DNA of 44,555 bases, taken from Thermus scotoductus DSM 8553. Lineage in GTDB: Bacteria > Deinococcota > Deinococci > Deinococcales > Thermaceae. Below the pieces are notes generated by a model, which did no database searches, was not told where the DNA came from, and saw only the letters and a program-made list of their open reading frames with translations. The stretch lies in NCBI RefSeq assembly GCF_000381045.1, contig NZ_KB905745.1:1-44555 (forward strand), read 5' to 3'. The translations under genes were made by a program, and so were the position numbers. How positions within the stretch are numbered: the stretch's first letter is position 1; every line of letters starts with the position of its first letter. Positions 1-44,555 of the stretch are shown here, piece after piece.

Positions 1-147
1 TCCAAACGAACACCCGTGGCAGAGCCGGAAGCATTGCGCTCGCCTGCCGATACGGAGTCAAGGTCTTTCTGGGCCCGGACGGGGCCTTCGGGGGAGACCC
101 CGCGTGCTTTCCCGCAGGGAAACACCCTGGGAAGCCCTGGACTTTAG
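1..147 (+). CDS. tnpB: TnpB (IS200/IS605 OrfB) C-terminal fragment, cut by window edge
   Basis: Frame 1 is open from the window edge to a TAG at 145-147 and reads ...GTPVAEPEALRSP... then GETPRAFPQGNTLGSPGL. The low-complexity Pro/Gly/Arg/Ser tail, and the way it ends inside a terminal hairpin (134-154), are what one expects of the last ~48 residues of a TnpB/OrfB protein, the RNA-guided nuclease of IS200/IS605 elements. The catalytic RuvC part and zinc finger would lie upstream, outside the window. I recognise this from tail composition and the following right-end structure, not from a catalytic motif, so the call is tentative. Confidence 0.5.
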   Translation, partial: SKRTPVAEPEALRSPADTESRSFWARTGPSGETPRAFPQGNTLGSPGL

Positions 148-163
148 TCCGGGGAGTCGTCAC
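60..163 (+). ncRNA. Right end of IS605-type element / omega-RNA-like 3' scaffold
   Basis: Three hairpins follow one another: GGGG-AGA-CCCC (about 92-101), GTG-C-TTTCCC-GCA-GGGAAA-CAC (104-125, nine pairs with a bulged C), and CCCTGGAC-TTTA-GTCCGGGG (134-153), ending in GTCGTCAC near 163. IS200/IS605 elements carry such a subterminal hairpin at the right end, and the transcript of this end, overlapping the tnpB 3' end, is the omega RNA whose guide is the flanking host DNA. If so, the guide would start near 164. The element boundary is inferred; the left end is not in the window. Confidence 0.42.
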
Positions 164-173
164 AATAAGCCCC

Positions 174-1025
174 GTGGTGCTCTCGGCCCTGAAGGGCCTC
201 CTCTCCCCCGATACCCTCTCTCGCCTTACCCCCCTGGGCGGCTTTGAAGCCCGAGTGTACACGGATGGGGAAAGGGTCTACAAGGTATACCGGCCTGGCG
301 AGGCCCACCTGGCGGCCCTCGAGGCCGAGAGGATGGCCCGCGCCGGCTTGGGAAGCTTCGTCCTGGGGGTGGCCCAGGTGGAGGGACAAGGGGTCCTGGT
401 CATCCGCCATTTTCCCGGAAAACCCTTCAGCCCCGAAGCCTTCACCTCCAAGGCCCTCGCCGCCCTCTCCCACCTCTTCCTCTCCCTCCACCGCCTCCCC
501 GAGCCGGGGTATGTGGAGCGGGAAGAGCTTTCGGAGAGGCTAGAGCGCTTCGCTGAAAGCCTGGGCTCCGTGCCCGAGGCCTTAAGCCTCATCAAGGCCC
601 TTATGCGGGAGGTCGCCTGGGTGGCGGGGGTGGAGAAGCGCTTCTGCCATCGGGACGCCTGGGCGGGGAACCTCCTGCTTAAAACCCAGGAAAACCCCTC
701 CCACGACGACCCCGAGGTGCTCCTGGTGGACTGGGTCCGTTCCGGAGGCGACGATCCCGCCCGGGACCTTGCCCTCCTCAAGACGGGAAGCCTGGACCTC
801 TTGGGGGAAAAAAGGGCCCGGGAGGCCCTTTTCCGCCTGGTGCAGTTCTACCCCAAAGAGGTGCGGGAGCGCCTGGCCTTTTACGTGCCCCTCACCTATC
901 TCCACGACCTCCACTGGTTCCGCACGAAGAAGCCCGAGGGCTTCCTCGAGGCCCTGGCGGACAAGCTCCCCCGAGCTCTGAGCTTCTTCCAAGACTGCTT
1001 TCCCCTGAGAAACCGGGCGTGTTAG
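174..1025 (+). CDS. APH/choline-kinase-fold phosphotransferase
   Basis: A 283-residue protein of the aminoglycoside phosphotransferase / choline kinase superfamily. The Brenner motif is clear ([12 protein letters not shown], catalytic D161 and N166), and the metal-binding acidic motif follows ([17 protein letters not shown]186). The N-terminal lobe (1-90) is short with a nucleotide-binding-like YKVYR strand. The substrate cannot be told; such chromosomal enzymes act on sugars, choline-like or other small molecules as often as on antibiotics. GTG at 174 is the first start in a frame that stays open back to the window edge, and it lies 10 bp after the IS605-type right end, so the native promoter may have been displaced. 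A promoter-like TAGGCT at its stop codon leads into upp. Confidence 0.75.
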
Positions 1026-1035
1026 GCTTTGGGGG

Positions 1036-1662
1036 ATGAGGATCACCCTGGTGGACCATCCCTTGGTCCAGCACAAGCTGGCCCACCTCCGGGATAAACG
1101 CACGGGCGCCAAGGACTTTCGCGAGCTGGCGGAGGAGGTATCCCTCCTCATGGCTTACGAAGCCATGAGGGACCTGGAACTTACGGAAACCACCGTGGAA
1201 ACCCCCGTGGCCCCCGCCCGGGTCAAGGTGCTTTCCGGCAAGAAGCTGGCCCTGGTGGCTATCTTGCGGGCTGGATTGGTCATGGTGGAGGGCATCCTTA
1301 AGCTGGTGCCCCATGCCCGCGTGGGGCACATCGGCCTCTACCGGGACCCCGAGTCCCTAAAGCCCGTTCAGTACTACGCCAAGCTACCCCCGGATATCCA
1401 CGAGCGCCGGGTCTTCCTCCTGGACCCCATGCTGGCCACGGGCGGGAGCGCCAGCCACGCCCTTACCCTTCTTAAGGAGAAGGGGGCCACGGGGATCAAG
1501 CTCATGTGCCTCATCGCCGCCCCCGAGGGCCTGGAGCGCATTGCCCAGGACCATCCCGACACCGAGGTGGTGGTGGCGGCCATCGACGAGCGCCTGAACG
1601 ACCACGGTTACATCGTTCCCGGCCTGGGGGACGCCGGGGACCGGATCTACGGGACCAAATGA
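1036..1662 (+). CDS. upp: Uracil phosphoribosyltransferase
   Basis: 208 residues, the usual UPRTase length. It converts uracil and PRPP to UMP in pyrimidine salvage. The PRPP-binding loop is seen as [12 protein letters not shown] (about 128-139), and the C-terminal [13 protein letters not shown] is the family-typical uracil-binding end. ATG at 1036 follows TAGGCT by 7 nt and a run of G, so it may be leaderless or use a weak Shine-Dalgarno. Its stop codon overlaps the start of the wecA-like gene (ATGA at 1659-1662), so the two are translationally coupled. Confidence 0.95.
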
Positions 1663-2747
1663 CTGAACTTCTGAAGAAGATAGGCATCGCTGAACCCACG
1701 GGCACAGGCTGGCTTACCGTGGCCTTCGCCTTCCTGGTGGCCCTTTTCTTCACCTGGCGCTTCCTGCCCCATGTGCGCCGCTTCGCCCTCAAGGTGGGCT
1801 GGGCGGACATGCCCAACGAAAGGCGCCTCAACCGGGAGCCCCTGCCCAACGCCGGGGGCCTGGCGGTGTACGCCGGGGTGGTGCTGGCCCTGGTGGTGGC
1901 CGCCTTCCTAAGGCCCATCCTGGTGGAACACGTGCTTATCCAAATCCTCGCCATCCTCTTGGGAGGAGCTTGGCTGGTGCTGGTGGGCTTCATCGACGAT
2001 CAGTTCGGCCTCCCCCCCCTCTTCCGCCTCTTCGTGCAAACCCTGGCCGCCCTCCTCCTCATGGCGGTGGGGGTGCGGTTCGAAGCCGCCTTCGGCACCC
2101 CCCTGGATCCCGTCTTGGGGTTTTTCCTCACCTGGCTCTGGGTGGTGGGAATCACCAACGCCCTGAACCTCATGGACGGCCTGGATGGGCTGGCGGGCGG
2201 GATTGCCTACATCAGCGCCATGAGCCTCCTCTTCGTGAGCGCCCAGTTTCCCTACTGGGCGGCAGGCACCCTGGTCCTGGCGGCCCTGGCCGGGGCAGCC
2301 CTGGGCTTCCTGCGGCACAACCTTCACCCAAGCCGCATCATCCTGGGGGATGCGGGGGCTTACTTCCTGGGCTTCACCCTGGCGGCCACCTCCCTTCTTG
2401 GCAATCTGAAGCTCACCACCTTTTTGGGCCTCCTGCCCCCGGCCCTTTTTCTTCTTCTCCCCATCCTGGACACCACCCAGGTGGTGGTGCGAAGGCTATT
2501 GCGGGGGCAAAACCCCCTTTCCACCCCCGGCAAGGACCACATCCACCACCGCCTTCTCGCCCGGGGACTTTCCCAAAGGCGGGTGGCCTTCCTCCTGTGG
2601 GGGCTCGCCCTCCTCTTCAACCTTCTGGCCATGGCCTACCTGGGCATGCCGAAGGAAGCCATCCTGGCAAGCCTTTTCGCCACGGTTTCCGGCCTGGGGT
2701 GGGTGACCTACCGCCGCCTCAGGGCCCTTTGGAGGGGGGTGGAATAG
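1659..2747 (+). CDS. wecA: Polyprenyl-phosphate GlcNAc-1-phosphate transferase (WecA/TagO/MraY family)
   Basis: 362 residues, about eleven predicted membrane helices. It should transfer a sugar-1-phosphate from a UDP-sugar to undecaprenyl phosphate on the inner face of the membrane. Family motifs are present in order: GFIDDQFG (the Asp-rich loop), [19 protein letters not shown], and a His motif [10 protein letters not shown]. The start is ATG 1659, overlapping the upp stop, rather than an upstream start inside upp. The next gene, wecB, makes UDP-ManNAc from UDP-GlcNAc, which supports a role in surface glycan or teichoic-like polymer rather than peptidoglycan. MraY itself is less likely because no mur genes are nearby. 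Confidence 0.88.
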
Positions 2748-2748
2748 C

Positions 2749-3867
2749 ATGAAGCGGGTAGTCTTAGCCTTCGGAACCCGGCCCGAGGCCACCAAGATGG
2801 CCCCGGTCTACCTGGCTTTGAAGGAGCATCCCCATATCAAGCCCCTCATCCTCCTCACTGGCCAGCATCGGGAACAACTAAGGCAGGCCCTGGGGCTTTT
2901 CGGCATCCAAGAGGACCGGAACCTGGACGTGATGCAAGAGCGCCAGGCCCTGCCGGACCTGGCGGCCCGCATCCTGCCCCAGGCGGCCAGGGCCCTCGAG
3001 GAGATGCGGGCGGACTACGTGCTGGTCCACGGGGACACCCTCACCACCTTCGCCGTGGCCTGGGCCGCCTTTCTGGTGGGGCTTCCTGTGGGGCACGTGG
3101 AGGCAGGCCTAAGAAGCGGTAACCTCAAAGAACCCTTCCCCGAGGAGGCCAACCGCCGTCTCACCGATGCGCTCACCGACCTGGACTTTGCCCCCACCCC
3201 CCTGGCCAAGGAGAACCTGCTAAGGGAGGGCAAGAAGGAGGAAACCATCCTGGTCACCGGCCAGACGGGGGTGGATGCCGTGCTCCTGGCCGCCCGGCTA
3301 GGCCGGCTTCCTGAGGGGCTTCCCCCTGGCCCCTACGTGACCGTTACCATGCACCGGCGGGAAAACTGGCCCATCCTGCCGGAGCTGGCCCGGGCCCTCA
3401 AACGGGTGGCCGAGGCCTTCCCCCACCTCACCTTCGTCTACCCCGTGCACCTGAACCCCGTGGTGCGGGAGGCGGTCTTCCCCGTGCTCAAAGGGATGAA
3501 GAACTTTCTCCTCCTGGACCCCTTGGACTACGGGCCCATGGCCGCCTTGATGCGGGAAAGCCTCCTCCTCGTCACCGATTCCGGGGGGCTCCAGGAGGAA
3601 GGAGCGGCCCTGGGGGTTCCCGTGGTGGTGCTCAGGAACGTTACGGAAAGGCCAGAAGGCCTCGAGGCGGGCATCCTGAGGCTGGCGGGCACCGAGCCCG
3701 AAAGGGTTTACCGCACGGTGAAGGCGCTACTGGAAAACCCCGAGGAACTTGAGCGCATGCGCCAGGCCAAAAACCCCTACGGGGATGGGAAGGCGGGGAT
3801 TCGGGTGGCCCAGGGAGTGGCCTGGCGGCTGGGCCTGGGGCCTAGGCCGGAGGATTGGGTTCCCTAG
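2749..3867 (+). CDS. wecB: UDP-N-acetylglucosamine 2-epimerase (non-hydrolysing)
   Basis: 372 residues. It interconverts UDP-GlcNAc and UDP-ManNAc in the cytoplasm. Visible motifs are [13 protein letters not shown] at the N-terminus, [18 protein letters not shown] followed by [12 protein letters not shown], and [10 protein letters not shown] near the C-terminal UDP site. The ATG at 2749 is one base after the wecA stop, so upp-wecA-wecB is one transcription unit. The last 26 bp overlap the 3' end of the convergent MFS gene. Confidence 0.95.
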
Positions 3868-5038
3868 GCCAGGGCCTGAGCTGGTAGAGGCCCACCAGGA
3901 GGAGGCAGCCCCCCAGGAGGAGGGCGGCAAGCCGTCCCCCGAAGCGTTCAAAGAGGAGGCCGGTGAGGTAGGCCCCAAGGGGCCCGGTGCCCAGCATCAC
4001 CAGGCTGTACACCGCCATCACCCGGCCCCGAATCCGGTCGGGCACGGATAGCTGCACCAGGGTGTTGGCGTTGATGAGCACGGAGATCATCCCGAACCCT
4101 CCCAGGGCCAAAAAGAAGGGGACCAGGAAGGCGTAGGGCAGGAAGAGGCCCAGGTGGGCCAGGGAAAGGGAAAAGACCCCAAGAAGAAGCCTCCCCGGCT
4201 TGGGCCTACCCGTGAAGGCCATGACCAAGGCAGCCCCCAAGGCCCCCAACCCCACGCTGGAAAGGAGGCCACCATAACCCGTGGCGGAAAGGCCCAGCAC
4301 CAGCCGGGCATAGGAGGGCACCAGGGTCTGGAAGTTCATGCCCAAGAGGCTGGCGAAGAGCACCAGTCCCACCACCCGGCGCACCACGGGATGCTCGAGG
4401 ACAAACCGCACCCCCTCCTGGGCCTCCCGCCACCAGCGGCCATCCCCTTCCTCCCCCCTAGGACCCAAAGGGACCCGGCGCAGGACGAAGAGAAGGGGCA
4501 AAAAGGAAAGGGCATTGGCCAGATAAGCCACCCCCACGCCAAAGAGGGCGATTAACACCCCAGCCAGGGCCGGCCCCAACAACCTGCTGGTGTTGAAGCC
4601 AAAGGAGTTAAGGGCGATGGCCCCCGGGTACCGGTCCCTGCCCGCCAGCTCCACGGTGAAGCTTTGGCGCACCGGGAGGTCCATGGCGTTGAGGGCCCCG
4701 TAGAGAAACGCAAAGAGGAGCACGTGGCCGTAGCGCACCTGCCCAGTGAGGATGAGGAAGGCCATGAAGAGGGCCAGAACCATCATGCCCCCCTGGGTAA
4801 AAATAAGAAGGTTCCGCTTGGGGTAACGGTCCGCCAAAACCCCGGCGGGAAGGGAGAACAGCAAGGAGGGGAGGAACTGCAAGGCCACCACCAGCCCAAG
4901 CCTCTCCGCGCTTCCCGTAAGGAGGAGGACCAGCCATCCCTGGGCCGCCGACTGCATCCAGGTGCCCATCTGGGAGGTGAAAAGGGCAAGCCAGTAGGAA
5001 CGATAAAGAGGGTCTTTCAGAAGGGCCAAGGCCAGCAC
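3842..5038 (-). CDS. MFS exporter (DHA3/EntS-like)
   Basis: 398 residues with twelve predicted membrane helices. The N-terminal half reads [19 protein letters not shown] and the loop [13 protein letters not shown] is the MFS motif A equivalent, as in the MFS_3/EntS-type drug or siderophore exporters. The GTG start at 5036-5038 lies 6 nt after a TAGGAT hexamer on the same strand, so the mRNA is probably leaderless. A palindromic operator (5055-5068) sits just upstream of that -10 and resembles ones before liv and tmrB. Export of a toxic compound under TetR-type control is the likely role; the substrate is unknown. Confidence 0.85.
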
Positions 5039-5044
5039 CCCCTT

Positions 5045-5050
5045 ATCCTA
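5045..5050 (-). promoter_or_regulatory. -10 hexamer of the MFS gene (leaderless)
   Basis: Minus-strand TAGGAT is followed by AAGGGG and the GTG start. Six bases between -10 and the start codon leaves no room for a leader. Confidence 0.5.
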
Positions 5051-5054
5051 CGGC

Positions 5055-5068
5055 TGACTGACCGGTCA
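5055..5068. promoter_or_regulatory. TetR-type operator, site 1
   Basis: TGACTGACCGGTCA, holding the perfect 10-bp palindrome TGACCGGTCA at 5059-5068. It differs at only 2 of 14 positions from the site over the tmrB start (31712-31725). It lies between the MFS start and the divergent M50 gene and would sit near the MFS -10/-35 spacer, which suits repression. Confidence 0.55.
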
Positions 5069-5095
5069 TTACCAACTCCACCGCCAGCCTGTGCT

Positions 5096-5101
5096 TATAC
5101 T
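5096..5101 (+). promoter_or_regulatory. -10 hexamer of the M50 gene
   Basis: TATACT is 5 bp before ATG 5107. No good -35 is visible at 16-18 bp, so the call rests on the -10 and its place. Confidence 0.4.
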
Positions 5102-5106
5102 GAGGC

Positions 5107-6231
5107 ATGCTTCAGCGCGGCTTTCCCCTGTTCCGCATTCTGGGGATCCCCCTTTACCTGGATTTCTCCTTTCTCCTGATGCTGCCCCTCCTGGCCTTCC
5201 TCATCGGCAGCAACCTGCCCGTTTATCTGGAGCTATTTGGCCTTCCTCAGGACCCCTCCCTGCTCCAGGGCACCCTGCCCTTCCTTCTGGGACTTTCCGC
5301 GGCCCTTGGCCTTTTCGCCTCCGTGCTTTTACACGAGCTCGGGCACGCCCTGGTAGCCCGGCGCTTCAGTATAGAAACCAAACGCATCACCCTGTGGCTC
5401 CTGGGCGGGGTAGCACAGATGGAGAGGATTCCCAGGGAACCCAAAAAGGAGCTCTGGATTGCCCTGGCGGGCCCGACGGTGAGCTTTGCCCTGGCCCTCT
5501 TCTTCCGTCTGGTGCAGGCGGAATCCGGGGCCCTGGGGTTTCTCACCCACTATTTGGCCTTGGTCAACCTGATGCTGGGGCTATTCAACCTCCTCCCTGC
5601 CCTGCCCTTGGACGGAGGCCGGGTCTACCGGGCGCTTTTGGCCATGCGCAAACCCTACCTCCAGGCCACCCGGCAGGCCTTGGCCCTGAGCCAGGTGGTG
5701 GCCTGGGCCTTGGGGCTTTTCGGCCTTGTGGTCTTCAACCCTTTCCTGGTCCTGATTGCCTTTTTCGTGTACATGGCCTCGAGGGCCGAGGTGGAAGCCA
5801 GCCTACTGGCCCAGGCCTTAAGCGGGTTGAAGGCCAAGGACCTCATGACCCCAAACCCCCTGGTCATCCCCCCAGAGCTTACGGTCCAGGAAGTCCTGGA
5901 ACTGGCCCTGGCCCACAAGGTTTCCGGCTTTCCCGTGGTGGAGGAAGGGCGGGTCCTGGGGGTGGTGGGCCTCGAGGGGCTGGAGGGCGCCAACCCCCTG
6001 GCCCCGGTGGTCCACTACCTAAAAGAACCCCTGATCCTCTCCCCCGAGGAGGACGCCCTTACCGCCTTGGAGCGCATGGCGGAGCACGGCTATGCCCGGG
6101 CCCTGGTGATGGAAGGGGGCCGCCTGGTGGGCATCCTCAGCAAAACCGACCTCCTAAGGGCCTTCCAGGTGCGGATGCTAGGGCATTCCTCACCTGAACC
6201 CGGCCAGACACATGTGAGACTGGACGAGTAA
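5107..6231 (+). CDS. Site-2-protease family (M50) metalloprotease with CBS pair
   Basis: 374 residues. Four to six membrane helices occupy residues 10-240, then two CBS domains (about 245-295 and 305-365). The zinc site is HELGH at 76-80, and the third ligand lies in the NLLPALPLDGG motif (D169). Such proteases cut membrane-anchored substrates, often anti-sigma factors, and the CBS pair probably senses a nucleotide. ATG 5107 lies 5 nt after TATACT (5096-5101), so translation is probably leaderless. The stop codon lies 3 bp before the scar of a broken insertion sequence, so the last residues could be altered. Confidence 0.9.
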   Translation: MLQRGFPLFRILGIPLYLDFSFLLMLPLLAFLIGSNLPVYLELFGLPQDPSLLQGTLPFLLGLSAALGLFASVLLHELGHALVARRFSIETKRITLWLLGGVAQMERIPREPKKELWIALAGPTVSFALALFFRLVQAESGALGFLTHYLALVNLMLGLFNLLPALPLDGGRVYRALLAMRKPYLQATRQALALSQVVAWALGLFGLVVFNPFLVLIAFFVYMASRAEVEASLLAQALSGLKAKDLMTPNPLVIPPELTVQEVLELALAHKVSGFPVVEEGRVLGVVGLEGLEGANPLAPVVHYLKEPLILSPEEDALTALERMAEHGYARALVMEGGRLVGILSKTDLLRAFQVRMLGHSSPEPGQTHVRLDE

Positions 6232-6234
6232 AAA

Positions 6235-6646
6235 TGTGGGGACCACTCCAGAAGAGAGGGGGTCCCCACGGATGCAGCTTACCACGGTTGGCAAAGAGGT
6301 TTTGCGGGGAGCGCGGGTCAGCCCGAAGGGCTACCTTGAAGGCCCGGGAACTCCAAGGTCACGCGAAGCGTACCTTGGGGCCGGGGCCGGCGATCCCACG
6401 GTTCAGGACCGCTTACGGAAGCTCAAACAGGTGGAGCGGATGCAGCGGACCTTTAGGGATGAGTTCTACACACGACCGTTGCCTTCACAGATCCCCGAGC
6501 TCCAAAGGGAGCTTGACGCCTACCTGGACCACTACAACCGCCGGCGACCCCACCAGGCCTTGGGGGGCCTGGCCCCTTTAGAGTACCTGGCTAGAATACG
6601 GGGGGAGGCGGTCCCCACAGAGTCTCAAATGTGTTGACCGACTACA
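6235..6646 (+). mobile_element. Internally deleted DDE insertion sequence (IS481/IS3-like)
   Basis: The element holds only the 3' end of a transposase gene. GTGGGGACC occurs at 6236-6244 and inverted at 6261-6269 and 6610-6618. The likely right end is the segment GTGTTGACCGACTACA (6631-6646), which read outward is TGTAGTCGGTC..., a TG...CA-type end. A partial direct repeat (AAATGTGgggACC near 6233 against AAATGTGttgACC near 6628) may mark a recombination that removed the middle. Exact borders are uncertain. Confidence 0.55.
6236..6637 (+). pseudogene. Transposase remnant, rve-type integrase C-terminus
   Basis: The last ~65 codons read VERMQRTFRDEFYTRPL then LDAYLDHYNRRRPHQALGG and LAPLEYLARI. 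This is the end of a DDE (rve) integrase core: the catalytic Glu region normally reads NGKVERxxRT, here cut to KQVERMQRT. The first ~65 codons do not resemble a transposase in any frame, so the catalytic Asp residues are gone and a junction lies near 6430. The product cannot be active. Confidence 0.7.
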
Positions 6647-6763
6647 GAGAGGCGGAAGGCCCTGGCCTACTGCTCGGAGGTGGGCCTGGCCTTAAAGCTG
6701 GGAAGCACCTGGTTCCGCGTGGAAAAGGGGTGCCTTCGCCTCCGCCTCCTCTGGCCCCCTTAA
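6638..6763 (+). pseudogene. 3' tail of an unidentified gene cut by the insertion
   Basis: After the transposase stop the frame ending at TAA 6761-6763 reads ERRKALAYCSEVGLALKLGS followed by TWFRVEKGCLRLRLLWPP. It has natural composition and the strand codon bias of its neighbours, but no start codon. It overlaps the htrA stop by a few bases, as tightly packed convergent genes do here. I do not recognise the family; the 5' part seems to have been lost with the insertion. Confidence 0.4.
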
Positions 6764-7974
6764 CGGAGGATCTGGGGGACTACCTTCAGGGTAAGGGTGC
6801 GGCCCTGGCGCCAGACCTCGAGGACCACTGCCTCTCCCGGCTTCTTGCCGTAGAGCACTTGGCGAAGCTGGGCGATGGAGGAAAGAGGCACCCCGTCGGC
6901 CTTCAGGAGCACATCCCCGTCCACCCCCACCTGCAAGGCCTCGCCCGTGGGAAGTTGGATGTAGGCAAAGCGGCTTGGAGCCCTTAAGCCCGCCCGGGCA
7001 GCGGGGCTATTCCGCTCCACCTCCTGGACCATGAGCCCAGAGGCGGGAAGCCCGTACTGCTGGCGTAGCCTCTCCGGGTAGATGGAAAGGGGGATGAGGG
7101 ACACGCCAAGCCGGGGACGGCTCCTGACGATCTCCTCCGCGGTCAGGGTCTTCCCCGCCTTCAGCTCGGGAAGGTACTGCTTCACCAGGTTGATGGGCAG
7201 GGCAAACCCCACCCCGGCGAACTGGGCGGCCCCGAACTGGCCCGTGGGGGTGAAGATGGCGGTGTTGATGCCGATCACCTCCCCCCGGGAGTTAAGGAGA
7301 GGCCCCCCGGAGTTGCCGGGGTTGATGGCGGCATCCGTCTGGATCACCTGGGGCACCAGGCCCGACTCATCCCCGATGGCCCCGGGGTTTTCCCGGATAG
7401 CGGAAACGATCCCCTGGGTTACGGTGAACTCTAGCCCAAAGGGGTTTCCCATGGCGATGGCCTTCTGGCCCACGCGGATCCGGTCCGAGTCCCCCAAAAC
7501 CAGGGGGACAAGCTTCTCCTTAGGGGCGTTCACCTTGAGGAGGGCCACGTCCAGGGGCGGGGCCGCACCCACCAGGCGGGCTTGGTACTCGTTGGGGTCG
7601 TTGTGAAACTTGATGGTGATGCGGCTCGCCCCCTCCACCACGTGGTAGTTGGTGAGGATGTACCCCTCCTTGTCAATGACGAACCCGGAGCCCGTTCCCT
7701 GCTGGGGAGGCATCTGGAGGAAGGGAGCGAAGAACTCAAAACCCGGAGGGAGCTGGACGCTTTGCGGCCGGGTGACCACGGAGACGTATACCACCCCGTC
7801 CCCGTAGCGTTCCACGATCTCCACGGTGTTCCGCTCGTAGTCCAAAAGCCCCTGGTCCCCTGCGGGCGCCGGGGCGGGGGCCCGGCCCTGCCCGTCGGAA
7901 AGCCCCCACCAAAGCACCGCCCCCGCCAGGGCGGAGAGGGCAAGGAAGCCGGCAAAGGAACGGCCAAGGTTCAT
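6760..7974 (-). CDS. htrA: HtrA/DegP-like serine protease with one PDZ domain
   Basis: 404 residues from ATG 7974, chosen because GGGAGGT lies 6 nt before it; an in-frame start 21 bp upstream has none. An N-terminal membrane anchor (about 5-25) is followed by a Pro/Ala linker, a trypsin-like domain and a C-terminal PDZ (about 290-400). The catalytic triad is H111 (TNYHVV), D142 (PLDVAL) and S222 (NPGNSGGP). It should degrade misfolded envelope proteins outside the membrane. Its 3' end meets the gene tail beside the broken insertion sequence. Confidence 0.95.
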   Translation of the reverse strand: MNLGRSFAGFLALSALAGAVLWWGLSDGQGRAPAPAPAGDQGLLDYERNTVEIVERYGDGVVYVSVVTRPQSVQLPPGFEFFAPFLQMPPQQGTGSGFVIDKEGYILTNYHVVEGASRITIKFHNDPNEYQARLVGAAPPLDVALLKVNAPKEKLVPLVLGDSDRIRVGQKAIAMGNPFGLEFTVTQGIVSAIRENPGAIGDESGLVPQVIQTDAAINPGNSGGPLLNSRGEVIGINTAIFTPTGQFGAAQFAGVGFALPINLVKQYLPELKAGKTLTAEEIVRSRPRLGVSLIPLSIYPERLRQQYGLPASGLMVQEVERNSPAARAGLRAPSRFAYIQLPTGEALQVGVDGDVLLKADGVPLSSIAQLRQVLYGKKPGEAVVLEVWRQGRTLTLKVVPQILR

Positions 7975-8021
7975 GGCACACCTCCCAAGCCCCAACCTAC
8001 CCCTTGCCGGTTAGGGGGGGA

Positions 8022-8879
8022 TTAGACGAAGACCACGGTCTTGTTGCCGTGGACGAGGATGCGGTCCTCGAGGTGCCAGCGCACGGCCCGCGCCAAGACG
8101 GTGCGCTCAAGCTCCTGGCCGAGCCTTTTCATCTCCGCAACCGTGTGGCGGTGGGAGACCCGCACCACGTCCTGCTCGATAATGGGCCCTTGGTCCAACT
8201 CCTCGGTGACGTAGTGGGCGGTGGCCCCGATGAGCTTCACCCCCCGCTCGTAAGCCTGGCGGTAGGGGTCGGCCCCGGCAAAGGCCGGCAGGAAGGAATG
8301 GTGGATGTTGATGATGCGCATGGGAAAGCGGGCCACGAAGGAGGGCGAGAGGACCTGCATGTAGCGGGCCAGGACCACGAGCTCCACCCCCTCCGCCTCC
8401 AAAAGGGCGAGGATCCGCTCCTCCGCCTCCTCCTTGCGGTCCTTCTCCACGGGCACATGGTGGTAGGGGATACCGAAGCGCTCCACCTCCTCCTGGTGGT
8501 GGGGGTGGTTGGAGATCACCATCCGGAGGTCCATGGAAAGCTCCCCCACCCTGTAGCGCCAAAGGAGTTCCAAAAGGGCGTGGGCCGGTTTCGAGACCAG
8601 GATGGCCACTCGCTTCCTTTCCGAGGCGTAGCTCAAGCGCCACTCCATGGAAAAGCGGCTTGCCACCACGTCCTGGAAGGCCCTTTCCAGGGCAGGGCGG
8701 GAAAGGTCCAGGTGGGGGGTGGTGAAGGCCAGGCGCATGAAAAAGGTTCCCCCTTCGGGATCGGTGGAATACTGCTGCAAATCGGTGATGTTGGCCCCAT
8801 GGGCGTACAGGAACCCGGAAACCGCGGCCACGATCCCGGGCCGGTCCGGGCAGGTGATGAGGAGCCGCGCCTCTTCCAT
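8022..8879 (-). CDS. purU: Formyltetrahydrofolate deformylase
   Basis: 285 residues. An N-terminal ACT domain ([20 protein letters not shown], residues 4-23, continuing to about 80) precedes a formyltransferase-fold domain with [11 protein letters not shown] and an [16 protein letters not shown] segment, which carry the Asn-His-Asp catalytic set. It hydrolyses 10-formyl-THF to formate and THF, supplying formate for purine synthesis and balancing one-carbon pools. ATG 8879 is preferred over an upstream in-frame start because the ACT domain begins directly after it, and TATAGT lies 7 nt upstream. It is divergent from rraA with only 18 bp between start codons. Confidence 0.93.
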
Positions 8880-8885
8880 AGGCGC

Positions 8886-8892
8886 TACTATA
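8886..8892. promoter_or_regulatory. Overlapping divergent -10 elements (purU/rraA)
   Basis: CTACTATATCC holds TACTAT on the plus strand (8886-8891, 6 nt before rraA ATG 8898) and TATAGT on the minus strand (8887-8892, 7 nt before purU ATG 8879). Both mRNAs would be leaderless and the two polymerases would compete for the same bases. Confidence 0.55.
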
Positions 8893-8897
8893 TCCCC

Positions 8898-9392
8898 ATG
8901 GACTGGCGGACCACCGACCTTTCGGACGCCCACCCGGAGGCGGAAACCCTGCCCATGGTCTTCAGGAGCTTCGGCGGCAAGACCCGCTTCCAAGGGCGGG
9001 TGCGCACCCTGAAGGTCTTCCAGGACAACGCCCTAGTGCGAAGGGTGCTGGAGGAGGAAGGCGGAGGCCAGGTGCTGGTGGTGGACGGGGGAGGCTCCCT
9101 GAAGACCGCCCTTTTGGGGGACAACCTGGCCCGGCTGGCCTGGGAGCGGGGCTGGGCTGGGGTGGTGATCCACGGGGCCGTGCGGGATACCGGGGAGCTC
9201 AAGGAAGTGCCCATCGGCATCCTGGCCCTGGCGGCCACTCCCAGGAAAAGCGCCAAGGAGGGCCTGGGAGAGGTGGACGTACCCCTTAACCTCCCCTGGG
9301 CCAGGGTTCTTCCGGGAGACCTTCTTCTGGCCGACGAGGACGGGATTCTTCTCCTGCCCTCGCCCCAGAGCGGCGGCCAAAGCGCCGGATGA
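8898..9392 (+). CDS. rraA: RraA-like protein (RraA / HMG-aldolase family)
   Basis: 164 residues from ATG 8898. The RraA/MenG fold is seen in [15 protein letters not shown] at the N-terminus, [15 protein letters not shown], and [17 protein letters not shown], which carries the Arg-Asp pair that binds metal and pyruvate-type ligands in aldolase members. Family members either inhibit RNase E or act as 4-hydroxy-4-methyl-2-oxoglutarate aldolases; sequence alone does not decide. Its last 107 bp overlap the 3' end of mutL on the opposite strand. Confidence 0.85.
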
Positions 9393-11043
9393 GGTCCTCC
9401 TCCTTAAGGGCCAGCAGGGTGGGCCGGCCGTGAGGGCAGACCCAGGGGGTTTGGCACTGGAGGAGGGCGTCCAGGAGGGCCTGGCCCTCGGTCCGGGACA
9501 GGGGGTGCCCTGCCTTCACCGCCGGCAGGCAGGCCAGGCGGGCCAGAAGCTCCGTGAGGCTTTTCCCCTCTCCCCTCAGGGCCTCGCGGAAGATCTCCGG
9601 AAGGAGGAGGGGATAGGGATGGAGGAAGGAAGGGGCCGCCAGGAGCCTGACCCTGCCTGGACCAAAGGCCTCGAGGGCAAAGAGGGAAGCCAAAACCTCC
9701 TTCCTCTCCGGCAAAAGGCTTTCCTCGAGGGGGGAAAGCTCCACCAAAACCGGATAGGGCAGGGCCTTCAGGCCCTCCTCCTTAAGGCGCCTCAGAAATT
9801 CCTCGTAGATCACCCGTTCGTGGGCGGCATGCTGGTCCACCAGGTAAAGGGTGTCCCCTGCCTCCGCCAGAAGGTAACTCTCCCTAAACTGCCCCAGGTA
9901 GCGCAAGCGGGGAAGCCCCGAGGGCGTGGGCGGGCTTAAGGGCATGAGGGGCCTGGGTTCGGGGAGGCTACGGGCCAGGTTATGCCTTTGGAAGGCCTCC
10001 CTCAGACCTTCCTCCACAAAGGCCTCCGCCTCCTCCAAGACCGCCACCTCCTCCTTCCTGGCATCCAGCCGCAACCGGAAGGCCTCGAGGGGCAGGGTGA
10101 GGTTCAGGACGCCCACGGGGAAATGCCCCTCGGGAAGAAGCTCCCGGTAAGCCCGGCGCACGGTCTTCAGCAAACCCTCCGGCCAGGCCACGGGGCGGCC
10201 GTTGATGGCCAGGAAGAGAAGGTCGGGCCGCGTGCGGGAGGCCTGGGGTCCGGAAAGCAAGCCCTGAAGCCGCATGCCCCCGGCTTCCCGCTCCACGGGC
10301 AAGAGCCTTTCCGCCAGGACCCGGCCGAAGGCCAGCCGGGCCGCCTCCTTAAGCCCCGCACCCGGGAAGAGGAGCCGGGCCTCCCCCTCTGCGAAAAAGG
10401 CCAGGGAAAGCCAGGGATAATGGAGGAGATAGCGCCTTAACAGTTCCGCCACCTCCCGCTCCGAGCCTTCCCCTTCCCACCCCACCACCTCCACCCGGGT
10501 CCCCGGGGGGGCCGCCACCTCCCTAACCTCCACCCGCTCCCCCTGGGCCAGAAGAAGCCCCCCACCCACCTGAAAGCGGGGCCGGGAGCGGATCCTGAGA
10601 AGGGCGGCCTGCCTTAGAGCGTAAAGGGCCTGGCCGCGAAAGCCCAAGGCGGTGATCCTCCCGGGGTCCAGAAGCTTGCTGGTGGCGAAGGGTTCCACCG
10701 CCAAGGGAAGCTCGGCCAAGGGGATTCCCTGGCCATCGTCCTCCACCACGATCCTCCAGGTGTTTCCCTCCGGGAAAGCACGCCAGGTGTTTCCCTCCGG
10801 GAAAGCACGCCAGGTGTTTCCCTCCGGGAAAGCACGCCAGGTGTTTCCCTCCGGGAAAGCACGCCAGGTGTTTCCCTCCGGGAAAGCACGCTCCCGTCCC
10901 CCGCCGTAAAGCTCCACCCGCACCCTCTTGGCCCCTGCGTCCAGGGCGTTTTCCAAAAGCTCCCGCACCACGTCTCTGAGGGAAAAGAGCACCTCGCCCC
11001 GGGCCAGGAGCCCCCGGAGCTCCTCAGGAAGCGGGCGGATCAC
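9286..11043 (-). CDS. mutL: DNA mismatch repair endonuclease MutL with a tandem 9-residue insertion
   Basis: 585 residues. GHKL ATPase motifs are ELLENALDAGA (29-38), VEDDGQGIP (100-108) and LGFRGQAL (133-140). The C-terminal endonuclease motif DQHAAHERVIYE (403-414) and CPHGRP (536-541) are intact, so this is a MutH-independent nicking MutL. Oddly, five exact copies of the 9-residue unit RAFPEGNTW fill residues 52-96, between ELYGGGRE and RIVVEDDG. Removing them gives an ordinary MutL with an uninterrupted GGGRE-RIVVEDDG turn. They lie in the loop between two strands beside the ATP site and could lower or tune activity. GTG 11043 overlaps the mutS stop (GTGA), so the two are coupled. The 3' end overlaps rraA by 107 bp. 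Confidence 0.95.
   Translation of the reverse strand: MIRPLPEELRGLLARGEVLFSLRDVVRELLENALDAGAKRVRVELYGGGRERAFPEGNTWRAFPEGNTWRAFPEGNTWRAFPEGNTWRAFPEGNTWRIVVEDDGQGIPLAELPLAVEPFATSKLLDPGRITALGFRGQALYALRQAALLRIRSRPRFQVGGGLLLAQGERVEVREVAAPPGTRVEVVGWEGEGSEREVAELLRRYLLHYPWLSLAFFAEGEARLLFPGAGLKEAARLAFGRVLAERLLPVEREAGGMRLQGLLSGPQASRTRPDLLFLAINGRPVAWPEGLLKTVRRAYRELLPEGHFPVGVLNLTLPLEAFRLRLDARKEEVAVLEEAEAFVEEGLREAFQRHNLARSLPEPRPLMPLSPPTPSGLPRLRYLGQFRESYLLAEAGDTLYLVDQHAAHERVIYEEFLRRLKEEGLKALPYPVLVELSPLEESLLPERKEVLASLFALEAFGPGRVRLLAAPSFLHPYPLLLPEIFREALRGEGKSLTELLARLACLPAVKAGHPLSRTEGQALLDALLQCQTPWVCPHGRPTLLALKEEDLIRRFGRRSGARAGEESRPRRPEEGLPEEPWPRGG
10756..10890 (-). repeat. Five perfect tandem copies of a 27-bp coding unit in mutL
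   Basis: Units are 10756-10782, 10783-10809, 10810-10836, 10837-10863 and 10864-10890, with no mismatch among them. In the coding sense each holds the hairpin TTTCCC-GGA-GGGAAA flanked by GTG-C and CAC. The period is a multiple of three, so slippage would change copy number without breaking the frame. Perfect identity implies recent expansion or ongoing homogenisation. Confidence 0.98.
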
Positions 11044-13478
11044 CCCTTTATGGTATCCAGGGGAGCCCCCAGGGCCAAGGCCTTGAGCTCATGCAGGAGG
11101 CAGAGGGCCTCGAGGGGGGTCAGGCGGTCGGGGTCCAGGGCGAGGAGCCTTTCCAGCACCGCCTCCGCCACCCCCTCCCTGCGGGCGGTGAGGACCTGGA
11201 GGAGGGATTTGGCCCGTTCCACCACCTCCTTGGGAAGCCCCGCCATCCTGGCCACCTCCACCCCGTAGCTCTTGGAGGCCGGGCCGGGCAGCACCTGGTG
11301 GTAGAAGGTCAGGCCTCCTTCCTCCTCCTTGGCGGCCACGTGCAGGTTTTTGAGCCGGGAGAGGGGCAGGGCGGTGAGCTCAAAGTAATGGGTAGCGAAA
11401 AGGGTGTAGCACCGCCTTTCGTGAAGGGCCTCGGCCACGGCGGTGGCGATGGCCACCCCGTCCAGGCTGCTCGTCCCCCTTCCCACCTCGTCCAGTAGGA
11501 CCAGGCTCCCCTCCGTGGCTTCCTTGAGGATCAGGGCCACCTCCTCCATTTCCACCATGAAGGTGCTCCGCCCCCCTGCCAAATCGTCGGAAGCCCCGAT
11601 GCGGGTTAGGATGCGATCAAAGAGGGGGAGGATGGCCTCCTCTGCGGGCACAAAGCTTCCAATCTGGGCCAGAAGGGCGATGAGGGCCGTCTGACGCAGG
11701 TAGGTGCTCTTCCCCGCCATGTTGGGCCCGGTGACCAAGACGAGCTCGTGGGCCATCTCCAGGTCGTTGGGGACAAAGCTGGTGCGCCGCTCCACCACCG
11801 GGTGGCGCCCCCCGCGGATCTGAAGCCGATCGCCAAAACGGGGCCTCACGTAGCCGTAGCGCACCGCCACCTCCGCCAAAGCGGCATAGACGTCCAGCTC
11901 CGCCAGGACCCTGGCCGCCTCCCTGAGGGCCTCCGCCTCCTTCCTGGCCTTCTCCCTGAGCTCCAGGAAGACCTCCTCCTCCCGGCGGCGGATCTGGGCC
12001 TCGAGGCGGTAGAGCTCCCTTTCCCTCTCCTTGATCTCCGGCAGGGTGTAGCGCTGCCGATCCTTCAGGGTCTGGATGGCCTTGTACTCCGGGGGAACCC
12101 TTTCGTAGTAGGGTCGGGTAACCTCCAGGTAGTAGCCAAAGACGGCGTTATAGCCCACCTTCAAGGTAGGGATGCCGGTTCTGGCCTTCTCCCGCTCCTC
12201 CAGCTCCAGGAAATAGGCCACCCCCTCCCGGTGGGCCTGCCGCAGGGCATCCAGATGAGGATCATAGCCCTGGCGGATCAGCCCTCCCTCGGAGAGCTTG
12301 AGGGGCAGTTCCTCCTCCAAGGCCGCCCTCAACTCCTCCAGAAGGGAACCCAGGTCGGGAAGGACCACCTCTTCCCCCAAGAGGGCCCGGAGCTCGGGCA
12401 GGATCTCCAGGCTCCGGCGCAAGGAGCCCAGGTCCCGCGGGGATGCCCGCCCCATCTCCAGCCGGGTGGCCAGCCTTTCCAGGTCCGCCAGGCGGAAGAG
12501 GAGCCGCCTTACCCCTTCCCGCAGGGCCCCTTCCCTTACAAAGCGCTCTACCCGGTCCAGCCTGGCCTCCAGGGGACCCGCCTCCAGCAAGGGATGGCGG
12601 AGCCAGCTTTGCAACAACCTGCGGCCAAAAGCGGTGCGGGTTTCGTCCAGAACGCCGAAGAGGGTGTCCTGGCCCCGGATGGGCTCGAAGACCTCGAGGG
12701 CCCTCAAGGTGGCCTCGGGCAGGTGCATGAAGGCCCCGGGGTCGTAGGGGCGGAAGGGCCTGGGGCTGAACCCCTCTCCTTGGGTCCAGCGGGCATACCA
12801 AAGGAGCGCCCCCTGGACCCGGCGCAAGGCCAAGGGCCCCTCCCCTACCGGTTCAAAGGGAGCTTCCGAAAGCATAACGGGGAAGCGCTTCTGGAATTCT
12901 TCTACAAACTCCGGGTTTTCCCTGAGCTCCGGGGCCAGAAGCACCTCGGCGGGCCGGTGGCGGAAGAGCTCGTCGTAGAGGGCGCTTTTGCTCTTAAGCA
13001 AGGTGCCCTTGAACTCCCCGGTGGACACGTCCAGAAAGGCCACCCCGAAACCATCCCCGGTGGCGATGGCCGCCAGGTAGTTGGCTTCCTTGGAAAGAAG
13101 GGTTTCCTGCACCAGGGTGCCGGGGGTGAGGAGCTGGGTTACCTCCCGCCGCACCAGGCCCTCGGCCTCTTCTGCGGGCTCCACCTGGTCCGCCACCGCC
13201 AACCGGAAACCCATTTTCAAAAGCCTTTCCGCATAGGCGTCAAAGGCCCTTAGGGGAATCCCCGCCATAGGGGTGGTGAAGTCCTTGCTGGACTTGTGGG
13301 TGAGGACCAGGCCCAAGGCCCGGGCCAACCTCTCCGCATCCTCCCCGAAGCACTCGTAGAAGTCCCCCACCTGGAAGAGGAGAAGGTAGTCGGGGTAGCG
13401 GTCCCTGAGCTCCACGTACTGCTGCAGGAGAGGGGGAAGGGGACCCGGGCCTTCACCCTTGAGCATGGGACTCATCAT
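11040..13478 (-). CDS. mutS: DNA mismatch repair ATPase MutS
   Basis: 812 residues, matching the ~811 usual for Thermus MutS. It recognises mismatches and recruits MutL. The mismatch-reading Phe-X-Glu lies in VGDFYECFG near residue 37. The ATPase part has Walker A GPNMAGKST, the SDDLAGGRSTFMVEM signature, Walker B LVLLDEVGRGTSSLDG and the FATHYFEL switch. The ATG pair at 13473-13478 was chosen because the protein then begins like known orthologues (LKGEGPGPLPPLLQQY shortly after) and minus-strand GGTATACC lies 6 nt upstream. The long upstream extension in the same frame is antisense to the MOSC gene and is not real. Confidence 0.97.
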   Translation of the reverse strand: MMSPMLKGEGPGPLPPLLQQYVELRDRYPDYLLLFQVGDFYECFGEDAERLARALGLVLTHKSSKDFTTPMAGIPLRAFDAYAERLLKMGFRLAVADQVEPAEEAEGLVRREVTQLLTPGTLVQETLLSKEANYLAAIATGDGFGVAFLDVSTGEFKGTLLKSKSALYDELFRHRPAEVLLAPELRENPEFVEEFQKRFPVMLSEAPFEPVGEGPLALRRVQGALLWYARWTQGEGFSPRPFRPYDPGAFMHLPEATLRALEVFEPIRGQDTLFGVLDETRTAFGRRLLQSWLRHPLLEAGPLEARLDRVERFVREGALREGVRRLLFRLADLERLATRLEMGRASPRDLGSLRRSLEILPELRALLGEEVVLPDLGSLLEELRAALEEELPLKLSEGGLIRQGYDPHLDALRQAHREGVAYFLELEEREKARTGIPTLKVGYNAVFGYYLEVTRPYYERVPPEYKAIQTLKDRQRYTLPEIKERERELYRLEAQIRRREEEVFLELREKARKEAEALREAARVLAELDVYAALAEVAVRYGYVRPRFGDRLQIRGGRHPVVERRTSFVPNDLEMAHELVLVTGPNMAGKSTYLRQTALIALLAQIGSFVPAEEAILPLFDRILTRIGASDDLAGGRSTFMVEMEEVALILKEATEGSLVLLDEVGRGTSSLDGVAIATAVAEALHERRCYTLFATHYFELTALPLSRLKNLHVAAKEEEGGLTFYHQVLPGPASKSYGVEVARMAGLPKEVVERAKSLLQVLTARREGVAEAVLERLLALDPDRLTPLEALCLLHELKALALGAPLDTIKG

Positions 13479-13484
13479 AACCCC

Positions 13485-13492
13485 GGTATACC
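13485..13492. promoter_or_regulatory. Shared palindromic -10 between mutS and the MOSC gene
   Basis: GGTATACC is a perfect palindrome. On the minus strand TATACC lies 6 nt before mutS ATG 13478; on the plus strand it lies 4 nt before GTG 13497. Both genes would be leaderless and fire from the same bases. Confidence 0.45.
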
Positions 13493-13496
13493 CCGG

Positions 13497-13880
13497 GTGG
13501 AGGTCTTGGAACTGCTGGCGGACTTCGGGGCCAAAGGGGACCGGCATGCGGGCAAGGACCCCGACCGGGCCGTCCTGGTGGCGGGGCTTCCCGCCTACGA
13601 GAAGGCCAAAGGGGCGGGCATTGAGCTTCCCCTCGGGACCTTGGGGGAGAACCTCCTTTTGGACCTGGATCCCCATGGGTTTCCCCCAGGTACCCGGTTA
13701 AGGGTGGGGGAGGCCCTTTTGGAGTTCTCCTACGTGTGCACAGTCTGCTCCAGCCTCTCCCAGTTTGACCTTAGGCTTCCCAAGCTCCTCTATGGGGGCC
13801 GCGGTCTTTACGCCCGGGTGCTGGAAGGCGGCCTGGTGCGGGTGGGGGACCCCGTGCGCATCCTGGTCACCGCCGAATAG
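13497..13880 (+). CDS. MOSC-domain protein
   Basis: 127 residues, a stand-alone MOSC domain (the C-terminal domain of molybdenum cofactor sulfurase and of YiiM-type proteins). Visible family features are FGAKGDRHAG near the start, LGENLLLD in the middle, the Cys-containing CTVCSSLSQ and a GRGLYARVLEGGLVRVGDPV end. Such proteins bind molybdopterin or handle sulfur and N-hydroxylated substrates. The true start is uncertain: GTG 13497 gives a full domain and fits a leaderless start next to mutS. Confidence 0.8.
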   Translation: MEVLELLADFGAKGDRHAGKDPDRAVLVAGLPAYEKAKGAGIELPLGTLGENLLLDLDPHGFPPGTRLRVGEALLEFSYVCTVCSSLSQFDLRLPKLLYGGRGLYARVLEGGLVRVGDPVRILVTAE

Positions 13881-13895
13881 GCCTTCCGCAAGAAG

Positions 13896-13921
13896 GGCCC
13901 CGGGGACCGGTCCCCGGGGCC
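13896..13921. terminator. Bidirectional terminator
   Basis: Perfect 26-bp palindrome with arms GGCCCCGGGGACC and its complement, lying between the converging MOSC and 5'-nucleotidase genes. T-rich but short tails (CTTTGCC on plus, CTTCTTG on minus) follow each way. Confidence 0.7.
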
Positions 13922-13933
13922 TTTGCCTCTGGC

Positions 13934-15592
13934 TTAAACCCCCACCCGCTCGGGAACCCGGTAGGCCCAGTAGGTGGGTTTTTCCCCTTTGGGTTCGTTG
14001 AGGATTTCTATCCGCCCCTCGAGGCCCGCCTCCACCTCCTTGAGCTCCTTGAGGTAGTCCATGAAGCTTTCCGCATCGCTGAAACCGGTGTCCACCCGGT
14101 AACCCTGGGCCTCCTTCAACACGGTGAAACCATCGCCGCCAGCGGCAATGAAGCTATTCACCACCACCCGGTAGGTGGCCTCGAGGTCCAGGGGCACATA
14201 GCCCTTCTCCGTCTTCACCTCCACCCGCACCACCCGGTCGCCTGGGGCCCTGGAGAGGTCAAAGGCATAGCGGAGGCCGGAAACCTGGAGGAAGCGGCCT
14301 GCTCCCTGCTCCCACTGGGAAACCCCGTTCTCCAAGGCGGCCTTGATCTCCTTGCCCTTTAGGTCCATCACCACCAGGGTGTTGCCAAAGGGTAAAACCT
14401 CGTAGACCTTCCCCACGGTGATGGGGCCTTTGGGGATGCTGGTGCGGATCCCCCCGCCGTTTTGCAGGGCGATCTGCACCCCGGCATTCCGTGTCTTCCA
14501 GACCATACCGTCGGCGATGAGGTTGCCCAAGTTGCTCTCCCGCTTGCGCACGATGGCCCTTTCGCCGATGAGGTCCACCTTAGCCTGGGCGATCACCTGC
14601 CCCATGAGGGCCATCACGGGCTGGGCGTAGGCCAGAAGGGCCTCCTTGGCGAAGAAGTCCTCGGGGGAAACCTCGGGGGTCATGAGGATGGGCTCGCCTT
14701 TGTAGGCAAGGAGCTCCCCCTTGGGGTCAAAGGTGACCTCCAAGAGGCCCACCACCTTCCCCCACTCCCAGGCCTGCACCACCAACACGTCCTTGCCCTC
14801 TGGGTTCTTCACCACCGTGGGGTAGGGCCCCGCCGGGGCGAGCTCCTTGTGGGGAAAGCTCCCCAAAAGGGTGTGGGAGTGGCCACCCACGATCACCTGC
14901 ACGCCCACGAGCCTCCTGGCCAGCTTCAGGTCCTCCCCGTAGCCCAGGTGGGAGAGGACCACGATCTTGTTCACCCCCTTTTTCAGCAGCTCGTACACCG
15001 CCTTCTGGGCGGTTTCATAGGGGTCCAGGAAGTCCACGGTGGGTCCGGGGTTGGCGATCTCCCGGGTGTCCGGGGTGGTGAGGCCGATCACCCCCACCTT
15101 CTCACCCCCCACCAAGACCACGGTATACGGGGCAAAAAGCCCCTTAAGCCTGGGTTCCCGCTCCACCCCCACGTTGGCGGAGACCACCTTAAACCTCGCC
15201 CCCTTCAGGAAGTCCGCCAAGGGGCCAGGGCCCAGGTCAAACTCGTGGTTGCCCAGGGCCATCACCCGGTATAGGGCCCGGTGCATGAAAAACCGGTCCG
15301 CCAGGCCCCGGTACTGGTTGAAGTAAAGGGTGCCCTGGAAAACATCCCCGGCGTCCAGGAAGAGGAGGTTTTTCCGGCTGGCCCTAAGCCGGTCAAAGAA
15401 GGCGATGCGCTGGGCCACACCCCCCACCCTCACCTTCTTGCCGGAAAGGGTGAGCTCCATGGGCTCCAGGTGGGTGTGGGTGTCGTTGGTGTGCACCAGG
15501 GTGAGGGTGAACCCCCCCTGGGCCCGTCCCAAGCCTAGGCCCGCCAAACCGAAAGCCGCCCCTGCCTTCAATATCTCGCGCCGTTTATACAT
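13934..15592 (-). CDS. Tat-exported 5'-nucleotidase / cyclic phosphodiesterase (UshA family)
   Basis: 552 residues. The N-terminus MYKRREILKAGAAFGLAG has twin arginines and a hydrophobic stretch, so export by Tat in folded, metal-loaded form is likely. The metallophosphatase domain shows VHTNDTHTHLEP, LDAGDVFQG, ALGNHEFD and GGHSHTLLG; the C-terminal domain has NLGNLIADGM, QNGGGIRTSIPKG and the nucleoside-stacking VLPFGNTLV. It should release nucleosides and phosphate from nucleotides in the periplasm. ATG 15592 follows TGGAGGTCGG, a good ribosome site. Confidence 0.92.
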   Translation of the reverse strand: MYKRREILKAGAAFGLAGLGLGRAQGGFTLTLVHTNDTHTHLEPMELTLSGKKVRVGGVAQRIAFFDRLRASRKNLLFLDAGDVFQGTLYFNQYRGLADRFFMHRALYRVMALGNHEFDLGPGPLADFLKGARFKVVSANVGVEREPRLKGLFAPYTVVLVGGEKVGVIGLTTPDTREIANPGPTVDFLDPYETAQKAVYELLKKGVNKIVVLSHLGYGEDLKLARRLVGVQVIVGGHSHTLLGSFPHKELAPAGPYPTVVKNPEGKDVLVVQAWEWGKVVGLLEVTFDPKGELLAYKGEPILMTPEVSPEDFFAKEALLAYAQPVMALMGQVIAQAKVDLIGERAIVRKRESNLGNLIADGMVWKTRNAGVQIALQNGGGIRTSIPKGPITVGKVYEVLPFGNTLVVMDLKGKEIKAALENGVSQWEQGAGRFLQVSGLRYAFDLSRAPGDRVVRVEVKTEKGYVPLDLEATYRVVVNSFIAAGGDGFTVLKEAQGYRVDTGFSDAESFMDYLKELKEVEAGLEGRIEILNEPKGEKPTYWAYRVPERVGV

Positions 15593-15686
15593 ACCCGACC
15601 TCCAGGCTTCAGTCTACCCAAAGCCCGGTCAGGAAACGGTCAAGAACCCAAGGCCCCCATCAGCTTTCGGGGTGACCCAATAACTC

Positions 15687-15716
15687 TTGACAAGATGCAC
15701 AAGATGGCTGTACACT
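15687..15716 (+). promoter_or_regulatory. glnA promoter
   Basis: TTGACA (15687-15692), 18-bp spacer, TACACT (15711-15716), a strong housekeeping-type promoter. The heptamer CAAGATG occurs twice in the spacer (15691-15697 and 15700-15706), a possible regulator site. The leader to ATG 15779 is about 55 nt. Confidence 0.75.
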
Positions 15717-15778
15717 TTGCGCAATCTGCTGGGGAGAAGTAGGGTACATCCGGCCTCAGCAGACCAAGGAGGCAAAAA

Positions 15779-17119
15779 ATGGCGTACACCAAGGCGGAAA
15801 TCCTCAAGGCGCTTAAAGCGGAGAAGGTCAAGTTCCTCAGGCTCCAGATCACCGACATCCTGGGGGTGGCGAAGAACGTGGAGGTCCCCGAGTCCCAGTT
15901 TGAGAAGGCCCTGGACGGGGAGATCATGTTTGACGGCTCCTCCATTGAGGGCTTCACCCGCATTGAAGAGTCGGACATGCTCCTCAAGCCCGACTACAAC
16001 ACCTTCGTCATCCTGCCCGATGCCCTGGAAGACCCCGCCCGCGGCCGGGTGGCCCGGCTCATCTGCGACGTGGCCTACCCCGACGACCGCCCCTTTGAGG
16101 GGGACCCCCGCTACGTGTTGAAGCGCCAGGTGGAGCGGCTGCAAAAACTGGGTTTTGACAACATGTACGCGGGCCCCGAACCGGAGTTTTTCCTCTTCCT
16201 GCGCACGCCCGACGGCCTGCCCACGGTGGAAACCCACGACAAAGCGGGCTACTTTGACCTGGCCCCCATCGACAAGGGCGAGGAAGCCCGGCGGGACATG
16301 GTGAACGTGCTGGTGGCCATGGGCTTTGAAATCGAGGCCTCCCACCACGAGGTGGCCCCCGGCCAGCACGAGATCGACTTCAAGTACGCCGACGCCCTCA
16401 CCACCGCCGACAACATCGCCACCTTCAAGTGGGTGGTGAAGCGGGTGGCCCTGAACCACGGCCTCCACGCCACCTTCCTGCCCAAGCCCATCCGGGGCAT
16501 CAACGGCAGCGGCATGCACACCCACCTCTCCCTTTTCAAGAACGGGGAAAACGCCTTTTTTGACCCCAAGGCCGAGTACCAGCTTTCCAAAACCGCCCTC
16601 CACTTCATCGCCGGGCTCCTGGAGCACGCCGAGGGCATGGTGGCCATCACCAACCCCTTGGTGAACTCCTACAAGCGCCTCACCCCCGGGTACGAGGCCC
16701 CCACCAACATCGCCTGGTCGGCGGCCAACCGCTCGGCCATGATCCGCGTGCCCGCCCGCCGGGGCGTGGGCACCCGGGCCGAACTCAGGATGCCCGACCC
16801 CTCCGCCAACCCCTACCTGGCCCTGGCGGTCATGGCCGCTGCCGCCATAGACGGGATAGAGCGCAAGCTTCTGCCCCCGCCCCCCATCCAGCGCAACATC
16901 TACCACATGAGCGTGCGGGAAAGGCGCAAGCACAAGATCCGCGAGCTTCCCGGAACCCTTAGGGAGGCCCTCGAGGCCCTAAAGAAGGACCCCGTCATCC
17001 GGGAGGCCCTGGGCGAGCACATCTACACCCATTTCCTCCAGGCCAAGCAGATGGAGTGGGACGACTACCGGGTCACGGTCCACCAGTGGGAGCTGGACCA
17101 GTACCTGGCCACGTACTGA
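15779..17119 (+). CDS. glnA: Glutamine synthetase type I
   Basis: 446 residues, the short GSI-alpha length. It makes glutamine from glutamate, ammonia and ATP as a dodecamer in the cytoplasm. Visible motifs: the Asp-50-type loop [19 protein letters not shown], the ATP site [16 protein letters not shown], and [20 protein letters not shown] lies 6 nt before ATG 15779. GSI-alpha enzymes are usually controlled by feedback and a repressor rather than adenylylation. It is monocistronic, with its own promoter and a strong terminator. Confidence 0.97.
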
Positions 17120-17134
17120 GGGTGGGTATCGGGT

Positions 17135-17156
17135 CCCCCCTCCTAAAGGAGGGGGG
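17135..17156 (+). terminator. glnA terminator
   Basis: CCCCCCTCC-TAAA-GGAGGGGGG, a nine-pair GC stem 15 bp after the glnA stop. No U tract follows; the operator palindrome begins at once. Confidence 0.7.
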
Positions 17157-17158
17157 CC

Positions 17159-17172
17159 TGACCCATTGGTCA
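17159..17172. promoter_or_regulatory. TetR-type operator, site 2 (liv operon)
   Basis: TGACCCATTGGTCA inside the 18-bp inverted repeat CCTGACC-CATT-GGTCAGG (17157-17174), 22 bp before the -35 of the liv promoter. As I recall it, the binding consensus of the T. thermophilus TetR-family regulator SbtR is TGACCCNNKGGTCA, which this site fits exactly. It could also add to glnA termination. Confidence 0.6.
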
Positions 17173-17194
17173 GGCATAAACTTACGAGGGGGCA

Positions 17195-17223
17195 TTGACA
17201 AGAACCGGTACCCCCCCTAGAAT
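17195..17223 (+). promoter_or_regulatory. liv operon promoter
   Basis: TTGACA (17195-17200), 17-bp spacer, TAGAAT (17218-17223): near-consensus. The leader to ATG 17263 is about 33 nt and holds GGAGGT. Confidence 0.8.
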
Positions 17224-17262
17224 GAGGCCGCAACGCGAAGGCGTGCTCTAGCGGAGGTGCGT

Positions 17263-18435
17263 ATGAGGAAAATCGGCTTGCTGGTAGCAGGTGTGGCCGC
17301 CCTGGGCATGGCCCTAGGCCAGGCCAACGTCATCAAGATCGCCACCCAGTCTCCCCTCTCCGGTCCCCAGGCTGCCCTGGGGGAGCAGATCAAGCTGGGG
17401 GCAGAACTGGCGGTGGAAGAGGCCAAGGCCCGGTTCAAGGCCCTGGGCTTTGACCTGGTCCTGGTGCCCTACGACGACCAGGCCAACCCCGACGTGGGCG
17501 TGGCCAACGCCAACCGCATCATCAACGACCCCGACATCCTGGGCGTGGTGGGCCACTTGAACTCCGGCGTGGCCATCCCCTCCAGCGAGGTTTACGCCCG
17601 GGTGAACCTGGTCATGGTCTCCCCCGCCAACACCAACCCCCGGGTCACCGACCGCAAGCTCCCCAACGTGAACCGCATCTGCGGGCGTGACGACGTCCAG
17701 GGGCCTGTGGGTGCGCAGTACGCCTTCAACAACCTGAAGGTGAAGAACGTCTTCATCATCCACGACAAGACCGCCTACGGCCAGGGCCTGGCGGAGGAGT
17801 TCAGGAAGCGCCTCGAGGCCCTGGGCGGCAAGGCCGTGGCCTTCGTGGGCACCGAGGAGACCTCCAACTTCGTGCCCATCATCAACCAGATCCGGGCGGC
17901 CCGGCCCGTGCCCGAGCTCATCTACTTCGGGGGCATCTACAGCCAGATCGGCCCCTTCGTGAAGCAGCTTCGCGAGCGAGGGGTCAAGACCCGGCTCATG
18001 GGCGGGGACGGGCTGGACTCCAGCGAGTTCGTCCGCCTGGCGGGTAAGGAGAACGCCGCCGGCACCTTCTACACCACGGTGGCCGGCCCGGTTTCCGCCT
18101 TCCCTAAGGCCAAGGCGGTGGCTGAGCGCTTCAAGAAGAAGTACGGCAAGGACATGGAGGGCTTCGGCATCTACGCCTACGACTCCGCCAACGTGATCCT
18201 GGCTGGCCTCGAGGCCGCCATCAAGGCCGCGGGCGGCAAGAAGCCCACCCGGGAGCAGGTGGCTCAGGCGGTGCGCCAGGTGAAGATGGAAGGGCTCACC
18301 GGCACCATTGAGTTTGACGACAAGGGCGACAACAAGAAGGCCAAGTACTTCGTCATGCAGGTGGCCTCCACCGGCAACTGGGCCGACAACAAGCTGATCC
18401 GCGTCATCGAGATGGCCGCTCCAGGGGCCAAGTAA
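17263..18435 (+). CDS. livK: Branched-chain amino acid ABC transporter, binding protein
   Basis: 390 residues. A Sec signal peptide (MRKIGLLVAGVAALGMALGQ, residues 1-20) precedes a type I periplasmic-binding fold (ATQSPLSGPQAALGEQIKLG; IIHDKTAYGQGLAEEF at the hinge). It binds leucine, isoleucine, valine or a related amino acid outside the membrane and hands it to LivHM. ATG 17263 is chosen over GTG 17257 because GGAGG then lies 5 nt upstream. A strong hairpin follows its stop, which would keep binding protein levels above those of the permeases. Confidence 0.93.
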   Translation: MRKIGLLVAGVAALGMALGQANVIKIATQSPLSGPQAALGEQIKLGAELAVEEAKARFKALGFDLVLVPYDDQANPDVGVANANRIINDPDILGVVGHLNSGVAIPSSEVYARVNLVMVSPANTNPRVTDRKLPNVNRICGRDDVQGPVGAQYAFNNLKVKNVFIIHDKTAYGQGLAEEFRKRLEALGGKAVAFVGTEETSNFVPIINQIRAARPVPELIYFGGIYSQIGPFVKQLRERGVKTRLMGGDGLDSSEFVRLAGKENAAGTFYTTVAGPVSAFPKAKAVAERFKKKYGKDMEGFGIYAYDSANVILAGLEAAIKAAGGKKPTREQVAQAVRQVKMEGLTGTIEFDDKGDNKKAKYFVMQVASTGNWADNKLIRVIEMAAPGAK

Positions 18436-18449
18436 ACTGGGATTCCAAC

Positions 18450-18481
18450 CCAAGGGGGTGGCCTGAAGGCCACCCCCTTGG
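18450..18481 (+). terminator. Intercistronic hairpin livK-livH
   Basis: CCAAGGGGGTGGCC-TGAA-GGCCACCCCCTTGG, a perfect 14-pair stem without a U tract, between livK and livH. Such hairpins protect the upstream mRNA or stop part of the transcripts. Confidence 0.65.
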
Positions 18482-18500
18482 CCCGGAGAAAGGAGGCACC

Positions 18501-19469
18501 TTGCTGGAGCAAATCCTAGCCCTACTGCCCCAGGTGATCTTCGACGGGCTCATCCTGGGCTTCGTATACGCCATGGTGGCCCTGGGATACACCATGGTCT
18601 ACGGCGTCTTGGAGCTCATCAACTTCGCCCACTCCGAGATCTTCATGATCGGGGCCGTGGTGGGGGTGGAGGTCTTCCGCTACCTGGCCCCCCAGGTGGA
18701 AAGCGGCTTCCTGCTCCTCCTCCTCGCCCTAATCCTGGGCGGGGCGGTGGCGGGGATCACCGCCATCCTGGTGGAACGCTTCGCCTACCGCCCCTTGAGG
18801 AAGCGGGGCACCACCAACCGCCTGGTGCCCCTCATCACCGCCATCGGGGTGTCCTTCATCCTCCAGGACTTGGTGCGCCTCATTGAGGGCCTCTGGCACA
18901 ACGAGTTCTTCCTGCGCATGCGCACCGTGGAGGACCTCGAGGGCTCCGTGGAGCTCTTTGGGGGGGCCATCTTCGCCCAGACCAAGTCCTTCATCCTCAT
19001 GGGGGTATCCATCCTCATGCTCTTGGGCCTCACCTACCTGGTGAACCGCACCAAGCTGGGGGTGGCCATCCGCGCCGTGGCCCAGGACCTCCACACCGCC
19101 AGCCTCATGGGCATAGACCCGGACCGCATCATCTCCCGCACCTTTCTCATCGGGGGTTCCTTGGGGGGTGTGGCCGGGGTGCTCTTCGCCCTGCAGTACA
19201 CCACCATCACCCCCTACGTGGGGTTCCTGCCCGGCATCAAGGCCTTCACCGCAGCGGTCTTAGGGGGTATCGGCAACATCCCGGGAGCCATGCTGGGCGG
19301 GCTCGTGCTGGGGCAGCTGGAAAACTTCTTCGGCACCTACCTGCCCATCCTCACAAACGGCAACTTCGGCACCGAGTATAAGGACGTGGTGGCCTTCTTG
19401 ATCCTGATCCTCATCCTCCTCCTAAGGCCCCAAGGCCTTCTGGGACAGGTGGTCAAGGAGAAAGTATGA
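18501..19469 (+). CDS. livH: Branched-chain amino acid ABC permease LivH
   Basis: 322 residues, about eight membrane helices. Family features: DGLILGFVYAMVALGYTMVYG at the start region, ELINFAHSEIFMIGA, RAVAQDLHTASLMGID (the coupling loop to the ATPases) and FTAAVLGGIGNIPGAMLGG. The start is TTG 18501, 5 nt after AAGGAGG; no ATG fits better. It pairs with LivM, whose ATG overlaps its stop. Confidence 0.93.
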   Translation: MLEQILALLPQVIFDGLILGFVYAMVALGYTMVYGVLELINFAHSEIFMIGAVVGVEVFRYLAPQVESGFLLLLLALILGGAVAGITAILVERFAYRPLRKRGTTNRLVPLITAIGVSFILQDLVRLIEGLWHNEFFLRMRTVEDLEGSVELFGGAIFAQTKSFILMGVSILMLLGLTYLVNRTKLGVAIRAVAQDLHTASLMGIDPDRIISRTFLIGGSLGGVAGVLFALQYTTITPYVGFLPGIKAFTAAVLGGIGNIPGAMLGGLVLGQLENFFGTYLPILTNGNFGTEYKDVVAFLILILILLLRPQGLLGQVVKEKV

Positions 19470-20821
19470 ACGCCCTCTCCTTCCTTCTCAGCCTGGCCTA
19501 CCTAGGCCTCGCCTTCCTGGCTCCAAGCCCGGTAAGCCACCTCTTCGGCCTGGCGGCCTTAGGGGTTACCGCCTTCCTACGGCTTTCCCCCACCTGGCGA
19601 ACCCTGAACCTGGCCCTCCTCACCCTGGCCTTCACCGTGGGCCTCATGCGTTCGGGGAACACCCTGGGCCTCATCGGCCTGGTGGGGATCCTGGTGGCCC
19701 TCACCACCCTGCCCCGTATCCCCACGGGAATCCGCGTGCTCCTGGCCCTGGCCATCCTCCTCCTTTCCGTGCCCATGGCGGGCTTCGCCAACACCTTCAT
19801 CTTTGAACTGGGCATCCAGATCGGCATCTACGCCGCCATGGCCCTGGGGCTCAACGTGGTGGTGGGAATGGCGGGACTTCTGGACCTGGGCTACGCCGCC
19901 TTCTTCGCCGTGGGGGCCTACACCTGGGCCATCTTCGGCAGCGAGCAGGCCAAGAACTTCATGCAGGGGAACTTCCCCCTCCCCGGGGAGTACATGTACC
20001 TCTTCATGGGGATCGCCATCGTCACCACCGCCCTAACCGGTCTGGTCATCGGCCTTCCCGCCCTTAGGCTTCGCGGGGACTACCTGGCCATCGTCACCCT
20101 GGGCCTGGGGGAGGTGGTGCGAATCCTGGCCAACAACCTGGACCACCCCATCAACTTCACCAACGGCCCCCAGGGGATCACCCCCGTGCAACGCCCTCCC
20201 ATCGACTGGTTCCGGCAGTTGATGGCCACCCTGGGGGTGCACCTGGACCGGACCACCGATTACCAGCTCTTCTTCTACTTCCTGGTCCTCCTCATGATCG
20301 GGCTGGTGGTGCTGGTGAACGTGAACCTAGCCAACTCCCGCTTCGGCCGGGCCTGGGTGGCCATCCGCGAGGACGAGGTGGCGGCCCGCTCCATGGGCAT
20401 CCCCCTCCTGCCCACCAAGCTCCTGGCCTTCATGACCGGGGCCGCCTTCTCCGGGGTGATGGGGGTGATCTTCGCCGCCCAGCGCACCTTTGTATCCCCC
20501 GAGTCCTTCACCCTTTTGGCCTCCATCACCATCCTGGGCATGGTGATCCTGGGAGGGATGGGATCCATCCCCGGGGCCATCCTGGGCGCTGCGGCCCTCA
20601 CCATCCTCAACCTGGACGTGCTCAAGACCTTCAGCGAGTTCGTGCGCACCAGCCTGCCCCAAATCCCCAACCAGGTGGATCCCGCCAAGTACGAAAGGCT
20701 GGTCTTCGGCCTTATCCTGGTGCTGATGATGATCTTCCGCCCGGAAGGCCTCATCCCTGAGAAACGCCACAAGGCGGAGATGGCTGCTTTTCCGGAAGGA
20801 AAACAAGGGGGGGAGGCATGA
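19466..20821 (+). CDS. livM: Branched-chain amino acid ABC permease LivM
   Basis: 451 residues with an extra hydrophobic N-terminal region (1-115) before the conserved permease core (GLNVVVGMAGLLDLGYAAFFAVGAY; RAWVAIREDEVAARSMGI coupling loop). Start ATG 19466 overlaps the livH stop (ATGA). The C-terminal end EMAAFPEGKQGGEA holds a short palindrome (20785-20805) resembling the mutL repeat unit; the normal end would be expected soon after RPEGLIPEKRHKAE. The stop overlaps livG. Confidence 0.93.
   Translation: MNALSFLLSLAYLGLAFLAPSPVSHLFGLAALGVTAFLRLSPTWRTLNLALLTLAFTVGLMRSGNTLGLIGLVGILVALTTLPRIPTGIRVLLALAILLLSVPMAGFANTFIFELGIQIGIYAAMALGLNVVVGMAGLLDLGYAAFFAVGAYTWAIFGSEQAKNFMQGNFPLPGEYMYLFMGIAIVTTALTGLVIGLPALRLRGDYLAIVTLGLGEVVRILANNLDHPINFTNGPQGITPVQRPPIDWFRQLMATLGVHLDRTTDYQLFFYFLVLLMIGLVVLVNVNLANSRFGRAWVAIREDEVAARSMGIPLLPTKLLAFMTGAAFSGVMGVIFAAQRTFVSPESFTLLASITILGMVILGGMGSIPGAILGAAALTILNLDVLKTFSEFVRTSLPQIPNQVDPAKYERLVFGLILVLMMIFRPEGLIPEKRHKAEMAAFPEGKQGGEA
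20785..20805 (+). repeat. Palindrome related to the mutL repeat unit
   Basis: TGCTTTTCCGGAAGGAAAAC(A) matches the mutL unit (TGCTTTCCCGGAGGGAAACA) at 18 of 21 aligned positions with one gap. It is a hairpin (TTTTCC-GGAA-GGAAAA) and encodes AFPEGK against AFPEGN. The match is short enough that chance is possible. Confidence 0.35.
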
Positions 20822-21597
20822 AGGCCCTCGAGGTCACCCAGGCCACCAAGCGCTTCGGCGGTCTGGTGGCGGTGAACGACGTGAGCCTTAGCGTGAACCA
20901 GGGGGAGATCTTCTCCGTCATCGGCCCTAACGGAGCAGGCAAGACCACCTTCTTCAACCTCCTAACCGGCATCTACCCTCCCGATGAGGGAAGGATCCTC
21001 CTCTTCGGGAAGGACGTGACCGGCCTACCCCCGGACCGAATCGCCAAGGAAGGGGTAGGGCGCACCTTCCAAAACATCCGCCTCTTCGGGGCCATGACCG
21101 TGCTGGAGAACCTCCTGGTGGGCATGCACATCCACATCCACGTCCCCTACTTCCATGCGGTATTCCGTACCCCCCTGGCCCGCAAGGAGGAAAAGCGGGC
21201 CGAGGAAGAGGCCAAGAGGCTATTGGAGTACGTGGGCCTCCTCCACCGCAAGGATGAGCTGGCCAAGAACCTGCCCTATGGGGAGCAACGGAAGCTGGAG
21301 ATCGCCCGGGCCCTGGCCCTAAAGCCCAGGCTCCTCCTCCTGGACGAGCCTGCGGCGGGCATGAACCCCCGGGAAACCGAGGAACTCCAGGCCTTCATCC
21401 AGCGCCTGAGGGAGGAGCTTGGGATCACCATCGTCCTCATCGAGCACGACATGCGCCTGGTGATGCGGATCTCCGACCGCATCGCCGTGCTGGAGTACGG
21501 CTCCAAGATCGCCGAGGGGACCCCGGAAGAGGTGCGGCAAAACCCCAGGGTCATCGAGGCCTACCTGGGCAAGGGGGCTGCGGGAGGTGCGGCATGA
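20818..21597 (+). CDS. livG: Branched-chain amino acid ABC ATPase LivG
   Basis: 259 residues. Walker A GPNGAGKTT (about 38-46), a long helical insert typical of LivG (MHIHIHVPYFHAVFRTPLAR), signature LPYGEQRKLEIARAL, Walker B LLLLDEPAAGMNP and switch His in VLIEHDM. One of two ATPases driving uptake. It overlaps livM and livF by ATGA junctions. Confidence 0.95.
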   Translation: MKALEVTQATKRFGGLVAVNDVSLSVNQGEIFSVIGPNGAGKTTFFNLLTGIYPPDEGRILLFGKDVTGLPPDRIAKEGVGRTFQNIRLFGAMTVLENLLVGMHIHIHVPYFHAVFRTPLARKEEKRAEEEAKRLLEYVGLLHRKDELAKNLPYGEQRKLEIARALALKPRLLLLDEPAAGMNPRETEELQAFIQRLREELGITIVLIEHDMRLVMRISDRIAVLEYGSKIAEGTPEEVRQNPRVIEAYLGKGAAGGAA

Positions 21598-22307
21598 GCC
21601 TTCTGGAGCTTAGGGACGTCCACACCTACTACGGCCACATCCACGCCCTCAAGGGCATCTCCCTGAGGGTGGAGGAGGGGGAGATCGTGACCCTCATCGG
21701 CTCCAACGGGGCGGGCAAGAGCACCACCCTGCGCACCATCAGCGGTCTGGTGAAGCCCAGGCAGGGAGAAGTACGCTTCCAGGGGAAGCCCATCCACCGC
21801 CTCCCCGCCCACCAGATCGTGGCCCTGGGGGTAGGCCACGTGCCCGAGGGGCGGAAGATCTTCCCCCGCCTCACCGTGGAGGAGAACCTGGAGATCGGGG
21901 CCTATCTGGAAAACGACCGCAAGGTGGTGCAGAAGCGCAAGGAGGAGGTGTTTGCCCTCTTCCCCCGCCTCTACGAGCGCCGGGCACAGAAGGGGGGCAC
22001 CCTTTCGGGCGGGGAGCAACAGATGCTGGCCATCGGCCGGGCCCTGATGCAAAACCCCAGGATCCTCCTCATGGACGAGCCCTCCATGGGCCTGGCCCCG
22101 GTGCTGGTGGACTTTATCTTTGAGATCATCCAAAGGCTAAACCGGGAAGGGCGCACCATTCTCTTGGTGGAGCAAAACGCCCGCCTGGCCTTGCAGATCG
22201 CCCACCGAGGGTACGTCTTGGCCACGGGGGAGATTACCCTGGAAGGCCCGGCCCGGGACCTGGCGCAAAACCCCGAGGTGCAGAAGGCCTACCTGGGGGA
22301 AGGTTAG
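21594..22307 (+). CDS. livF: Branched-chain amino acid ABC ATPase LivF
   Basis: 237 residues. Walker A GSNGAGKST, VGHVPEGRKIFPRLTVEENL (the Q-loop region typical of LivF), signature LSGGEQQMLAIGRAL, Walker B ILLMDEPSMGLAP and switch in LLVEQNA. Last gene of the liv operon, complete with binding protein, two permeases and two ATPases. Confidence 0.95.
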   Translation: MSLLELRDVHTYYGHIHALKGISLRVEEGEIVTLIGSNGAGKSTTLRTISGLVKPRQGEVRFQGKPIHRLPAHQIVALGVGHVPEGRKIFPRLTVEENLEIGAYLENDRKVVQKRKEEVFALFPRLYERRAQKGGTLSGGEQQMLAIGRALMQNPRILLMDEPSMGLAPVLVDFIFEIIQRLNREGRTILLVEQNARLALQIAHRGYVLATGEITLEGPARDLAQNPEVQKAYLGEG

Positions 22308-22334
22308 GCCGCATCCTTTGCCTGATACCCAGGC

Positions 22335-22377
22335 TTGCGCTCCCTTATGGGAGCGCTTTATACTTGGTCCGGACCAA
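22335..22377 (+). promoter_or_regulatory. dpp promoter with two inverted repeats
   Basis: TTGCGC (22335-22340), 18-bp spacer, TATACT (22359-22364). The spacer is nearly filled by GCGCTCCC-TTAT-GGGAGCGC (22337-22356), and the perfect palindrome TTGGTCCGGACCAA (22364-22377) follows the -10 at the transcription start. The first repeat may also end the liv transcript (TTTAT follows); the second looks like a repressor site. Confidence 0.65.
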
Positions 22378-22403
22378 AGGGGAACACCCCGGAAAGGAGC
22401 CAT

Positions 22404-23987
22404 ATGAAGAGGAAAATCTTGCTTGGCTTGCTGGTCGCTTTGGGCTTGGGGTTCGCCCAGAAGACCCTGGTTTTCGGGTCCAATGGGGAGCCGGTGAGCC
22501 TCGAGCCCGGCAACATCACCGACGGCATCTCCATCTACGTGCAGCGGCAGATCTACGACACCCTGGTGGACTTCAAGCCGGGCTCCACCGAGGTGACCGC
22601 TGGGCTGGCCACCAGCTGGTATAGCTCCCAAGACGGCAAGGTCTGGACCTTCCGCCTGCGCCAAGGGGTCAAGTTCCAGGACGGCACCGAGCTGGATGCG
22701 GAAGCGGTGAAGTTCAACATCGAGCGCTGGTGGAACCCCAAGAACCCCACCCGCATTGACGCCGCCGCCCGGTACGAGATCTGGCCGGAGCTCTTCGGCG
22801 GCTTTAAGGGAGATCCCGGTTCCATCCTGAAGGAAATCCAGGTGGTGGACAGGTACACCGTCCGCTTTGTCCTTAGCCAGCCCTTCCCCGCCTTCCCTGC
22901 CGCCATCGGCTCGGGCTACTTCGGCATCGCAAGCCCCGCCGCCATCAAGAAGGATGGGGCCAAGTACGGCTCCCCCACGGGAAGCGCCGTGGGCACCGGG
23001 CCCTTCCGTCTGGTGGAGTGGCGCCCCGGGGAGCAAGTGGTCCTGGAAAAGAACCCCACTTACTGGAAGCAGGGCTTCCCCAAGGTGGACCGGGTGGTCT
23101 TCCGGGTCATCAAGGACCCCGCCGCCCGCTTGGCGGCCTTGAAGGCCGGTACCATTGACTTCACCACCGACATCCCCCCGGCCAACCTGAAGGACCTCGA
23201 GGCGGACCGCAACCTGGACGCCGTCTTCCGCCCCTCCTTCAACGTGGGGTACCTGGCCCTGAACCCCGCCTACAAGCCCTTCTCCGACCCCAGGGTGCGC
23301 CAGGCCATCGCCATGGCCATCAACAAGAAGGCCATCGTCCAAGCCTTTTGGGGGAAGCTAGGCCTAACCGACGGGCACTTCACCCCCCCTTCCATGAAGG
23401 TTTTCCAGTCGCCCAAGGTCACGGACTACGAGTACAACCCCCAGAAGGCCAAGGCCCTCCTGGCGGAGGCGGGATACCCTGGAGGGTTTGACCTGGAACT
23501 TTGGTACATGCCGGTTTCAAGGCCCTACTTCCCCACCCCCAAGGAGATCGCCGAGGCCATGGCCGCCGACCTCTCCGCCATCGGCATTCGGGTTAAGCTC
23601 CAGACCAAGGACTGGGCCAGCTACCTGGCGGACCGCAAGAAGGCCCCGGGCTTCCAGGCCTACATGCTGGGCTGGACCGGGGACTACGGCGACCCGCAGA
23701 ACTTCTACGATCCCCACTTCGCCTGCCCCATCGCCGACCTCTTTGACAGCACGGGTAAGCCCCTTTGCGTGAAGGAGCTCGGCGACATCCTCACCAAGGC
23801 CGCCACCACGCCGAACCTCGTGGAGCGCAAGCGCCTCTACCAGCAGGCGGACGAGATCACCTTCAACCTGGCCCTGCGCATCCCCATCGTCCACTCCCAG
23901 CCCCTCCTGGCCAAGCGCAAGAACATCTCCGGCTGGGTGCCGAGCCCCTTGGGCTCCGAGTCCTTTGAGAGCATAGAGAAGCGCTAA
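22404..23987 (+). CDS. Peptide ABC transporter, binding protein (SBP_bac_5)
   Basis: 527 residues from ATG 22404, where AAGGAG lies 7 nt upstream; the in-frame start at 22335 lies in the promoter. Sec signal MKRKILLGLLVALGLGFAQ (1-19), no lipobox. Family 5 features: ITDGISIYVQRQIYDTLVDF, TFRLRQGVKFQDGTELDAEA and LNPAYKPFSDPRVRQAIAMA. It binds oligo- or dipeptides, though some family members bind sugars or nickel. Neighbouring dppB/dppC-type permeases agree with peptides. A terminator follows it. Confidence 0.9.
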   Translation: MKRKILLGLLVALGLGFAQKTLVFGSNGEPVSLEPGNITDGISIYVQRQIYDTLVDFKPGSTEVTAGLATSWYSSQDGKVWTFRLRQGVKFQDGTELDAEAVKFNIERWWNPKNPTRIDAAARYEIWPELFGGFKGDPGSILKEIQVVDRYTVRFVLSQPFPAFPAAIGSGYFGIASPAAIKKDGAKYGSPTGSAVGTGPFRLVEWRPGEQVVLEKNPTYWKQGFPKVDRVVFRVIKDPAARLAALKAGTIDFTTDIPPANLKDLEADRNLDAVFRPSFNVGYLALNPAYKPFSDPRVRQAIAMAINKKAIVQAFWGKLGLTDGHFTPPSMKVFQSPKVTDYEYNPQKAKALLAEAGYPGGFDLELWYMPVSRPYFPTPKEIAEAMAADLSAIGIRVKLQTKDWASYLADRKKAPGFQAYMLGWTGDYGDPQNFYDPHFACPIADLFDSTGKPLCVKELGDILTKAATTPNLVERKRLYQQADEITFNLALRIPIVHSQPLLAKRKNISGWVPSPLGSESFESIEKR

Positions 23988-23997
23988 GCTGTCCGGC

Positions 23998-24029
23998 CCC
24001 GGACCCCCTGCGGGGGGTCCGGGCTTTTT
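23998..24029 (+). terminator. Intrinsic terminator after the binding protein gene
   Basis: CCCGGACCCCC-TGCG-GGGGGTCCGGG then CTTTTT. A textbook terminator, ten bases after the stop codon and twelve before the permease ATG, so the permeases depend on read-through. Confidence 0.85.
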
Positions 24030-24040
24030 GAGGCGGACAA

Positions 24041-25051
24041 ATGTGGAGCTACGTTTTGCGACGCCTGCTGGGCTTGGTCCCCGTCCTCTTCGGGATCACC
24101 CTTTTGGTCTTTCTGTTCCTGCAGCTCATCCCCGGCGACCCCGCCCAGGCCATCCTCGGGGAACGGGGCACCCCGGAGCAGCTTGCCGCCCTTCGGGAAA
24201 AGCTCGGGCTCAACAAGCCCCTATACGTCCAGTACCTCACCTTTGTCAAGAACATCCTCACCGGGGACCTGGGCACCAGCGCCGTTTCCACCATCCCCGT
24301 GGCCGAGGAATTAAAAAGGCGCTGGCCCGCCACCTTTGAGCTGGCCCTGGCCGCCACCTTGGTGGCGGTGGTCTTTGGAATTCCCGTGGGCATTCTGGCG
24401 GCGGTACGGAAAAACAGCCTTTTGGACACGCTTTCCATGAGCCTCTCCCTGGTGGGGGTTTCCATGCCGGTCTTCTGGCTGGGCCTCCTCCTGGTCTATT
24501 TCTTCGCCGTGAACCTGCACTGGTTGCCCACGGGGGGAAGGCTTTCCACCGACTTGGCCATAGATTTCCGGCCCATCACCGGTTTCCTGGTCCTGGACGG
24601 GATGCTGGCCCTGAAACCCGAGGTCCTGATGGATGCCCTCAGGCACCTGATCCTCCCCGCCCTCACCCTGGGTACCATCCCCTTGGCCATTCTCACCCGC
24701 ATCACCCGTAGCGCCATGCTGGAGGTGCTCTCCCAGGATTACGTGCGCACCGCCAGGGCCAAGGGCTTGGCGGAGCGCCAGGTGATCCTGAAGCACGCCC
24801 TAAAGAACGCCCTCCTACCCGTGGTCACCCTCGTCGGCCTGCAGTTCGGTACCCTTTTGGGCGGGGCCATCCTCACGGAAACCATCTTCTCCTGGCCGGG
24901 CATCGGCTCCTACATCTACGAGGGCATCCTCAACCGCGACTACCCCGTGGTCCAGGCTGGGGTGCTGGTGGTGGCCACGGTCTTCGTCCTGGTCAACCTC
25001 CTGGTGGACCTCTCCTACGCCCTTTTGGACCCTCGCATCCAGTACAGGTGA
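24041..25051 (+). CDS. dppB: Peptide ABC permease DppB-like
   Basis: 336 residues, six membrane helices. It starts MWSYVLRRLLGLVPVLFGIT, the DppB/OppB signature start, and has the coupling loop DYVRTARAKGLAERQVILKHA. It forms the membrane channel with the following DppC-like protein. No clear ribosome site lies before ATG 24041. No ATPase genes (DppD/F) are in the window; shared ATPases elsewhere must serve it. Confidence 0.92.
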   Translation: MWSYVLRRLLGLVPVLFGITLLVFLFLQLIPGDPAQAILGERGTPEQLAALREKLGLNKPLYVQYLTFVKNILTGDLGTSAVSTIPVAEELKRRWPATFELALAATLVAVVFGIPVGILAAVRKNSLLDTLSMSLSLVGVSMPVFWLGLLLVYFFAVNLHWLPTGGRLSTDLAIDFRPITGFLVLDGMLALKPEVLMDALRHLILPALTLGTIPLAILTRITRSAMLEVLSQDYVRTARAKGLAERQVILKHALKNALLPVVTLVGLQFGTLLGGAILTETIFSWPGIGSYIYEGILNRDYPVVQAGVLVVATVFVLVNLLVDLSYALLDPRIQYR

Positions 25052-25055
25052 GCCC

Positions 25056-25904
25056 ATGGAAACCCCCACTCGTCAGGCTCTTCGGCGTTTCCTAAAATCG
25101 CCTTCCGGCAAGGTGGGCCTGGTTTTGACCCTCTTCCTGGTCCTTCTGGCCCTGTTCATCCCCTTGCTGAAGCCCTATGACCCCACCACGGACCGGGACT
25201 ACCTGAACCGGCTCAAGCCCCCCACCCTGGAACACCCCTTCGGCACCGACCACCTGGGGCGGGATGTCTTCACCCGGGTCCTCCACGGTAGCCGCATCTC
25301 CCTCCAGGTGGGCGTGATCTCGGTAAGCATCGGCCTTTTCCTGGGTACCCTCCTGGGCCTCCTGGCCGGGTTCTACCGGGGAAGGACCGAGCTTCTCATC
25401 GGCTGGCTTGCCGACCTGCTCCTGGCCTTTCCCGGAACCCTTTTGGCCATCGCCATCGTGGCCGTTTCCGGCCCCAGCCTGCAAAACGCCATGCTGGCGA
25501 TCGGCATCGTGCAGGTGCCCGTCTACATCCGCCTGGCCCGCTCCATGGTCCTTTCCTTAAGGGAGCAGGACTTCGTCCAGGCCGCCTTTGCCCTGGGGGC
25601 GGGGAACGGGCGGATCCTCTTTCGCCACATCCTCCCGGGTACCCTGGCCCCCCTGGTGGTGCAGGCTACCTTGTCCATCGGCACCGCCACCCTCGAGGCG
25701 GCCGCCTTGGGCTTTCTGGGCCTTGGGGCCCAGCCCCCTGCCCCCGAGTGGGGAGCCATGATCGCCGACAGCTTCAAGGGAGGCTACGCCATGAACGCCC
25801 CCTGGACCATGATCTTCCCGGGGCTTTTCATCATGCTCACCGTTTTGGCCTTCAACCTCCTGGGGGATGGCCTCAGGGACGCCCTGGACCCGAGAAGCCG
25901 CTAA
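25056..25904 (+). CDS. dppC: Peptide ABC permease DppC-like
   Basis: 282 residues with an N-terminal OppC_N segment (FLKSPSGKVGLVLTLFLVLL) and a binding-protein-dependent permease core. HPFGTDHLGRDVFTRVLHGS and the coupling loop EQDFVQAAFALGAGNGRILF are typical of DppC/OppC. ATG 25056 lies 4 bp after the dppB stop, so the two are co-translated. Confidence 0.93.
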   Translation: METPTRQALRRFLKSPSGKVGLVLTLFLVLLALFIPLLKPYDPTTDRDYLNRLKPPTLEHPFGTDHLGRDVFTRVLHGSRISLQVGVISVSIGLFLGTLLGLLAGFYRGRTELLIGWLADLLLAFPGTLLAIAIVAVSGPSLQNAMLAIGIVQVPVYIRLARSMVLSLREQDFVQAAFALGAGNGRILFRHILPGTLAPLVVQATLSIGTATLEAAALGFLGLGAQPPAPEWGAMIADSFKGGYAMNAPWTMIFPGLFIMLTVLAFNLLGDGLRDALDPRSR

Positions 25905-25958
25905 AGGCTAAAGGCGGCCTTAAGAAGGAAGCAAGCCCCAAAGGGGTATCATGGAACC

Positions 25959-27011
25959 ATGAGAAAAGGCTTCCTCTTTCTCCTGCTCTTTTTGCCTCTC
26001 CTCAGCGCCTGCGAGCTTCTGGAAGGCACGGGCTACCGGGTGGCCGAGGCCCAGCTCCTCTTCCCCGAGGCCACGGAGCGCTGGACCTACTTCTACGGGG
26101 AGCCCCGGGAGGTCCGGCTCGGCACCCAGGTCCTCCGCCTGGAAAAGGCCTCGAGGGAAAGCCTCTGGGCGGTGCCGGGAGCCCTTTGGGTGGGGGGAAA
26201 TCCCGTGCTCAGGGAGGTGGGACCTGCCCTCCGCCCCTTGGCCGAGGCGGTGCGGGGAATCCAGGGAAGCCTCCTCGAGGTCCGCGCCCAGGCCAACCTG
26301 CGCGCCACCTGGTTCTATGACGGGGTGGGCTGGGTCCGGCTCACGGGGAGCCTGAGGGAAGGGGAAAGCCGGAGCCTGGTCCAGCCCGCCCAGTACCAGA
26401 CCCCGGACCTCTACGCCTTCACCGGGACGGAAACCCAGGTCCTCCTCAGGGAGATCCTGGCCCGGCGGGGGGGAAGGCAGGTGGTGGTCTTTGAGCTTTC
26501 CGAACCCGTCTTAAGGCCTCTGGCCCTTGACCCCATCCCCGATGGTTACCGGGTGGGGGCCCTGCAGGTGCAGTATGGGCTTAAAGTGGAGGTGGTGACC
26601 CCACCCCGTCCCGCCTACCGCATCCTGGAACGCGGGGCCAATGCCGCCTACCAGGAAACCGAGCCCAAGGCCTTTCTGGCCAACAACCCGACCCGCTTCG
26701 CCGAGGTCTGGAACCTGGTGGTGGCGAACCGCATCCCCCGCCCACCCGCCCCTAGCGTGGACTTCCGCACGAGGAGCGTGGCCGCCTTCTTCTGGGGCCT
26801 AAAGCCCACCGGGGGGTATGGCCTCGAGGTGGTGGGGATTACCTATGCAGGCGGAACCGCCCGGGTCATCCTGAACCTGCAAAGCCCACGGCCCGGGGCC
26901 ATCGTCACCCAGGCCCTCACCAGCCCGTACGTGATCCTGGAGCTGGAACGGGTGAGCCGCGTGGTCTTCACCGAACCTTCAGGGCGAGTCCTAGCCGAAG
27001 CGCGGGAGTAG
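25959..27011 (+). CDS. Lipoprotein with C-terminal PrcB-like domain
   Basis: 350 residues. Lipoprotein signal with lipobox LLSAC (Cys18), so it is anchored in the envelope. The last ~85 residues (VDFRTRSVAAFFWGLKPTGG, then VTQALTSPYVILELERV) match the PrcB_C domain, first known as the subunit that stabilises the PrtP protease complex of Treponema. Residues 20-260 are not recognised. Its 3' end overlaps folC by 21 bp on the other strand. A weak TATCAT (25947-25952) precedes ATG 25959 by 6 nt, again a leaderless arrangement. Confidence 0.75.
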   Translation: MRKGFLFLLLFLPLLSACELLEGTGYRVAEAQLLFPEATERWTYFYGEPREVRLGTQVLRLEKASRESLWAVPGALWVGGNPVLREVGPALRPLAEAVRGIQGSLLEVRAQANLRATWFYDGVGWVRLTGSLREGESRSLVQPAQYQTPDLYAFTGTETQVLLREILARRGGRQVVVFELSEPVLRPLALDPIPDGYRVGALQVQYGLKVEVVTPPRPAYRILERGANAAYQETEPKAFLANNPTRFAEVWNLVVANRIPRPPAPSVDFRTRSVAAFFWGLKPTGGYGLEVVGITYAGGTARVILNLQSPRPGAIVTQALTSPYVILELERVSRVVFTEPSGRVLAEARE

Positions 27012-28151
27012 CCTACCCCTTAAGGCGCCCACCAGGTACAAGGAGCCCGTGGCCAAAACGGGGACGCCATCCCCTTGCGCCGCCTTAACGGCCTCCCCCA
27101 AGGCCTCCCAGGGATCCTCAAAAAAGGGTTCCCCAAGCTCCCTTCCCAAGGCCCCCTCCCCCGCCCGGGTGTAGCGGACGCTTCTGGCCTTGGGAAGGAG
27201 GTGGGCCAGAACCCCCTTCACGTCCTTCCGGGGAAAGGCCCCAAAGACCAGGTGGTAGTTGGAAAACTCCCGGCTTAGCGCCTCCGCCGCCGGAGGGTTA
27301 TGGGCCCCATCCAGATACACCTCCACCCCCTGCACAAGGAACCGCTCCAGCCGGCCAGGGTGTCTGGCCTCCCTAAGGCCTTGGGCAATGGCCTCCTCAG
27401 GAAAACCCAAAAGCCTTAGCGCCGCCGCCGAAAGCCGGGCGTTCGCCTCCTGGAAGGCCCCCTTCAGGGCCGGTGGCGCAGGCAGGGCAAAAAGAGGGTC
27501 CAGGGGGTCCAGAAGGTAAAGGGGGCTTCCCCGGGTGCGGGCCACTTCCCGCACCACCTCCAGGCCGATCCCCCTGGCCCCGGTGACCACCGGCACCCCT
27601 TTGCGGAAGGCCCCCGCCTTTTCCCGGGCCACCGCCTCGAGGCTTCCCCCCAAGGCCTCCAGGTGGTCCTCCCCCACGTTGGTGAGCACAGTAAGGGCCA
27701 CCCGGGGAAGAACATTGGTGGCGTCCTTCTCCCCGCCCACCCCTGCCTCCACCGCGGCCCAGGCCACCCCTTTTTTGTGGAAGTGGTGAAAGGCCATGGC
27801 GGTGGCCAGGTCAAAAAAGCCGGGGGGTTCGGGCCAGGCTTCCTCCTTGGCCCAGGCCACAAAGCCCACCACCTCCTCCTCGAGGATCCACCCTCGGTGG
27901 GTGCGGATCCTCTCCCGGAAGTCCAGGAGGTGGGGGCTGGTATAGGCTCCATAGGGAAGCCCTGCAGCGCGGAAGGCCGCCTCCAGGTAGGCCACCACGC
28001 TTCCCTTGCCGTTGGTGCCCAGGACGTGCACCGCCTGAAAAGCCTCCTCCGGGTGCCCGAGGCGTTCCAGGAGAGTCCTAATCCGGCTTAGACCCCGCTC
28101 TCCCTGGCGGCGCTGGGCGAAGAGCCACCCCGTGGCCTCCTGGTAGGTCAT
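26991..28151 (-). CDS. folC: Folylpolyglutamate / dihydrofolate synthase
   Basis: 386 residues of the Mur-ligase-like FPGS family. The ATP loop is VLGTNGKGSVVAYLEA (G45-S51), with TSPHLLDFRERI, GVGGEKDATNV and LDGAHNPPAAEAL further on. It adds glutamates to folates and, as the only copy seen, may also make dihydrofolate. It starts 3 bp after tmrA stops, so it is likely transcribed with the exporter; the link may be only positional. Confidence 0.93.
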   Translation of the reverse strand: MTYQEATGWLFAQRRQGERGLSRIRTLLERLGHPEEAFQAVHVLGTNGKGSVVAYLEAAFRAAGLPYGAYTSPHLLDFRERIRTHRGWILEEEVVGFVAWAKEEAWPEPPGFFDLATAMAFHHFHKKGVAWAAVEAGVGGEKDATNVLPRVALTVLTNVGEDHLEALGGSLEAVAREKAGAFRKGVPVVTGARGIGLEVVREVARTRGSPLYLLDPLDPLFALPAPPALKGAFQEANARLSAAALRLLGFPEEAIAQGLREARHPGRLERFLVQGVEVYLDGAHNPPAAEALSREFSNYHLVFGAFPRKDVKGVLAHLLPKARSVRYTRAGEGALGRELGEPFFEDPWEALGEAVKAAQGDGVPVLATGSLYLVGALRGRLLPRFG

Positions 28152-28154
28152 GGC

Positions 28155-29981
28155 CTAGCCCTCCGCATACTGGAGCCGGTACAGGGTGGCATAGTAGCCC
28201 CCTTTCTGGAGGAGCTCCTCGTGGGTACCCTCCTCCACCAGGCGCCCTCTTTTGAAGACCAGGATGCGATCCACCCGGCGGATGGTGGAGAGGCGGTGGG
28301 CGATGATAATGGAGGTCCTTCCCTCCATGGCCCTGTAGAGGGCCTCCTGTAAGCGCCTTTCCGTTTCCGAATCCACGTTGGCCGTGGCCTCATCCAGGAT
28401 GAGGAGGATATCCGGGTTGGCCAGAAGGGCCCGGACCAAGGCCAGAAGCTGCTTTTCCCCCGTGGAAAGCCCGGCCCCCCTTTCCCCCACCCGGGTGTGG
28501 TAGCCCTGGGGCAGGCGCAAAATGGCCTCGTGCACCCCCAAAAACCGGGCCACCTCCACCACCTTCTCCTCGGGGATGGTCTCGTCAAAAAGGCGCAGGT
28601 TGTCCAGAATGGTGCCCGAGAAGAGGAAGGGATCCTGGAGCACGATCCCCACGTGCCGCCTTAGGTCCTCCTGGCGGTAGTTCCGCACATCCTCCCCATC
28701 GATGAGCACCCGGCCCCTTTGGGGGTCGTAGAAGCGGGCGATGAGGCTCACCACGCTGGTCTTCCCCGCCCCCGTGGCCCCCACCAGGGCCACCTTCTCC
28801 CCCGGGCGGATGCGGAAGGAAACCCCCTTGAGCACCCAGTCCTTGTCCGTGGGCTCCACGCCCTTGGGGGTATAGGCCAGCCAGACCTCCTGAAACTCCA
28901 CCTCCCCCCGGAAGCGGGCGATGGGCTTGGGATTTTCCGGGTCCTCGAGCTCCTCCTCCGTGTCCAAAACCCCGAAGATGCGCTCGGCGCTGGCCATGGC
29001 TCCCTGGAAGAGGTTGAACTTATCCGAAAGGTCCTGCAGGGGCTGGAAAAGCTGGCGGGTGTAGTCCACAAAGGCCACCAGAAGCCCTAGGGTGGCCACC
29101 CCCCGCACCACCTCACCCCCGCCGTAGAAGAGGAGGCCCGCCACCGCCAGATCCCCCAGGAACCCCACCACGGGAAAGAAGAGGGCAAACCAGCGCACGA
29201 TCTCCACCCAGGCCCTAAGGAGGTCCCGGCTCAGGCGGTCAAACTTCTCCTCCCGTTCCCTTTCCTTCACGAAAAGCTGGATGGTCTCCACCCCAGAAAG
29301 GTTTTCCTGCAGGGCAGCGTTCAAGCGGGCCAGGCGCAGGCGCATCTCCCGGTAAGCGGCGCGCATGCCGTTCCGCACCCAGGCGGTGACCCAGAGGAGC
29401 ACGGGCACCACCAGGAGGACCACCAGGGTGAGCTTGGGGCTTAAGACCATCATGAAGGCCAAGAGGCCCAGGATGGTAAAGAAGTCGGCGATGACCCCCA
29501 CGAGCCCCCCGGTGATGAACTGGTTGATGGCGTCCACGTCGGAGGTGATGCGGGTCATGAGGCGGCCCACGGGGTTTTTGTCGTAAAAGCCCAGGTGGAG
29601 GCGCATGAGCTTGCCGAAGAGGGCGCTCCTTAAGTCGAAGAGCACCCTTTGCCCCACCCACTGGATCAGGTAGGTCTGGCCGTAGGTGGCGGCGAAGTTA
29701 ACCCCCCGCACCAGAAGGAAGCCCAGGCTCACCCAAAGGAGAAGGGCAAAGCGCTCCGCCAGGGGCTTGGCCTCCTTGGGAACCAGGGCCCCGTCGATGG
29801 CCCACTTGAAGAAGAGGGGGGTGAGGGCGGCGGTGAGGGTGGTGAGGAGGAGGAAGAGAAGGGCCAAGGCCACCTGGGCCCGGTAGGGCCTCACGTACTG
29901 GAGGATGCGGGCGAAGAGGACCCGGTCAAAGGCCTTGGTGTAGGCGTCCTCCTGCTCCCTATGGGAGGCATCCTGGCTCAT
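28155..29981 (-). CDS. tmrA: Heterodimeric ABC exporter subunit TmrA-like (catalytic)
   Basis: 608 residues: six membrane helices (about 30-330), then a nucleotide-binding domain. Walker A VGATGAGKTS and Walker B ILLILDEATANVD with the catalytic Glu are canonical, but the signature reads LSTGEKQ instead of LSGGQ. With TmrB (normal LSGGQ, Asp for Glu) it forms one active and one degenerate ATP site, as in the T. thermophilus TmrAB multidrug/peptide exporter. Its ATG overlaps the tmrB stop. Confidence 0.92.
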   Translation of the reverse strand: MSQDASHREQEDAYTKAFDRVLFARILQYVRPYRAQVALALLFLLLTTLTAALTPLFFKWAIDGALVPKEAKPLAERFALLLWVSLGFLLVRGVNFAATYGQTYLIQWVGQRVLFDLRSALFGKLMRLHLGFYDKNPVGRLMTRITSDVDAINQFITGGLVGVIADFFTILGLLAFMMVLSPKLTLVVLLVVPVLLWVTAWVRNGMRAAYREMRLRLARLNAALQENLSGVETIQLFVKEREREEKFDRLSRDLLRAWVEIVRWFALFFPVVGFLGDLAVAGLLFYGGGEVVRGVATLGLLVAFVDYTRQLFQPLQDLSDKFNLFQGAMASAERIFGVLDTEEELEDPENPKPIARFRGEVEFQEVWLAYTPKGVEPTDKDWVLKGVSFRIRPGEKVALVGATGAGKTSVVSLIARFYDPQRGRVLIDGEDVRNYRQEDLRRHVGIVLQDPFLFSGTILDNLRLFDETIPEEKVVEVARFLGVHEAILRLPQGYHTRVGERGAGLSTGEKQLLALVRALLANPDILLILDEATANVDSETERRLQEALYRAMEGRTSIIIAHRLSTIRRVDRILVFKRGRLVEEGTHEELLQKGGYYATLYRLQYAEG

Positions 29982-31726
29982 CCCTCCACCTCCCCTTCCA
30001 CCTCCATGCGCTGGATGCGGTCCAGCTCGGCATAGAGGCCCCCGGCCTCGAGGAGGCTTTCATGGGTGCCCTCCTCCACGATCCTCCCCCCGTCCAAAAC
30101 GATGATCCAGTCTGCATGGCGCAGGGTGGCGGTGCGGTGGGAGATGAGGAAGGTGGTCTGGCGGCCCAGGACCCCTTTCAAGCCCTGAAGGATCCTGGCC
30201 TCGGTTTCCGTGTCCACGGCGCTTAGGGCATCGTCCAGGATGAGGATCTTGGGCCCCTTGGCCAAGGCCCGGGCCAGGGCCACCCGCTGCCGCTGGCCAC
30301 CCGACAACGTCACCCCCCGCTCCCCCAGCACGGTTTCGTACCCCCTGGGGAAGGCGAGGATCTCCTCGTGGATGCCGGCAAGCCTCGCCGCCCACTCCAC
30401 CCGTTCCCGATCCAGGGTTTCCAGACCGTAGGCGATATTTTCCAGAATGGTTTCGCTAAATAGGAAGGGTTCCTGGGGGGCAACCCCCACCGCCTGGCGC
30501 AGGGTGGCCAGGGGGATCCTCCGCGCCTCATACCCCCCCACGTAAACCCGTCCCTCCGTGGGGTCCATAAGACGGGGTACGAGGGCGGCAAGGAGGCTTT
30601 TCCCCGAGCCCGTGCGCCCGGTGATCCCCAGGGTCATGCCCTCGGGGACGGTGAGGGTGAGGTCCTTAAGAAGCCAGCGCCCATCCCGCCAAAGGCCCAC
30701 CCCCTCGAGGCGCACCTCCCCGGAAAGATCGGCCACGGAAAGGGGCAGGGGATCCTCGTCGCGAACGGCGGGCTCCCGGTCCAGAAGCTCCAAAAGCCTT
30801 TTCAAGCTGGTAAAACCCCGCTGGTACATGGCCATCACCCAGCCGAGGCCCAGAATGGGCCAGGTGAGCTGGGCCAAATAGGCGTTGAACTGCACCAGCT
30901 GGCCCACGCTCATCTCCCCCCGGACCACCATCCCCCCGCCCACCCAGAGGACGGTGAGGAAGGCAAACCCCATGAGAAAGCCCAGAAGGGCCTGCATGGG
31001 CCCCTCCACCTTGGCCAGGGCCAGGCTTTTCCCCATATAGGCCCGGTTGAGCTCCTGGAAGCGGGATAGCATGCGCCCTTCCAGGGCATACCCCTTCACC
31101 ACCCGGATGCCGCTAAAGGCCTCCTGGGCCAGGGTGCTGATCTGGTCAAAGGCCTCCTGGGCCTCCCGGTAGCGGCGGTCAATAAGGCGCAGGAGGTAGA
31201 ACATGGCCAGGGCGATGAAGGGAAGGATCAGGCTGAGGTAAAAGGCCAGCCTGACGTTCACCCCATACATGGAGAAGAAGGCCAGGAGGACCAGGAAGGA
31301 AAGGCGGCTACCCATCATGATCCCGGGCCCCACCATCTCCCGCACCGCGGAGAGATCGCTGTTCAAGCGGTTCATCAGGTCCCCCACCCGGGTGGCGTGG
31401 TAGAAGGAGCGGTCCAGGCGGAGAAGGTGGTGGAAGAGATCCTTCCTGAGGTCGTACTCCACCAGGCGGCTCGCCACCACCGCCAAGCGGCGCATGAAGT
31501 AGGAGAGCAGGGCGCTGATCCCGGCGGAAAGAAGCAAAAGGGAGGCATAGCGCCCGTAGGGCCCGCCATGACCCAAGGCATCCACGGCCAGGCGCAGGAA
31601 GTAGGGGCTCAGCACGAAAAAGAAGATGGAAAGAAGGCCCAGCAGGACTCCCAGGGCGTACCTCCCCCGGTAAGGGTAGAGGTAGGCCCCCAGGCGGCGG
31701 AGGGGAGCGACTGACCAACCGGTCAT
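29978..31726 (-). CDS. tmrB: Heterodimeric ABC exporter subunit TmrB-like (degenerate site)
   Basis: 582 residues from ATG 31726. Six membrane helices, then Walker A GRTGSGKSL, signature LSGGQRQRVALARAL, Walker B KILILDDALSAVD with Asp where the catalytic Glu should be, and switch His in LISHRTA. ATG 31726 is preferred to ATG 31732 because TAAACT lies 7 nt upstream of it, fitting a leaderless mRNA, and the protein then starts MTGWSVAPLRRL. The operator palindrome covers codons 1-5, so a bound repressor would block the start itself. Confidence 0.92.
   Translation of the reverse strand: MTGWSVAPLRRLGAYLYPYRGRYALGVLLGLLSIFFFVLSPYFLRLAVDALGHGGPYGRYASLLLLSAGISALLSYFMRRLAVVASRLVEYDLRKDLFHHLLRLDRSFYHATRVGDLMNRLNSDLSAVREMVGPGIMMGSRLSFLVLLAFFSMYGVNVRLAFYLSLILPFIALAMFYLLRLIDRRYREAQEAFDQISTLAQEAFSGIRVVKGYALEGRMLSRFQELNRAYMGKSLALAKVEGPMQALLGFLMGFAFLTVLWVGGGMVVRGEMSVGQLVQFNAYLAQLTWPILGLGWVMAMYQRGFTSLKRLLELLDREPAVRDEDPLPLSVADLSGEVRLEGVGLWRDGRWLLKDLTLTVPEGMTLGITGRTGSGKSLLAALVPRLMDPTEGRVYVGGYEARRIPLATLRQAVGVAPQEPFLFSETILENIAYGLETLDRERVEWAARLAGIHEEILAFPRGYETVLGERGVTLSGGQRQRVALARALAKGPKILILDDALSAVDTETEARILQGLKGVLGRQTTFLISHRTATLRHADWIIVLDGGRIVEEGTHESLLEAGGLYAELDRIQRMEVEGEVEG
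31712..31725. promoter_or_regulatory. TetR-type operator, site 3 (tmrB start)
   Basis: TGACCAACCGGTCA: arms TGACC and GGTCA with a 4-bp centre, the same layout as site 2 and 12/14 identical to site 1. It begins at the second base of the tmrB start codon and runs into the gene, just downstream of the minus-strand -10 TAAACT (31734-31739). Confidence 0.6.
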
Positions 31727-31733
31727 AGCCATG

Positions 31734-31739
31734 AGTTTA
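31734..31739 (-). promoter_or_regulatory. -10 hexamer of tmrB (leaderless)
   Basis: Minus-strand TAAACT, 7 nt before ATG 31726. No consensus -35 at 16-18 bp. Confidence 0.45.
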
Positions 31740-31783
31740 TCCCAAATCCGGGCGGGCAGAAAAAAGACCCGGCCACACCGTAA

Positions 31784-32617
31784 TTAGCCCCCCTGCATCT
31801 CCTCCTTCAAGGAGCGCAGGGCCTCCTGCCAGTCCTCCCCCAGGGTGACCAGACGGTGGGGCTTGGCAAGCCGCCGCACCGCCTTGCGCAAGATCCCGGG
31901 AATGGGGGGACAGGCGTAGGAAACCACCAGCAAAAGACCCCTCACCCGGCCCAGGCGGTGGAGGTAGTGGACCATGCCCACCAGTTCCCGGTCGGTGGGA
32001 AGGTCCATGGGGAAAAGCCTATCCCCCTCCTCCCTGAGCTTCTCTGGGGGCAGGTCGGGGAAGTAGGGGATGAGCCCCTCCCGGGCCAGGGCCTCCTCCA
32101 CCGTCCTCCGGAAGGATTCCTCCTCGAGGAGGTAGGGCTGGGCCACAACCCCCACGCTCCCCAGGGGGGTCTTGAGGGGAGGAGGAGGTTTCAAAAGCCC
32201 CCGCACCCGGTCCAGGGCCCGCCCCACCAGCATGGGGTTCTGGGTGAGGAGGTGGCCCACCTCCCCCGCCCGGCCTAGGACCCGCTCGGAGAGCTCTGCA
32301 GGCACCTTGAGCACCGGGGGAAGCCCCGGAAAGTAGCGGAGGAGGGTGGCCTCGAGGTCCAAAAGCCACGGGCACTGCCCCCCGCCCTTTTCCGACTCCA
32401 CCCCCCCTTGGAGGTCGGGAAGGAGCAGGTAATCCACCCCTTGGACCTTCAGGGCCTCCACCTGGGCCAAAAGCTCCTGCACCGGCAGGCAGTAGGGCTG
32501 GTGACGGGCAGGCGGCACCTCCACCCGCACCACCTCCACCCCCAAGGCCTTTAAATACGCTTCCCAAAAGCCCAGGTATCGCCGGGACAGGAAGCCCCTC
32601 AGGACACCCACGCGCAT
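31784..32617 (-). CDS. DUF2229-like protein (acyl-CoA dehydratase activase-related)
   Basis: 277 residues. The start MRVGVLRGFLSRRYLGFWEA, then PYCLPVQELLAQVEAL, YLLLPDLQG and CPWLLDLEATL, follow the plan of the DUF2229 / CoA-activase-related domain, which accompanies 2-hydroxyacyl-CoA dehydratase components and usually binds an Fe-S cluster by Cys residues. Cys residues here are few (PYC, QCPW, YACPP). No partner enzyme is in the window, so the function is open. ATG 32617 lies 7 nt after minus-strand TAGGAT (32625-32630), which is inside the end of the M20 gene. Confidence 0.6.
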   Translation of the reverse strand: MRVGVLRGFLSRRYLGFWEAYLKALGVEVVRVEVPPARHQPYCLPVQELLAQVEALKVQGVDYLLLPDLQGGVESEKGGGQCPWLLDLEATLLRYFPGLPPVLKVPAELSERVLGRAGEVGHLLTQNPMLVGRALDRVRGLLKPPPPLKTPLGSVGVVAQPYLLEEESFRRTVEEALAREGLIPYFPDLPPEKLREEGDRLFPMDLPTDRELVGMVHYLHRLGRVRGLLLVVSYACPPIPGILRKAVRRLAKPHRLVTLGEDWQEALRSLKEEMQGG

Positions 32618-32622
32618 ACGCC

Positions 32623-33615
32623 CTATCCTACGCCAAGGGCCTTTAAAAAAGCCAGAAGCACCTCCCGCCCCTCCCAAAGGCTTTGGGGAAGCACCCATTC
32701 CTCCGGAGTGTGGGCCCCACCCCCCCGGTACACCCCCAGGGCCAAGGCGGGGATACCCCGTTCGATGGCGGCGCTGGCATCGGTGGAACCCGGCTGGAAC
32801 TGGGGCCTTTCCCCGATCTTGGCCAGCGCCACCTCCGCCGCCTGGAGGAGCCTGGGCGTGGCGGTGCTTCCCGCAGGCCTCGTCCCCAGGACCTCCAGGG
32901 AAACCTCCACTCCATGGAGTTGGGCCGCCTCCTCCAGAACCTCCTGGGCCTTGTGGTAGAGGGTGCGAAGCGCTTCCTCCTCCAAAGCGCGGATCTCCAG
33001 CAAGGCCGAGGCCTCCTTGGGGATGGCGTTTACCGCCTCGCCCCCCCGGAGGCCGCTGGCGTTCAGGCTGGCCTCACCCCCCACCTCCTTGAACAGGGTG
33101 TGCAGTCGGGAAAGCCCCTCCGCCAGGGCAAACACGGGATTGGGGGTCCCCCTGTCCCCCCAGGCGTGGCCCCCCCGGCCCAGAAGGGTAACCCGGAAAC
33201 GGACCGAGCCCAAAGCCCGGTCCACCACCCCCGGAAGGTACCCATCCACCGCCACCACCACCTCGGGAGCCAGGGTCTCCACCAGGGCCCGGGCCCCCCT
33301 TAGGTTCCCCAGGCCCTCCTCCCCCACGGTGAAGCCCCGCACCACCCCGGGCATCTCGGGAAGGGAGAGGAGAACGGCCACCCCGCTGGAGTTGTCCCCC
33401 ACCCCGGGGCCATAGAGCCTCTCCCCCACCCGCCTCGGGGGCTTTGGCGGCAACACCGTGTCCAGATGGGCGAGGAGGAGCACCGACCCCTCCCCCGCCC
33501 ACACGTTGCCCAGGCCATCCCTTCGGGCCCTGGGCAGATGGGCGGCCACGAACTCCCCCCGCACCCCCTCCCCCGTCAGGGGGGAGAGTTCCAGAAGAAG
33601 CCGTACCGGGTCCAC
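32623..33615 (-). CDS. M20-family metallopeptidase (LysK/ArgE-like)
   Basis: 330 residues. Zinc ligands and catalytic residues fit M20: LLLAHLDTV (H50, D52), GPGVGDNSSG (D74), TVGEEGLGN (E99 catalytic, E100) and a late GGGAHTPEEW. A dimerisation domain lies about 130-240. It removes acyl groups or residues from amino acid derivatives or small peptides; the substrate is not clear. Distinct from the lysine-biosynthesis LysK by context, as no lys genes are near. GTG 33615 shares one base with the stop of the regulator upstream, so they are coupled. Confidence 0.85.
   Translation of the reverse strand: MDPVRLLLELSPLTGEGVRGEFVAAHLPRARRDGLGNVWAGEGSVLLLAHLDTVLPPKPPRRVGERLYGPGVGDNSSGVAVLLSLPEMPGVVRGFTVGEEGLGNLRGARALVETLAPEVVVAVDGYLPGVVDRALGSVRFRVTLLGRGGHAWGDRGTPNPVFALAEGLSRLHTLFKEVGGEASLNASGLRGGEAVNAIPKEASALLEIRALEEEALRTLYHKAQEVLEEAAQLHGVEVSLEVLGTRPAGSTATPRLLQAAEVALAKIGERPQFQPGSTDASAAIERGIPALALGVYRGGGAHTPEEWVLPQSLWEGREVLLAFLKALGVG
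32625..32630 (-). promoter_or_regulatory. -10 hexamer of the DUF2229-like gene
   Basis: Minus-strand TAGGAT, 7 nt before ATG 32617, giving an internal leaderless promoter at the 3' end of the M20 gene. Confidence 0.45.
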
Positions 33616-34268
33616 TACTCCTGAGGCTCGGGTCCGGCCAGCCCCTCCCGTATGGCGTAAAGGGCCGCCTGGGTCCGGTTGTTCAGGTGGAGTTTCTGGA
33701 AGATCTCGGAAAGGCGGTTGCGCACGGTCTTCTCGGAAAGCTGAAGCTCGGCGGCGATCTCCAGGTTGGTGTACCCCTGGGCCACCAGCTTGAGGATCTG
33801 GATCTCTCTCTCGGAAAGCTCCGCATGGAGGGGAAGGCTGGACTCCTTCTTGGCCCGAAAGTCCTGGATAATCCGCCCGGCCAACTCAGCATCCAGGAGC
33901 ACCTCCCCGGCGTGCACCCGGCGGATGGCCCCGATGAGTTCGCTGGCATCCGTGTCCTTGAGGAGGTAGCCCCTGGCCCCGGCCTTCACCGCTTCAAAGA
34001 CATAGGCGTCCTGGCGGTACATGGTGAGGATGATGACCTTGGCCTGGGGCCACTCCTTGAGGATGGCCTGGGTGGCCTGCACCCCATCCAGGTTCGGCAT
34101 CTGGATGTCCATGAGGATCACGTCGGGCTTGGCCTCGAGGGCATGCCTTAACGCCTCCCAACCGTCCTTGGCCTCGCCCACCACCCGGAAATCCCCTTCC
34201 GCCTCCAAAAGGCTTTTGAGCCCCTGGCGGAAGAGGGCATGGTCGTCCGCTAACAGTACCCGAATCAC
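33615..34268 (-). CDS. NarL/FixJ-family response regulator (orphan)
   Basis: 217 residues: receiver domain 1-120 (acidic pocket DD at 8-9, phospho-acceptor D54 in [13 protein letters not shown]104 in GYLLKDTD) and LuxR-type helix-turn-helix ([20 protein letters not shown]). No histidine kinase adjoins it. The GTG start at 34268 lies 6 nt after minus-strand TAAGAT (34275-34280). It is co-transcribed with the M20 peptidase gene. Confidence 0.92.
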
Positions 34269-34274
34269 CCCTCC

Positions 34275-34280
34275 ATCTTA
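34275..34280 (-). promoter_or_regulatory. -10 hexamer of the NarL-type regulator
   Basis: Minus-strand TAAGAT followed by GGAGGG and GTG 34268; the spacer could also act as a very close ribosome site. Confidence 0.4.
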
Positions 34281-34310
34281 GCGCTGGTGGGCTTGGTGTA
34301 GGGTGAAAGG

Positions 34311-35534
34311 GTGAAGGTTCTCACCGTGGAGAAGCTGGTGCCGGGAGGTTATGGCCTCGCCCGCACCGAGGAAGGAGCCGTCCTCATCAAGGGGGCCCTG
34401 CCGGGGGAGGTGGTGCGGGGAAAACCCGTGCGCCGCAAGGGAACCCTTTTCCTGGAGGAGGTGGAGGTGCTCACCCCCCGCCCCGACCGCTACCCCCACC
34501 CCCTCCCCCCCTCCGCCGACCTGCCCCTGGCCTACGAAAGCCAGCTTCCCCTGAAGGAAGGCCTGGTGCAGGACGCCCTTATGCGCATCGCCAGGCTTTC
34601 CTTTTCCCTGGCCCCCATCCACCCCTCCCCCAGGCCCCTGGGCTACCGTACCGCCGCCCAGTACGCCCGCCATCCCCTAGGGGGCCTGGCCTACCGCTTC
34701 CCGGAAACCCAGGAGCTTTTCCGGCTGGAGGAAGACCCCCTTCTGGCCGAGCCCCTAGCCTGGGCCTTCTCCCTTCTCAAGACCTGGCCTTTGCCGGTGG
34801 AGGAGGTGGCCTTAAGGGGAAGCCTCCTCGAGGGCCGGGTGCTCCTCGGCCTCATCGGGGGAAACCCGGAAAACCTCAAGCGCCCCGCCAGGGCCCTGGT
34901 GCGGGAGGGGTTCGCCGGGGTGGTCTGGGCCGAACCCTCCCCCAAGGGCCGCTTCCGGGGAAGGGTCCAGCCCCTTTACGGGGAAAGGACCCTGCTGGAG
35001 CGGTTCGGCCCCCTCACCGCCACCGTCAGCGTGGAGAGCTTCAGCCAGGTGAACCCCTTGGCCATGGGGGAACTCCTGGAGGAGGCCCTGAACCTGGTTT
35101 CCGGCGGGAAACGGGCCCTGGAGCTCTATGCGGGAAGCGGCCTTTTCTCCCTTCTCCTGGCCCCCCGTTTCCAGGAGGTGGTGGCGGTGGAGATCAGCAA
35201 GGAGGCGGTGCGCCGGGGGGAAAGCGACCGGAAACGGCTCGGCGCCGAGAACGTCCGCTTCCTCCGTGCCGACGCCCGGGAGGCCCAAGGCCTGGGGCGG
35301 TTTGACCTGGTGGTGGTGGACCCCCCTCGAGGCGGCCTCTCCCCCGAGGTGCGGGCCTACCTCCTAAAGACCCGGCCCCAGGAGGTCCTCTACATCGCCT
35401 GCGACCCCGCCACCTGGGCCAGGGACGTGGGGGAGCTGGTGGGAGGTGGCTACCAACTGGCCTTCGCCCGGCCCTACGACTTCTTCCCCTTCACCCACCA
35501 CGTGGAGGTCCTCTCCCTCCTGCGGCTAGGGTAA
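34311..35534 (+). CDS. RNA (uracil-5-)-methyltransferase, RumA/TrmA family
   Basis: 407 residues. A TRAM-like RNA-binding N-terminus (residues 1-55), then a SAM-dependent domain with [21 protein letters not shown] (SAM loop), [10 protein letters not shown] and the nucleophile C364 in [13 protein letters not shown]. It methylates C5 of a uridine in 23S rRNA or tRNA; which one is not decidable here. GTG 34311 lies 6 nt after TAGGGT (34299-34304). The 3' end overlaps the LysM/M23 gene by 9 bp. Confidence 0.9.
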
Positions 35535-36542
35535 GGGAAGGCTCTGGAAGAAGGGCGCGGGGTCCACGGGGATGCCGAAAAGGCGCACCTCCAGGTGCAG
35601 GTGGGGCCCGGTGGAAAGCCCCGTGCTCCCCAAAAGGCCGATGACCTGGCCCCCTTTCACCCTCTCCCCCACCCTCATCCTCCTTTCCGAAAGGTGCCAG
35701 TACCCTGTGCAAAGGCCCATCCCGTGGCTCAGGACCACTGCCTCCCCCCGCACCCTTAGCCTTTCCGAAAGCACCACCACCCCTCCGGCCACCGCCCGCA
35801 CGGGGGTGCCTAAGGGGGCAGCGAAGTCCAGGCCCTCGTGATAGGAGGTGAGAAGGGTGCCGTAGCGCCGACGGGTACCGAAGGCGCTGGTGATGCGCCC
35901 ACCCTCCAGGGGCTTTAGGAAGCGGGAAAAGGTCAAGGGCCCTTCCCTCGGGCAGGCCCCCACCACCTTCTCCCGCTCCGCCCTCAGACCGGGATCCTTA
36001 AGAAGCTCCTCCAGGGATGGGGTCAGGGCCAGGGTTTCCCTGCGGTAGCCTCCCGGGGCCACCTCGAGGGTAAGAGGGCTTTCCTCCCCCTCGAGGACCA
36101 GGCGTAAGGGATACCCTTTGGGCTCCACCAGGGCTCCCACGGCTAGAAGAGCCCAGAGGCCCTTCTCCCCGGGCACCAGGGAGTAGCGCACCCCCAAGAA
36201 CTCCGCATACCCCCAGGTGTATCCCTCTACCCAGAGGGCAAAGGCCCGGCCCTGGATCGGGGGGAAATAAACCAGGCTTCCCCTGGGCAGGGCCACCTCC
36301 ACCCCGGGGCGCACCCGGAGCACCTGCCCGGCCCGGATGCGGCTGGGATCCTTAAGGCCGTTCAGGCGGGCCAGCTCCTCCACTGTGGTGCCGTAACGGC
36401 GGGCAAGGGAAAAAAGGGTTTCCCCGGGGGCCACGGTGTGCCAAAGGGTAGCCCCCTCCAGGTGGTTCCTTTGGGGCGGATTGGGACCCACCTGGGCCAG
36501 GGCCAGAAGCCAGAGGACCACCAGGGCCAGAAAGGCGGGCAT
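35526..36542 (-). CDS. LysM-M23 peptidoglycan endopeptidase
   Basis: 338 residues. Signal peptide 1-17 ([14 protein letters not shown]), LysM domain 33-78 ([19 protein letters not shown]), an unassigned middle, and an M23 peptidase about 225-332 with [14 protein letters not shown] and [12 protein letters not shown] (zinc His and Asp, HxH). All zinc residues are present, so it is probably an active cell wall hydrolase. ATG 36542 lies 6 nt after minus-strand TAGGAT (36549-36554). Confidence 0.92.
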
Positions 36543-36548
36543 GGGCTT

Positions 36549-36554
36549 ATCCTA
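36549..36554 (-). promoter_or_regulatory. -10 hexamer of the LysM/M23 gene
   Basis: Minus-strand TAGGAT, AAGCCC, then ATG 36542: same layout as the MFS and DUF2229-like genes. Confidence 0.5.
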
Positions 36555-36571
36555 TGGGCAAAGGAGCCTAT

Positions 36572-37015
36572 ATGGTGCTGATCCTAAACGGACCCAACCT
36601 GAACCTTCTGGGCCAGCGGGAGCCCGAGGTGTACGGGCGCACCACCCTCGAGGAGCTGGAAGCCCTCTGCGAGGCCTGGGGAGCGGAGCTGGGCCTAGGG
36701 GTGGCCTTCCGCCAGAGCAACTACGAGGGGCAGCTGATCGAATGGGTACAGCAAGCCCATCGGGAGGGGTTTTTAGCCATCGTCCTTAACCCCGGGGCCC
36801 TCACCCACTACTCCTACGCTCTTCTGGACGCCATACGGGCCCAGCCCCTTCCCGTGGTGGAGGTGCACCTCTCCAACCTCCACGCCCGCGAGCCCTTCCG
36901 CCAGCACTCGGTCACCGCAGGAGCCTGCCGGGGCATTGTCTCCGGGTTCGGGGTGCTTTCCTACAAGCTGGCCCTGGTCTACCTGGCGGAGGTCCTGGAG
37001 GTGGGGGCCCCCTAG
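36572..37015 (+). CDS. aroQ: 3-dehydroquinate dehydratase, type II
   Basis: 147 residues. Dehydration of 3-dehydroquinate in the shikimate pathway. LILNGPNLNLLGQREPEVYG holds the catalytic Tyr21; NPGALTHYSYAL and EVHLSNLHAREPFR hold the substrate loop and the catalytic His. ATG 36572 is chosen over ATG 36554 because AAAGGAG then lies 6 nt upstream and the protein starts MVLILNGPN as in the family. Confidence 0.96.
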   Translation: MVLILNGPNLNLLGQREPEVYGRTTLEELEALCEAWGAELGLGVAFRQSNYEGQLIEWVQQAHREGFLAIVLNPGALTHYSYALLDAIRAQPLPVVEVHLSNLHAREPFRQHSVTAGACRGIVSGFGVLSYKLALVYLAEVLEVGAP

Positions 37016-37032
37016 GGCCCCATCCCCTCCTG

Positions 37033-37067
37033 GCCGGGGAAGACCCCGGCGGGGAAGTTGCTATACT
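37033..37067 (+). promoter_or_regulatory. gyrA upstream hairpin and -10
   Basis: GCCGGGG-AAGA-CCCCGGC (37033-37050) is followed by TATACT (37062-37067). The hairpin may end aroQ transcripts; no clear -35 is seen. The leader to ATG 37098 would be about 24 nt. Confidence 0.45.
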
Positions 37068-37097
37068 TAAAGAAGGCGGAAACGCCCAAGGAGCGCT

Positions 37098-39515
37098 ATG
37101 TCCCAGGTTCTGCCTGTAGAGATCACCGAGGAACTTAAACAGAGTTTCATCAACTACGCCATGTCCGTCATCGTGGACCGGGCCCTGCCCGACGTGCGGG
37201 ACGGGCTCAAGCCGGTCCAGAGGCGGATCCTCTTCGGCGCTTACCAGGAGGGGGTGCTCCCGGGCCGGAAGCACGTGAAAAGCGCCAAGATCGTGGGCGA
37301 GGTCATGGGCAAGTACCACCCCCACGGGGACGCCGCCATCTACGACGCCCTGGCCCGTCTGGCCCAGCCCTGGAACCTGCGCTACCCCCTGGTGGATGGC
37401 CAGGGGAACTTTGGCTCCTTAGACGGGGACCCTCCGGCGGCCCAGCGCTACACCGAGGCCAGGCTCTCCCCCCTGGGGGCGGAGATGCTTCTGGACATCG
37501 ACAAGGAGACCGTGGACTTCCGCCCCAACTACGATGGCTCCCTTAAGGAGCCCGAGGTCCTCCCCTCCGCCATCCCCAACCTCCTGGTAAACGGGGCGAG
37601 CGGCATCGCCGTGGGCATGGCCACCAGCCTTCCTCCCCACAACCTCTCCGAGGTGGTGGATGCCCTGGTGGCCATGATCGACAACCCCGGAATCACCCTC
37701 GAGGAGGTCATGCGCTACTTCCCCGGCCCCGACTTCCCCACCGGGGGGAAGCTCTCCCGGAAAGGCATCCAGGAGGCCTACGCCACGGGACGGGGAAGCC
37801 TCAAGGTGCGGGCCAAGGTACGGATTGAGGAGAAGGGCCAAAGGCCCATGCTGGTGGTCACGGAAATCCCCTACCAGGTCAACAAGGCGGGCCTCATCGC
37901 CCAGATCGCCGCCCTGGTCAAGGCCAAGAAGATCGAGGACATCGTGGCCCTGAGGGACGAGTCCGACCGCCAGGGCCTGCGCATCGCCATAGAGCTCAAG
38001 CGGGGGGCAAGCCCCCAGGTGGTCCTGAACCAGCTCTACAAGCACACCGCCTTGCAGACCTCCTTCACGGTGAACCTCCTGGCCATCGTGAACGGGGAGC
38101 CCAAGGTCCTCCCCCTTCTCTCCCTCATGCGCCACTACCTGGACCACCGCAAGGAGGTGGTGCGCCGGCGAAGCCTCTTTGACCTCAAGAAGGCCGAGGA
38201 GCGGGCCCACGTCCTGGAGGGCCTCCTCATCGCCCTGGACCACATCGACGAGGTCATCGCCTTGATCCGGGCTTCCCAGGATGCCAGCGAGGCCCGAAAG
38301 GGGCTCATGGAGCGCTTCGGGCTAAGCGAAATCCAGGCCCAGGCCATCCTGGACATGCGCCTGCAACGCCTGGTGGCCCTGGAGCGGGAAAAGCTCTTAG
38401 AGGAGTACCGGGAGCTCATGGAGGAGATCGCCAGGCTTAAGGCCATCCTCGAGGAGGAAGGGCGGCTTTGGGCCGAGGTCAAGAAGGACCTCCTCCGGGT
38501 CAAGGAGAAGTACGGGGATGCCCGGCGCACGGTGATCACCGAGTTCGAGGAAAGCTTCAACCCTGAGGACCTCATAGAGGACGAGCCCATGGTCATCACC
38601 CTCACCGCCCAGGGCTTCCTAAAGCGCCTTCCCCTGGAGAGCTACCGGGCCCAGGGGCGGGGGGGAAAGGGGCTGATCGCCGGCAAGACCAAGGAGGAGG
38701 ACGAGGCCATCCAGGTGTTCGTGGCCCAGGCCCATGAGGACCTCCTCCTCTTCACCAACCGGGGCCGGGTCTACCGCCTGAAGGTCTACGAGCTACCGGA
38801 GATGGGCCGGCAGGCCCGGGGGGTGCACGTGAAGACCCTTCTTCCCCTGGCCGAGGAGGAGGAGGTGGCCGCCCTGCTTTCCGTAAGGGGCCTGGACGGG
38901 GAGGGCTACCTGGTCTTCGCCACGGAACGGGGCCTGGTGAAGCGCACCGCCTTAAGGGAGTACCAGAACCTGGGGGCGGCGGGGCTCATCGCCATCCGCC
39001 TCCTGGAAGGGGATCGGCTCATCGGGGTGGCCCTTTCCGACCCCGAGGACGAGGCCATCCTGGCCACGGAGGAAGGGCAGGCCATCCGCTTCGCCCTGGA
39101 GGAGGTGAGGGCCACGGGCCGGGACAGCCAGGGGGTGACGGGGATCCGCTTCAAGAAGCCGGGCGACCGGGTGGTATCCCTGGTAACGGTGAAGCCCGGG
39201 GAGATGGTGGACCTCCTGGCGGTGAGCACCCGGGGCTACGGCAAGCGCACCCCTCTCGCCGAGTACCCCCTGCAGGGCCGGGGGGGAATGGGGGTGATCA
39301 CCTATAAGGTTTCCACCAAGGTAGGCCGCCTGGCCGCTCTCCTCAAGGTGCGGGGCACGGAGGACCTCCTGGTCCTTTCCAAGAAGGGCCTGGCCATCCG
39401 CACCCCCGTGGCCGATATCCGCCAGTACTCCCGGGACACCGCCGGGGTCAAAGTGATGAACCTCCCCGAGGACGACGAGGTGGTGAGCGCCTTCGCCGTG
39501 GAGGAGGAACAGTGA
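37098..39515 (+). CDS. gyrA: DNA gyrase subunit A
   Basis: 805 residues. Winged helix and tower with active-site Tyr118 ([11 protein letters not shown]), then a C-terminal beta-pinwheel. The GyrA box reads QGRGGKG (E. coli QRRGGKG), and degenerate repeats follow, for example QGRGGMG, so it is gyrase rather than ParC. In the quinolone-determining region the sequence is [12 protein letters not shown]: Ala79 stands where E. coli has Ser83, while the Asp87 equivalent is kept. AAGGAG lies 6 nt before ATG 37098. cutA follows with overlapping stop/start. Confidence 0.97.
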
Positions 39516-39826
39516 TGGAGGAGGTGGTCCTGATCACCGCCCCCAGCGAGGAGGTGGGCCGCACCCTGGCCCGCACCCTGGTGGAGGAGGGCTTGGCCGC
39601 CTGCGTGAACCTGGTGCCGGGCCTTACCTCCGTCTACCGCTGGCAGGGGGAGGTAGTGGAGGACCGGGAGGTCCTCCTCATCGTCAAAACCACCACCTTC
39701 GCCTTCCCCCGGCTTAGGGAGCGGGTTCTCTCCCTCCACCCCTACACCGTGCCCGAGATCATCGCCCTGCCCATCGCCGAGGGGCACGGGCCCTACCTGG
39801 ACTGGCTTAAGGAGAACGTGCGGTGA
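39515..39826 (+). CDS. cutA: CutA1 divalent-cation tolerance protein
   Basis: 103 residues, a small trimeric ferredoxin-like protein. VVLITAPSEEVGRTLARTLV, AACVNLVPGLTSVYRWQG and HPYTVPEIIALPI are all family signatures. It binds copper and other divalent ions, but its cellular role is unsettled. ATG 39515 overlaps the gyrA stop (TGATG); a GTG one codon upstream is possible. Confidence 0.95.
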   Translation: MEEVVLITAPSEEVGRTLARTLVEEGLAACVNLVPGLTSVYRWQGEVVEDREVLLIVKTTTFAFPRLRERVLSLHPYTVPEIIALPIAEGHGPYLDWLKENVR

Positions 39827-39833
39827 CCCCTGA

Positions 39834-39974
39834 CATGCTGGTGAAGCCTTCAGCCGGGCCACGGTGCACCAGGTGAGGGGTGTGGCGGTGTACGTAGTCC
39901 ATCCTGAAGACTTTAAGGCTTTAAAAAGGGCCTTTGGCCGCCCCATAGATCTGCACGACCTCGAGGAGCTATGA
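39834..39974 (+). pseudogene. 3' remnant of a nucleotidyltransferase-like gene
   Basis: This stretch reads HAGEAFSRATVHQVRGVAVY then VVHPEDFKALKRAFGRPIDL and HDLEEL. The pattern V-x-V-x-HPEDF-x-x-LKRA-x-GRP-x-DL-x-DLEEL is the usual C-terminus of small (DUF6036-like) nucleotidyltransferases. A TGA at 39831 cuts the frame and no nucleotidyl motif remains upstream, so it is a tail. GTG 39864 could start a 36-residue peptide. Its stop overlaps the next ATG, as in an intact pair. Confidence 0.45.
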
Positions 39975-40201
39975 GAACAATCCTGCCCATTGCCCGCAAG
40001 TTTCCCCTTAACACCCCCTTAAACGACCAAAGCGAGTGGCGGAGCCTCCCTCTGGAGGAGCGGCTCAAGGCCGTTTGGGAGATGGCCCTTTTCTGGGCGG
40101 AGCTGGAGAGGGAAAGGGCCGAGAGGGAGGGCCGGGAAGCTGAGATCGCCACGGACCGCCTCCTGCCCGTGGCTCGTAAAAGGCCCCTGGACAAAACGTA
40201 G
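39971..40201 (+). CDS. Uncharacterised small protein
   Basis: 76 residues, no membrane segment. A charged helical core (WRSLPLEERLKAVWEMALFW, then AELERERAEREGREAEI) is flanked by two similar motifs, LPIARKFPLN at 5-14 and LPVARKRPLD near the C-terminus. I do not recognise the family. It follows the nucleotidyltransferase-like tail with an ATGA overlap, so it may be a partner of that gene, as in minimal toxin-antitoxin pairs, but this is only inference from position. Confidence 0.5.
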   Translation: MRTILPIARKFPLNTPLNDQSEWRSLPLEERLKAVWEMALFWAELERERAEREGREAEIATDRLLPVARKRPLDKT

Positions 40202-40202
40202 G

Positions 40203-40248
40203 GCGGGGAGGATTTTTGCAACCTATAGGTTTACAAAATCCTCCCCGC
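40203..40248. repeat. 46-bp palindrome overlapping the sdrP promoter
   Basis: Outer arms GCGGGGAGGATTTT / AAAATCCTCCCCGC (40203-40216, 40235-40248) and a perfect centre AACCTATAGGTT (40220-40231); only the three pairs between them mismatch. It starts one base after the preceding stop codon and covers the -35 of sdrP. Confidence 0.9.
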
Positions 40249-40258
40249 GTGGTAGCCT
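40230..40258 (+). promoter_or_regulatory. sdrP promoter
   Basis: TTTACA (40230-40235), 17-bp spacer, TAGCCT (40253-40258), then GGGGGCAAGGAGGTAACC and ATG 40277. The -35 and half the spacer lie in the 46-bp palindrome. Confidence 0.6.
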
Positions 40259-40276
40259 GGGGGCAAGGAGGTAACC

Positions 40277-40885
40277 ATGACCCAGGCCCGCGAAACCGTA
40301 ACCTTCAAGCCCGGCGAGGTCATCCTGTACCCGGGGGTGCCGGGGCCCCGGGACCGGGTCTACCGGGTCCTCGAGGGGCTCGTGCGCCTCGAGGCGGTGG
40401 ATGAAGAGGGGAACGCCCTCACCCTGCGCCTGGTTCGCCCCGGGGGGTACTTCGGCGAGGAGGCCTTGGCAGGCATGGAGCGCACGTACTTCGCCGAGGC
40501 GGTGACCGAGGTGGTGGCGGAGCCCCTCCCCAAGGAACCCCATCCCGAGGAGATCCGCCAGGTGCTCCTCAGCCTGGCCCAGGCCCTTTCCGAATCCTAC
40601 CGGCGCATTGAGCGCCTGGCCACCCAGCGCCTGAAAAACCGCATGGCCGCGGCCATCCTGGAGCTGGCGGAAACCCCCTTGGCCCACGAGGAGCCGGAGG
40701 GCTTGGTCCTCCGAGCCACCCACGACGAGCTGGCCGCAGCGGTGGGGAGCGTGCGGGAAACCGTGACCAAGGTCATCGGGGAGCTTACCCGGGAAGGCTA
40801 CATCCGCTCCGGCTACGGCAAGATCATCCTAAAGGATATCCAGGGCCTCAAGGAACTGGCCCAAAGCCGGGGGGACGGGCGCTAG
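40277..40885 (+). CDS. sdrP: CRP/FNR-family transcription factor SdrP
   Basis: 202 residues, the length of T. thermophilus SdrP, and close to it by recall (ILYPGVPGPRDR, LVRLEAVDEEGNALTLRLVR). A reduced cyclic-nucleotide-fold domain (1-95), a dimer helix (RRIERLATQRLKNRMAAAIL) and a winged helix-turn-helix (THDELAAAVGSVRETVTKVI). SdrP acts without cAMP and activates nutrient/redox and stress genes in stationary phase and under oxidative stress. AAGGAGG precedes ATG 40277. A strong hairpin follows the stop. Confidence 0.93.
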   Translation: MTQARETVTFKPGEVILYPGVPGPRDRVYRVLEGLVRLEAVDEEGNALTLRLVRPGGYFGEEALAGMERTYFAEAVTEVVAEPLPKEPHPEEIRQVLLSLAQALSESYRRIERLATQRLKNRMAAAILELAETPLAHEEPEGLVLRATHDELAAAVGSVRETVTKVIGELTREGYIRSGYGKIILKDIQGLKELAQSRGDGR

Positions 40886-40893
40886 GGATTCCA

Positions 40894-40920
40894 CCCCAGC
40901 CTGGCCAAGCCAGGCTGGGG
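40894..40920 (+). terminator. sdrP terminator-like hairpin
   Basis: CCCCAGCCTGGC-CAA-GCCAGGCTGGGG, a perfect 12-pair stem eight bases after the sdrP stop; no U tract. The rest of the gap to 41044 shows only a TAAACT -10 at 41032-41037. Confidence 0.7.
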
Positions 40921-41031
40921 GCCCCGGCAGCACCACCCCCCTTGCAGTCCTCGCCCGTGTGGGGAGATGGGTAGACCTCCTCCCTGAGCCTGAGCCTCGC
41001 CGCCAGCCCGCCCCCACGGAGGATTTCCCCG

Positions 41032-41037
41032 TAAACT
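41032..41037 (+). promoter_or_regulatory. -10 hexamer of the DUF502 gene
   Basis: TAAACT, then GAAAGCC, then ATG 41045: a leaderless layout. Confidence 0.45.
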
Positions 41038-41044
41038 GAAAGCC

Positions 41045-41682
41045 ATGCGCCTGCGCCAGAGGTTCCTCACCGGGCTGGTTACCCTTCTTCCCCTTCTGGT
41101 CACCCTCTACTTCCTGGCCTGGGTCTACACCTATTCCGGGGGCTACATCCAGAGCTTCCTGCGCCTTTTGAACCTCGAGGTGCCCCGAACCTACCAGCCC
41201 CTCCTACCCTTCGTGGGGCTCTTCCTGGCGGGGGTGCTCATCTACCTGGTGGGCACCGTGGCGGAAAACTACCTGGGCCGAAGGCTCATCGTCTCCCTGG
41301 AGCGCTCTTCCCCATCGTGCGGGACATCTACAAGGCGGTGCAGCAGATCACCCACACCCTCTTCGGCCACCAGGAGGTGAAGTTCAGCCGGGCCGCAGTC
41401 ATCGAGTACCCCCGGAGAGGGCTTTACACCCTCTGCTTCGTGGTGCAGCCGGTAAACGGCCGCCTTCCTCCCTTGCCGGAAGGGTACACCGTCGTGCTGG
41501 TGCCCACCAGCCCGGTGCCCGCCAGCGGCATGGTCATCCTGGTGCCCACGGAGGAGGTCATCCCCTTGGAGATCAGCGTGGAGGATGCCCTCAAGTACGT
41601 GGTTTCTGCGGGCTTCCTCCTCCCGGAAAAACCTTCAGGCTCCTTAACCTCCCTCCCACAAAAGGCCGGGCCCTCGGCGTAG
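41045..41682 (+). pseudogene. DUF502 membrane protein with a frameshift
   Basis: Residues 1-87 (two membrane helices, MRLRQRFLTGLVTLLPLLVT and LLPFVGLFLAGVLIYLVGTV) and a second frame from about 41306 (LFPIVRDIYKAVQQITHTLF ... VPTEEVIPLEISVEDALKYV) together make one DUF502 protein. They are in different frames. One missing base in CGCTCTTCCCC near 41304-41308 explains it (CGCCTCTTCCCC would restore L-E-R-L-F-P-I-V-R). Either a real recent mutation or a sequencing error; codon use on both sides is normal. DUF502 proteins are of unknown function. Confidence 0.85.
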
Positions 41683-41693
41683 AATGGAAGGCG

Positions 41694-42056
41694 ATGCGTC
41701 CCCTGGCCCTACTTCTCCTTTCCCTGGGGACGGTTTTGGCCGCCCTTCCTCCCCTCCTGGGGCCTGGCCTCCCCCCGGGCACGGAGCTAAGGCTTTTCTC
41801 CCAGGACCTGCGCATCTTGCACGGGGCTTGGCGGGTGGAGGGCAAAAGGCTGATCCCCCTCTCCGCCCCCATACCCCCCAAGCTGGGCCAGGAGGTACAG
41901 CTTCTTCTGGTGCTCCCGGGGGAGAAGCCCCGCACCTTCCCCGGGGTGGCCGACCGCGGGGATGTGGTCCTCCTGCAGGACAAGGAGCGGGTGAGCCTCC
42001 TTAGGCTCCTCAAGGAGGTTTATGGCCTCGCCCCTCCAGAAAGGCTCTGGCCATGA
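41694..42056 (+). CDS. Small secreted protein preceding a two-component system
   Basis: 120 residues with a signal peptide (MRPLALLLLSLGTVLAALPP); the rest is soluble, mostly beta-like, with no recognised domain. It overlaps the response regulator gene by ATGA (42053-42056), so it may be a periplasmic accessory or sensor ligand-binding protein of the kinase. TAGAAT (41680-41685) lies 8 nt before ATG 41694, within GGAAGG, so the unit may start here. Confidence 0.7.
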   Translation: MRPLALLLLSLGTVLAALPPLLGPGLPPGTELRLFSQDLRILHGAWRVEGKRLIPLSAPIPPKLGQEVQLLLVLPGEKPRTFPGVADRGDVVLLQDKERVSLLRLLKEVYGLAPPERLWP

Positions 42057-42736
42057 AGCGCATCCTGCTCATCGAGGACGACGCGGAGGTGGCCCGCTTG
42101 GTGGAGCTGGAGCTCAAGGAGGCGGGCTTCACCGTGGAATGGGCCAAAAGCGGCATGGAAGGCCTGGTGAAGCACCGCGAACGGAAACCGGACCTGGTGA
42201 TCCTGGACCTCGGCCTTCCGGACCTGGACGGGGCCGAGGTGGCCCGGCGAATCCGGGCCACCGACGATACCCCCATCCTAGTCCTCACCGCCCAGGACGC
42301 CGTGGAGCGCAAGGTGGGCCTTCTTTCCGACGGGGCCGACGACTACCTGGTGAAGCCCTTCCACCCCGCCGAGCTTTTGGCCCGCATCCAGGTGCAACTC
42401 CGCCACAAGGAGGGAAGCGAGGTCCTCTCCGTGGGGAAGCTGGAGCTGTACCCCAAGAGGCGGCAGGTGTTCTTTGGGGAAACCGAGGTGCGGCTTTCCC
42501 CCAAGGAGTTTGAACTCCTTCACCTGCTCATGAGCCGCCCGGGACGGGTGTTTCCCCGGCAGGAGATCGAGGAGAAGGTCTGGGGCAAATCCTTGGGCCG
42601 GGATTCCAACGTCCTGGACGTCCACGTGGCCAACCTCCGGGCCAAGCTCCGCGAGGCCGGGGCCTACGGCTACCTGCGCACGGTGCGGGGCCTAGGGTAT
42701 GCGGTGCGCCCGGGAAGAGGCGAGGAGGAAACCTAG
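42053..42736 (+). CDS. OmpR-family response regulator
   Basis: 227 residues. Receiver 1-120 (EDD at 8-10, phospho-acceptor D52 in ILDLGLPDLDG, K101 in LVKPF) and a winged-helix output domain (RLSPKEFELLHLLMSRPGRV, NVLDVHVANLRAKL, RTVRGLGYAV). It should be phosphorylated by the kinase encoded 9 bp downstream. Target genes are unknown. Confidence 0.95.
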   Translation: MKRILLIEDDAEVARLVELELKEAGFTVEWAKSGMEGLVKHRERKPDLVILDLGLPDLDGAEVARRIRATDDTPILVLTAQDAVERKVGLLSDGADDYLVKPFHPAELLARIQVQLRHKEGSEVLSVGKLELYPKRRQVFFGETEVRLSPKEFELLHLLMSRPGRVFPRQEIEEKVWGKSLGRDSNVLDVHVANLRAKLREAGAYGYLRTVRGLGYAVRPGRGEEET

Positions 42737-42745
42737 CCCGGACCC

Positions 42746-44032
42746 ATGTCCTTCCGGCTTCGGCTTTCCCTGTCCTTCAGCCTCCTCTGGCTCCTCTTTT
42801 TGGTGGGAGCCCTGTACCTGGCGGGACAGGGAGTGGAGCGAGCCCTTAGAGGCCACCTCGAGGCCACCCTCCTGGAGGATGCCAAGCGGGCGGCGGAGGC
42901 TTACCGCAAGGGGCAGACGGGGACCCTCCTCACCACCGGGGGCGTCTACCTCCACCTTTACGCGGAGGACGGGGAGGCCCTGATCCTGACCCAGGAGGCC
43001 CACCGCCTTCCCCCTGAGGCCCTGAAGGAAGTGGGGAAGGTTCCCCGGGTCATCTGGCAGGGAGGTTTCGCCGCCGCTTTGGTGCGCACCCCCTTGGGCC
43101 TCCACCCTAGCCAACCTAGCCCCTTCGGGGCCCTTATCCTCGCCCTCACCCAGGACACCGCCCCCATAGACCTGGCGCAAAAGGCCTTGAGACAAGCCCT
43201 CCTCGAGGCCTTCTTCCTTCTTTTCCCCCTGGGCACGGCCTTGGTCTACCTCACCGCCCGCCTCACCGCCAGGCCCCTGGAGGAAGCCGCCAAGGAGATC
43301 GCCCGGCGTAACCCCGAGCGCCTGGACCCCGTTCCCCTCAACCTCCCCAAGGACGAGTTCGGCCGCATGGTGGAGGCGGTAAACAGCCTCCTCTTCGCCC
43401 TCAAGGAGGCCAAGGAGAAGGAACGGGCCTTTCTGGCCGAGGCCAGCCACGAGCTCAGGACCCCTCTCACCGTGCTTCTCGGCCACCTGGACCGGCTAGG
43501 GCGAAACCCCCAAGACCCCGAAGCTCTTGGGAGCGCCCGGGCCACCGCGGAGCGGATGCGCCGCCTGGTGGAGGACCTCCTCTCCCTGGCCCGGGGGGAG
43601 GCGGAGCGCACCTTAAACCCCCACATCGTGGACCTGAAGGCCTTAGCGGAGGAGGCCGCCCGGGAGTATGGGGTGGCCTTTCAGGGGGAGGCCCTGGAGG
43701 TCCTTGGGGACCCGGACCGGCTCTTGCAGATGCTCAGGAACCTGATCGCCAACGGGGTGCGGGCCGCGGGGAGGGAAGGGGTCTGGGTGCGCCTCAAGCG
43801 GGAAGGGGGAAACGCCCTCTTGGAGGTGGAGGACCATGGCCCGGGAATCCCTGAAGACCTCCTTCCCCGCCTCTTTGAGCGCTTCGCCCGGGGGCCCGGA
43901 GGAGGCACAGGCCTTGGCCTGGCCATCGCCCAGGCCATCGCCAGGGCCCACGGGGGAGAGATCACCGTGGAAAGCCAGCCCGGCCTGACCCTCTTCCGGG
44001 TGCGCCTGCCCCTTCTCGAGGAGGAGGCCTAG
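42746..44032 (+). CDS. Membrane sensor histidine kinase
   Basis: 428 residues. Two membrane helices (about 8-26 and 153-171) enclose a ~125-residue periplasmic sensor without known fold; a HAMP-like linker (172-225) follows. HisKA has the phospho-accepting H235 in EASHELRTPLTVLLGHLDRL. The ATPase domain has the N box (NLIANGVRAA), DHGPGIPEDLLPRLFERF and GGGTGLGLAIAQAI. It pairs with the preceding regulator. Confidence 0.95.
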   Translation: MSFRLRLSLSFSLLWLLFLVGALYLAGQGVERALRGHLEATLLEDAKRAAEAYRKGQTGTLLTTGGVYLHLYAEDGEALILTQEAHRLPPEALKEVGKVPRVIWQGGFAAALVRTPLGLHPSQPSPFGALILALTQDTAPIDLAQKALRQALLEAFFLLFPLGTALVYLTARLTARPLEEAAKEIARRNPERLDPVPLNLPKDEFGRMVEAVNSLLFALKEAKEKERAFLAEASHELRTPLTVLLGHLDRLGRNPQDPEALGSARATAERMRRLVEDLLSLARGEAERTLNPHIVDLKALAEEAAREYGVAFQGEALEVLGDPDRLLQMLRNLIANGVRAAGREGVWVRLKREGGNALLEVEDHGPGIPEDLLPRLFERFARGPGGGTGLGLAIAQAIARAHGGEITVESQPGLTLFRVRLPLLEEEA

Positions 44033-44042
44033 GGCCAAGGCA

Positions 44043-44300
44043 TCAAGGGCCGGGTACCCGGTGGAAGGCGTTGAGGAAGAGGGGAAGGGCTTGGGCCCGG
44101 GCCTCCTGCTCCCTCAGGGCCTCCTCAAAGGCCAGGGGATCCCTGAGGAGATGGGGTAGCCTGAGCCAGCCCAGGTAGTACTCCCCTGCCTGCCCCGGGT
44201 AGGTAAGGCGGGCCTGCTCCTCGGGAAATAGCAGGGCCTCGAAGGCCAGGGGGGAGGCCCAAAAGGGGGCGTGGGCGGTGCGCTTGAGGAACTCCTTGAG
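44043..44300 (-). pseudogene. 3' part of an uncharacterised gene cut by an insertion sequence
   Basis: On the minus strand 85 codons to a TGA at 44043 read LKEFLKRTAHAPFWASPLAF, ... LTYPGQAGEYYLGWLRLPHL, ... ALPLFLNAFHRVPGP. The composition is normal but there is no start codon, and the frame begins exactly at the presumed end of the IS1634-like element. I do not recognise the family. Confidence 0.5.
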
Positions 44301-44555
44301 CCCACATTCCGCACCCCCTTCACTCCAGCAGGTAATATCGCCCGGCCCCCAGAAGGCGCACCGCGGTCTCGTGATGGGGAGCCAGGTTGAGGACGAGCAA
44401 CTTGCCCCCCAGCTCCACCAGGCGGACCCACATAAAGAGTTGAAACACCCAGCGCAAGGTGGGCTTGGCTGTGGGTCTCCCCTTTTGATCCGGCAGGCTG
44501 GACCCCGTCCCCTCCAGCCTCCGCCTCAGCTCCCACTCCCCCAGGGCGTACACCA
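44301..44555 (-). mobile_element. IS1634-like element, right end, running off the window
   Basis: Plus-strand CCCACATTCCGCACCCCC (44301-44318) looks like a terminal inverted repeat, directly after the end of the transposase frame. The remainder lies beyond the window. Confidence 0.5.
44320..44555 (-). CDS. IS1634-like transposase, C-terminal part (partial)
   Basis: The frame to the TGA at 44320-44322 reads DQKGRPTAKPTLRWVFQLFM, then GGKLLVLNLAPHHETAVRLL and GAGRYYLLE. The order K-PT-x-RPTLRWVFQLF ... VLNL ... LLG ... YYLL is typical of the C-terminus of IS1634-family DDE transposases. A GTG at 44553 is probably internal. The catalytic region lies outside. Confidence 0.6.
   Translation of the reverse strand, partial: VYALGEWELRRRLEGTGSSLPDQKGRPTAKPTLRWVFQLFMWVRLVELGGKLLVLNLAPHHETAVRLLGAGRYYLLE

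Follow-up and report, generated by a model that had tools for sequence, protein, structure and literature searches.

The stretch of DNA analyzed here, referred to below as the window, comprises 44,555 nucleotides of Thermus scotoductus DSM 8553 and contains sdrP, the gene of a CRP/FNR family regulator, preceded by a small open reading frame (ORF) and by a long palindrome that reaches into its putative promoter (Table 1). The downstream stress-regulator gene had originally been named sdrP from the letters alone, and this name is borne out by the match of its product to the structure of SdrP from T. thermophilus (2zcw, E 5e-99); a second structural match (8yz7, E 2.8e-54) is what we take to be Deinococcus DdrI. 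The 76-aa ORF upstream gave no Pfam match, and a tblastn search of 34 loci gave matches to it in 21, each of them one of the 27 Thermus loci. Two side observations concern the DNA downstream of sdrP. A strong G+C hairpin (CCCCAGCCTGG...CCAGGCTGGGG) lies at about 40893-40921, a few bases past the sdrP stop codon and without a T tract, and a sequence resembling it is seen behind sdrP in some relatives. Farther on, between 41045 and 41682, two overlapping ORFs in different frames resemble one membrane protein split by a frameshift near 41305; the break looks like a sequencing error or a pseudogene.

Table 1. Features of the sdrP upstream region in the window.
Feature	Position	Strand	Remarks
76-aa ORF between cutA and sdrP	39971..40201	+	ends one base before the palindrome
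46-bp near-perfect palindrome	40203..40248	.	20/23 pairs, best of the window
Left outer G+C arm GCGGGGAGG, strain-specific	40203..40211	+	neither sequence nor pairing conserved
Conserved core dyad ATTTTTGCAACC-TATA-GGTTTACAAAAT, proposed operator	40212..40239	+	upstream of sdrP across Thermus and, as variants, in other Thermaceae and related families
Left inner half-site AACC	40220..40223	+	AAC near-invariant in 44 distinct cores; right half and fourth base covary
Right half-site GGTTTACAAAAT	40228..40239	+	TTTAC invariant in the distinct cores, next bases nearly so
TTTACA, -35-like hexamer within the right half-site	40230..40235	+	inferred promoter; 17-18 bp before the -10-like hexamer in orthologues
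Right outer G+C arm CCTCCCCGC, strain-specific, in promoter spacer	40240..40248	+	neither sequence nor pairing conserved
Extended -10, TGG-TAGCCT	40250..40258	+	TGNTAGCCT or near variants in Thermus orthologues
Shine-Dalgarno AAGGAGG	40265..40271	+	from sequence
sdrP (CRP/FNR family regulator, 202 aa)	40277..40885	+	PDB 2zcw; Pfam cNMP_binding, HTH_Crp_2

The palindrome is as real as originally predicted. Its two 23-nt arms, with no spacer between them, are 87% complementary, with 14 outer pairs, three mismatches and six inner pairs in that order. With 20 of 23 positions paired, it ranks first among the even-centred 46-bp stretches of the whole window, the runner-up (18443-18488) reaching 18 of 23, and 18 was also the maximum in 200 dinucleotide-preserving shuffles, where it was attained three times. 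The placement claimed for it was equally correct: the TAG stop codon of the upstream ORF (40199-40201) ends one base ahead of it, the -35-like TTTACA lies within it, and no run of T follows its stem.

Comparison with relatives divides this palindrome into two unlike parts, a conserved 28-bp core and strain-specific outer arms of 9+9 bp. The core (ATTTTTGCAACC-N4-GGTTTACAAAAT) is found in front of sdrP, in near-identical form, in all 27 Thermus genomes aligned; the sole Thermus core that is 1 bp shorter, that of locus L006 (G022:C16), has three and not four bases between AACC and GGTT and is a natural spacing variant. The outer arms pair at 10 of 10 positions (core edge counted) only in the window strain. 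The remaining 26 Thermus loci have between 0 and 8 paired positions out of 10-11, and even L004, which has the SdrP closest to that of the window, has just 5 of 10. The perfection of the 46 bp is a property of the window strain. The original prediction had been staked on conservation upstream of sdrP in related strains: this held strongly for the 28-bp core and failed for the outer arms. Because relatives do not keep these arms, the two uses suggested for all 46 bp, a site for two dimers and an extruded cruciform, are left without support. It is tempting to speculate that chance, or the correction of a quasi-palindrome at replication, fixed this strain-specific addition.

The core itself reaches beyond the genus. 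It is present at sdrP in 22 of the 23 non-Thermus Thermaceae genomes, the exception (G047) being 85% complete and having no clear sdrP orthologue. Beyond the Thermaceae, where 29 of 61 genomes were searched and 22 had a match, the element stands upstream of sdrP in five of the six genomes with a match in family f4 (the g13 genomes carrying a diverged form), three of three in f2 and two of three in f3, and it was not found in any of the nine f5 genomes examined (ten had a match; L237, from G083, was left out). It is present in G056 (L104), the upstream region of L110 shows no element, and that of L226 (G054, f3) shows a near-match alone, TTTTTGTTTGCAAATT, seen by eye. A total of 90 records were examined and 79 have the element; as numerous genomes are represented by two records, distinct cores were counted, and the statistics on the core refer to 44 of these, with L006 (27 bp) dropped. 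TTTAC is constant in 44 of 44, and the spacer and the flanking arms vary. The left flank beyond AAC is merely A+T-rich and differs among genera; outside Thermus, the right half mostly has TG in place of GG, and TTGTAA is missing from the left half.

This conservation includes the putative promoter of sdrP. TAGCCT (40253-40258) lies 17 bp past TTTACA and has a TG one base ahead, as in an extended -10 element, and the distance from -35 to -10 is 17 or 18 bp in all 79 loci that bear the element. In families f2 and f3 the start codon lies farther downstream, yet the spacing between the element and the -10 stays at 17 bp, which argues that the element is part of the promoter rather than of the translation start. 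The sdrP promoter was not listed by a promoter scan that needs 9 of 12 consensus matches, and we assigned it from conservation. Transcription would start at about 40265, so that the leader would be very short. The sdrP mRNA is known to go up in stationary phase. No description of the sdrP promoter was found in the open-access literature consulted; the two papers in which Agari and colleagues first described SdrP (2008 and 2010) may contain one.

The symmetry of the core was analyzed in the 44 distinct cores, with the following results: (i) pairing on the proposed axis was 0.661, versus 0.27-0.54 on eight other axes, the closest competing axis, half a base off, being not far below (0.543), (ii) the cores' own halves paired better than swapped halves (0.661 versus a mean of 0.612), none of 2000 shuffles being as good in a comparison that ignores relatedness, (iii) at the inner pair, 14 cores have C:G, 20 have A:T and 10 are unpaired, at the next pair 36 have C:G, two have T:A and six are unpaired, and AACC/GGTT alternates with AACA/TGTT and, in two cases, with AATA/TATT, and (iv) symmetry is weak beyond the inner 4-5 bp, where, past the AAC block, core position 8 pairs in 10 of the 44 cores, position 7 in 22 and position 6 in 2. 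The core combines two-fold symmetry, conservation at a promoter and covarying half-sites, the marks of a dimeric operator, with a covariation that owes most to a small number of clade-level changes. Such covariation is as expected of the half-sites of a dimer, without amounting to proof of one.

The element is also rare in the genomes that carry it, most of which have a single good match. When up to one mismatch is allowed, AACM-N4-KGTTTACAAAA matches 48 of the 50 Thermaceae genomes, between one and three times each; the sites include that at sdrP everywhere except in G047, and most of the other matches carry one mismatch. Without mismatch, the same pattern matches in 48 of the 111 genomes of the phylum, at most twice per genome, and most Thermus genomes contain KGTTTACAAAA by itself just once. 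As the matches are few per genome and include the sdrP copy, the element appears to be dedicated to sdrP, or nearly so. A dyad search that allowed two mismatches recovered the sdrP site in 27 of 27 Thermus genomes; a few scattered matches with two mismatches lay beyond sdrP, at a single place of G001 (on both strands) and in G007 and G017. Separately, GGTTTACAAAA occurs three times in G049:C36 (142369, 145860 and 149379), at intervals of about 3.5 kb, perhaps in repeated genes.

On balance, we lean towards the 28-bp core being a deeply conserved operator, dedicated to sdrP and centred near -40, for a putative dimeric factor. The functional part of the palindrome would be the core, a two-fold symmetric operator about 40 bp before the inferred sdrP start, the right half of which would double as the -35 region. 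The putative protein would most likely recognize AAC[C/A] in the left half and [G/T]GTT(TACAAAAT) in the right half. Bound near -40, it might either aid the binding of RNA polymerase (class II activation), an option that would fit a -35 of TTTACA and not TTGACA, or block the polymerase, and it would act on sdrP alone or nearly. It counts against such an operator that conservation at a single locus is unusual unless the factor is the gene's own product.

The -35 lies inside the most conserved block, so another account has to be weighed, namely that the region is only a strongly constrained sigma-A promoter, composed of an A+T-rich UP-like stretch, the -35, an A-tract in the spacer and the extended -10, with no dedicated regulator. 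The coincidence of this block with the -35, the presence of a -10 17-18 bp farther on and the A+T-rich left flank throughout are consistent with it. However, the conserved sequence is TTTACAAAA in place of the TTGACA consensus, and hardly any further copies of it exist in these Thermus genomes. Nor would promoter function by itself call for the covariation of the inner bases across the axis. A promoter without a dedicated regulator is in our opinion an unlikely explanation of these data.

The one-locus distribution of the element brings in SdrP itself, which might autoregulate its own promoter via an atypical site: a single dedicated locus travelling with sdrP would explain about one element per genome, always before sdrP, and the right half of the core holds TTACAAA, near the half-site TYACAWT published for SdrP (PMC8465061). 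At the core, nevertheless, the full consensus given there for SdrP (TTHA1359), AWTGTRA-N6-TYACAWT, mismatches at no fewer than 5 of its 14 specified bases, and the window offers matches of this quality 158 times. Furthermore, 9 bp separate TGYAA from TTACA in Thermus cores in place of the required 6-bp spacer, and the binding work described there found that altering this spacer by 1 bp abolished observable binding, so that a site of the published type was rejected. The Meiothermus left half, TCAACA, contains no SdrP half-site either. Autoregulation via an atypical site is in our judgment decidedly unlikely. A site for TTHB099 (consensus TGTRNYYYRRRNYACA, as given in PMC8465061 and PMC7662524) was rejected as well, the best matches near the promoter having 4 of 14 mismatches and lying outside the core, at 40251.

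Another reading would make the long palindrome a cruciform, or else an RNA hairpin that terminates or insulates the transcript of the upstream ORF. The stem of the window is indeed very stable (z -7.8 for the single-stranded DNA fold) and begins one base past a stop codon, and across Thermus the arms on average give stronger folds than their shuffled versions (mean -16.4 versus -14.0, z -4.4, with the 27 loci taken as independent), which makes a general tendency of these arms to pair possible across the genus. Nevertheless, the arms of a locus fold just slightly better with each other than with swapped ones (-16.3 versus -15.4 kcal/mol in 26 distinct sets), 1193 of 20,000 permutations being equally good, Meiothermus and others appear by eye to be without such arms, and the core is retained in six Thermus loci that have no tblastn match to the upstream ORF. 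As for a terminator in particular, the G+C stem at 40203-40248 is not followed by the T tract of intrinsic terminators, it is not listed in the scan, and no Rfam family scored above its cut-off; this candidate was rejected. We hold a hairpin or cruciform role to be very improbable. Finally, an operator for BirA, the biotin repressor, is hardly credible: the right half, GGTTTACAA, is identical to one of the BirA half-sites (TTGTAAACC and GGTTTACAA, 14-15 bp apart according to PMC545781), and the left half, TTGCAACC, is one base short and has one base different from the other, but only 4 bp separate the halves of the core, GG usually turns into TG and TTGTAA is lost outside Thermus, and a relaxed BirA-type pattern occurs in just 2 of the 50 Thermaceae genomes, in neither case at sdrP.

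Returning to the core as an operator for a putative dimeric factor, a more far-reaching proposition is that a lineage-wide single-gene operator, present in Thermus, Meiothermus and deeper branches of the order, ties a putative stress-sensing regulator to sdrP. We put this forward tentatively, as a possibility that we would not yet call probable; if true, such an operator would supply the missing input by which the level of SdrP is set. SdrP is active without a known effector, and control via its amount has been suggested (PMC8465061). Since SdrP needs no known effector, its control would go through its amount, which makes the switching of sdrP transcription a central question. The core offers a concrete, deeply conserved place to look for this switching and a 28-bp bait for the regulator.

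Several known systems invite comparison. The sites of CarH are direct repeats of the TnTACA type, and the same direct-repeat reading was considered by eye for the core. The palindrome resembles intrinsic terminator hairpins in that a strong stem comes right after a stop codon, and differs from them in its missing T tract, in its unconserved arms and in the overlap of the stem with the next promoter. With the BirA operator (TTGTAAACC-N14/15-GGTTTACAA) the core shares an identical right half-site in Thermus, whereas its spacing of 4 bp, the loss of the likeness outside Thermus and the unrelated gene set the two apart. Compared with the sites of class II activators of the CRP/FNR type (SdrP/TTHA1359 and TTHB099), the half-sites of the core are about 3 bp too far apart and its left half is not TGTRA, but, like those sites, it is a dyad lying over the -35, about 40 bp before the inferred start, with TTACA in its right half.
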